A stretch of 39,209 bases of DNA from Candidatus Thiodiazotropha sp. 'RUGA' (GTDB lineage Bacteria; Pseudomonadota; Gammaproteobacteria; Chromatiales; Chromatiaceae). The DNA lies in NCBI GenBank assembly GCA_016842065.1, contig JAEPDS010000034.1, positions 1-39,209 on the forward strand, written 5' to 3'. The translations under genes were made by a program, and so were the position numbers. The notes under the pieces are model-generated. The model worked only from the letters and a program-made list of their open reading frames with translations, did no database searches and had not been told where the DNA came from. Shown piece by piece: positions 1 to 39,209 of this stretch. The first letter of the stretch is position 1; each line of letters starts with the position of its first letter.

Positions 1-588
1 AATTGACCGCTTAGTAATCCACCCTCTTCTGCTGAGACTTCGTGAGCTTCTGCGACAGGTACATCGTTGGTTCCCGTGACTGTAATCGTCAACGTGGTTT
101 CTGTAGTAGCACCTTGATCGTCAGTAACACTTACCGGCACTTCTATGCTTTCAGTCTCACCTTCACCCAATGACTGGTAAGAGGAGGCGTTGAAACTGTA
201 AGAACCATCCTCATTTAAGGTCAGACCCTCAACTTCTGATGAAGTAGAAAAACTGAGTGTCGCCCCATCTGCCAGATCAACATCGCTTGCTTGTAATTGA
301 CCGCTTAGTAATCCACCCTCTTCTGCTGAGACTTCGTGAGCTTCTGCGACAGGTACATCGTTGGTTCCCGTGACTGTAATCGTCAGCGTGGTTTCTGCAG
401 CAGCTCCCCGGTCATCTGAGACCACTACTGGTACTTCTATGGTTTGAGTCTCTCCTTCACCCAGTGATTGATATGCTGAGGCATCGAAAATGTAGGAACC
501 ATCCTCATTCAAGGTTAGCCCATCGACCTCTGATGCAGTAGCAAAACTGAGTACCGCACCTTCCGCCAGGTCAACATCGCTTGCTTGT
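1..588. repeat. Tandem 294-bp coding repeats (VCBS units)
   Basis: Positions 1-294 and 295-588 are two copies of the same unit. The first 91 bases of each copy are identical (first difference at 92 versus 386), and the remainder differs only at scattered sites. A third unit (589 to about 890) is clearly related but more diverged. This indicates recent duplication of whole 98-codon modules inside the repeat protein, and the array continues out of the window. Confidence 0.85.
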
Positions 589-2090
589 AGTTGACCGGTA
601 AATAATTCGCCTTCTTCAATTGAACTCTCTTGCGCTAAAGCAACTGGCCCATCATTGGTACCGGTAATTGTTATAGATAGGGTTGTATGCGCAGTGGCAC
701 CGTGCTCGTCGGTTACCGTGATCGGTATTTCGAGAATCTGGTGCTCTCCTTCTCCAAGGCCATTATAGTTTTCCGCGCTAAAGCTGTAGTGACCATCCTG
801 ACTCAGTACAAATCCAGGAGGAAGGTCATTTCCATTAGATACGGCGAATGAGAGAACTGAATTGTCATCCACATCCGTCGCGAAGATTTCACCTTCGATC
901 GTTGACGACCCCTCCGTCGCCTCAGCACGCTGCCCCGTCTCTACGATGGGCAGGTCATTGCTTCCATGAATAACTACCTGAATCTCTGTAGTCGTCACCT
1001 CACCCTGATCCGTGATAATTTGGACCGGCACGATCAACGTCTGACTATCACCCACACCAAGATGTTGATAGGCCTCATGGGCAACATCCAGGTCGTAACT
1101 ACCATCTTCATGCAGCACAAAGCCAGCCGGAGCCTCTGTTTCGTGGAGTAGTGAATAGGTTAGATTCCCTTCAGGTTCCTGCGCTTCATGGATCGGTGAA
1201 GAGCCATCTTCGCTTATAGGATCTGCCTGCTCCTCTGGCACACCCAATACGATTACTGCTTCTTCAGTGTTTAGATCCACATTGATGACAACCGTTTCCT
1301 GATGGGTATTCCCTGATTCGTCGGTTATCTGAAAAGTCAGGCTGTGGTATGAGGATTGGGTTGTGTCTATATCGATACCCGGTTTGATCAATACCCGATT
1401 ATCAACCAACTCGAAATAATCACTACCTGAACCAATCAGTTCGTAACTGTATTCGCTCTCATTTTGCTGCCCCGCCAACATCAGGTTAGCGACTACCAAC
1501 TCTTGGTCACCATCATTGACCAGTAACGCCTCTGACGCTTCGTTTGGAGTTGACTCCGGAGCTGGCGGATCGGACTTTAGGACATCATAGATCGGTTCCG
1601 GTTGTTCAATGCCCAATGAAGTCGTGGTTGAGGTATTACTTATAGATGACTCTGCTGAAGGATCTGTTTCTTCTTGCGTCTGGTTGGCAAACCCTTGTGC
1701 CTGATGTGATCGGCTCTCACCAGTCAGTACTGACGAGGTATTCTCCACGTCATCAGCACTGACGGTGGAGATCGAATTTGCAACTCTACTCTCAACACCT
1801 GGTGATTGATTATTATTCTCATTAAATTGCTGTTCAACGCGAAGGGATGACTCTAACTTTAACCCTGCAGAATCTTCCGCTTCTTCCACCTCTCCAGACA
1901 TCTTGTCGTCGGCTTTTTCGGCCATTGCCACATCAGCCTGGGCTACCTCATGATGATCACTGCCCAGAACATCATCCGCCTCCAGGTCTTTACGAGAACC
2001 ATCTTTCGCAATATCCCGCTCAAACAGCTCCTTTGTCGCCTTTTCCCGCTCTTCCAGTGAACCCCTGTTTTCACTGTTTTCGTCAGCCAT
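1..2090 (-). CDS. VCBS/cadherin-like repeat protein, probable T1SS substrate (C-terminus beyond window)
   Basis: Open reading frame reading leftward from ATG at 2090 to the window edge, about 696 residues visible with no stop. A GAGAGG Shine-Dalgarno lies 4 bases before the start. There is no N-terminal signal peptide; the first ~170 residues are acidic and Ser/Glu/Asp-rich. After that come tandem domains of about 98 residues ending in GTND-P-V-type motifs, the hallmark of VCBS/Ig-like repeats in RTX adhesins and exoproteins. The GTND motifs lie at about nt 63, 357, 651 and 954 (spacing 294, 294, 303), and the outermost two units are nearly identical at DNA level. Lack of a signal peptide, many acidic residues and the divergent T1SS operon next door point to type I export through a C-terminal signal that is not visible here. 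Adhesin versus secreted enzyme cannot be decided without the C-terminus. Confidence 0.88.
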   Translation of the reverse strand, partial: MADENSENRGSLEEREKATKELFERDIAKDGSRKDLEADDVLGSDHHEVAQADVAMAEKADDKMSGEVEEAEDSAGLKLESSLRVEQQFNENNNQSPGVESRVANSISTVSADDVENTSSVLTGESRSHQAQGFANQTQEETDPSAESSISNTSTTTSLGIEQPEPIYDVLKSDPPAPESTPNEASEALLVNDGDQELVVANLMLAGQQNESEYSYELIGSGSDYFELVDNRVLIKPGIDIDTTQSSYHSLTFQITDESGNTHQETVVINVDLNTEEAVIVLGVPEEQADPISEDGSSPIHEAQEPEGNLTYSLLHETEAPAGFVLHEDGSYDLDVAHEAYQHLGVGDSQTLIVPVQIITDQGEVTTTEIQVVIHGSNDLPIVETGQRAEATEGSSTIEGEIFATDVDDNSVLSFAVSNGNDLPPGFVLSQDGHYSFSAENYNGLGEGEHQILEIPITVTDEHGATAHTTLSITITGTNDGPVALAQESSIEEGELFTGQLQASDVDLAEGAVLSFATASEVDGLTLNEDGSYIFDASAYQSLGEGETQTIEVPVVVSDDRGAAAETTLTITVTGTNDVPVAEAHEVSAEEGGLLSGQLQASDVDLADGATLSFSTSSEVEGLTLNEDGSYSFNASSYQSLGEGETESIEVPVSVTDDQGATTETTLTITVTGTNDVPVAEAHEVSAEEGGLLSGQ

Positions 2091-2127
2091 GGTGCCTCTC
2101 TGGTAAGGAATTAATTTCCCGACACTG

Positions 2128-2155
2128 AATGTTTCTTGTTTACAAAGCTTGTCAA
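2128..2155 (-). promoter_or_regulatory. Candidate promoter of the VCBS-repeat gene
   Basis: On the minus strand a perfect TTGACA (2155-2150) is followed after 16 bases by AACATT (2133-2128), a poor -10 element. It lies about 40 bases before the ATG in the 215-bp divergent intergenic region shared with the secretion operon. The -35 match is good, but the -10 is weak, so this is only a candidate. Confidence 0.3.
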
Positions 2156-2305
2156 CAGGTTATCGGCAAGCAACTGAAAAACCTTGCACGAGGAGCTGCG
2201 CTCTATTAAATAAATTCCTGAAGCAGTCGATATCTGTAGTATCGCTCCTGACTAAACTCAACCAATACCCGGTTGAATGGCTGAACGGCCTTGATAATTT
2301 AAAAT

Positions 2306-3979
2306 ATGACTAGTTCATCCGGTTTCACAATTCCGCGCGGCTGGCGAAGACCCGATGTGTTGCTGGCATCACTGGGTATCAACACCCTTGCCCTCGCCAT
2401 GCCGATGGTGGTTCTGCAAGTCTATGACCGCATCATCCCCCATCAGGCGATGGGAACGTTCATGGCGTTGATGATCGGTATGCTGGGAGTGGTCATATTA
2501 GAATCGATGTTGAGAATTTTCAGGTCAGCAATACTAGCCTGGAGCGGCGCACGTTTTGAGCACAGGGAGAGCATGGATGCCATGCACCAGGTGCTACATA
2601 CCGACACACTCGCCTTCAATCGGGAGACCAGCGGAGACTATCTCACCCGTCTGCAGTCAGTCGAAGAGATCAATCAATTCTATTCCGGCCAATCCATGCT
2701 GCTGCTGATGGACTTCCCCTTTGTGATTCTCTTTTTGTCATTAATCTGGTTTATCAGTGGCGAACTGGTACAGATTCCACTCTTCCTGCTCGCCATTTTC
2801 GCGGCGGTTTCCATTCTGCTGGGACGACAACTGCATAACGCCCTGAAGGCCAGAAATATCACCGATTCGCGCAGACAGAACTTTCTAATCGAAGTTTTGA
2901 GCGGTATCCATACGGTGAAATCCATGGCCATGGAGGCGTTAATGCTGCGTCGATATGAGCGACTGCAGGCGCAATCAGCTGAGAGCATCCGAAAACTGGC
3001 ACATATCAACAGCGTAGTGCAGGGATTTGGTAGCACTTTTTCACAAGTCGCCATGGTAAGTTTCGTCAGTTTTGGCAGCCTGTCTGTGATTTCCGGAGAT
3101 TTGACTGTCGGTGCACTCGCTGCCGGAACCATGCTCACGGGCCGGGTACTGCAACCTGGTCTGAAAGCGATGGGACTGTGGACCCAGTTTCAGAGTGTTC
3201 GCCTCTCTCTTGATCGACGTCAGGAAATTGATCAAATGCCGGCTGAGATATCCGGTGAGTACGACGGGCCAGAGCCGCTGCGAGGTGATATCAGAGTAGA
3301 CAGCATTCACTTCCGCTACCCGGGTCAGGAGCAGTGGTTACTGGAAGATCTGTCGCTCGAGGTTCCTGCGGGGGGATCAGTCGGTATTACCGGTAACAAT
3401 GGAACCGGGAAAAGCACCCTGATATCGATCATGACCGGATTCATGCATCCACAACAAGGGGACGTTCTACTGGATGGCCGCAACATCAAGGCCTATCGGC
3501 AGGAGTTTTTACGCCAACAGATAGGCTTCATGCCTCAACACGGTATGCTCTATGAAGGCACGATCCTGGAGAACATGACCCTGTTTCGCGAAGGGGAAGC
3601 CATTGATCAGGCGATGGAGCTATCCAGAGAACTGGGTTTGGGTGAGATCATTGCGCGCATGCCTGATGGGCTGGATACCCAGATCGGCGGTTCGGCTGTG
3701 AACTCCCTGTCAGAGGGGGTCAGGCAGAAGATCGTCATGGTACGCTCACTGATCGGTCACCCCAATATCATTCTGTTCGATGACGCAAATGCCAACTTCG
3801 ATATTAAGAATGATGCAAAACTGATGGCCCTGATTAAAAAAATGAAGGGCAGCCGTACCCTGGTCATCGTTTCACACCGCCCATCATTCCTGCGTATCTG
3901 CGATAAACAGTTTGAACTGCGCGACGGCCAGCTTCATGCGCAGCAGCAGCGCAAACTTAAAATGGTATTTAAAAAATGA
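2306..3979 (+). CDS. Type I secretion ABC transporter subunit 1 (permease-ATPase, degenerate Walker B)
   Basis: 557 residues: an ABC exporter membrane domain (about 20-300, several hydrophobic helices) followed by an ATPase domain. Walker A GNNGTGKS is at 363-370, a Q-loop follows (MPQHG), the signature is LSEGV at 468-472 instead of LSGGQ, and Walker B reads LFDD with Asp493 where the catalytic Glu is expected. The switch His is kept (VSHRPS). There is no N-terminal C39-like domain. Its stop overlaps the start of the next ABC gene by ATGA, so the two are translationally coupled and probably form a heterodimer that exports the divergently encoded VCBS protein across the inner membrane. No clear Shine-Dalgarno is seen before this ATG. 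Confidence 0.9.
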   Translation: MTSSSGFTIPRGWRRPDVLLASLGINTLALAMPMVVLQVYDRIIPHQAMGTFMALMIGMLGVVILESMLRIFRSAILAWSGARFEHRESMDAMHQVLHTDTLAFNRETSGDYLTRLQSVEEINQFYSGQSMLLLMDFPFVILFLSLIWFISGELVQIPLFLLAIFAAVSILLGRQLHNALKARNITDSRRQNFLIEVLSGIHTVKSMAMEALMLRRYERLQAQSAESIRKLAHINSVVQGFGSTFSQVAMVSFVSFGSLSVISGDLTVGALAAGTMLTGRVLQPGLKAMGLWTQFQSVRLSLDRRQEIDQMPAEISGEYDGPEPLRGDIRVDSIHFRYPGQEQWLLEDLSLEVPAGGSVGITGNNGTGKSTLISIMTGFMHPQQGDVLLDGRNIKAYRQEFLRQQIGFMPQHGMLYEGTILENMTLFREGEAIDQAMELSRELGLGEIIARMPDGLDTQIGGSAVNSLSEGVRQKIVMVRSLIGHPNIILFDDANANFDIKNDAKLMALIKKMKGSRTLVIVSHRPSFLRICDKQFELRDGQLHAQQQRKLKMVFKK

Positions 3980-6135
3980 GCGGCGCAAAGCAAAAGCCAA
4001 TTCTCAGTGAAGTACTGGCCGATGCGCTCAGACATAACCGGCTGGATGATATTCATCTCGATTCACCCTTTGCCGCCAGTCTGATGCCGCTGCTCAAAGC
4101 CTTGGGCTGGCACCACTATGCGCGTGAGCTGATCGAGGCACTCCCCCACTTCACAGATACCATCGACCTGGTCGACCTGCGCAACATTCTGGTCAACCTT
4201 GGCTATGAAAGCAGTGTTGAGAAAATCAATCTTCGAGATATCCGCGAGGAGCTCTACCCGTGTCTGTTTTTAGGTCGCAAAGGGGAAATTCTGGTCCTTG
4301 AAGAGCGTCAAAACGATACCATCAGTTTCTATGATGCCAATAGCGGTGAACATAAAACACTTCCGCTAAAGTCGCTCAAGGGTACTGCCTACTATTTCAC
4401 CGACACTCACACTACCCACGGGTTTGTTGAGACTGAATCGAGACAGGCCTGGTTTGCACGATTGATGCGACGCTTTCAGGGACTGACCTGGCATCTGCTT
4501 TCAATGAGTTTTTTGATCAATCTGGTTGCGATGGCTGTACCGCTGTTCATCATGCTGGTCTACGACAAGGTAATCGGGGCAAAATCGGTGGATGCCCTGC
4601 CCTGGATGGTAGCCGGGATCGGTTCTGCACTACTCGCCGATATGGCATTGCGTTATCTGCGTGCTCGTGTGATTGGGAATATTGCCGGCCGTCTTGACTA
4701 TCTGATCGGTGTCGAAACTTTAAAACAGATTCTGCACCTGCCCCCACTGTTCACCGAGCGTTCAACAATGGCCGCTCAACTCTCCAGGCTGAAACAGTTC
4801 GACTCCGTTCGGGACTTTTTCACCGGCCCGAATGCCACGCTGATCCTGGAACTGCCGTTTGTGCTGATGTTTGTCATTGTGATCGGCTTCATTGCCGGGC
4901 CGGTAGCACTCGTACCGGTAGTGATGCTGATTGTCTACGTCGCCTTTGGTGCACTCTGGTTACCCGCAAGCGCTCACCGGGTTACCCATGCATCCGCATC
5001 CCGTACGGATAAACAGCGTATGCAGATTCAGACATTGAACGGGCGCTACGAAATCAAAGGCGTCGGTGGAGAGACCACCTGGTGGGAACGCTATCGCGAG
5101 TTTTCCGGTGAAGCGGTGACGGCCAATTATCGCACCACCGTGTCGAATGCGGTCATCAACTCATTTGCACAAGGGGCAATGAGTCTGTCGGGTGTTGCCG
5201 TGCTCGCGATCGGTACCTACATGGTGATCGAGGGTTCAATGAGTATCGGAGCGCTGATCGCCACTATGGCATTGATCTGGCGGGTCCTGGCACCGCTACA
5301 GAGCGCCTTTCTCAGTTTCAGCCGTTTCGAACAGGTCTCCAAAACCATACAGCAGATCAACCAGTTGATGAAGCTCGATGTGGAGCGACATAGCGGCCGA
5401 TCAGCGCTGATGCTTACCGAGCTGAAGGGACGTATCAATATCGATCGGGTCAGTTTCCGCTATGGGCCGAACTATGACCCGGCACTGCTTGGAATTTCCA
5501 TCCACGTTGAGCCAGGAGAGATGCTTGCGATCATGGGTGAAACGGGGTCCGGTAAATCCACATTGACCAAACTCATTGCGGGCATGTACAGACCACAAGC
5601 CGGCTCACTCTCGATCGATGAATTTGACATCAGGCAACTCAACGCCATGGACCTGCGGCGTGCCATTGCGTATGTACCGCAGAACCCCCATTTTTTCCAC
5701 GGCTCGGTCGCACAGAACCTGAGGCTCAACAATGTCCTGGCCACAGATGATGAACTGCGACAGGCCTGTTCACAGGCAGGCATTCTGGAAGAGATCGAAA
5801 GGCTGCCTAAAGGATTCGACACCCGCATCGGTGACAACACAACAGAGCATCTACCACCAGGCCTGACCCGGGGACTGTCAATGGCAAGGGCTTTCTTACG
5901 TCCCGCCCCGATTATTCTACTTGATGAGCCAGGTGCCTCTCTGGATATCGAGAGTGATGAGCGCTTTATGCAACAGATTAAAAAACTGAAGGGTACAAAG
6001 ACCATCATCATGGTCACCCACAGACCCAGCCACGTAAGACTGGCTGACAAAGTCATAGTACTGGATCAAGGCTCTGAGGTTTTTGCCGGTGATCCGGACA
6101 AAGCGATCCAACTGGTTTTGGAGAGTGTGGCATGA
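3976..6135 (+). CDS. Type I secretion ABC transporter subunit 2 with C39-like domain
   Basis: 719 residues. Residues ~1-145 resemble the C39-peptidase-like domain of T1SS ABC proteins but carry no catalytic Cys in the expected motif, as in LapB/HlyB-type transporters that do not cleave their substrate. The membrane domain covers about 165-440. The ATPase domain has Walker A GETGSGKS (521-528), Walker B LLDEP with Asp650-Glu651 intact, and the switch His (VTHRPS), but its signature is LPPGL (626-630) rather than LSGGQ. Together with subunit 1, the degenerate elements would fall in the same composite ATP site. It overlaps both neighbours by ATGA (3976-3979 and 6132-6135). Confidence 0.92.
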   Translation: MSGAKQKPILSEVLADALRHNRLDDIHLDSPFAASLMPLLKALGWHHYARELIEALPHFTDTIDLVDLRNILVNLGYESSVEKINLRDIREELYPCLFLGRKGEILVLEERQNDTISFYDANSGEHKTLPLKSLKGTAYYFTDTHTTHGFVETESRQAWFARLMRRFQGLTWHLLSMSFLINLVAMAVPLFIMLVYDKVIGAKSVDALPWMVAGIGSALLADMALRYLRARVIGNIAGRLDYLIGVETLKQILHLPPLFTERSTMAAQLSRLKQFDSVRDFFTGPNATLILELPFVLMFVIVIGFIAGPVALVPVVMLIVYVAFGALWLPASAHRVTHASASRTDKQRMQIQTLNGRYEIKGVGGETTWWERYREFSGEAVTANYRTTVSNAVINSFAQGAMSLSGVAVLAIGTYMVIEGSMSIGALIATMALIWRVLAPLQSAFLSFSRFEQVSKTIQQINQLMKLDVERHSGRSALMLTELKGRINIDRVSFRYGPNYDPALLGISIHVEPGEMLAIMGETGSGKSTLTKLIAGMYRPQAGSLSIDEFDIRQLNAMDLRRAIAYVPQNPHFFHGSVAQNLRLNNVLATDDELRQACSQAGILEEIERLPKGFDTRIGDNTTEHLPPGLTRGLSMARAFLRPAPIILLDEPGASLDIESDERFMQQIKKLKGTKTIIMVTHRPSHVRLADKVIVLDQGSEVFAGDPDKAIQLVLESVA

Positions 6136-7487
6136 AAGAAGACAGCATCGTTTTTGCTCAGGAAAGTACGGCAGGATTACCCAGAGCAAGAGCACACTAC
6201 CTGGCGCAGGCCATCCGGCTTGAAGAGGTAACCCCTTCCCGCACACTCAGTGCCGCGATCGTTGTCAGTATCTTTCTGTTTGTCTCTCTGCTCTTCTGGG
6301 GAGCACAGACCAGAATCAGTGAAGTCGCCATCGCCGACGGTGAGGTGATTCCTTCAGATCTGATCATCAACATTCAACATCTGGAAGGGGGTATTGTCAG
6401 ACAGCTGCATGTTCGAAATGGGGACCAGGTGGCACAAGGTGATACGCTGGTCAACTTCTCACCATCATCATCCCAATCGGAACTGCAGCAGATGCTGACC
6501 CGCAAAGCCAGTTTGCAACTGCAGGGAGAGCGACTGCAGGCGTTGGTGGAAAATCGTGAACCGGACTTCAGCAGCCTGCAACTCGAACACCCCGATCTTG
6601 CGGCCAAACAGAAAACCATATACCTGGCACAAGTGAACGGCCTGGAGAGTGAACTTGCGGTCACTGAAAGCCAGATCAGTCAGAAAAAGAATGAACTGAC
6701 CCGACAACGGAACCAGGTCAAAGCCCTACGCAAAGAGTTGACCATCTACAAAGAGCAGGTCACCATCAGACAATCCCTGGCGAAGAAAGGTACGGTTTCA
6801 CGTACAGAACTGCTCAGTGCACGCTCCCGCCTGGCAGAGGCGGAAAGCGAACTGAGAAAAACCGTGGATGGCATTGCCGTTGCCAAGACAGAGCTGGAAG
6901 AGAGCAAACAACGCAAACTCGAGCTGTTCAGCAGACACAACAAAGAGATCGAACTGGAGGCCGGTAGCGTTGCCTCAGAGCTGGCGGAAGTGGAAGGCAC
7001 TCTGATCCGTTTGCGAGACCGTTTTGATCGACTGCAGGTAAAGGCGCCGATTGACGGCATTGTCAAAGGGTTGACGATCAACAGTAACAACGCCGTGGTT
7101 GCACCCGGCGAAGTGATCATGCAGTTGGTACCGGTTGAAGACGAACTGATTGTCGAGGCGAAAATTCTCCCCCAGGATATCGGACACGTGCATATCGATC
7201 AGCCTGCGGAATTAAAATTCACCAGCTACGATTCATCCCGCTTCGGCAGCCTGCAGGGCAAGGTACACAAGATTTCCGCCTCCACCTACCTCGATCAGGA
7301 ACAGAACCCCTACTATCGGGCTGAACTCATTCTGGATCGGAACTATCTGGGCAACAATCCGGATCAGTTGAAGATTCTGCCAGGCATGACCGTCACGGCA
7401 GAGATACGTACCGGAGAAAAAACCATTCTGGACTACCTTATGAGACCGGTCAGCCGAGGCATGGATAGCGCCTTCAGAGAGCGTTGA
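6132..7487 (+). CDS. HlyD-family periplasmic adaptor of the type I secretion system
   Basis: 451 residues: a short cytoplasmic N-terminus, one membrane helix at about 38-60, a lipoyl-like half (from ~75), a long charged coiled-coil hairpin (~125-290, rich in Glu/Lys/Arg/Gln), the second lipoyl half with the typical KAPIDGIVKGL-like stretch, and a beta-barrel region. The C-terminus has the family-typical LDYLMRPVSRGMDSAFRER ending. It would link the ABC heterodimer to a TolC-type outer-membrane channel, which is not encoded in this window. It overlaps the upstream ABC gene by ATGA, so it is the third gene of the operon. Confidence 0.93.
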   Translation: MKEDSIVFAQESTAGLPRARAHYLAQAIRLEEVTPSRTLSAAIVVSIFLFVSLLFWGAQTRISEVAIADGEVIPSDLIINIQHLEGGIVRQLHVRNGDQVAQGDTLVNFSPSSSQSELQQMLTRKASLQLQGERLQALVENREPDFSSLQLEHPDLAAKQKTIYLAQVNGLESELAVTESQISQKKNELTRQRNQVKALRKELTIYKEQVTIRQSLAKKGTVSRTELLSARSRLAEAESELRKTVDGIAVAKTELEESKQRKLELFSRHNKEIELEAGSVASELAEVEGTLIRLRDRFDRLQVKAPIDGIVKGLTINSNNAVVAPGEVIMQLVPVEDELIVEAKILPQDIGHVHIDQPAELKFTSYDSSRFGSLQGKVHKISASTYLDQEQNPYYRAELILDRNYLGNNPDQLKILPGMTVTAEIRTGEKTILDYLMRPVSRGMDSAFRER

Positions 7488-7745
7488 TCGATCTTAATCT
7501 GTTGCCAACTAATGGCTTGGGTTTCTCACTGGAAATTGAGCAACTACGGTTTGGATTGCGTCGGCCAGCCGGACGAATACCCGAATCCGGAACAAGCAGC
7601 CAAAGGGTCTCCTGCAATAAGCGCAACCGATTAGCCTGAAGGCCACGACTATTAAGCAGCTTTCAAATAAGAACGCCATTCGTTTTTCACATCGATCTGT
7701 TAAGATGAGCGGAGAATAGGGACTGTTAATCAAGGAGACGAGAAA

Positions 7746-8255
7746 ATGAAAAGGATTTCCCGGCTTTTGCTGTTGGCCACTCTCTGCACCCCGCATCTAT
7801 CGCCCGCTCTCGCACAACAGATCAACCAATCCTCACTGGAAAGTCTGAAGACAACCCTGAAAACAGCTTCAAATGATGGCCTGAGACTGTTGAGTCAATC
7901 AAAATCCTGCTTTGACAAAGTCAACAACGAAGCGAGTTTCAATCAGTGTGTATCAGCCATACCTGAAAAGCTGAAACCCGATATAGTGAACCTGTTCTCT
8001 TCGTCTACGAATCTTCTCAACTTGAGATCGGAATCTGACAACAGCCTCTCATACTCGCAAAGCAACAATCAGAAGATCGTGGACTATCTGGAAACCGGCA
8101 TTAACAGCATCTCCACGATGATAACCTGTATCGATCACAGCATCGACTCGAATCAGTTGCTGCGTTGTATCGACCGGAAACAGCCCGAACGTAGTGCCCA
8201 ACAGACCAGTAATACGAACAATCGAACATCCGGTAACCTAAGTGAAGATTGGTGA
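7746..8255 (+). CDS. Small exported protein with two CX12C motifs, function unknown
   Basis: 169 residues with a good Sec signal peptide (MKRISRLLLLATL..., predicted cleavage after the ALA near residue 23). A strong AAGGAG site lies about 8 bases before the ATG. The mature part has four Cys arranged as two CX12C pairs about 65 residues apart (SCFDKVNNEASFNQC and TCIDHSIDSNQLLRC), which suggests two disulfide-held helical hairpins in the periplasm. The C-terminal ~25 residues are polar and Asn/Thr/Ser-rich. I do not recognise a family. It stands alone, 258 bp after the secretion operon, and a link to secretion is not shown. Confidence 0.75.
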   Translation: MKRISRLLLLATLCTPHLSPALAQQINQSSLESLKTTLKTASNDGLRLLSQSKSCFDKVNNEASFNQCVSAIPEKLKPDIVNLFSSSTNLLNLRSESDNSLSYSQSNNQKIVDYLETGINSISTMITCIDHSIDSNQLLRCIDRKQPERSAQQTSNTNNRTSGNLSEDW

Positions 8256-8667
8256 CAGCCGCTCACAGAACAGATAGCGCCCCAGGCTGATATCGATACC
8301 CGATGGGATGGATCAAAAATCCAGATGCAATCAACCCGCAAAGTGGATCATCTGCATCTGGGGCTGAATCGAATCGGTCTGTCCGGATCAAGCCGTCGTG
8401 TAACGTGCCACCCAGTTCTTTGGTAAGACCTCGAAACACCCGCTTTACCGAGCTTGGCATTGATTATCCGGTCTCTGGAAAGCCAATGGTCACCAAACTG
8501 GAATTGCCGAGACTCGATCAATGGCTCAGGCCAAATTTCTGGCCGGCCATGCTCAACCTGAGAAAACTTGGGGGCGAAAGACGAAAATATAGCCAGTTTG
8601 AGGTTACCTGTATTAGTTTTTCCTGATATACTTCTGCACTTTTTGCCGACCCCCCAAGAGAAATCCG
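8256..8667. other. Gene-free stretch, 412 bp
   Basis: No convincing gene. An open frame of 107 codons on the plus strand (8303-8626) and one of 65 codons on the minus strand (8263-8460) exist, but neither has a ribosome site, recognisable family or neighbours that support it. The stretch must hold the promoter of the SulP gene at 8668. The only ribosome-site-like element before that start is a weak AAGAG. Confidence 0.5.
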
Positions 8668-10224
8668 ATGTTTCAACTGACCTGCCCGGGAAAACAGTGT
8701 GTTAAGAATGATGTGCTGTCGGGCCTGACCGTAGCCCTAGCCCTTGTCCCGGAAGCGGTGGCCTTTGCATTCGTCGCCGGCGTGACTCCGCTGACAGGCC
8801 TCTACGCCGCTTTCATGATGGGTATCATCACCGCCATCATCGGAGGCCGTCCCGGCATGATTTCCGGTGCTACTGGAGCCATGGCGGTGGTTATGGTTGC
8901 ACTGGTCGCTGAGCATGGTGTGGAGTATCTGTTTGCGGCGGTTCTGCTTGCCGGTCTGATTCAGGTTGGCGCGGGAATACTGCGGCTCGGTAAGTTCATC
9001 CGCATGGTGCCCCACCCGGTCATGCTTGGTTTTGTCAACGGACTGGCAATCGTGATCTTTCTCGCCCAGTTAAAACAGTTTCAAGTTGCTGATTTAGATG
9101 GGAATATGGTATGGCTCTCAGGAGCATCCCTGTGGACCATGCTGGGCCTCATCGGGCTCACCATGGCGATTATTCACTATCTACCGAAACTGACGTCCGC
9201 CATTCCTGCTTCTCTGGTTGCGATTGTCACAATCACTCTGCTGGCAACCCTGTTCGACCTGGATGCAAGAACGGTTCAGGATGTTCTGCAGGACCTGTCA
9301 GGAGATCCGAACGCCACCATCGCAGGAGGACTCCCCTCTTTCCATATCCCAATGGTCCCTCTGACCCTTGAGACCCTGCATATCATTCTGCCCTATTCGG
9401 TCATTCTTGCCGGTGTCGGCCTGATCGAGTCCCTGCTGACCATGACTCTGATCGACGAACTGACAGAGACCAGAGGACGGGGAAACAGAGAGTGTATCGG
9501 CCAGGGTATTGGCAATACGGTAAACGGTCTGTTCGGAGGCATGGGCGGCTGCGCCATGATCGGTCAGAGTATGATCAACATCAATTCCGGGGGACGTGGA
9601 CGACTCTCCGGAATTTCCGCCGCACTTTTCCTATTGTTGTTCATTCTGGTTGGTTCCAGTCTGATCGAAGAGATCCCCATTGCAGCACTTGTGGGCGTCA
9701 TGTTTATCGTCGTCTTAGGCACCTTTGAGTGGGCCAGCTTCAGACTGCTGGGCAGAATACCAATCGCTGATACCTTTGTTGGCATTCTGGTCGCTGTGGT
9801 CACGGTACTGACCGATCTGGCCATTGCCGTGGTGGTTGGTGTGATTGTTTCTGCCTTGGTATTTGCCTGGCAGCATGCCAAGCAGATGATTGCCGAGATC
9901 AGGCTTGATGAGTATGGCATCAAATACTATCACCTGAAGGGTCCGCTGTTTTTCGGCTCAGTACAGAACTTCGCAGACCTGTTTGATCCGAAAAACGATC
10001 CTCAGGAGGTTATCGTAGACTTTGCTAATGCCCGGGTTTTCGACCACTCAGGCCTTGAAGCCATTGATAGCCTTGCAGAGCGCTACATGCGCGAACAGAA
10101 GACTCTGCACATCCGTCATCTCAGCCAGGAGTGTCAGAATTTACTGGTGAAGGCCGGGGACCTGGTAGAGGTCAATATGATGGAGGATCCTGTCTATAGA
10201 GTGGCCGATGATCGACTGGGTTGA
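8668..10224 (+). CDS. SulP-family anion transporter with STAS domain
   Basis: 518 residues, full length for a bacterial SulP protein. The N-terminal SulP signature region ([23 protein letters not shown]) is at about 20-55, followed by roughly a dozen hydrophobic segments to ~410 and a C-terminal cytoplasmic STAS domain (~425-515) containing the DHSGLEAID loop. SulP proteins move sulfate, bicarbonate or other inorganic or dicarboxylate anions; the substrate cannot be read from sequence. It is a single gene, not in an operon with its flanks, and a different subtype from the SulP protein at 24378. Confidence 0.93.
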
Positions 10225-10498
10225 TATCGACGCCACTTAAGCTACTGGCAGATTCCCACACGCCGAGAATGGTTTTTTTGTTTATTATCTGATGGTTACG
10301 CTAAATTCGAGCACACTTCATAATTAATTAATATCGACTACTATTTGGTTTATAGCCAGTACGGGTCAAAAGGAGTCGCAGGAGATATAAAAAAAATCCT
10401 GCTTATACATTAAGTTACCTGTATTCCGGCCGCTAACCATAGACTAGAATGTCTATTCTGGTTGTAGCGAGCCACCATCGGACTTATTGATTGCTCCC

Positions 10499-11377
10499 AT
10501 GGAACATTTAGTCGAAACACACCATCTTGTTCGTTTTGCTCGACAAGCGATTGTCGTGCTATTGCTTGTTTTTTGTGAGTTTCTCAATTCTGCCTGGGCC
10601 GATCCCCTGGTCGTTGGCGTTTTTCCCAGACGGGATGCTGCCGTCACAGCAAAATTATTTCGCCCCCTTGCACAACATCTGGAAAAGCAGCTTGATCGAA
10701 AGGTCAGACTGGAACTCTCCCCAACTTTTGACGTTTTTCTGAAGCGCCTGAAAGAGAGGCGCTACGATCTTGTGCATCTCAACCAGTTCGAGTACATCAA
10801 TGCCAATAAAGAGCTGGATTATATTGTCATCGCACAGAATGAAGAGTTTGGTGAGCGGACGATTCGTGGCGCGATATTTGTCAGAAAGGACTCAGGGATC
10901 AGTGATACCAGTCAGTTGAAGGATAAGAAGATCCTCTTCGGTGGTGGACCGAGAGCCATGATGAGTTATATCGTACCCACCTATCTGTTAAGGCAGAGAG
11001 GACTGATGGAAGGCGACTATACAGAGACCTATGCCTCCAACCCCCCAAATGCGGTCTTGGCCACATTCCAAAAACAGGCTGACGCTGGAGGAGCAGGTGA
11101 AGTCGTAGCCCGCTTGCCATTAGTCAAAAAGAAGATCGATGTTAGTCAAATGACAGCACTTGCTGTCAGCGAACCTCTTCCGCACCTACCTTGGGCAGTC
11201 AAACAGGAGATGGATGAAGATCTCAAGGGTAAAATTACTGATTTACTTCTGGGACTTAAAAACAGTGCTGAAGGTAAAATAATTCTTAAGTCTGCACGCC
11301 TAAGTGCGATTAACCCTGCATCGGATGCAGAGTATGACTCACACCGTGTGATTATTGATTTCGTCTATGCCAATTGA
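10499..11377 (+). CDS. PhnD-like periplasmic substrate-binding protein, partner of the GGDEF-EAL gene
   Basis: About 292 residues from ATG 10499; a TTG at 10487 would add four residues and has no better ribosome site. A signal peptide (hydrophobic core IVVLLLVF, cleavage near SAWA-DP) precedes a PhnD/phosphite-phosphonate-type type 2 periplasmic binding fold: VVGVFPRRDAA, LAQHLEKQL, YDLVHLNQFEY, the FVRKDSG strand and the FGGGPRAMMSY ligand loop. No ABC permease or ATPase is nearby. Instead its stop overlaps the start of a membrane GGDEF-EAL protein, so it more likely serves as a periplasmic ligand sensor than as a transport protein. The ligand is unknown. Confidence 0.85.
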   Translation: MEHLVETHHLVRFARQAIVVLLLVFCEFLNSAWADPLVVGVFPRRDAAVTAKLFRPLAQHLEKQLDRKVRLELSPTFDVFLKRLKERRYDLVHLNQFEYINANKELDYIVIAQNEEFGERTIRGAIFVRKDSGISDTSQLKDKKILFGGGPRAMMSYIVPTYLLRQRGLMEGDYTETYASNPPNAVLATFQKQADAGGAGEVVARLPLVKKKIDVSQMTALAVSEPLPHLPWAVKQEMDEDLKGKITDLLLGLKNSAEGKIILKSARLSAINPASDAEYDSHRVIIDFVYAN

Positions 11378-13871
11378 TGTAAACAGAGAAAACTCAAATT
11401 CCTCAACCCCTACATTCAATGGAAGGTTACGTCTCAGGTTTTTGAGTTGGATTAGTATTATCCTGGTAATTACGCTCGGTGGAGCGACATACTATATCTA
11501 CAACACTCAACAGACTCACCTTGAATACAGCCTAAAAAATAAAGCTTATGCTATGGGTGAATTTATTGCGCTGATCAGCCCGGATGCTATTTACAGTTAT
11601 GATGTAACAACCCTGGACAGCTTCGTAGAACAGATCTCGACTGATGTCGATATACAATATGCGCAGATCTTAACCCCTGATAATGTACCAATTACCACTT
11701 ATTTACCTGAAGATATCGACCCAAAAACCATTGCAAGTTGGATATCAGACAATCCAGGCTTTGTTCAATTTGAAAGCAGTCGAGACAGCAGTACGATTGC
11801 TTTGAAATTCCCGATTAATGACGGTGAGATTAACCTTGGCTGGTTGGTTATTGGTCTAAACACAGCCAGGATAGAGTACATCACACAAACCGCAACTATT
11901 TTTCTGATAGAAATTTATACCATCATTTTCCTGATTTTGGGTGCAGTAATTTTTATTGTTTTTAAGATGCAGGTTCTTAATCCTGTAAATGCTTTAACTA
12001 TGGGCGCCACACGCGTGGCCGATGGACGACTCAACCAGGACGTGCCGATCATATCACATGATGAACTCGGCCGATTGGCTCACAGTTTTAATATGATGCA
12101 GCGGGAAATCAAGAACGATAGAGAGATCTTGATTGGTTTCAACAAACAACTGGAAGAGGAAATAGAGTATCGCCATAAAGCTTCAGAAGAGTTAAAAAAG
12201 CTTTCCATGGCGGTTGAGCAAAGCCCTGCATCCGTTGTTATAACCGACACCAAAGGATTGGTCGAGTATGTAAACCCCAAGTTTTCCGAAGTTAGCGGCT
12301 ATTCCGCCAAGGAAGTTATTGGCAATCCGTCAAAGTGTCTTGGCGCAGATGTTAAAGACAGCGCTGTACTGAAAGATATCTGGGGCACCATCGAAAAAGG
12401 TAAGATATGGAAAGGCGAATTTTGCACACAGAGAAAGAATGGGACGGAATATTGGGAGTCTGCAGTTATCGCGCCGATACGGGACAACAACAATATCACC
12501 ACACACTATCTAACTGTTAAGGAGGATATCACCCAGAGAAAGGCCATTGAAGACAAGCTCTTGGAACAGGCAACTCACGACCAACTCACCAAGCTACCCA
12601 ACAGATTTCTTGCCTTTGATCGGCTTGAACAACTGATTCAACATGCAGAAAGAAACAAGACTCATATCGCAGTCATCTATATCGATCTTGACAATTTCAA
12701 GAACGTTAATGATTCATTAGGCCACTCTGTTGGTGACGAATTATTAATTCTGCTTTCCAAGCGCATAAGCGATCAACTAAGAAAACAGGATACTCTGGCC
12801 AGACTGGGTGGCGATGAATTTTTAGCGCTCATCCCAGACTTGAATGACCTGTCGACAGACCTGGAAAAGGTCGTTACCAGACTTCTTTCAACAACTGAGT
12901 CTCCTGTCGAACTGCACAACCATCAGCTAAATATAACTTCCAGCCTTGGCATCGCTGTCTACCCGGAAGACGGAACAACGGTATCCTCCTTGATGAGTAA
13001 TGCTGATATAGCGATGTATGACGCAAAACATGCAGGCAGGAACACCTTCAGATTTTTCACAAAAGAGTTGAACAACAAGATCAGTGAGAAAATAGCACTT
13101 GAGACTGAACTGAGTCATGCACTTGAGTTCAATCAGCTTTACCCTGTATATCAACCAATACTCGATATCTCACGACATGAACTGGTTGGTGCTGAAGTTC
13201 TTCTACGCTGGGATAACCCACAGCTTGGAATAGTGCCGCCATCTGAGTTTATACCAATAGCAGAACAATCCGGGTTAATCCGTCCTATCACAGATTGGCT
13301 GTTTCAGAGAATACTCGAAGATGCCAATACCTGGAACAGCAGACCTGATAACTTCTGGCTGTCAGTAAATGTTCCACCCAACTACTTTTGCGATACATCA
13401 TTCAGTAAAGCGATTACACGTATCAATCAACAAGCCGAAAATGCAGGAATCAGGCTCTGCATCGAAATCACTGAAAACCTCTTATTACAGGGTGATAGCA
13501 ATGTACTTGACACTTTCGAGCACCTAAACAATTTAGGTATTGAAACAGCAATCGATGATTTTGGTACCGGCTATTCATCACTTGCCTACATCAAGAAATT
13601 TCCTCTGAATCATTTGAAAATCGACAGATCCTTTGTTGAAGGTCTACCTTACGATGAGGATGATAGAGCACTGACCGAAATTATTGTTCTGATGAGTAAA
13701 AAATTTGGTATTTCTGTTATTGCCGAAGGCGTTGAAAATGAAGATCAGGCAAACTTCTTACACTCTCTAGATATCAAATATGCACAAGGATTCATATATG
13801 CAAAACCAATGGAATCCATGAGTTTTAACGAATACCTTGTTGAACGCCACAGCACCGAACTTACAACCTGA
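11367..13871 (+). CDS. Membrane HAMP-PAS-GGDEF-EAL c-di-GMP enzyme
   Basis: About 834 residues from ATG 11367, which overlaps the end of the PhnD-like gene by 11 bases (a TTG at 11355 is the alternative). Domains: membrane helix ~20-45, periplasmic sensor ~46-170, second helix ~172-195, HAMP ~195-250, PAS ~280-395, GGDEF ~400-565, EAL ~575-825. The cyclase motif is an intact GGDEF (~481-485) with DLDNFKNVNDSLGH. The EAL half has EVLLR in place of EALLR but keeps the catalytic Glu, DDFGTGYSS (~730), AEGVE and QGF-Y-KP, so both synthase and phosphodiesterase activity are plausible. The tie to the PhnD-like protein suggests periplasmic ligand input into c-di-GMP turnover. Confidence 0.92.
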   Translation: MPIDVNRENSNSSTPTFNGRLRLRFLSWISIILVITLGGATYYIYNTQQTHLEYSLKNKAYAMGEFIALISPDAIYSYDVTTLDSFVEQISTDVDIQYAQILTPDNVPITTYLPEDIDPKTIASWISDNPGFVQFESSRDSSTIALKFPINDGEINLGWLVIGLNTARIEYITQTATIFLIEIYTIIFLILGAVIFIVFKMQVLNPVNALTMGATRVADGRLNQDVPIISHDELGRLAHSFNMMQREIKNDREILIGFNKQLEEEIEYRHKASEELKKLSMAVEQSPASVVITDTKGLVEYVNPKFSEVSGYSAKEVIGNPSKCLGADVKDSAVLKDIWGTIEKGKIWKGEFCTQRKNGTEYWESAVIAPIRDNNNITTHYLTVKEDITQRKAIEDKLLEQATHDQLTKLPNRFLAFDRLEQLIQHAERNKTHIAVIYIDLDNFKNVNDSLGHSVGDELLILLSKRISDQLRKQDTLARLGGDEFLALIPDLNDLSTDLEKVVTRLLSTTESPVELHNHQLNITSSLGIAVYPEDGTTVSSLMSNADIAMYDAKHAGRNTFRFFTKELNNKISEKIALETELSHALEFNQLYPVYQPILDISRHELVGAEVLLRWDNPQLGIVPPSEFIPIAEQSGLIRPITDWLFQRILEDANTWNSRPDNFWLSVNVPPNYFCDTSFSKAITRINQQAENAGIRLCIEITENLLLQGDSNVLDTFEHLNNLGIETAIDDFGTGYSSLAYIKKFPLNHLKIDRSFVEGLPYDEDDRALTEIIVLMSKKFGISVIAEGVENEDQANFLHSLDIKYAQGFIYAKPMESMSFNEYLVERHSTELTT

Positions 13872-13940
13872 AGTTCAAGATCCTGCCAATCACTCCGTCT
13901 GGTAAACTTAACAATGACGCAGTAACGATTGCTTTTAATC

Positions 13941-14696
13941 TTATTCGGGTTGGTAATTCAGTGTATCCACTAGATCAATCATGAATTCCATCGCTTCGTC
14001 GGGCATATTCTCCCACTCATCAAATCCCATAGATTCCATTACACCAGCGCCCTTGTAATTACTTTTCATTGTCAACAGGTGCTGAGACAGGAGATCCCGA
14101 TGTTGTTTCAATTGAGGCCCGACCAACAGGGTATGGTGCATTACATTGATCTGACTTCTGGCCAACACGCTGAGGTTCTGTTTTGTTAGCTGCGAGAGTG
14201 ATTGGTACGCTTCAACAAGGAAAAAACCTATATCTGCCCTATTGTTGATCAATGCTTTGGCAACCAGCGGATAACTACCCATGACCAGCCTGTTTTTACC
14301 GGAGTTGTGCATCTCGGCCGGCTCCAGCATAATATCGCAGATAAGATTAACATCAGGATCTTCTGTCAGAGCGATTACCGTATCCATGCCTAATGATTCT
14401 ATATATTCAACATTACTTGTCTGGTTTACTGCAATTATCGCTTCATCTGAAGTCTGACTCGGCCTAGCCACAGGAACAAAACCTTTTTCTCGAACCAACA
14501 CAGAGGCGTCATATGGATTGGCATAGATTAAATCAATTTGATCGTCCCCTATAGCCTTACGTTGCTGATTAAAGTTATCGTAGAGCTCAAGGTGAATCGG
14601 TAGCTGAAGACTCTTCTGTAACCATGTATTAAAAATATACCATCCACCTATATGATCAGGTGTAAAATCTGGACTTACTGTCATTCTGTAGGGCAT
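13941..14696 (-). CDS. PhnD-like binding-fold protein without signal peptide
   Basis: 251 residues beginning MPYRMTVSPDF, i.e. directly at the first strand of a PhnD-type binding fold. Typical segments are DLIYANPYDASVLVREKGFVPVARP and VMGSYPLVAKALINNRADIGFFL. No signal peptide or membrane helix is seen and the upstream frame offers none, so it is predicted cytoplasmic, unlike nearly all PhnD-family proteins. It is the last gene of the GTPase/globin cluster, 11 bp after the PAS gene, and is convergent with the PhnD-GGDEF-EAL pair (69 bp between stops). A soluble ligand sensor within the signalling complex is an inference. Confidence 0.75.
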   Translation of the reverse strand: MPYRMTVSPDFTPDHIGGWYIFNTWLQKSLQLPIHLELYDNFNQQRKAIGDDQIDLIYANPYDASVLVREKGFVPVARPSQTSDEAIIAVNQTSNVEYIESLGMDTVIALTEDPDVNLICDIMLEPAEMHNSGKNRLVMGSYPLVAKALINNRADIGFFLVEAYQSLSQLTKQNLSVLARSQINVMHHTLLVGPQLKQHRDLLSQHLLTMKSNYKGAGVMESMGFDEWENMPDEAMEFMIDLVDTLNYQPE

Positions 14697-14707
14697 AACC
14701 TGTTCCG

Positions 14708-15181
14708 TTAAAAAAGCGTTGGATAAAGATCAATACACTCTTCTACCTTACGTCGAGCTGGTTTCCGCCTTACTGATGTAAAACCAGTTATTTTTCCTTC
14801 CCTTATATTTGGTATTACCACTGCAAGTACCCAGTAGTAACCACCATCTTTGCGGAGATTTTTGACATAACCATGCCATTTATCACCCTTCTCAATAGCA
14901 TCCCACAGGCCCTTGAAGGCAGCTGATGGCATATCCGGATGTCTTAAGATATAGTGAGGTTGACCAACAAGCTCCTCTTGACTGTAACCTGACATTTCGA
15001 CAAACGACTGGTTTACATGGGTAATAATACCTGCTGCATCTGTTCGAGAGACGATCAACCTACCATCTTGAAATGGGGTTTCTTTATCTGTTACGAGCAC
15101 TTTACGTCGACTGCCATCATTGAAGATAAGGATTCTCTCAATGTAATTGCCATTAATGTCTTCCGGTTCCATATCCTGCAT
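14708..15181 (-). CDS. Free-standing Aer-type PAS protein, probable flavin redox sensor
   Basis: 157 residues from ATG 15181, with AGAGG about 9 bases upstream; a TTG at 15187 is an alternative. A short basic N-terminal region (1-40) is followed by one PAS domain (~41-150) very like the sensor of the aerotaxis receptor Aer: THVNQSFVEMSGYS, then GQPHYILRHPDMP and GGYYWVLA. Residues corresponding to the FAD-binding set of Aer are present (Asn57, Arg80, His81, Asp83, Trp117). There is no HAMP, kinase, GGDEF or methyl-accepting domain, so output must pass to a partner, presumably within this operon. FAD binding is predicted by family, not shown. Confidence 0.85.
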   Translation of the reverse strand: MQDMEPEDINGNYIERILIFNDGSRRKVLVTDKETPFQDGRLIVSRTDAAGIITHVNQSFVEMSGYSQEELVGQPHYILRHPDMPSAAFKGLWDAIEKGDKWHGYVKNLRKDGGYYWVLAVVIPNIREGKITGFTSVRRKPARRKVEECIDLYPTLF

Positions 15182-15295
15182 TGTCAAATGCCTCTTACAA
15201 AAACAGATGCCAGTTGCAGCAACTACTCATAAACTCATTTTTAAGTTGCGGTTGCGCCCATGCCAACGCAATGAAGTCATAGACACAGAGCCATA

Positions 15296-15658
15296 TTAAA
15301 TAACTTTTGATATTGCTTCTGCCGCCCTTTTTATATCCAAAAATACCAAACCAAGCTTTGCTGATGATTTGGCTTGGACTGACACTACAGCCTCTTCACC
15401 TGCATGAGTCATAACAACATAACCCTGACTACCTTTAATAAGTACCATTTCCAAGTTTCCACGTGTCAACTCAGATGCCGTTCTGTCACCCAGCGATAAC
15501 ATTGCCGCGCTCATCGCACCAACACGGTCCTCATCCAGATTGGCTGGCAACAACGAAGCCATGATCAAACCATCTGTCGATATCACCGCAGAGGCTTCAA
15601 TATCTGCTGAACTACCATTTAAATCACTTAGAATCGATGCGAGCATATCTTCACGCAT
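15296..15658 (-). CDS. Roadblock/LC7-domain protein (MglB-like)
   Basis: 120 residues, essentially one roadblock/LC7 domain: an N-terminal helix (EDMLASILSDLNG), the strand pair ASAVISTDGLIMASLLP, a central helix GAMSAAMLSLGDRTA, the strands GNLEMVLIKGSQGYVVMTHAG, and the C-terminal helix. A strong AAGGAG lies 6 bases before the ATG. Roadblock proteins act as partners or GAP-like regulators of prokaryotic small Ras-like GTPases (MglB with MglA, CvnB with CvnD). A GTPase of that superfamily is encoded three genes upstream in the same operon. Confidence 0.9.
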   Translation of the reverse strand: MREDMLASILSDLNGSSADIEASAVISTDGLIMASLLPANLDEDRVGAMSAAMLSLGDRTASELTRGNLEMVLIKGSQGYVVMTHAGEEAVVSVQAKSSAKLGLVFLDIKRAAEAISKVI

Positions 15659-15700
15659 TGTTTACTCCTTTAATAAATACCTTATTACTTGTACCAATAA

Positions 15701-16264
15701 CTACTCTTTGTAAGCACTTGCAAGATTATCGAAAAGTGTGCGGCTCATTCCGGTTATTTTCAAAAACTTTTCCAGCTCTTCAGCCAACCTTGATGACTCA
15801 TAGGACTGCTGCATTACCATCAAAGTAAAACCGAGGATTGCATTAATTGCAGTAATAGACTCTATCAACTTTTCCCGGTCATCTTTGAATATCGTACCCA
15901 GCAACTGTTGCAATCGAGTTGTTACCAGAGCCATAGACCCGGCCATGAACTCCACTGGCAGCTCCGCCTTTACATGCACATGCCCGACACGATACATCGC
16001 TTTTACATAGGCCAAATCGAAAGGACCACTAAAAACAGATTCCATCCACCTGATATGGGTCTCTCTCAAAGCATCAATTCTATTTACAAGAAAGGGTTCT
16101 GCTTTCGGTATATCTAAAAGTACCGTATAGAAACTGTCTGTAACCTCCGCCATATGGGGCCTAACTCTCTCATAAAGCCCCTGCAGTGTATTTTCCATAT
16201 CCTCAGTAACACCAGAAAACTGCTTGGCATATTTCAATAATTGTTCATATTCACGATCATCCAT
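15701..16264 (-). CDS. Free-standing sensor globin (protoglobin/globin-coupled-sensor fold)
   Basis: 187 residues. Residues ~35-150 match the sensor-globin fold of HemAT-type and protoglobin proteins: VTDSFYTVLL, ETHIRWMESVFSGPFD, then YRVGHVHVKAELPVEFMAG. His97 aligns with the proximal haem ligand in the IHLRIGL-type motif of globin-coupled sensors, so haem and hence O2, NO or CO binding is likely. The remaining ~35 residues form a helix (SRLAEELEKFLKITGMSRTL) that may contact a partner. No output domain is present. The gene overlaps the end of the upstream gene by 8 bases, so it is co-translated within the GTPase operon. Confidence 0.85.
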   Translation of the reverse strand: MDDREYEQLLKYAKQFSGVTEDMENTLQGLYERVRPHMAEVTDSFYTVLLDIPKAEPFLVNRIDALRETHIRWMESVFSGPFDLAYVKAMYRVGHVHVKAELPVEFMAGSMALVTTRLQQLLGTIFKDDREKLIESITAINAILGFTLMVMQQSYESSRLAEELEKFLKITGMSRTLFDNLASAYKE

Positions 16265-16919
16265 TAGAAGAACTGCCTCTTATGTTAAACGTTTCGGAAT
16301 AACGCAGTAATAAAACCCATATAAGATCCCTGAAAGAGGGCTGGTTCAGTGTTGGCCTACCTTGGATGATAAGTACAAATCGCTGTTTACCGATGTAGAT
16401 CGGCCAAAATCCAAGCTGACTGTTGCCTGCCGCGTCGGAGAGCGCCCAGGCCTGAACGTCGAGAGAAAGGTTATTTTTTAACAGCAGTCGATGTCGATCA
16501 TAAAGAGAGCCAAGATCGGCACTAACAGCCGACAGCGATTCAGCTGCTTCGTGTGGAAAGTTACTGGTACTAAGATAGAAACCTTGATCGTCAGCAAGTA
16601 GCGCTTTCCCTTCAACCGACACTTTAGCCAATAGATTCGGCAACACATTTTCCAGAGTGCCATCAGGTACAGTCAATTGTGATTCATTGCCGGAAAGCAA
16701 TGCCATATCTTGCAAACGTTTGATCAAATCCATGGTATCCGTTTCTGACTCACCACTCCAATGTGATATTCGCCCAATGTCAGATGACGGCAAACTTTTT
16801 TCACTCATTACCCCGACCAGGATACGTCTAGCTGGTTCATCATGGATGGAACTGACTGCATAATAGGCGCCCGCCGGTGTTGGCTCCAGGTATATTCCGG
16901 CTCTAAGATTGAGATTCAT
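16257..16919 (-). CDS. Roadblock-associated protein with probable winged-helix N-terminal half
   Basis: 220 residues, no named family recognised. Residues ~35-80 (SDIGRISHWSGESETDTMDLIKR...) look like a small winged-helix unit. Residues ~90-210 resemble a roadblock-type fold: helix NVLPNLLAKVSVEG, strands KALLADDQGFYLSTSNFP, helix EAAESLSAVSADLGSLYDRH, and paired strands around GFWPIYIGKQRFVLIIQG. The gene lies 1 bp after the GTPase and overlaps the sensor globin by 8 bp. The arrangement recalls the CvnB/CvnC partners of conservon GTPases in actinobacteria. A role as GTPase partner is inferred from context and fold appearance. Confidence 0.65.
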   Translation of the reverse strand: MNLNLRAGIYLEPTPAGAYYAVSSIHDEPARRILVGVMSEKSLPSSDIGRISHWSGESETDTMDLIKRLQDMALLSGNESQLTVPDGTLENVLPNLLAKVSVEGKALLADDQGFYLSTSNFPHEAAESLSAVSADLGSLYDRHRLLLKNNLSLDVQAWALSDAAGNSQLGFWPIYIGKQRFVLIIQGRPTLNQPSFRDLIWVLLLRYSETFNIRGSSSNG

Positions 16920-16920
16920 A

Positions 16921-17460
16921 CTATTCTGCTATAGTTGGATCTATTGTGTAGAGCAGTGACTGTACTAACATTGACATATCTTCTTTTTCCCTTGCATCGA
17001 CTTCCATTATGGGAAGCACAGGCCAGCCCATTGCGCTTATTTCACGATGATAGTCGTCAATTTCTGGGTGAGATTTTTCATCCATACGGGTTATCCCGAT
17101 AGAGATTGCTGTCGTGTGAATAAAACTCTTGAATGCATCAAGAAAGAAATAGAGATCCTGAAATGGCTCTTTTCTAGAGTTATCGATCAGTAGTACCAAC
17201 CCAAGCCCACCTTGCGTCAGAACTTCCCACATGAAATTAAATCTTTCCTGACCCGGTGTACCATAAAGGTGGACACGTTCTGATCCATTGATACGCATCA
17301 ATCCATAATCCATTGCAACCGTGGTCTGTTGCTTCAGGTCTTTTGTCATATCGGAAGCCAATTCATCCGTTGTGATAGGTACAATATCCGATAGCACACT
17401 GATAGCTGTTGTTTTGCCAGCTCCAACAGGTCCTGTAAAAATTATTTTATGCTCTGACAT
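16921..17460 (-). CDS. Small Ras-like GTPase (COG2229 / CvnD-MglA type)
   Basis: 179 residues, a single GTPase domain. P-loop GPVGAGKTT at 10-18, candidate switch I Thr in KQQTT (~44-48), switch II YGTPGQERF from 66 (Gly in place of the usual Asp of DxxG, as is common in this family), and base-recognition TRMD at 124-127. There is no lipid anchor or membrane segment. GGAGAAGGA stands just before the ATG. Related GTPases work with roadblock proteins in polarity switching (MglA/MglB) and in actinobacterial conservons (CvnD/CvnB). Here it sits amid roadblock, globin and PAS genes, and is likely the switch of the module. Confidence 0.92.
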   Translation of the reverse strand: MSEHKIIFTGPVGAGKTTAISVLSDIVPITTDELASDMTKDLKQQTTVAMDYGLMRINGSERVHLYGTPGQERFNFMWEVLTQGGLGLVLLIDNSRKEPFQDLYFFLDAFKSFIHTTAISIGITRMDEKSHPEIDDYHREISAMGWPVLPIMEVDAREKEDMSMLVQSLLYTIDPTIAE

Positions 17461-17486
17461 TCCTTCTCCAGTACCACAAGAATTAA

Positions 17487-18689
17487 CTACATCGATTGCA
17501 AGCGTGTCAATATTCGCCTCAAAAAACCCGTCTTGGCAAGTTTCTTAGATATGGGATCCTTCTGATTACTATTTTGTTTGTAAGAACTATGAAACTGGAT
17601 CAAATCCATTGCGTGACAGGCGCTGAAGAAAGCATAAATATAGCCAGTCTCAATACGCAGTAACTCAGCAGTTTTTGTCAACGAAATCGGATTTTTACTC
17701 CATAGCGCAGCAATCCTTATAAACTCCGGTATCGCCAACATTCTGGTCAAATTCGGCCATTTACGGATACCGATATTCACATCTTCTACAGTACCGATTG
17801 GTAATCTACCCCTGGAACTCCACAGAGAGACCTTCCATAATAGTGCATCAAGCGGCTGCGGATTGTCATCACAACTCATCATCAGCTGTGACTCACTATA
17901 GTCAGAACTAACCACTTTTACTTGCTCTGCACTCAACTTAAGTAAACAACGGGGTTTCAGTTTTGAATCACTGATTGCATTCAGGCATTGATTTGCATTT
18001 GGTAGTATTGTGATACTCTTTCCATCCTGAAAAACCAGATGCGCAGGTTTTCTGTTTGATCTTGATGTTTCAATCGCACTCTTCAGTATTAACTGTAAGT
18101 TACTTTCATGATTATAAAAGTAAGATTTGTTGGTAATTAAAGGCTGCTTTTCCTCCTTCTTGTTACTCTTTCCACAGGTGCTTTCGATGATCCGTGCCTG
18201 TGATGCTGCAGAAGGTACTGACAAGCGCCGTTTGTTCTCACCCGATGATTGAAATTGCCATTCAGAAGCAATTCCTCGCTGTTTAACTGGTCCCGTTGAC
18301 GGTAACACACGGATAATACGTTCTGATTCAGACTGAGCTTTCTCTATTCTTATACGATCTTGAAGTATCTCACTGCGACAGACATCGATGGTCTCTTTCA
18401 ATAGCTCTGTTCGTAATGGTTTACGTAAAACACGAACACCAACGATTGACATATCATGCACCGATAGAACAATCAGTGGTCGTTGATTGTATTCACTCTG
18501 TTGCCTCTGTAATAAACGATTACCCTCGATACCATCGAGATCCAGTATACAGAGTTTTGCGAGATGGTCCGGAACCACAATACACTGAGTCGACCAATGC
18601 CTTTTGAGGAACATTTCCATCATAGGCTGATCTTTACCATTCAAACCCAACAGGGCTATTCCCATTGGTTCATGATTTGCAAACAGCAT
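17487..18689 (-). CDS. REC-like / C-terminal winged-helix-like regulatory protein
   Basis: 400 residues. The N-terminal ~110 residues look like a response-regulator receiver: CILDLDG holds a candidate acceptor Asp, VLSVHD the Ser/Thr position and RKPL the conserved Lys-Pro, but the N-terminal acidic pair is missing, so phosphorylation is doubtful. A polar low-complexity linker follows (~110-190). The C-terminal ~200 residues contain LLWKVSLWSSRGRLP and RKWPNLTRMLAIPEFIRIAALWS, then a helix-turn-helix-like LTKTAELLRIETGYIYAFF. AAGGATGA precedes the ATG. It is the second gene of the cluster, 3 bp after the TPR-like gene. It could bind a partner or DNA; this is not settled. Confidence 0.65.
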   Translation of the reverse strand: MLFANHEPMGIALLGLNGKDQPMMEMFLKRHWSTQCIVVPDHLAKLCILDLDGIEGNRLLQRQQSEYNQRPLIVLSVHDMSIVGVRVLRKPLRTELLKETIDVCRSEILQDRIRIEKAQSESERIIRVLPSTGPVKQRGIASEWQFQSSGENKRRLSVPSAASQARIIESTCGKSNKKEEKQPLITNKSYFYNHESNLQLILKSAIETSRSNRKPAHLVFQDGKSITILPNANQCLNAISDSKLKPRCLLKLSAEQVKVVSSDYSESQLMMSCDDNPQPLDALLWKVSLWSSRGRLPIGTVEDVNIGIRKWPNLTRMLAIPEFIRIAALWSKNPISLTKTAELLRIETGYIYAFFSACHAMDLIQFHSSYKQNSNQKDPISKKLAKTGFLRRILTRLQSM

Positions 18690-18692
18690 TTA

Positions 18693-19388
18693 TCATCCTT
18701 GAGATTCCAGATATCTGCGGGTCTTCATCCATGCTGTCTCTGCAACCTTGATGCGCTCACCTAATCGATCCTGCATCATTAACAGATCACTAAGAGAGTG
18801 GGTATGCTGGTAAATTTCCAACAAACCGAAATGTAAGCTCATACGCTCTGGTGACGACAAGAGTGCATTTTCGAGTATCTCCTGCGCAACGGCTACCTCA
18901 CCGAAAGTTAACTCTTCCTGCGCCAACTCTAATGGGTCTACACCACGACCTGGTTGCTCATCAGATTTCGGATCCACATCAATCAGGCTCAAACCACCAT
19001 CGAAAAAGTTAGCCAGTACCGAATGTTGACTGATCGGATAGGGGTGGTTTTTTTGAAGACCCTGTTTCAAATTCTTTACAAACAGTTCAAAGAGATCTCT
19101 ATCCAGTATCGTTTTTGCTTTTCTTAGCAGCCCTTTTCGTAACGATTCTCCCTTATCCCCTAAAACCAGGAACAGATCCAGCATGGCTCCGTAAAGTTCC
19201 TCTGTCTGCCTCAATTCCAGATGAAGATAGACTCTTCTTACATGATTCAGTAAATTTTCGGGTTCTCTCGCGGAACGGTAGGCTAAGTGATTTGCCCACA
19301 ACCCAGGCTCAACTTCTTTAGGAGATTTAAGCCCTTGATGAGTGGGTTCATGAAATGTCAGCTGAGATGATTGGTGAGGTGATTTCAA
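18693..19388 (-). CDS. FimV/TPR-like helical protein
   Basis: 231 residues, largely helical. The C-terminal part (DPLELAQEELTFGEVAVAQEILENAL, then LHFGLLEIYQHTHSLSDLL) has the look of the TPR-like repeats in the C-terminal domain of FimV, a polar-hub and type IV pilus protein. No signal peptide or LysM domain is present, so it would be a cytoplasmic version. The start is uncertain: TTG at 19388 is the first usable codon after an in-frame stop and has no clear ribosome site. It is the promoter-proximal gene of the eight-gene minus-strand cluster, and a scaffold role is inferred. Confidence 0.65.
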   Translation of the reverse strand: MKSPHQSSQLTFHEPTHQGLKSPKEVEPGLWANHLAYRSAREPENLLNHVRRVYLHLELRQTEELYGAMLDLFLVLGDKGESLRKGLLRKAKTILDRDLFELFVKNLKQGLQKNHPYPISQHSVLANFFDGGLSLIDVDPKSDEQPGRGVDPLELAQEELTFGEVAVAQEILENALLSSPERMSLHFGLLEIYQHTHSLSDLLMMQDRLGERIKVAETAWMKTRRYLESQG

Positions 19389-19528
19389 TGTACGAAAGAA
19401 AAACAGGCAAATTAATCAATTCAATCCATTGATCTGTTCCATTGGAGAGAGATATCGGGTTATTCCTGACGAGCTTCCTGCCAAATAAACATTAATCAAT
19501 TAGTCCTAGATACTTGATCCTTCAAAAT

Positions 19529-19548
19529 ATTACTAATACGCTAGTAAT
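19529..19548. promoter_or_regulatory. Perfect 7-bp dyad, candidate operator
   Basis: ATTACTA, six bases (ATACGC), then TAGTAAT: a perfect inverted repeat about 140 bp upstream of the first gene of the GTPase/globin cluster. Size and spacing fit a dimeric regulator site, but in AT-rich DNA a dyad of this size can occur by chance. Confidence 0.3.
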
Positions 19549-20124
19549 GAGTTCCTTGCAATCAAGTATACTGCGAGATGTGAAACAAATAAAACCCCTA
19601 TTTATTTAAATCTCTCACAACTCTTTCAAATCAATGACTTTCTGATCATTTTCTTTCATCTCGAATCGCTGATTACTAATATTACGATGTTTATTTACTC
19701 AACTTCACTTGCCTCTAACCCAAACACTCCACTTCCCAACAGCAAAGCACATTACTTCTACTTCCAGGCATTCATAACCATGACGTGGAAGTAAAATCAA
19801 CCCGATGAAATAGTTACTATCAGCCGGACTTAATCAACAGGAAAATTGGTTACGTCTAACCTTCATGATACTTGCCTGGTTAGAGGTCATAACGATCAAC
19901 AGCTGTTCCAATCATTTTACTTTTTCATTTTAGAGTCACCCCAAAAAAACAACATCTTCTGCCTTTTGGAAAGCTCAGGCTAATCCGTCCTCTCACGAAT
20001 CAATAGTTAGTTATGCTTGTTGAAGAATTGAATGCATAAACTTAGAAAAATAATAAATTTTGTTAATTTTACAAAGATTTAGGTTAACTTGATTAAGTTT
20101 CAGTGTATAAACACATAGTCGATT

Positions 20125-20130
20125 TATACT
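20125..20130 (+). promoter_or_regulatory. Candidate -10 element of the LEA-like lipoprotein gene
   Basis: TATACT 38 bases before the ATG at 20169, in a GATTTATACTAGAG context similar to stationary-phase (sigma-S) -10 regions; no good -35 at 17 bases. A second TATAAA stands at 20106-20111. Confidence 0.3.
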
Positions 20131-20168
20131 AGAGTCCAACCATAAGATAACATTTGGAGGAAACACAC

Positions 20169-20642
20169 ATGGTTAAATACAAAACCCTATCTCTAGCAAT
20201 TTGCTTTCTCAGCATTGGAGCCTGCAGTCAATCTTCGGATGCTGAAAAGAGTACCACTTCCGCTCAGCAGGATTCTTCGAAATCGGTAACAGAGAAAATT
20301 GTAGAGACAAGCAAGGATACTTGGGAAAAGACCAAGCAGATGAGTAAGGATACAGCAAACACCGTTGTTGACAGCAGCAAAAAGGCCTATGAAGGTGCAA
20401 AGCAGATGGGCAGTGATGCAGCGGATACTGTAAGCGAAAAATCAAAAGAGGTTTACGATAGCACCAAACAGACTGCCTCTGAGATAGGTAGTACGGTTAG
20501 ACAAGAGACGAGTGAAATGATGTCAACCGTCAGCAAGGAGAGTGGTGAAGCCTATGATGCGACGAAGAATAAAACAGGTGAACTCTATGAATCCGGTAAA
20601 GAAAAGGGAGCTGAAGTAATCGATTCCATGAGTAAAGAGTAG
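20169..20642 (+). CDS. Lipoprotein with LEA/apolipoprotein-like 11/22-residue repeats
   Basis: 157 residues from ATG 20169, with GGAGG 8 bases upstream (a TTG at 20154 overlaps that ribosome site and is rejected). Lipoprotein signal with lipobox IGAC, Cys at about residue 19. The mature chain is low in hydrophobic residues and rich in Lys, Ser, Thr, Glu and Asp, with aromatic residues every 22 then every 11 positions (DTWEKTKQ, KAYEGAKQ, EVYDSTKQ, EAYDATKN, ELYESGKE). This is the pattern of LEA-like or apolipoprotein-like amphipathic helices. It is probably an envelope stress or membrane-surface protein; the function is not known. A strong hairpin follows the gene. Confidence 0.85.
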   Translation: MVKYKTLSLAICFLSIGACSQSSDAEKSTTSAQQDSSKSVTEKIVETSKDTWEKTKQMSKDTANTVVDSSKKAYEGAKQMGSDAADTVSEKSKEVYDSTKQTASEIGSTVRQETSEMMSTVSKESGEAYDATKNKTGELYESGKEKGAEVIDSMSKE

Positions 20643-21054
20643 ACGACTTTGATTCAAGAGATCAGACAAACTCATACAACATAACCTCAGTCCAATTCCC
20701 CCGGCCCTCTCCGCTGGAGAGGGCTCTATTCCGGATTACCCTCAAAACTCAGAAGTGGCTGATACAAGCGCAATCAGTATTTCATTTATTACTTATCTTA
20801 CGTAACGCTTTGCTATCACATTGATCGCATTTCCTATTAAAGCATTTAGATTTAGTCTAATTAGAATTACCCCCCCTGTTCGCGTTCTAGACAAATAACT
20901 TACACATAAAAATCTACTAACCATCTCATTTCTAAGCAATAACTTGATACGACCACTGTTATTTATTAATTATATAGAGTATAAATAACCCACTTTTTAC
21001 GTAGAAATAATTCGCTTCCAACAGAAGCGTGAGCACCAGACTCGGGTATGGTTC
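20643..21054. other. Gene-free stretch, 412 bp
   Basis: Contains the terminator hairpin of the lipoprotein gene (20704-20724) and then about 330 bp of AT-rich sequence leading to the degenerate GGDEF-EAL gene. No open frame with support and no clear promoter hexamers were picked out. Confidence 0.5.
20704..20730 (+). terminator. Hairpin terminator after the LEA-like lipoprotein gene
   Basis: Perfect 9-bp stem GCCCTCTCC / GGAGAGGGC with loop GCT (20704-20724), followed by TCTATT. It lies about 60 bp past the stop. The stem is strong but the T tract is short, so it is an efficient hairpin with a weak tail. Confidence 0.7.
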
Positions 21055-23394
21055 ATGGCGATGAGTGGAGAGAACGAAAACAACCAACTACTGCACCTCT
21101 TAACTGAGAATCTGCAGCAACTGAAATCATCATGGCCGATCCTACCCTCTGGTATCTGGAATGCCTCTTCTGTGATGACTGCACTAAGGCATTTAAGTGA
21201 GCTGACAAGAAAAAGTCGACAATCAGGATTGATCAGCGTCACTGACATCACTCAAGCGATTGACGATATCATTACCAATGTTTATCAAAACGCCCAACAG
21301 CCTGATCTTGCAGATATTGACAGGCTCAACCAGCTGCTCGAGGATTTGCAGCAGAAGATTCAGGGCATTCAGCAGCAGAGAGTTAGCGCCACTTCCGAAC
21401 ATCAGAATATTGACCTGATCTATCTTCATAATTCCAATCCCAGTGATAACCTGATCATTGAGGCTATTCATAATAATGGATGGCAGGTCCTCAGTATCAG
21501 GACCATTGAAGAGCTGTTTGAGTCAAGCAGCTTCGAACAGACCAAGGTGATCCTTATAGACACTCAGTATCTGGAGAGTGTTGATCAGGTCAATCAAGTA
21601 CTCGATCAGTTATCTGTAGAGAAGAAAAACCGACCGGAACTGATCTTTTTAACCCCGGATTGTGATATAGAGATTCGCCTCCAGGTACTCCGGACAGGTG
21701 TTACTCAATGTTTCACTAAACCTATTAATATCAATGACTTAATCTTAAGTATCAGCAAAGTAGTCGCACCGCCACATGAGCCTAGCAAACGGGTTCTGGT
21801 AGTAGAGGACGACGAGTCCCAAGCGAATTTTGCCACCGTCCTTCTTAATAAAGGCGGCTTAAAGACCCTTTCGATCACCAACCCCCTCAGCGTTCTGGAT
21901 GCGGTTCAACAGTTTCAACCCGACCTGATCCTGATGGATCTCTACATGCCTGGAGCAAATGGCATTGAGCTTACCCAGGTAATACGTGAAAAAGTCGAAT
22001 TGATGCCGATTCCAATCGTCTTTTTGTCAGGCGAAGATGACATGGAGAAAAAGCTTCTTGCACTTCATTCGGGCGCTGATGATTTCTTGACCAAACCGGT
22101 CAGGCCACAGCACTTGTTAGCAACAGTGAAAACCCGGATCAGTAGAGCAGAGGTGGTCTTTAGTGCTGGTAATAAAGGTTATATCGACCACACAACTGGT
22201 TTAGAGAGCCGAAAGATCTTATTGCGCAGTCTCGATTGCAGCACACAAAAAACCCCGAACAACAACGATACCCAGGGTATCATTTCGGTCAGATTTGCTG
22301 ATCCAGATCAACACAGACATAGTGAAATCTACACAGCGCTCCTGCTTGAAACCGTAAAAGTAGTAAACGCGACACTTGATGCCAATGACAAAATTGCCCG
22401 CACATCGATAACCAGCATAGGAATGTTGATCGTTCGTGAAAGCGCAGCGGCTGTTGAACAATTCAGTGATACTATTTATAAAGTGATCAAGGAGACTCTG
22501 AATAAATTAGCAACAGAATCACACTCCGGTAAGTTTGGTATCGGTTTAGCGTTTATAGACAGTTCCCAGGAAGATACCGATAGCTATCTTCTCCAGGCTG
22601 AAACAGCTTCACTCAACGCATATCGCCAACAAATAAGAGGCTATCTTACTCATCAGGATCAAACTGAGGTTTTGGAAACGGATGAAACCTCTCCGGATCA
22701 GTTTCAACAACAACAGTTCAATAATGCCCTTGTAACCAATCTTATCGAATTCAAGGAACAGGCCTTCAGTGCCACCAACCAGAGCGGCAATCAGATCATT
22801 GAATTGAGCCCAAGACCAGCACCGGCAACCGATATTATTCTGATCTCAGACAGCATTTTTCTGACGGCGGAGCAATATCAGCTCAGTGACAAACTTGACC
22901 AGTATATCTGCCAATTTGGCTTGAACTTCTTGGGTAAAACTGCGTTAAGCGGATCAGCAAAAAAGATATTACTACCAATCTCAGCCCAAGCGATTCATAA
23001 CGATACCTTCGTCGACTTCATCAAATCGGAATTACGTCGACTGCAGTTGGTTGGTACCGGGTTGATCATGGAGTTCAATCTACCAGCACTCGCAAAGGAT
23101 CTAAAAAAGGCCCGTTACCTGCTCGGCGAACTGTCATCTTTAGGCATCGATACGCTGCTCGGTAATTTTGCTTGTAACGAAACTGCCTATAAGGTGCTTG
23201 CCTATCTGAATGCTGATGGCGTGCGTCCCCATTTCACACTACTGAAGGCCGATTTTGAAGAGATCAATGATATTGCAACTCAGATTCACTCACTAAACGC
23301 AAAAATCATATTACCGCGAGTTGATAATTTCGACCAAGTCAGTCTGTACTGGTCGGAAGCTGCAGACTATGTTCAATCAAGTTATGACTTTTAG
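21055..23394 (+). CDS. Degenerate REC-REC-GGDEF-EAL protein (probable c-di-GMP effector or scaffold)
   Basis: 779 residues. Residues ~1-115 are helical and may be an HPt-like unit. A first receiver-like domain (~117-240) lacks the acidic pair but keeps LIDTQ, FLTPD and FTKPI. The second receiver (~245-370) is complete: VVEDD (~250-253), acceptor Asp ~295 in LILMDLYMPG, FLSGED, and Lys ~347 in LTKPVRP. A GGDEF-like domain (~377-540) has ARTSITSIGM where LARLGGDEF is expected. An EAL-like domain (~555-779) has ELSPRP for EALLR, LLGNFACN for DDFGTGYS and LPRVDN for AEGVE, and stops right after DYVQSSYDF. Both enzyme activities should be lost. The architecture recalls FimX-type proteins. ATG 21061 is an alternative start. 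Confidence 0.88.
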   Translation: MAMSGENENNQLLHLLTENLQQLKSSWPILPSGIWNASSVMTALRHLSELTRKSRQSGLISVTDITQAIDDIITNVYQNAQQPDLADIDRLNQLLEDLQQKIQGIQQQRVSATSEHQNIDLIYLHNSNPSDNLIIEAIHNNGWQVLSIRTIEELFESSSFEQTKVILIDTQYLESVDQVNQVLDQLSVEKKNRPELIFLTPDCDIEIRLQVLRTGVTQCFTKPININDLILSISKVVAPPHEPSKRVLVVEDDESQANFATVLLNKGGLKTLSITNPLSVLDAVQQFQPDLILMDLYMPGANGIELTQVIREKVELMPIPIVFLSGEDDMEKKLLALHSGADDFLTKPVRPQHLLATVKTRISRAEVVFSAGNKGYIDHTTGLESRKILLRSLDCSTQKTPNNNDTQGIISVRFADPDQHRHSEIYTALLLETVKVVNATLDANDKIARTSITSIGMLIVRESAAAVEQFSDTIYKVIKETLNKLATESHSGKFGIGLAFIDSSQEDTDSYLLQAETASLNAYRQQIRGYLTHQDQTEVLETDETSPDQFQQQQFNNALVTNLIEFKEQAFSATNQSGNQIIELSPRPAPATDIILISDSIFLTAEQYQLSDKLDQYICQFGLNFLGKTALSGSAKKILLPISAQAIHNDTFVDFIKSELRRLQLVGTGLIMEFNLPALAKDLKKARYLLGELSSLGIDTLLGNFACNETAYKVLAYLNADGVRPHFTLLKADFEEINDIATQIHSLNAKIILPRVDNFDQVSLYWSEAADYVQSSYDF

Positions 23395-23461
23395 GGCCTG
23401 TTAACACTGACACGGCTACGGGTTTCGCTGAGTTCTGATTCAATGGAGATTGATTTTTCAG

Positions 23462-24316
23462 ATGGTTGACTGGTTGATACGATTATTCTTCAATAATTGC
23501 CCTGATTCATTGAAGAAACCCTTTAAACGTAGATTCGGGTTACTACTCCTCCTACTGCCTCTATTTATAGCAGGCCCGGTTCAATCTGAACAACTACCGA
23601 TCGAAAGTCTGTTACAACGCAGCTATCTCGATGACTACTACAGCAATGTGGTCTATGGCTATCGAATCGTTACGGAAACTGAAAAATATGGTGCTCGTTA
23701 TACAGGTAATAACCTGCGCTGCTCAAACTGCCACCTGAATGCTGGCCGTAAGGAAAATGGACTGCCGCTCAATGTAGCCGGAATGTATCCCAAATGGCGA
23801 AGTAAGAACGGTCGACGTAATGGCATTGGGTTACGCATCAGAGAGTGTTTCGTCTACAGTCTGAATGGCATCATGCCGCCTGAAGACGCTCCAGAGGTGA
23901 TGGCGGTAGCCGCCTATATCTCATATCTGTCACATGGAGAGACAATCGGCAAAGCCCCTGCAGGCCGTGGTGTCCCTACACTACCCGACACCGGTTACGA
24001 TCCCAACCCGGCATCAGGCAAAGCAATCTATGATCAGACGTGTGCTGCCTGCCATGGTTCCAACGGCCAAGGAATAGCACATATGCCTCCACTATGGGGC
24101 ATGAATGCCTATAACGAGGGAGCCGGTATGGCAAGCGTACATCGAGCTGCCGGATTCATCTGGGCAAATATGCCGCTTGGACAGGAACGTACTCTAAGCC
24201 ATCAGCAGGCGTTGGATGTATCGGCTTATATCAACATGCAGATTCGACCTGGTGACCCCAGGGAATACAAACTCTTAAAACTGTTCGAGACAGTTTCTTG
24301 GTTTTTCGATCGATGA
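23462..24316 (+). CDS. TsdA-like dihaem cytochrome c (thiosulfate dehydrogenase family)
   Basis: 284 residues from ATG 23462, with GGAG 13 bases upstream. An N-terminal hydrophobic export segment (GLLLLLLPLFIAG) is preceded by basic residues. Two CXXCH haem sites: CSNCH at 87-91 and CAACH at 194-198. The N-terminal half carries LRIRECFVYSLNG; Cys129 is placed like the unusual Cys axial haem ligand of TsdA, and MPP/MPLG segments in the second half can supply Met for haem 2. TsdA oxidises thiosulfate to tetrathionate (or the reverse) in the periplasm. The next gene is a SulP transporter, which fits sulfur anion metabolism. Assignment to TsdA rather than another SoxA-like dihaem cytochrome is likely, not certain. 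Confidence 0.8.
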   Translation: MVDWLIRLFFNNCPDSLKKPFKRRFGLLLLLLPLFIAGPVQSEQLPIESLLQRSYLDDYYSNVVYGYRIVTETEKYGARYTGNNLRCSNCHLNAGRKENGLPLNVAGMYPKWRSKNGRRNGIGLRIRECFVYSLNGIMPPEDAPEVMAVAAYISYLSHGETIGKAPAGRGVPTLPDTGYDPNPASGKAIYDQTCAACHGSNGQGIAHMPPLWGMNAYNEGAGMASVHRAAGFIWANMPLGQERTLSHQQALDVSAYINMQIRPGDPREYKLLKLFETVSWFFDR

Positions 24317-24377
24317 ACAGGTGCCATGGAGGGTATAGACATTTGAGGTTGGTCAGAAGACCAATAGTCATATTGCC

Positions 24378-25964
24378 ATGGCACTAAATCTGCTAGCGGA
24401 TATATCGCCATGGCTTCCCAGTCACTCATCTGACGTAAACATTAGAAGGGAGCTGTTTGCAGCTCTGATCGGCGCCATTCTGGTCATTCCTCAAGGGATT
24501 ACCTTTGCCTATCTCGCCGGACTTCCTCCTGAATACGGAATCTATACAGCGATTTTTGTCACGCTCTTTGCCAGCCTGTTTGGTACCAGTTCCATGCTTG
24601 GAGGACCCAACACAGCCGTAGCGATTCTGATTGGGATTGCAGTCGCTCCCTTTGCCGGACGGGGAAGTCCGCTCTACATTGAGTATGTTTTATTGCTCAG
24701 TTTCATGGTTGGTTTGATACAGCTTACGATCTGGTTGTTACGGGGTGGTCGGTTTTTCATGTACCTGAGTCCTGCAGCAATCACCGGTATCACTACAGGA
24801 GTGGGTTTCATTCTGATACTCTCATCACTCGACGGTATTTTTGGCCTCTCCTCTTCCGACACCCATTTTTTTTACCATAAACTCTATTTTTTATTTGATG
24901 ATGCTGAGAACTTAGTCAATCCTTTTAGCTTTACCGTCGGCGCAACTACGGTAGTCGCCGGTATGATCGCCCGTCACTATATCGCCCGCTATGCAATACT
25001 CATCGCCATTACAGTTGGTTATCTCTGTGGCTTGCTATTAATGTCCTACTATTCCCAAGTGGAGATGGAACTTGAATTACTGGGACATTTACCGATCAAC
25101 CCATTACCGTTTTCGCATCCCCCTATGGGGACAGACTACCTGATTACCGGCCTGGCCATGCTACCTGATGCACTGATTATCGCATTGATCGGATTGGCTC
25201 AGTCGATGGTAATCGTCAAACAGCTTCGCAACGATACGGACCAACCGATCCAACCGGATAAAGAGGTGTTTGCTCAAGGCATAGCGAATTTCATGGCCCC
25301 GTTTTTTTCCAGTTTTGCTGGATCGGGAAGTTTCAATCGTACCCAGGTGAACCAATCAATGCGCGCAGAGACACCTCTAACTGGCATAGTCTCTGCTGGT
25401 ATCGTACTGGTTTTCATCTTGCTTCTTGGCCCCGTGCTTACCTATCTGCCAATGCCAGCGATCTCCGGAACTTTGATGCTGGTTGGAATTGGCATGATCA
25501 AGTCTGATGAGATCAAGCGTTTGTTCAATTGGCGGGGTGAACTGGCTGTCTTCGCTACAACCCTATTCTGTATCGTATTTCTAGGTCTACAAACCGGCTT
25601 GGTAGTCGCTTTGATATTGTCAGTTCTGTTATTTGTTATCTCTGCTTCCAGTCTTGAACTGATTGTGGAACGGGAGGCCGTTTCAGTCAAAATCCGTGTA
25701 GAAGGCCACCTGTTCTATGCTTCGATCGATCAACTGAGTCAGATACTGAAAAAGCACCGCCAGGAAAATGTGATTCTTGACCTGAGTGTTGTCACGTACC
25801 TTGACCTTTCAGCTACCGAAGCGATCACCAGGGAATTAGCAAAACGGGATATTGAGAGTACCTTCTTCGCAGTCAAGTTGAGTTCTGAAAGACTACAAAA
25901 CCAGTTTGAAACCAGAATGGCAGACCAGCCAGTTCAGTTTATTCAATACAATCATACCTATTAA
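24378..25964 (+). CDS. SulP-family anion transporter with STAS domain (second copy)
   Basis: 528 residues. SulP signature near the N-terminus (ILVIPQGITFAYLAGLPPEYGIY, ~35-58), about a dozen hydrophobic segments to ~420, then a STAS domain (~435-525) with the DLSATEAI loop. It contains the conserved GSGSFNRTQVNQ segment typical of SulP anion-binding cores. It follows the TsdA-like cytochrome by 61 bp on the same strand, so the pair is probably co-transcribed and may move sulfate or another sulfur oxyanion. No clear ribosome site precedes the ATG. Confidence 0.92.
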   Translation: MALNLLADISPWLPSHSSDVNIRRELFAALIGAILVIPQGITFAYLAGLPPEYGIYTAIFVTLFASLFGTSSMLGGPNTAVAILIGIAVAPFAGRGSPLYIEYVLLLSFMVGLIQLTIWLLRGGRFFMYLSPAAITGITTGVGFILILSSLDGIFGLSSSDTHFFYHKLYFLFDDAENLVNPFSFTVGATTVVAGMIARHYIARYAILIAITVGYLCGLLLMSYYSQVEMELELLGHLPINPLPFSHPPMGTDYLITGLAMLPDALIIALIGLAQSMVIVKQLRNDTDQPIQPDKEVFAQGIANFMAPFFSSFAGSGSFNRTQVNQSMRAETPLTGIVSAGIVLVFILLLGPVLTYLPMPAISGTLMLVGIGMIKSDEIKRLFNWRGELAVFATTLFCIVFLGLQTGLVVALILSVLLFVISASSLELIVEREAVSVKIRVEGHLFYASIDQLSQILKKHRQENVILDLSVVTYLDLSATEAITRELAKRDIESTFFAVKLSSERLQNQFETRMADQPVQFIQYNHTY

Positions 25965-26354
25965 CCCTACGAACCGGTAAATCGTGTTCCGCAACCCCGC
26001 CTAATGCGCAAGCAATCACCGAAATTACCAGTTTTACTTTTCGTTCTTCTGACAGAGGCCAAAAACAGTCACATCACCAGGACGGCCGGGTATCAACACA
26101 GGCCCGTCACATTGTCTTTCGTCCTCTTTAATGAATGATGCTTAGTATGTGGCATGATGACGAACCTTGGAACAAGCCTGATTACAATTGATTTATTAAA
26201 GCACCCTAATGTCTTCCTGAAGAGATAACTCATGGGCATTGTCCTATCGATAGCAAGTGCAATAGATTGAACCTTAGGCGTGATAGAGTTAGTTGTACGA
26301 GCATCTGAAAAACACACAAAAAAATCATGCTGCGATTAATACTCTATTTTTGAG
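25965..26354. other. Gene-free stretch between convergent genes, 390 bp
   Basis: Lies between the SulP gene (plus) and the multicopper oxidase (minus). A 74-codon open frame on the minus strand (26093-26317) has no ribosome site or recognisable content. A T7 run on the minus strand at about 26320 could belong to a terminator of the oxidase gene, but no convincing stem precedes it. Confidence 0.45.
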
Positions 26355-27831
26355 TTAGCCTACTGTGAACTGTCCCATCATACCCATATCTTCGTGTTCG
26401 AGAATATGGCAATGGTACATATAGGGATAGTCATCGGTGGCAGGATAGTCAAAGCGCACAATAAATTCTGCCCAATCGTCATCATCGACAACGATAATAT
26501 CTTTCCAGCCTTGATGGGCTGGTGGAGTAGCTCTGCCCTCCATTTGTTCGACAAGAAACGAGCAGCCGTGAACATGAAAAGGGTGTGCGCCCTGATCCGA
26601 AATGACACGCCACCGTTCCCAGACGCTCCGTTGAATGCGCTCGTTAATGACCTTCATATTCATTGATTTCCCATTAATCGTCATACTCATACCGGCATGA
26701 TGACCATCTTCCCCGCCATTCATTTCAAGTATGAACTCACGAGTTATCGCGATTTCACTCTCTTCTGGTCTTACGATTGTGTTGAGTTTTTGCGGTATGG
26801 GCGCGGTATGGCCATCCAAGCTGTGATCGACAATCAGGGTCAGTGATGGATTGGGTAACGGTGGGTTGAATAGGTTGAATACTCTTAGAATCGTATCGAC
26901 AACGCCTTCGCCTTCGTACTCATCTTCAAATATGGTTAACAGTTCGGCCGAATCGGTTTCGGTCATATCAATAATTATTTCGCAGCGCTCTCCTGGAGCC
27001 ATTTCCATCGTTGTTAATGGTACAGGCTTCTCAAGCAATCCACCATCGGTTGCTATCTTATGAAAAGTTCGATGGTCAGAAAACTGAATCACATAGAAAC
27101 GTGCGTTTGCACCATTTAACAGTCTAAGGCGAACTTTTCCAGCTGGCACGATTGTCGTGGGTGCAATCGCACCATTGATCACAACCACCTCGCCCAGCCA
27201 GCCGTCTTCGTGTGCATTATTAAGTGAATAAACAAGCTGACCATGGGCATCAAATGTTCGGTCCTGAATGGATTGGCAGATCATCCAGTCCATAGAGGTT
27301 AGGTAAATCTAGCGAGTCTGAATGATCATCATCAATTATGATCATACCGGCAAGTCCACGATAGACTTGCTCACCAGTTTTCCCATGAGTGTGTGAGTGA
27401 TACCAGCAGGTCGCAGCAGGCTGCCTGATAGACAATGTGGGCTGCCACTTCTCACCTGCTCCTATGACTGATTGAGGTCCGCCATCCACCTCACCAGGAA
27501 CGTGCAGACCATGGCCATGCACAGCCACTCCTTCATTTAAACTATTCTGGTAGTGCAGTGTCAGTTCAGTACCTTGTCGAGTGCGAATCGTTGGCCCAAG
27601 ATAATCCTGGCTAAAACCCAGTGTCGATGTGCCGATGTTCGGATTGAATGACCACATACCGTGCTGAATTTTCAGTTCAACCGGCTCACCATCTGTGCCG
27701 TCAATAAGCGTAGGTATGGGTAATTTGGTTACTGTGGTTTTAGCCCAGATGGTTGGATGAAATCTTGCACTAATAAAAGCCGCACAACCGATCAGAAACC
27801 GTCGTCGTGAAATACGATTCAACACTTTCAT
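26355..27831 (-). pseudogene. Tat-exported multicopper oxidase split by a one-base frameshift
   Basis: Two minus-strand frames together form one CueO/FtsP-like multicopper oxidase. Part 1 (27831-27250) has a Tat signal (SRRRFLIG, residues 8-15), the copper motif HGHGLH and the motif WYHSHTHG, then runs into a stop after GLDDLPIHSGPNI. Part 2 (from about 27270 to 26355) continues with QDRTFDAHGQ and carries HPFHVHG and the type 1 site YHCHILEHEDMGMM. Removing one C of the CC read at 27270-27271 restores DDLPIIQDRTFDAHG and gives a single ~491-residue protein; total length 1477 is exactly one base over a multiple of three. All four copper motifs are intact. Either a recent inactivation or a sequencing/assembly error. 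Confidence 0.85.
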
Positions 27832-28445
27832 TTAGTATCGATCTCCAAAACCATAACTTAGCCTGTGAGCAACAGGGAGCACCTGATAATCATCAGTACA
27901 ATATTTTGAGGATCATGCAGATGATCTATAAATATCGGGAGACTCACAAATTCAATTGTGCACTTAAAACTCCCAACTGGTTATTCTCCACAAATACCTC
28001 AAATACAAACAGTGCGATCTAAACTTTTCCAAATCTTCTTCTTAGAGTCTTGCACCTATGGTGTATTGAGGCGAATGAGATCCTGCTGATTTAAATCAAA
28101 CGGGATAAACATCTATTCACTAAGTCTAATGTCTGTCAGGTAGGGATTGGTTATTAAAGCGACAACAAAACCAACACAAGTAGAGGCTATCTTTTCCATT
28201 CAGGCGTTGAAAATCTCTCACCTTGTTCGGCAACAACCTGTAGTTCACTCGATAGCAAGGCTCAAAAGTTCAGTTTGGTTGTCAAAAGAAACGATTAATA
28301 ACCAGATAGTTTATTAACCCACGATATTGTTCCAACTATCGAGGTATGCAAGACAACACGCTTTTGAGCACGTAATTATTCACCTTCCGTTACCTGCCAA
28401 CCTAATCTACAGTATAGATTATGCTTTTGAACACAGCTCAATTGA

Positions 28446-28455
28446 GGGGGGGGGG
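28446..28455 (+). repeat. G10 homopolymer upstream of lipoprotein gene
   Basis: Ten consecutive G residues, 58 bases before the first possible ATG of the lipoprotein and 36 bases before a TATAAT. Poly-G tracts of this length are slippage-prone and in several bacteria change promoter strength or reading frame. Confidence 0.9.
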
Positions 28456-28491
28456 TTAAAAGTGCTTTGGGTCCAGCTTTGGTCAAATCTT

Positions 28492-28497
28492 TATAAT
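28492..28497 (+). promoter_or_regulatory. Candidate -10 element TATAAT of the TSP3 lipoprotein gene
   Basis: Perfect TATAAT, 16 bases before ATG 28514. The best -35 is TTGGGT at 28467-28472 with a long 19-base spacer. If used, the leader would be very short, which would fit the absence of a ribosome site. Confidence 0.35.
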
Positions 28498-28513
28498 TCC
28501 CACACAACTTATA

Positions 28514-30787
28514 ATGTCTAATATGAAAGAACTCTACTTCCTAACGCTTCTATTTTCCCTTGCGTTGCTGGCTGGGTGCAATCATTCCGATTCTAAGGAT
28601 AACGAATCCAGCACAACACTATCGGGCAGCCTGATTACCAATACTGATTCAGATGAATCGTCCACCACCTGCCCCAGTAGCGCTGTTAAGATTTTGGCAT
28701 TGCGTGATGCCGAAACCGTTTCGCAAGCCAACATAACGCAGACTTGTGAGTTTTCGCTTGATATTCCTGCAGAGACGCCGGTATCTCTTAAATTTGTCGA
28801 TGCTTCAGGAGAGGATGTTGGAGTGCTGATCTATGACAACCCTCGAATCAGCCAAGGGGGAAGTCTGGAGCAGTTCATCGATCGTTTCCAACTGCCACAG
28901 GGCGCAAATGAAGATATCGGCAACGTCCTTCTGTTGCCTGAGCAGGTAATCGCACTTCTACAACGAAATCCATTGCGCTATCTGGACAGTGATGGAGATG
29001 GCGTCGTTGATGCCACGGATGCTGATTTCAATCTAACTGCTTTACTCTCCAACCGGGATGTTGATAACGACAGCATCGATAATGAAGACGATAACTGCCC
29101 ATATGAATCAAACCCAAACCAGGAAGATACAAATCAGGATGGTACGGGGGATGCGTGTTCCATTCCATCTGATCAGGCACTCTATGGCCAGTTGACTCTG
29201 AGTCTGGTTAAAAAACTGGCCACAGAGGAAGAGGTTCAGGCGATCATGGATGACCCGGCCCTTCTCGATTCGACGCTGTTGGATGTGTCAGAAGATGATC
29301 CCAATACGATTGTATTTGGCCCCATCCCACAAAAAGGCAATTGGATTGTCACCGAGGACCAGAAGGTTATGGTTGACCCTGACGGTTACTTTACCTTAGA
29401 GCCAATAGCAGACCCGGGCTCAGGTATTGCGATTGTGGTTAGAGAAATAACAGATGATAAGCCACTCTTTACCTTTCCTCTGCATGAGTTGAGCACTGAC
29501 GCATCGAACCCGGCAGTTATCGATATAAAGGGTACATTCCCAAGGCCATGTAGCATGGATGGGGGTGTCTGTCATAATCCAGCCATCGCTGCGAAGGGCG
29601 GTGCAGTACATCATATCAATCATGGAATTATCCATTTACCACCGATACGGCCGTTCGAAGAGCAGGGAGATGAGGGTGTCGAAGGAAATTGCAAAGAGGA
29701 CTACAACAGGTATCCCTGCTGCCTGGACTACGATGGTCCCTTGGCAGGCCCTGACGCTGAACCACAAACCGATTCTGTAACAGAAGTCCAAGTCTATCTG
29801 GGCTCCACCTGCCATGAATCGGTACTGCATAACTGCTGCACGAATGAGCGTGGAGACTTTGCCTATCGCGCCGTCGAGATCTTACGAATATTCTCTGACA
29901 GTATAGATGAGTTGTATGAGCCAATCGGGTGTCACGATAATCATAAAAAAAGGAATTGCCAATGGATTGATTATGACACCGACCACCGAGGTCTTTATCT
30001 GTCTGAAACTTCTCCAAGCATCATTCAACGGTCTGCTCGATATCAGGAGAACACACGTCCGCAAACAGGTTCACTCTTTATCGAAAATATCGTTGTTGGC
30101 TGCGGAGAAGAGAAAACACTCTATATGTACAACAACACCTGCAGAAACGAAACGGTCATCCACTTTGAACGGAATATCGGCGGCTCTGCAAAACTCAATG
30201 GCGACGGCGTTGAAAATGAGCGTGAAATTCCCGCAAACGAACGCGCCAACCCGTTGGTTGTACAACATTACAAAGAGGGTGTAGACAATTTTATCTTTCA
30301 ACGATCGATCACCTATACTGCACCATCGGAGGCCGGCACTGCCGATGCCATTTCAGTACAGGCTGGCGGTATTCATCGACGCGTCAACATCGAAGTCGTA
30401 TGTGACAACACAGTAATAGAAGAACCCCCGCCCGAAGAGGAAGAGGAAGTCACAGAACCACCACCGCCAACTACTAACCCTGAAATTGACGTAGTTGAAC
30501 AGACGGCTTTCCTGTTCGATCACTACATCGGCAGATCACCCTGCCCTCAGGAGATTGGCCAGCTCAATATCGGCAACAGTGGCGATGGCACTTTGAGGTG
30601 GAGGATTGAGCACAACATCCCGTGGCTGGATGCCGTGCCTGCAAGTGGCATAGCGCCGTCAACCGTATCGCTTCGATTCAACTGCAATGTGAGTGGTCCT
30701 GGCAATCTCAGTGGGAACTTTTCGATCGTATCGGACAACGCGATAAACAGTCCGTTATCAATTCCTGTGGGCGGAACGGTTCACTGA
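28514..30787 (+). CDS. Large surface lipoprotein with thrombospondin type 3 calcium repeats
   Basis: 757 residues from ATG 28514; ATG 28523 (MKELYFLTLLF) is an equally good start and neither has a ribosome site. Lipobox LLAGC with Cys at residue 22. Residues ~155-215 contain DSDGDGVVDATDADF and DVDNDSIDNEDDNCP...NQDGTGDAC, a thrombospondin type 3 calcium-binding pattern. The middle region (~340-560) is Cys-rich (for example EGNCKEDYNRYPCC, HNCCTNERG). A Pro/Glu linker (PPPEEEEEVTEPPPP, ~635-655) leads to a C-terminal beta-sandwich-like domain of about 100 residues (NIGNSGDGTLRW, VSLRFNC, GNFSIVSDN) similar to BACON/choice-of-anchor modules. Probably an envelope-anchored or surface protein; the partner is unknown. 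It stands alone. Confidence 0.8.
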   Translation: MSNMKELYFLTLLFSLALLAGCNHSDSKDNESSTTLSGSLITNTDSDESSTTCPSSAVKILALRDAETVSQANITQTCEFSLDIPAETPVSLKFVDASGEDVGVLIYDNPRISQGGSLEQFIDRFQLPQGANEDIGNVLLLPEQVIALLQRNPLRYLDSDGDGVVDATDADFNLTALLSNRDVDNDSIDNEDDNCPYESNPNQEDTNQDGTGDACSIPSDQALYGQLTLSLVKKLATEEEVQAIMDDPALLDSTLLDVSEDDPNTIVFGPIPQKGNWIVTEDQKVMVDPDGYFTLEPIADPGSGIAIVVREITDDKPLFTFPLHELSTDASNPAVIDIKGTFPRPCSMDGGVCHNPAIAAKGGAVHHINHGIIHLPPIRPFEEQGDEGVEGNCKEDYNRYPCCLDYDGPLAGPDAEPQTDSVTEVQVYLGSTCHESVLHNCCTNERGDFAYRAVEILRIFSDSIDELYEPIGCHDNHKKRNCQWIDYDTDHRGLYLSETSPSIIQRSARYQENTRPQTGSLFIENIVVGCGEEKTLYMYNNTCRNETVIHFERNIGGSAKLNGDGVENEREIPANERANPLVVQHYKEGVDNFIFQRSITYTAPSEAGTADAISVQAGGIHRRVNIEVVCDNTVIEEPPPEEEEEVTEPPPPTTNPEIDVVEQTAFLFDHYIGRSPCPQEIGQLNIGNSGDGTLRWRIEHNIPWLDAVPASGIAPSTVSLRFNCNVSGPGNLSGNFSIVSDNAINSPLSIPVGGTVH

Positions 30788-31135
30788 CAAGCAACGTTAG
30801 GCGAACAAGATGACTTTTATATTTGACCATCTGCGCCCGGTTCAGAAGTAGACGGCTTTACACTCAGTCGCTCTTAGGGATTTTGATAAAAATGGAGTTT
30901 CCCGGCAGTCGGCGTGCTGGTTAAACAAGAACACCACGACCGCCAGCTAGAGATTATCTGGACTGTTGTATCGTTGACTCAGGCCGATTGCCAGTACCGT
31001 CTATCTGCACTGAATGCCGGAATAACTGCCAGCCGAAAAACCTGCAAAAAAATAACTCAGGATTGTGATTTTGGCTGAAAAGAAAAAGGCCCAAAACACC
31101 ACTATGACTAGCGTATTTTAGGCCTTTTCGGTTGT
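30788..31135. other. Gene-free stretch, 348 bp
   Basis: Between the lipoprotein stop and the initiator tRNA. It contains the tRNA terminator at 31083-31128 on its right side. No supported gene in the rest. Confidence 0.5.
31083..31128 (-). terminator. Rho-independent terminator of the initiator tRNA
   Basis: On the minus strand a 16-bp stem (31128-31113 with 31099-31084, two G-U pairs) with a 13-base loop, GC-rich in the middle (GGCC) and followed by TTTTT. It begins 8 bases past the tRNA CCA end. The A-rich upstream arm could make it act in both directions. Confidence 0.85.
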
Positions 31136-31212
<77 letters not shown>

Positions 31213-31388
31213 TCAAGGTGGGGAATACTACCTGTGATGGACCTGGATGACAAGCCCTTTATAAAAAAATTTTAAAAGATTTGAAACATTAGGTTAGACA
31301 GTCCGGAGAGGCAGAAAATTCAACACTTTTTCAGACTGAAAAAATGGAAAAAAATGCCTAAAACAGATCGATCTGTAAGGGATTTGCG

Positions 31389-31432
31389 AGGTAATCCGGG
31401 ATGAATCGGCTCGATTCACCCTCGAATTACCT
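31389..31432 (-). terminator. Stem-loop after nuoN, candidate operon terminator
   Basis: A 44-base imperfect hairpin with outer arms AGGTAAT/ATTACCT and an inner stem GGGTGAATCG/CGATTCATCCC closed by loop AGC. It begins 16 bases after the nuoN stop. No T run follows, so it may stabilise the 3' end or act with Rho rather than terminate alone. Confidence 0.5.
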
Positions 31433-31447
31433 GGCCTGACGCCGGGG

Positions 31448-32896
31448 TCAGCTACCGATCGCAGCTGCGCAGAGCGACAGCAGTCCTGCGGGGAAAAGCC
31501 CCAGCACCAGCATGGAGAGACCGTTGATGGAGAGCATCACCTGAGTGTCCACCCCGATGGAGAGCGGTGTTTCATCTTCAGGCTGATCGAAATAGATCAG
31601 CTTGACCACACGGATGTAGTAGAAGGCGCCGATGATCGAAAAGGCCACGCCGACCAGAGCCAGCCAGGTCAGGTCCACCGAAATGACCGCATCGAGAACG
31701 AACAGCTTGGCGAAAAAACCCACTGTGGGAGGTACACCGGCCATGGAGAACATCAGCAGCAGCATCATTCCGGCAAACCAGGGATTACGCTGATTCAGAC
31801 CCTTCATGTCATCCAGATTCTCCGCCTCGAAGCCTTTGCGGCTGAGGGCGATGATGATACCGAAGGCACCGGCCGACATCAGAGCATAGACCAGGGTGTA
31901 GAACATGGCTGCGGTATAGCCCTCTTTGGTTCCAGCCAGGATGCCCAGCATGATGAAACCCACGTGGGAGATGGTTGAGTAGGCCAGCATACGTTTGATG
32001 TTGGTCTGTGCGATGGCGATCAGATTACCCACACCCATGGAGAGCACGGCCAGGATGATCAGCATCCCCTGCCAACCCTGCCAGCCACCGTTCAGCTCAG
32101 CCAGACCATCCACCAGCAGGCGCATGGCCAGAGCGAAGGCGGCGATCTTCGGGGCACTGGCAAGAAATGCAACCACGGCGGTCGGTGCACCGTGATAGAC
32201 ATCGGGCACCCACATATGAAAAGGCACCGCACCGAGTTTGAATGCCAGACCGATCACCAGAAAGACAATACCGAAGATCATCACAATCTGGTTCATGTCT
32301 CCTTTGCTCACAACCTGCGCCAGCTCATCGAACTGCAGGGTTCCGGTTGTACCGTAGATCATGGAGATGCCGTAGAGCAGCATACCTGAGGCCAGGGCAC
32401 CCAGCACAAAGTACTTCATGCCTGCCTCAGCCCCTTGAGGTGAGTCACGGTTGAATGCGACCAGGGCATACAGACAGAGGGCCAGAAGTTCCAGGCCAAG
32501 ATAGATGGTGAGAAAGCTGTTGGCAGAGATCATCACCGTCATGCCCAGAACCGCGAACAGGCCGAGGGTGTAGAACTCTCCCTTGAACAGATCCCGTTGG
32601 ATCAGATAGTCCTTGGCATAGAGAAAGGAGATAAAGGTAACCAGCAGCACACCGACCTTCAGCAGATCGCTCATGGGATCCCGGATGTAGCTGCCATCGA
32701 AAATGATCTGCGTCTCGGAACTGGCCACGGCCAGGGTGACCGCCACGGTGACCAGCAGACCCACCTGGGTGATGACATAGCTGGCGATGCGTTGCTCTTC
32801 ACGGATGAAAAGATCAACCAGCAGGACCAAACAGGCCAGGGTCAGCAAGGAAATTTCCGGTAAGACCGGGATCAGTTGTGTTGCATCGAATTGCAT
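31448..32896 (-). CDS. nuoN: NADH-quinone oxidoreductase subunit N
   Basis: 482 residues, the usual length, with about 14 hydrophobic segments. Antiporter-like membrane subunit of respiratory complex I. Conserved charged residues of the proton channel are visible: Glu in LGLELLALCLYAL and Lys in AFKLGAVPFHMWVPDVYHG, plus the SAPKIAAFA helix. Last gene of the nuo operon, 30 bp after nuoM. ATG at 32896 fits family N-termini. Confidence 0.97.
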   Translation of the reverse strand: MQFDATQLIPVLPEISLLTLACLVLLVDLFIREEQRIASYVITQVGLLVTVAVTLAVASSETQIIFDGSYIRDPMSDLLKVGVLLVTFISFLYAKDYLIQRDLFKGEFYTLGLFAVLGMTVMISANSFLTIYLGLELLALCLYALVAFNRDSPQGAEAGMKYFVLGALASGMLLYGISMIYGTTGTLQFDELAQVVSKGDMNQIVMIFGIVFLVIGLAFKLGAVPFHMWVPDVYHGAPTAVVAFLASAPKIAAFALAMRLLVDGLAELNGGWQGWQGMLIILAVLSMGVGNLIAIAQTNIKRMLAYSTISHVGFIMLGILAGTKEGYTAAMFYTLVYALMSAGAFGIIIALSRKGFEAENLDDMKGLNQRNPWFAGMMLLLMFSMAGVPPTVGFFAKLFVLDAVISVDLTWLALVGVAFSIIGAFYYIRVVKLIYFDQPEDETPLSIGVDTQVMLSINGLSMLVLGLFPAGLLSLCAAAIGS

Positions 32897-32926
32897 GATT
32901 TCGCTACCGAGTCAGGCTCCGTCAGG

Positions 32927-34441
32927 TTATAACTTGGACACAGCTATATGCTGCAGCAGGTTGTTGACAGAGGCGTCCATCACTTCAACCAGGGGTGCGG
33001 GCCACAGACCCAGCAACAGCACCGCTGCTGCCAGGGTGCCCAGGACTATGAATTCACGTCGGTTCATATCCTCGAGTGAGGCCACGCCATCGGAAGTGAC
33101 ATCACCGAAGACCACCCGCTTGACCATCCATAGGGTATAGGCGGCACCGATAATCAGGGTGGTTGCCGCCAGGAAGGCGTACCAGAAGTCGGCCTGGAAA
33201 CTGGCCAGGATGACCATGAACTCACCGACGAAACCGGAGGTGCCGGGCAGTCCCGCATTGGCCATGGCAAAGAAGACCATAAAGGCGGCGAAAACCGGCA
33301 TGGTGTTCACCACTCCACCGTAATCTTTGATCTCCCGACTGTGCAGGCGATCGTAGAGCACACCGACGCAGAGGAACATGGCGGCTGAGATGAAGCCATG
33401 GGATACCATCTGTACCATGCCTCCCTCGATGCCGAGTACCGCACCGCTGGTGCTATCACTATTCTGACCGATGATAAAGACGATGAAGAAACCGAGGGTG
33501 ACAAAACCCATGTGGGCGATCGACGAGTAGGCGATGAGCTTTTTCATATCCTGCTGGATCAGCGCCACAAAACCGATGTAGACCACAGCGATCAGCGACA
33601 TGCCAATGATCAGCCAGTCCAGTGTATGGCTGGCATCCGGGGTGATCGGCAGGCTGAAACGGAGAAAACCGTAGCCACCGATCTTCAGCATGATCGCGGC
33701 CAGGATTACCGATCCACCGGTGGGCGCCTCCACGTGTGCGTCAGGCAGCCAGGTATGAACCGGCCACATGGGTACTTTTACTGCAAACGCGAGCAGGAAG
33801 GCGATGAAGATCAGGATCTGTTCGGTGAGTCCCAACTTGAGGGTATGGAAGCCGAGGATATCGAAGCTACCGGACTGGAAGTACATGTAGATCAGGGCGA
33901 CCAGCATGAACACCGATCCGAAAAAGGTATAGAGGAAGAACTTGATGGTGGCGTAGACCCGGTTCGGTCCACCCCAGACCCCGATGATCAGGAACATGGG
34001 GATCAGCATCGCTTCCCAGAAAACGTAGAAGAGCATCGCATCCAGCGCGGAGAAGACACCGACCATCACCCCTTCCATGATCAGAAAGGCAGCCATGTAT
34101 TGGGAGGGGCGATACTGGATCACTTCCCAACCGGCGATAACCACCAGCGGAGTGATAAAAGTGGTGAGGATGATCAGTGGCATGGAGATGCCATCCACAC
34201 CCATGTAGTACTCGATGTCGAAACCGGGGACCCAGGGTACCCGCTCGACAAACTGCATATCCGCTGTGGCGCTGTCGAATGCGAACCAGAGAGGCAGGCT
34301 GACAATAAAGGTCAGAATGGCGATGGTCAGGGCGGTCCACTTGGTGGCGTTCGCTTCCCGGTCGCCACTGGCAAGTACCATGAAGCCACCCACGATGGGC
34401 AGCCAGACCGTAAGACTTAGGATGGGCCAATCGGCAATCAT
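32927..34441 (-). CDS. nuoM: NADH-quinone oxidoreductase subunit M
   Basis: 504 residues from ATG 34441, with AGGA 8-9 bases upstream; a TTG at 34447 lies too close to that site. Antiporter-like membrane subunit of complex I. Conserved features: FWEAMLIPMFLIIGVWGG with the key Glu, AFAVKVPMWPVHTWLPDAHVEAP with the channel Lys, and LKIGGYGFLRF. The gene begins 12 bp after nuoL and precedes nuoN. Confidence 0.97.
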   Translation of the reverse strand: MIADWPILSLTVWLPIVGGFMVLASGDREANATKWTALTIAILTFIVSLPLWFAFDSATADMQFVERVPWVPGFDIEYYMGVDGISMPLIILTTFITPLVVIAGWEVIQYRPSQYMAAFLIMEGVMVGVFSALDAMLFYVFWEAMLIPMFLIIGVWGGPNRVYATIKFFLYTFFGSVFMLVALIYMYFQSGSFDILGFHTLKLGLTEQILIFIAFLLAFAVKVPMWPVHTWLPDAHVEAPTGGSVILAAIMLKIGGYGFLRFSLPITPDASHTLDWLIIGMSLIAVVYIGFVALIQQDMKKLIAYSSIAHMGFVTLGFFIVFIIGQNSDSTSGAVLGIEGGMVQMVSHGFISAAMFLCVGVLYDRLHSREIKDYGGVVNTMPVFAAFMVFFAMANAGLPGTSGFVGEFMVILASFQADFWYAFLAATTLIIGAAYTLWMVKRVVFGDVTSDGVASLEDMNRREFIVLGTLAAAVLLLGLWPAPLVEVMDASVNNLLQHIAVSKL

Positions 34442-34453
34442 GCTCAACGTCCT

Positions 34454-36442
34454 TTATAGATATACAAACCAGGTCAGCAACAGCAGCAGACCCAGGATCA
34501 TGGCAATGGCGTAGTGATAGAGGTAACCGGTCTGAACATGGCGTACGATCGAAGCCAGCCAACCTACGGTATGGGCGGAGCCGTTCACCGCCAATCCGTC
34601 GATCAGGCCCCGGTCACCGACCAGCCAGAGGAATTTGCCAATACCCCGGCTGCCTGCAGCAAACACGGCTTGGTAGACCTCATCGAACCAATATTTCTTA
34701 TCCAGCACCGTATGCAGCGGCGCCAGGGCGTTTTTGATCTTCTCCGCCAGGGCGGGATTGATCATATAGAGATAGAAGGCCAGAGCCAGTCCGCCCATCG
34801 CCAGATAGAAGGCGACACTTGCAAAGGTGTGGCCGAGCATGCCGTCACCACTGTGGACCATCGCCTGGACAGCCGCCAGGGTATCGTGCTCGGGCAGTAC
34901 ATAGAGGGAATCTTTGAACCAGTCGCCGAACAGCATCGCGTCGATCGTCAGGTAACCAAGAATCACCGAGGGGATGGCCAGCAGGATCAACGGCACGGTC
35001 ACCACCTTGGGTGATTCGTGGAGATGATCCTTGGCATGTTCATCACGCGGGCCTTCACCGTGGAACACCAGGAAGAACATACGGAAACTGTAGAGGGCGG
35101 TGACAAACACACCCGCCAGCACCAGCCAATAGGCATAGCCGGAACCGGCAATGGTTGAGTGGTGCACGGCCTCGATAATCGCATCCTTGGAGAAGAAACC
35201 GGAGAAGCCGGGAAAACCGATCAGCGCCAGGGAGCCGAGCAATGAGGTCCAGTAGGTGATCGGCATATATTTACGCACCCCACCCATATTGCGGATATCC
35301 TGATCATGGTGCATGCCGATGATGACCGAGCCGGCAGCAAGGAACAGCAGTGCCTTGAAGAAGGCGTGGGTCATCAGGTGGAAGATACCGGCCGCATAGG
35401 CAGAGGCACCCAAAGCCACCATCATGTAACCCAGCTGAGACAGAGTCGAGTAGGCCACCACCCGCTTGATATCGTTCTGCACGATGCCGATCAGACCGGT
35501 GAAGAAAGCGGTGGTGGCACCGATCACCAGGATAAAGCTGAGGGCTGTCTCGGAGAGCTCATACAGCGGTGACATACGCGCCACCATGAAGATACCGGCG
35601 GTGACCATGGTGGCCGCATGGATCAGTGCTGAGATCGGGGTCGGGCCTTCCATCGAGTCGGGCAGCCAGACATGCAGCGGTACCTGAGCCGATTTACCCA
35701 TCGCACCGATGAACAGCAGAATGCCGATCACGGTCATCAGCGACCAGCTGCTGTCACCCCAGATCTGGACCTGGGTATCAGCCAGTCCCGGCGCCGCCGC
35801 AAATACCTCGGCATAATCGAGACTGTTGGTGTACATGACAATCGCGGCGATGCCGAGAATGAAACCGAAGTCACCCACCCGGTTGACCAGAAAGGCCTTC
35901 AGATTGGCGAAGATCGCCGTAGGTCTCACCGACCAGAAACCGATCAACAGGTAAGAGACCAGGCCAACCGCTTCCCAGCCGAAAAACAGCTGCATGAAGT
36001 TGTTGGCCATAACCAACATCAACATGGAGAAGGTAAACAGTGAGATGTAACTGAAGAAACGCTGATAACTGTTTTTACCGGCCAGGCTGGTCTTCGGCCA
36101 GTTGTGCTCATCATCCGCCATATAGCCGATGGTGTAGATGTGTACACAGAAAGAGACGAAGGTGACCACGGTGATCATCACCGCTGTCAGGTGGTCGACC
36201 AGAAAGCCCACCTCCATACTCAGACCGCCACTCACCATCCAGGTGTAGACTGTACCGTTGAAGGTCTCCAGACCATCATACATAAAGCCTTTCAATACAT
36301 AGAGCGAGAGCAAGGCGGAGATGCCGACCCCGGTACTGGTGACCCAGTGCGACCCTTTGCGCCCCAGCGTACTGCCAAAGAAACCGGCCAATATCGCGCC
36401 GACCAGAGGCGCCAATACGATTGTCAGATAGATATTTTCCAT
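34454..36442 (-). CDS. nuoL: NADH-quinone oxidoreductase subunit L
   Basis: 662 residues, somewhat longer than the E. coli protein (613). The largest antiporter-like subunit of complex I, with the long lateral helix near the C-terminus. Conserved motifs: GWEAVGLVSYLLIGFW, GAMGKSAQVPLHVWLPDSMEGPTPISALIHAATM, and LTHAFFKALLFLAAGSVIIG. ATG at 36442 has only a weak ribosome site. Unlike the other nuo junctions (3-36 bp), this gene is separated from nuoK by 190 bp holding a palindromic insert. Confidence 0.97.
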   Translation of the reverse strand: MENIYLTIVLAPLVGAILAGFFGSTLGRKGSHWVTSTGVGISALLSLYVLKGFMYDGLETFNGTVYTWMVSGGLSMEVGFLVDHLTAVMITVVTFVSFCVHIYTIGYMADDEHNWPKTSLAGKNSYQRFFSYISLFTFSMLMLVMANNFMQLFFGWEAVGLVSYLLIGFWSVRPTAIFANLKAFLVNRVGDFGFILGIAAIVMYTNSLDYAEVFAAAPGLADTQVQIWGDSSWSLMTVIGILLFIGAMGKSAQVPLHVWLPDSMEGPTPISALIHAATMVTAGIFMVARMSPLYELSETALSFILVIGATTAFFTGLIGIVQNDIKRVVAYSTLSQLGYMMVALGASAYAAGIFHLMTHAFFKALLFLAAGSVIIGMHHDQDIRNMGGVRKYMPITYWTSLLGSLALIGFPGFSGFFSKDAIIEAVHHSTIAGSGYAYWLVLAGVFVTALYSFRMFFLVFHGEGPRDEHAKDHLHESPKVVTVPLILLAIPSVILGYLTIDAMLFGDWFKDSLYVLPEHDTLAAVQAMVHSGDGMLGHTFASVAFYLAMGGLALAFYLYMINPALAEKIKNALAPLHTVLDKKYWFDEVYQAVFAAGSRGIGKFLWLVGDRGLIDGLAVNGSAHTVGWLASIVRHVQTGYLYHYAIAMILGLLLLLTWFVYL

Positions 36443-36462
36443 AAACCGTTTCTTCTTAAATT

Positions 36463-36624
36463 AGGTCCGCTAATGAACGCTAATGAACGCAAATTTTTTG
36501 ATGCGTAAGCGTTTACATTTACCGACTTGCTTTACCTATGTTTCAATTCTGTTCATTCAGTCCGTTTAGCTTCACCAATAACCACAAAACCAATTTGCGT
36601 TCATTAGCGTTCATTTGCGGACTT
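36463..36624. mobile_element. MITE-like palindromic element between nuoK and nuoL
   Basis: Terminal inverted repeats of 33 bases at 36463-36495 and 36592-36624, matching at all but two or three positions, built around GCTAATGAACGCTAATGAACGC and its complement. They enclose about 96 bp of non-coding AT-rich DNA. No transposase. A 7-bp match CTTCTTA is present on both sides (36452-36458 and 36622-36628), possibly a target duplication, although the right copy overlaps the repeat end. The element fills nearly the whole nuoK-nuoL gap and would form a long hairpin in the mRNA. Confidence 0.8.
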
Positions 36625-36632
36625 CTTATAAG

Positions 36633-36938
36633 TCAGCCTTTCAAGGCATCCATATCCTCAACATTGATACTGCGTTTGCTGCGGAACAGCACCACCAGTA
36701 TCGCCAGGCCAATCGCCGCTTCAGCGGCCGCCACCGTGAGGATAAAGAATACAAACACCTGCCCCGCCGTATCCTGCAGAAAATGGGAAAAGGCGACAAA
36801 GTTGATATTCACCGCCAACAGCATCAACTCCACACACATCAACAAGACGATGACGTTCTTACGGTTGATGAAGATTCCCGCCACGCTGATCGCGAAGAGG
36901 ATGGCGCCAAGGATCAGATAGTCTGAAAGTGCAATCAT
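36633..36938 (-). CDS. nuoK: NADH-quinone oxidoreductase subunit K
   Basis: 101 residues, normal length, three membrane helices. The two buried Glu positions of the family are present in [14 protein letters not shown] and [13 protein letters not shown]. Membrane arm of complex I. AGGG lies before the ATG. It starts 4 bp after the nuoJ stop; its own stop is 8 bp from the palindromic element. Confidence 0.97.
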
Positions 36939-36942
36939 GTCG

Positions 36943-37548
36943 TTACCCTTTTTCCGCGTCCATGGAGACCATGCGGATACGATCGTCCCCCTTCTTGATC
37001 ACAACCTGTTTAGACGGATCGATAAACTTGGTATCGGTACGCCGCCGCATGGTCAAGCCAATCGCTGCAATGATCGCCACCAGCAGGATTACCGCCGCTA
37101 TCTCGAAGGGATACATGTAGACGGTATAGAGCACGCTACCGAGCTCTTCGGTATTGCTGTAATCAGCAGCATGCCTGGCCGGTGCGGCATATTTTTCCAG
37201 GCCGAAGTTATCCGGCCCGACAATCAGAATCAGCTCGGCGGCCATGGCAATCGCCATCACTATTCCAAGCGGTAGCATCTTTATGAATCCAGCCCTTAGC
37301 ACAGCGATATCGATATCCAGCATCATCAGCACGAACAGGAACAGCACCATCACGGCACCCACGTAGACCAGCACCAGTACAATGGCCAGGAACTCCGCTT
37401 CCGCCAATAGCCAGATACCGCTGCTGGCAAAGAAGGCGAGGATCAGAAACAGCGCCGAATGCACCGGGTTGCGTCGCGTCACCACCATCACAGCCGCCGC
37501 CAGAACGACCGCTGCCAGTACATAAAAAATCAGCTTTTCAAGTGTCAT
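36943..37548 (-). CDS. nuoJ: NADH-quinone oxidoreductase subunit J
   Basis: 201 residues, five hydrophobic helices. The third helix has the conserved [19 protein letters not shown] with the Tyr/Gly pair near the quinone-coupled pi-bulge. The C-terminal tail (~165-201) is charged, slightly longer than in E. coli. Membrane arm of complex I. It lies 36 bp after nuoI. Confidence 0.97.
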
Positions 37549-37584
37549 ATACGGATTCCCGTTATCTCCAAGGTTGCCTGAGGG

Positions 37585-38073
37585 TCAGCGAACTTTCGCC
37601 TGGGCGTCGATATCCGCCGCCAGTTGCGCTTCGCATTTATCACCCACGGCCAACAACTTCTCCTTGGTCATGATGTTCTCACCACGATTCTCGAAGTGAT
37701 ATTCGTAGATTCGCGTCTCAACGATGGCATCGACCGGACAGGCCTCCTGGCAATAGCCGCAGTAGATGCACTTGAACAGATCGATATCGTAGCGGGTGGT
37801 CCGTCGGGAGCCATCCTCCCTGGGTTCCGCTTCGATGGTGATCGCCAGAGCCGGACAGGTCGCCTCGCAGAGTTTACAGGCGATACAGCGCTCCTCACCG
37901 TTGGGATAGCGGCGCAGGGCGTGCAATCCACGGAAGCGGGGGGAGACCGGCGCTTTCTCTTCCGGATACATGATGGTGAACTTCTTACGGAACAGGTAAC
38001 GCCCTGTCACACTCAGTCCACGGAACAGCTCCAGCAGAAAAAGGCTCTTGAAATAGTTTTTAAACACGTTCAT
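37585..38073 (-). CDS. nuoI: NADH-quinone oxidoreductase subunit I (2x[4Fe-4S])
   Basis: 162 residues from ATG 38073, with GAGG 6 bases upstream; an in-frame upstream codon at 38094 would overlap nuoH and has no ribosome site. Peripheral-arm ferredoxin-like subunit that passes electrons to the N2 cluster. Two cluster motifs: [12 protein letters not shown] and [12 protein letters not shown]. It begins 8 bp after the nuoH stop. Confidence 0.97.
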
Positions 38074-38081
38074 AGAAGACC

Positions 38082-39137
38082 TCAGTCGAACCACCAGGGT
38101 ACTTGATAGACCACTGCCAGGCCGACCACTGCAATCCAGACAATGGTAATCGGAATGAACACCTTCCAGCCAAGCCGCATGATCTGGTCATAGCGGTAGC
38201 GGGGAAAGGTGGCACGCAGCCAGAGAAAAAGAAACATGAAGAACCCGGTCTTGATCACCAGCCAGAAGAATCCGGGTACCCAATCGAACAGAGGTCCAAG
38301 TACCGGCCAACCCTGGAACGGGGAGAGCCAGCCACCGAAAAACATCACCGCGGTCAACGCGGAGATCAGAATCATGTTGGCGTATTCCGCCAGAAAGTAG
38401 ACCGCGAAGGCCATACCGGAGTATTCCACATGGAAACCGGCGACGATCTCGGATTCGCCTTCGGCCACGTCAAACGGGGCGCGGTTGGTCTCCGCCACAC
38501 CGGAGATCACATAGACGGCGAACAGCGGCAGCAGCGGTAGCCAGAACCAGGAGAAGAGCCCACCCTCCTGAGCGCGAATGATCTCACCCAGATTAAGGCT
38601 GCCGGCGGCCACCAGAACCCCGACCAGGGCGAACCCCATGGCGATCTCGTAGGCCACGATCTGTGCGGCGGAACGCATGGTGCCGAGAAAAGCGTATTTT
38701 GAGTTCGATGCCCAACCACCGATGATCACGCCATAGACCCCTACCGAGGTAAGAGCCAGGATATAGAGCAAACCCGCATTGATGTCTGCAAACACCAGCT
38801 TCTCATCGAAGGGAAACACCGCCCAGGCGGCCAATGCCGGTGCCAAGGTAATGGCTGGCGCCATCAGAAACAGTAGTTTATTGGCATTGGCGGGGATGAT
38901 GATCTCTTTGAACATCAACTTCAGGGCATCCGCAATGGGCTGTAGCCAACCCTTGGGCCCTACCCGGTTGGGACCGACACGCACCTGCATGTAACCGATG
39001 ATCTTGCGTTCCGCGTAGGTGTAGTAGGCCACCAGCAGCATCATCGGCAGGACAATCGCCACGATCTTGATCATGGTCCAGATCAGATATTGAAGTTCGT
39101 AGGGAAGCGCTTCCCAGAGACTGATAAGGAATTCCAT
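38082..39137 (-). CDS. nuoH: NADH-quinone oxidoreductase subunit H
   Basis: 351 residues, about eight membrane helices. Holds the quinone-site loops: [44 protein letters not shown], and [21 protein letters not shown] near the C-terminus. It joins the peripheral and membrane arms of complex I. Starts 3 bp after the nuoG stop. Confidence 0.97.
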
Positions 39138-39140
39138 CGG

Positions 39141-39209
39141 TTATGCCTTCTCCACGGTCACTTCGCCAAACGGCTGGCCCAGTGTCGATGTGCGCGCCAG
39201 GCTGGTGGA
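39141..39209 (-). CDS. nuoG: NADH-quinone oxidoreductase subunit G, C-terminal 22 residues only
   Basis: Open frame entering from the right edge and ending with GQPFGEVTVEKA and TAA at 39141-39143. The piece is too short to identify alone; position directly before nuoH in an otherwise canonical nuo order makes it the end of the molybdopterin-fold iron-sulfur subunit. Confidence 0.8.
   Translation of the reverse strand, partial: STSLARTSTLGQPFGEVTVEKA

What the first reader, a model, noticed from the sequence alone, without database searches (positions are those of the whole stretch)
13941..19388. Eight-gene small-GTPase module with a sensor globin and an Aer-type PAS protein
One minus-strand cluster, most gaps under 45 bp, combines a COG2229-type GTPase, a roadblock/LC7 protein, a second roadblock-like protein, a REC-like protein, a FimV/TPR-like protein and three separate input-type proteins: sensor globin, flavin-type PAS and PhnD-like binding fold. 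GTPase plus roadblock pairs are known in MglA/MglB polarity control and in actinobacterial conservons (CvnB/CvnC/CvnD). A version in which haem and flavin sensors are separate proteins feeding a GTPase switch is, as far as I know, not described. I infer a redox/oxygen-controlled GTPase switch with a cytoplasmic scaffold.
Basis: partly seen in the sequence, partly recalled or inferred. Interest (0 to 1): 0.85.

Follow-up and report, generated by a model that had tools for sequence, protein, structure and literature searches.

The report
Plug-in sensors on a bacterial GTPase switch
This is a widespread but little-studied bacterial Ras-like GTPase operon, related to the switch that sets front and back in moving bacteria, beside which genes for separate oxygen-, redox- and ligand-sensing proteins come and go like interchangeable parts.

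Summary
In detail: eight minus-strand genes at 13941-19388 encode a TPR-like protein, a receiver-domain protein, an MglA-type GTPase, two roadblock proteins, a stand-alone sensor globin, an Aer-type PAS protein and a PhnD-like protein without an evident leader. The neighbourhood is conserved. In 61 named, mostly beta/gammaproteobacterial loci with full flanks: TPR 56, REC 61, second roadblock 57, roadblock 56; PAS 37, PhnD 39, globin 6, CZB 3. The core is not new: it is the Group 3 MglA system of Wuichet and Sogaard-Andersen 2014. The single-domain sensors beside it are not mentioned in the two papers I checked: PAS always with PhnD (52 of 52 loci), globin and CZB optional. In 11 loci the next gene encodes a FimV/HubP-like polar landmark. 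My reading: an MglA-like polarity switch, probably acting on FimV and type IV pili, tuned by diffusible sensors. The core assignment is firm; signal flow from sensors to GTPase and the pilus output are inferred. The window genome has two such GTPases but one copy of each roadblock, both in this operon. New variant of a known kind.

The parts
18693..19388 (-). g8, first gene of the operon: 231-aa TPR-like protein (candidate effector/scaffold)
   Evidence: ORF; TPR_16 only E=0.071; its family found in 56 of 61 named full-flank loci
17487..18689 (-). g7: receiver-like N-domain (D50, S76, K90), middle alpha/beta domain, C-terminal helical domain, disordered linker 373-387 and a terminal helix 389-399
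   Evidence: AlphaFold model mean pLDDT 82.3; Foldseek receivers, best E=3.3e-4; D50 in 45 of 47, K90 in 46 of 47; terminal motif in 73 of 111
16921..17460 (-). g6: 179-aa MglA-type small GTPase with the Group 3 signature (G5 DAR, G4 mostly without Lys)
   Evidence: solved relatives include MglA 3t12 E=1.4e-6 among Rab/Ras; a relative at E<=1e-20 in 59 of 323 class genomes
16257..16919 (-). g5: second roadblock protein, N-terminal extension plus roadblock fold
   Evidence: AlphaFold mean pLDDT 90.2; Foldseek roadblock/MglB/Ragulator; only match of its profile in the genome
15701..16264 (-). g4: 187-aa single-domain sensor globin with a conserved C-terminal tail; starts 8 bp inside g5
   Evidence: PF11563 E=2e-23; solved relatives 2w31 5.9e-25, 5ohe 9.2e-22, HemAT 1or4 9.2e-9; H97 and Y46 in 14 of 14
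15296..15658 (-). g3: 120-aa roadblock/LC7 (MglB-like) protein
   Evidence: PF03259 E=1.2e-13; the only Robl_LC7 match at E<=0.001 in the genome
14708..15187 (-). g2: 159-aa stand-alone Aer-type PAS protein (probable FAD binder)
   Evidence: profile best solved hits: aerotaxis receptor 8dik 1.6e-45 and 31cj 1.4e-44, then 3ewk 3.8e-33
13941..14696 (-). g1: 251-aa PhnD-like substrate-binding fold without an evident signal peptide (probable cytoplasmic ligand sensor)
   Evidence: PF12974 E=2.2e-32, matched from residue 5; no start codon further upstream in the window frame; no leader visible in the alignment of 22 (rows chosen by length); no signal-peptide predictor was run

Best explanation
It is a Group 3 MglA-type operon, probably a polarity switch, of a Candidatus Thiodiazotropha-like sulfur-oxidising symbiont. 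Core: the GTPase cycles between GDP and GTP; the two roadblock proteins act as MglB/MglC-like regulators; the receiver protein is a RomR-like adaptor whose conserved C-terminal helix docks a partner; the TPR protein is an SgmX-like effector. GTP-bound GTPase, at a pole marked by FimV/HubP, stimulates a polar machine, most likely type IV pili. Add-on: separate cytosolic sensors bind the core and shift the GTPase balance: PAS (flavin redox state) together with the PhnD-like protein (unknown ligand), and optionally globin (O2 or a related gas) or a CZB protein. Shown: gene content, order, folds, conserved residues, co-occurrence, FimV adjacency in some relatives. Inferred: physical contact of sensors with the core, ligands, direction of signalling, and the pilus output.
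For: Core: G5 DAR arginine 21 of 21, Lys at the G4 position in only 4 of 21, as Group 3 is described (PMC4316618: section 18 in full and term passages); receiver protein and two roadblocks next door. Sensors belong to the operon: of 113 related genomes 8 have a strong globin match (E<=1e-50) and all 8 lie inside this operon; PAS in 52 of 116 loci, always with PhnD. Polar output: a FimV/HubP-like gene is next downstream on the same strand in 11 loci, overlapping or within 32 bp in 8 of them; 10 of these 11 copies pass the FimV_Cterm cut-off, L094 falls below it. PilM at E<=1e-30 in 55 of 59 GTPase-positive against 194 of 264 GTPase-negative class genomes, p=5.5e-4. The window genome has PilM, three PilT-family genes over cut-off and a long FimV. 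In print: an orphan mglB allele in Snodgrassella, whose mglA is Group 3, changes colony spreading and gut competition (PMC11112851, sections 18, 19); in Myxococcus MglA-GTP acts on pili through the TPR protein SgmX (PMC7519303, abstract) and the RomR C-terminal helix binds MglC (PMC12719032, abstract).
Against: No interaction, GTPase activity, ligand or phenotype was tested. FimV adjacency is confined to one clade of the operon tree (8 Thiotrichales and 3 Burkholderiales loci), is absent from the window, and only 1 of 7 tested copies passes the FimV_core cut-off. The PilM threshold was my choice, the counts were transcribed by hand, and the test is not corrected for phylogeny or genome size; 4 GTPase-positive genomes lack a strong PilM. 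The Snodgrassella allele lies in an mglB far from the operon. The g7 C-domain was modelled in 2014 as DNA-binding, which favours a transcriptional output. In one relative (L037) an MCP, a CheV-like protein and a GGDEF-EAL protein precede the operon on the same strand, which would also fit a chemosensory or c-di-GMP output. No fusion of a sensor to a core protein was noticed, but I did not search for one systematically.
Confidence: 0.53

Rival explanations
1. Transcriptional output: g7 is a response-regulator-like transcription factor with a C-terminal winged helix, and the GTPase/roadblock/sensor set controls its DNA binding.
For: PMC4316618 section 18 reports Phyre2 matches to a receiver and a winged helix and suggests transcription control; my model has a C-terminal helical domain with a strand at 364-367.
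Against: In the 50 Foldseek rows listed (of 1193 at E<=10) most hits are receivers and none is a lone DNA-binding domain; full-length regulators appear (1rnl, 5ed4, 8uvx) but with alignments of 118-146 columns, about one receiver. The protein ends in a conserved helix after a disordered linker, which looks like a docking or membrane-anchoring element; FimV adjacency points to the pole.
Confidence: 0.2
2. Co-expression only: PAS, PhnD and globin are needed under the same conditions as the GTPase but act elsewhere.
For: The 108-bp gap before PAS leaves room for a separate promoter.
Against: PAS and PhnD lie beside the core in named loci of Methylococcales, Chromatiales, Thiotrichales, Cellvibrionales and Burkholderiales; no globin match at E<=1e-50 lies outside the operon in the 113 genomes (two weak matches, E=6.4e-9 and 9.4e-6, lie in genomes without the GTPase).
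Confidence: 0.13
3. Second-messenger or chemosensory output: the module works with a neighbouring periplasmic PhnD-like protein plus HAMP-PAS-GGDEF-EAL protein (c-di-GMP) or with MCP/CheV, rather than directly on a polar machine.
For: The PhnD-like and GGDEF-EAL pair flanks the operon in the window, L032 and L033, and recurs upstream of the CZB-type operon of L037 together with an MCP (MCPsignal 1.7e-42) and a CheW-receiver protein. A further receiver-EAL gene lies at 21055-23394.
Against: The pair is in 4 of the 36 window-and-relative loci clustered; members of the wider GGDEF/EAL cluster are in 9 of 36, within up to 17 kb. The named loci were not clustered for it.
Confidence: 0.1

Closest known systems
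Group 3 MglA systems (Wuichet and Sogaard-Andersen 2014, PMC4316618)
   Same: Beta/gammaproteobacterial MglA-family GTPase with DAR G5 motif, receiver-like protein and one or two MglB homologues in one neighbourhood
   Different: The paper's main text has no occurrence of TPR, tetratricopeptide, PAS domain, globin, phosphonate or FimV; its supplement was not seen
Myxococcus xanthus polarity module (MglA, MglB, MglC, RomR/RomX, SgmX)
   Same: Same set of part types: GTPase, two roadblocks, receiver protein, TPR effector
   Different: The GTPase differs at G3 (Gly67); the paper of 2014 says mglA is not near its partners' genes there; input comes from the Frz chemosensory system, not from diffusible sensor domains
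Actinobacterial conservons (CvnA-D)
   Same: GTPase plus roadblock operon with sensory input; same unusual DAR G5 motif
   Different: Conservons have a histidine kinase (CvnA) and CvnC; no kinase domain was found here
Aer aerotaxis receptor and globin-coupled sensors (HemAT, AfGcHK)
   Same: Same PAS and globin domain families with key residues kept
   Different: Here the sensor domains are separate small proteins with no transmitter domain

Membership tests
Group 3 MglA system | GTPase G5 motif DAR with conserved Arg, G4 lacking Lys | tested here: met
   R157 in 21 of 21 (DAR exactly in 18), Lys at G4 in 4 of 21; window itself TRMD and VDAR
Group 3 MglA system | One or two MglB (roadblock) genes coupled | tested here: met
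   g3 by Pfam, g5 by fold
Group 3 MglA system | Adjacent protein with receiver N-domain | tested here: met
Group 3 MglA system | Same adjacent protein with C-terminal winged helix | tested here: inconclusive
   helical C-domain in the model, no lone winged-helix hit among the 50 rows listed
Group 3 MglA system | Almost exclusively in beta/gammaproteobacteria | tested here: met
   74 of 80 named loci carry NCBI class Gamma- or Betaproteobacteria, 1 Hydrogenophilia, 5 no class; only the best 80 of 588 were kept, so this is a weak test
Group 3 MglA system | GTP binding and hydrolysis stimulated by MglB | not testable with these tools
   needs purified proteins
Group 1 MglA (Myxococcus type) | Thr (MglA Thr78) in place of the conserved residue of G3 | tested here: not met
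   G3 is GTPGQ, Gly67 in 21 of 21; Thr78 from the start of the abstract of PMC3000849 in a search listing; that residue 67 is the equivalent position is my reading
Actinobacterial conservon | CvnA histidine kinase and CvnC in the operon | tested here: not met
   no kinase domain in the eight genes; CvnC was not searched with a model of its own
Globin-coupled sensor | Haem ligand residues of the sensor globin | tested here: met
   H97 and Y46 in 14 of 14; assignment as proximal His and distal Tyr is recalled
Globin-coupled sensor | C-terminal transmitter fused to the globin | tested here: not met
   187-aa protein, globin plus short tail
Aer-type aerotaxis receptor | FAD-type PAS domain | tested here: met
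   Aer 8dik E=1.6e-45; FAD binding itself not tested
Aer-type aerotaxis receptor | HAMP and methyl-accepting signalling domain | tested here: not met
   159-aa protein

The most novel reading that the evidence does not exclude
A kinase-free sensory system: diffusible one-domain sensors (FAD-PAS with a PhnD-like ligand binder, haem globin, CZB, and perhaps an unnamed cysteine-containing domain) plug in and out of a conserved Ras-like GTPase/roadblock core and steer cell polarity and type IV pili directly, a taxis pathway parallel to Che and Pil-Chp. In the window genome two GTPases with different sensors would share one roadblock pair, so signals would be integrated at the roadblocks.
Probability: 0.35. 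Interest if true: 0.85.

Novelty: new variant of a known kind. Interest (0 to 1): 0.62.

Why it matters
For most bacterial Ras-like switches outside a few models the inputs and outputs are unknown (my recall, in line with the papers cited). This operon offers candidates for both: inputs with recognisable domain families (sensor globin, Aer-type PAS, CZB, PhnD-type binder) and an output (FimV-marked pole, type IV pili). A relative of the GTPase is in 59 of 323 sampled genomes of the class at E<=1e-20, 48 of them at E<=1e-40, and in cultured methanotrophs such as Methylotuvimicrobium buryatense 5G (L083) and Methylobacter marinus A45 (L072, with globin). It makes the question of how a bacterial small GTPase is coupled to the environment directly testable. 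For lucinid symbionts it suggests how cells might choose micro-oxic sites or attach to host surfaces.

Tried and rejected
Rejected or corrected: (a) The module as a fixed eight-gene set: globin is absent from most relatives. (b) A conserved micro-protein made of the globin tail in globin-less relatives: it was found only in L034, L035 and L064 and shows 14 differences in non-synonymous against 2 in synonymous codons between L034 and L035, so it looks like a decaying remnant. (c) A second FimV in the window genome: the second TIGR03504 match is the tail of a TatC-like protein (TatC named by reading the sequence), which also warns that this short model can match other proteins. (d) My note that an extra gene in L047 is 'V4R-like' came from memory; Pfam gave no family for L047 or L071. 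(e) Gene fusions of sensors with core proteins: none noticed; over-long ORFs were taken for start-codon over-extension, without a systematic test. (f) Promoter-like sites were at chance level (12 found, 15.4 expected) and one terminator-like site, on the plus strand, was found against 4.2 expected; repeats gave nothing. (g) FimV adjacency as many independent events: the operon tree places its carriers in one 14-row clade, so it is probably one origin plus transfer. (i) Literature: nothing in the listings (20 of 106 papers listed; 15 of 23; 20 of 39; 12 of 32; 10 of 94; 1 of 1; 10 of 28,132; 8 of 83) describes a globin, PAS or CZB protein with an MglA-type GTPase operon; I saw titles and abstract starts only, and most subscription papers are not in that library.

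Limits: the 80 named loci are the best 80 of 588 confirmed, so they lean to close relatives. Loci with short flanks were dropped for the full-flank counts (26 of 116). In the 59 GTPase-positive class genomes 11 have only matches between 1e-20 and 1e-40, which may be other MglA groups.


Full report
WHAT IS THERE. The eight ORFs lie at the stated coordinates on the minus strand, in transcription order TPR-like g8, REC-like g7, GTPase g6, second roadblock g5, globin g4, roadblock g3, PAS g2, PhnD-like g1. Gaps are 3, 26, 1, -8, 42, 108, 11 bp. Pfam firmly identifies PhnD-like, PAS, roadblock and protoglobin. The GTPase hits P-loop families weakly and, as a profile, solved Rab, Ras and MglA structures (3t12 E=1.4e-6). 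Two weak calls were resolved with AlphaFold models built from natural alignments: g5 (mean pLDDT 90.2) has a roadblock fold nearest to roadblock, MglB and Ragulator chains; g7 (82.3) has a receiver domain, a middle alpha/beta domain, a helical C-domain, a disordered linker and a terminal helix. The TPR label of g8 rests on E=0.07 only.

WHERE IT IS. One related contig (G008:C1, 400745 bases) has the same length as the record titled 'gamma proteobacterium symbiont of Stewartia floridana', so the genus is most likely Candidatus Thiodiazotropha, sulfur-oxidising lucinid symbionts (the genus name is from memory).

CONSERVATION. Of 113 related genomes 28 have a GTPase relative at E<=1e-5. Of 323 genomes drawn from the class 59 have one at E<=1e-20 and 48 at E<=1e-40. 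I read the surroundings of 36 loci from the window and relatives and of 80 named loci. With full flanks (61 named, 29 relative loci) the named set has TPR 56, REC 61, second roadblock 57, roadblock 56, PAS 37, PhnD 39, globin 6, CZB 3; the relative set TPR 20, REC 28, second roadblock 20, roadblock 24, PAS 7, PhnD 7, globin 8, CZB 13. So the core is five genes and the sensors are add-ons. PAS occurs in 52 of 116 loci and always with PhnD; PhnD occurs without PAS in 2 (L117, L136). On a tree of 92 concatenated cores (quick method; loci with at least 3.5 kb downstream counted) the fewest changes are 8 for globin, 5 for CZB, 10 for PAS and 10 for PhnD, so the sensors were gained or lost repeatedly. 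The globin has two slots: between the roadblocks (12 of 15 loci, the window included) or between roadblock and PAS (3 of 15: L072, L074, L110). In the 113 relatives strong globin matches (E<=1e-50) occur in 8 genomes and all 8 are inside this operon; two weak matches (6.4e-9, 9.4e-6) lie in genomes without the GTPase. Three sister loci carry a decaying remnant of the globin's C-terminus in the same place, evidence of loss.

OTHER SENSORS. A second operon type, at another place in the genus, between a DnaX-like gene and succinate-dehydrogenase-like genes, has a stand-alone CZB protein (PF13682, E=1.3e-11 and 5.5e-11 in the two scanned) in place of PAS-PhnD. L068 and L081 carry an extra PhnD-like protein between the roadblocks (L081 E=2.7e-25), and L068, L070, L071 and L081 an unnamed cysteine-containing protein there (the one scanned of these four, L071, matches no Pfam family). 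The window genome carries a reduced second locus, REC-GTPase-CZB (L060), yet holds one Robl_LC7 match, one g5-type match and two GTPases. The second GTPase would have to share the window's roadblocks or do without; this is inference.

CONSERVED RESIDUES. Globin H97 and Y46 are invariant in 14 of 14 and the listed solved relatives are mostly globin-coupled sensor globins (one, 7o0i, is a stressosome RsbR-type protein whose globin, as I recall, lacks haem). PAS is closest to solved Aer PAS domains (8dik 1.6e-45, 31cj 1.4e-44) and to 3ewk. R82 in 20, D85 in 17, H83, W95, W104, N110 in 21 of 21; their match to FAD-contact residues of Aer is from memory. The PhnD-like protein begins its fold at once. 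The receiver keeps D50 in 45, K90 in 46, S76 in 39 of 47, but the acidic pair after strand 1 is G15 with D or E at 17 in 35 of 47 (window: Asn), so phosphorylation is doubtful.

OUTPUT. In 11 loci (8 Thiotrichales, 3 Burkholderiales) a FimV/HubP-like protein is encoded next downstream on the same strand, overlapping or within 32 bp in 8 and 129-250 bp away in 3. In the genome search 10 of these 11 copies pass the FimV_Cterm cut-off and L094 (27.3 bits against 30.65) does not (matched by contig coordinates); of seven scanned as proteins all seven pass FimV_Cterm and one (L113) passes FimV_core. Eight of the 11 genomes also have a FimV_Cterm match in a longer frame of 796-1200 codons elsewhere, so the operon copy is usually a second, short FimV. 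The carriers fall in one 14-row clade of the operon tree. PilM at E<=1e-30 is in 55 of 59 GTPase-positive and 194 of 264 negative genomes (p=5.5e-4; hand-transcribed, uncorrected for kinship and genome size; at the tool's own E<=0.001 319 of 323 match, because the family's relatives ring too). The window genome has PilM, three PilT-family genes over cut-off and one long FimV. In L037, a relative, the CZB-type operon is preceded on the same strand by a periplasmic-type PhnD-like protein, a PAS-GGDEF-EAL protein, an MCP and a CheW-receiver (CheV-like) protein, the last two 8 and 51 bp from their neighbours; the window has the PhnD-like plus GGDEF-EAL pair on its other side. This points to surface or chemosensory behaviour but leaves open which output is direct.

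MECHANISM. The part list equals that of the Myxococcus polarity module: GTPase (MglA), two roadblocks (MglB, MglC), receiver protein (RomR), TPR effector (SgmX). SgmX couples MglA-GTP to pili (PMC7519303, abstract). The RomR C-terminal helix binds MglC (PMC12719032, abstract); g7 proteins likewise end in a short conserved segment (73 of 111 fit a strict motif; its hydrophobic moment is not exceptional beside that of other core proteins), a helix in the model. In Snodgrassella, whose mglA is Group 3, an orphan mglB-3 allele changes colony spreading and host competition (PMC11112851, sections 18, 19). I therefore read the operon as a polarity switch with sensors in trans. Contacts and direction of signalling are not shown.

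COMPARISON. The core meets the Group 3 MglA description (PMC4316618: section 18 in full, other passages by term). That paper's main text has no occurrence of globin, PAS domain, phosphonate, tetratricopeptide or FimV, nor does PMC11112851. Listings of my library searches (capped lists, titles and abstract starts) showed no description of the sensor add-ons. It is not a conservon by content (no kinase domain) and not Group 1 MglA (Gly67 in G3, 21 of 21).

VERDICT. Real, conserved, biologically interesting; the core is known, the trans sensors and the FimV link are the new part. New variant of a known kind.

Noticed in passing
L034 8613-8756, and L035 and L064 between the roadblock genes: Globin-less sister loci keep a 44-47-codon open frame encoding only the globin's C-terminal tail, with the same 8-bp overlap (checked in L035); it looks to be decaying (14 non-synonymous, 2 synonymous codon differences between L034 and L035).
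   Followed up: yes
window genome G000:C40:23094-23621 (L060 6637-8773): Second, reduced locus REC-GTPase-CZB without roadblocks; the genome's only roadblock matches are in the window operon.
   Followed up: partly
window 10487-13871; L037 7768-11243: A PhnD-like protein (PF12974 E=2.4e-51) and a HAMP-PAS-GGDEF-EAL protein converge on the operon; the same pair is beside it in L032 and L033 and upstream of the operon in L037.
   Followed up: partly
L037 4651-7271: An MCP and a CheW-receiver (CheV-like) gene stand directly upstream of the CZB-type GTPase operon on the same strand.
   Followed up: partly
window 26355-27831: A multicopper oxidase appears split over two overlapping minus-strand ORFs (Cu-oxidase_3 in 27250-27831, Cu-oxidase_2 in 26355-27293), possibly a frameshift or assembly error.
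   Followed up: no
L050 7843-10175: A variant GTPase locus is followed by an ABC-ATPase fused to a dual-specificity phosphatase domain and a small protein, another possible GTPase partner set.
   Followed up: no
L070, L071, L068, L081, L047: Unnamed 140-190-aa cysteine-containing proteins next to the roadblock genes; the two scanned (L071, L047) match no Pfam family; candidate further sensor.
   Followed up: partly
C terminus of g7, window 17487-17522 (-): Conserved terminal helix of the [G/S]LFxRILxxL type after a disordered linker, candidate docking or membrane-targeting element.
   Followed up: partly
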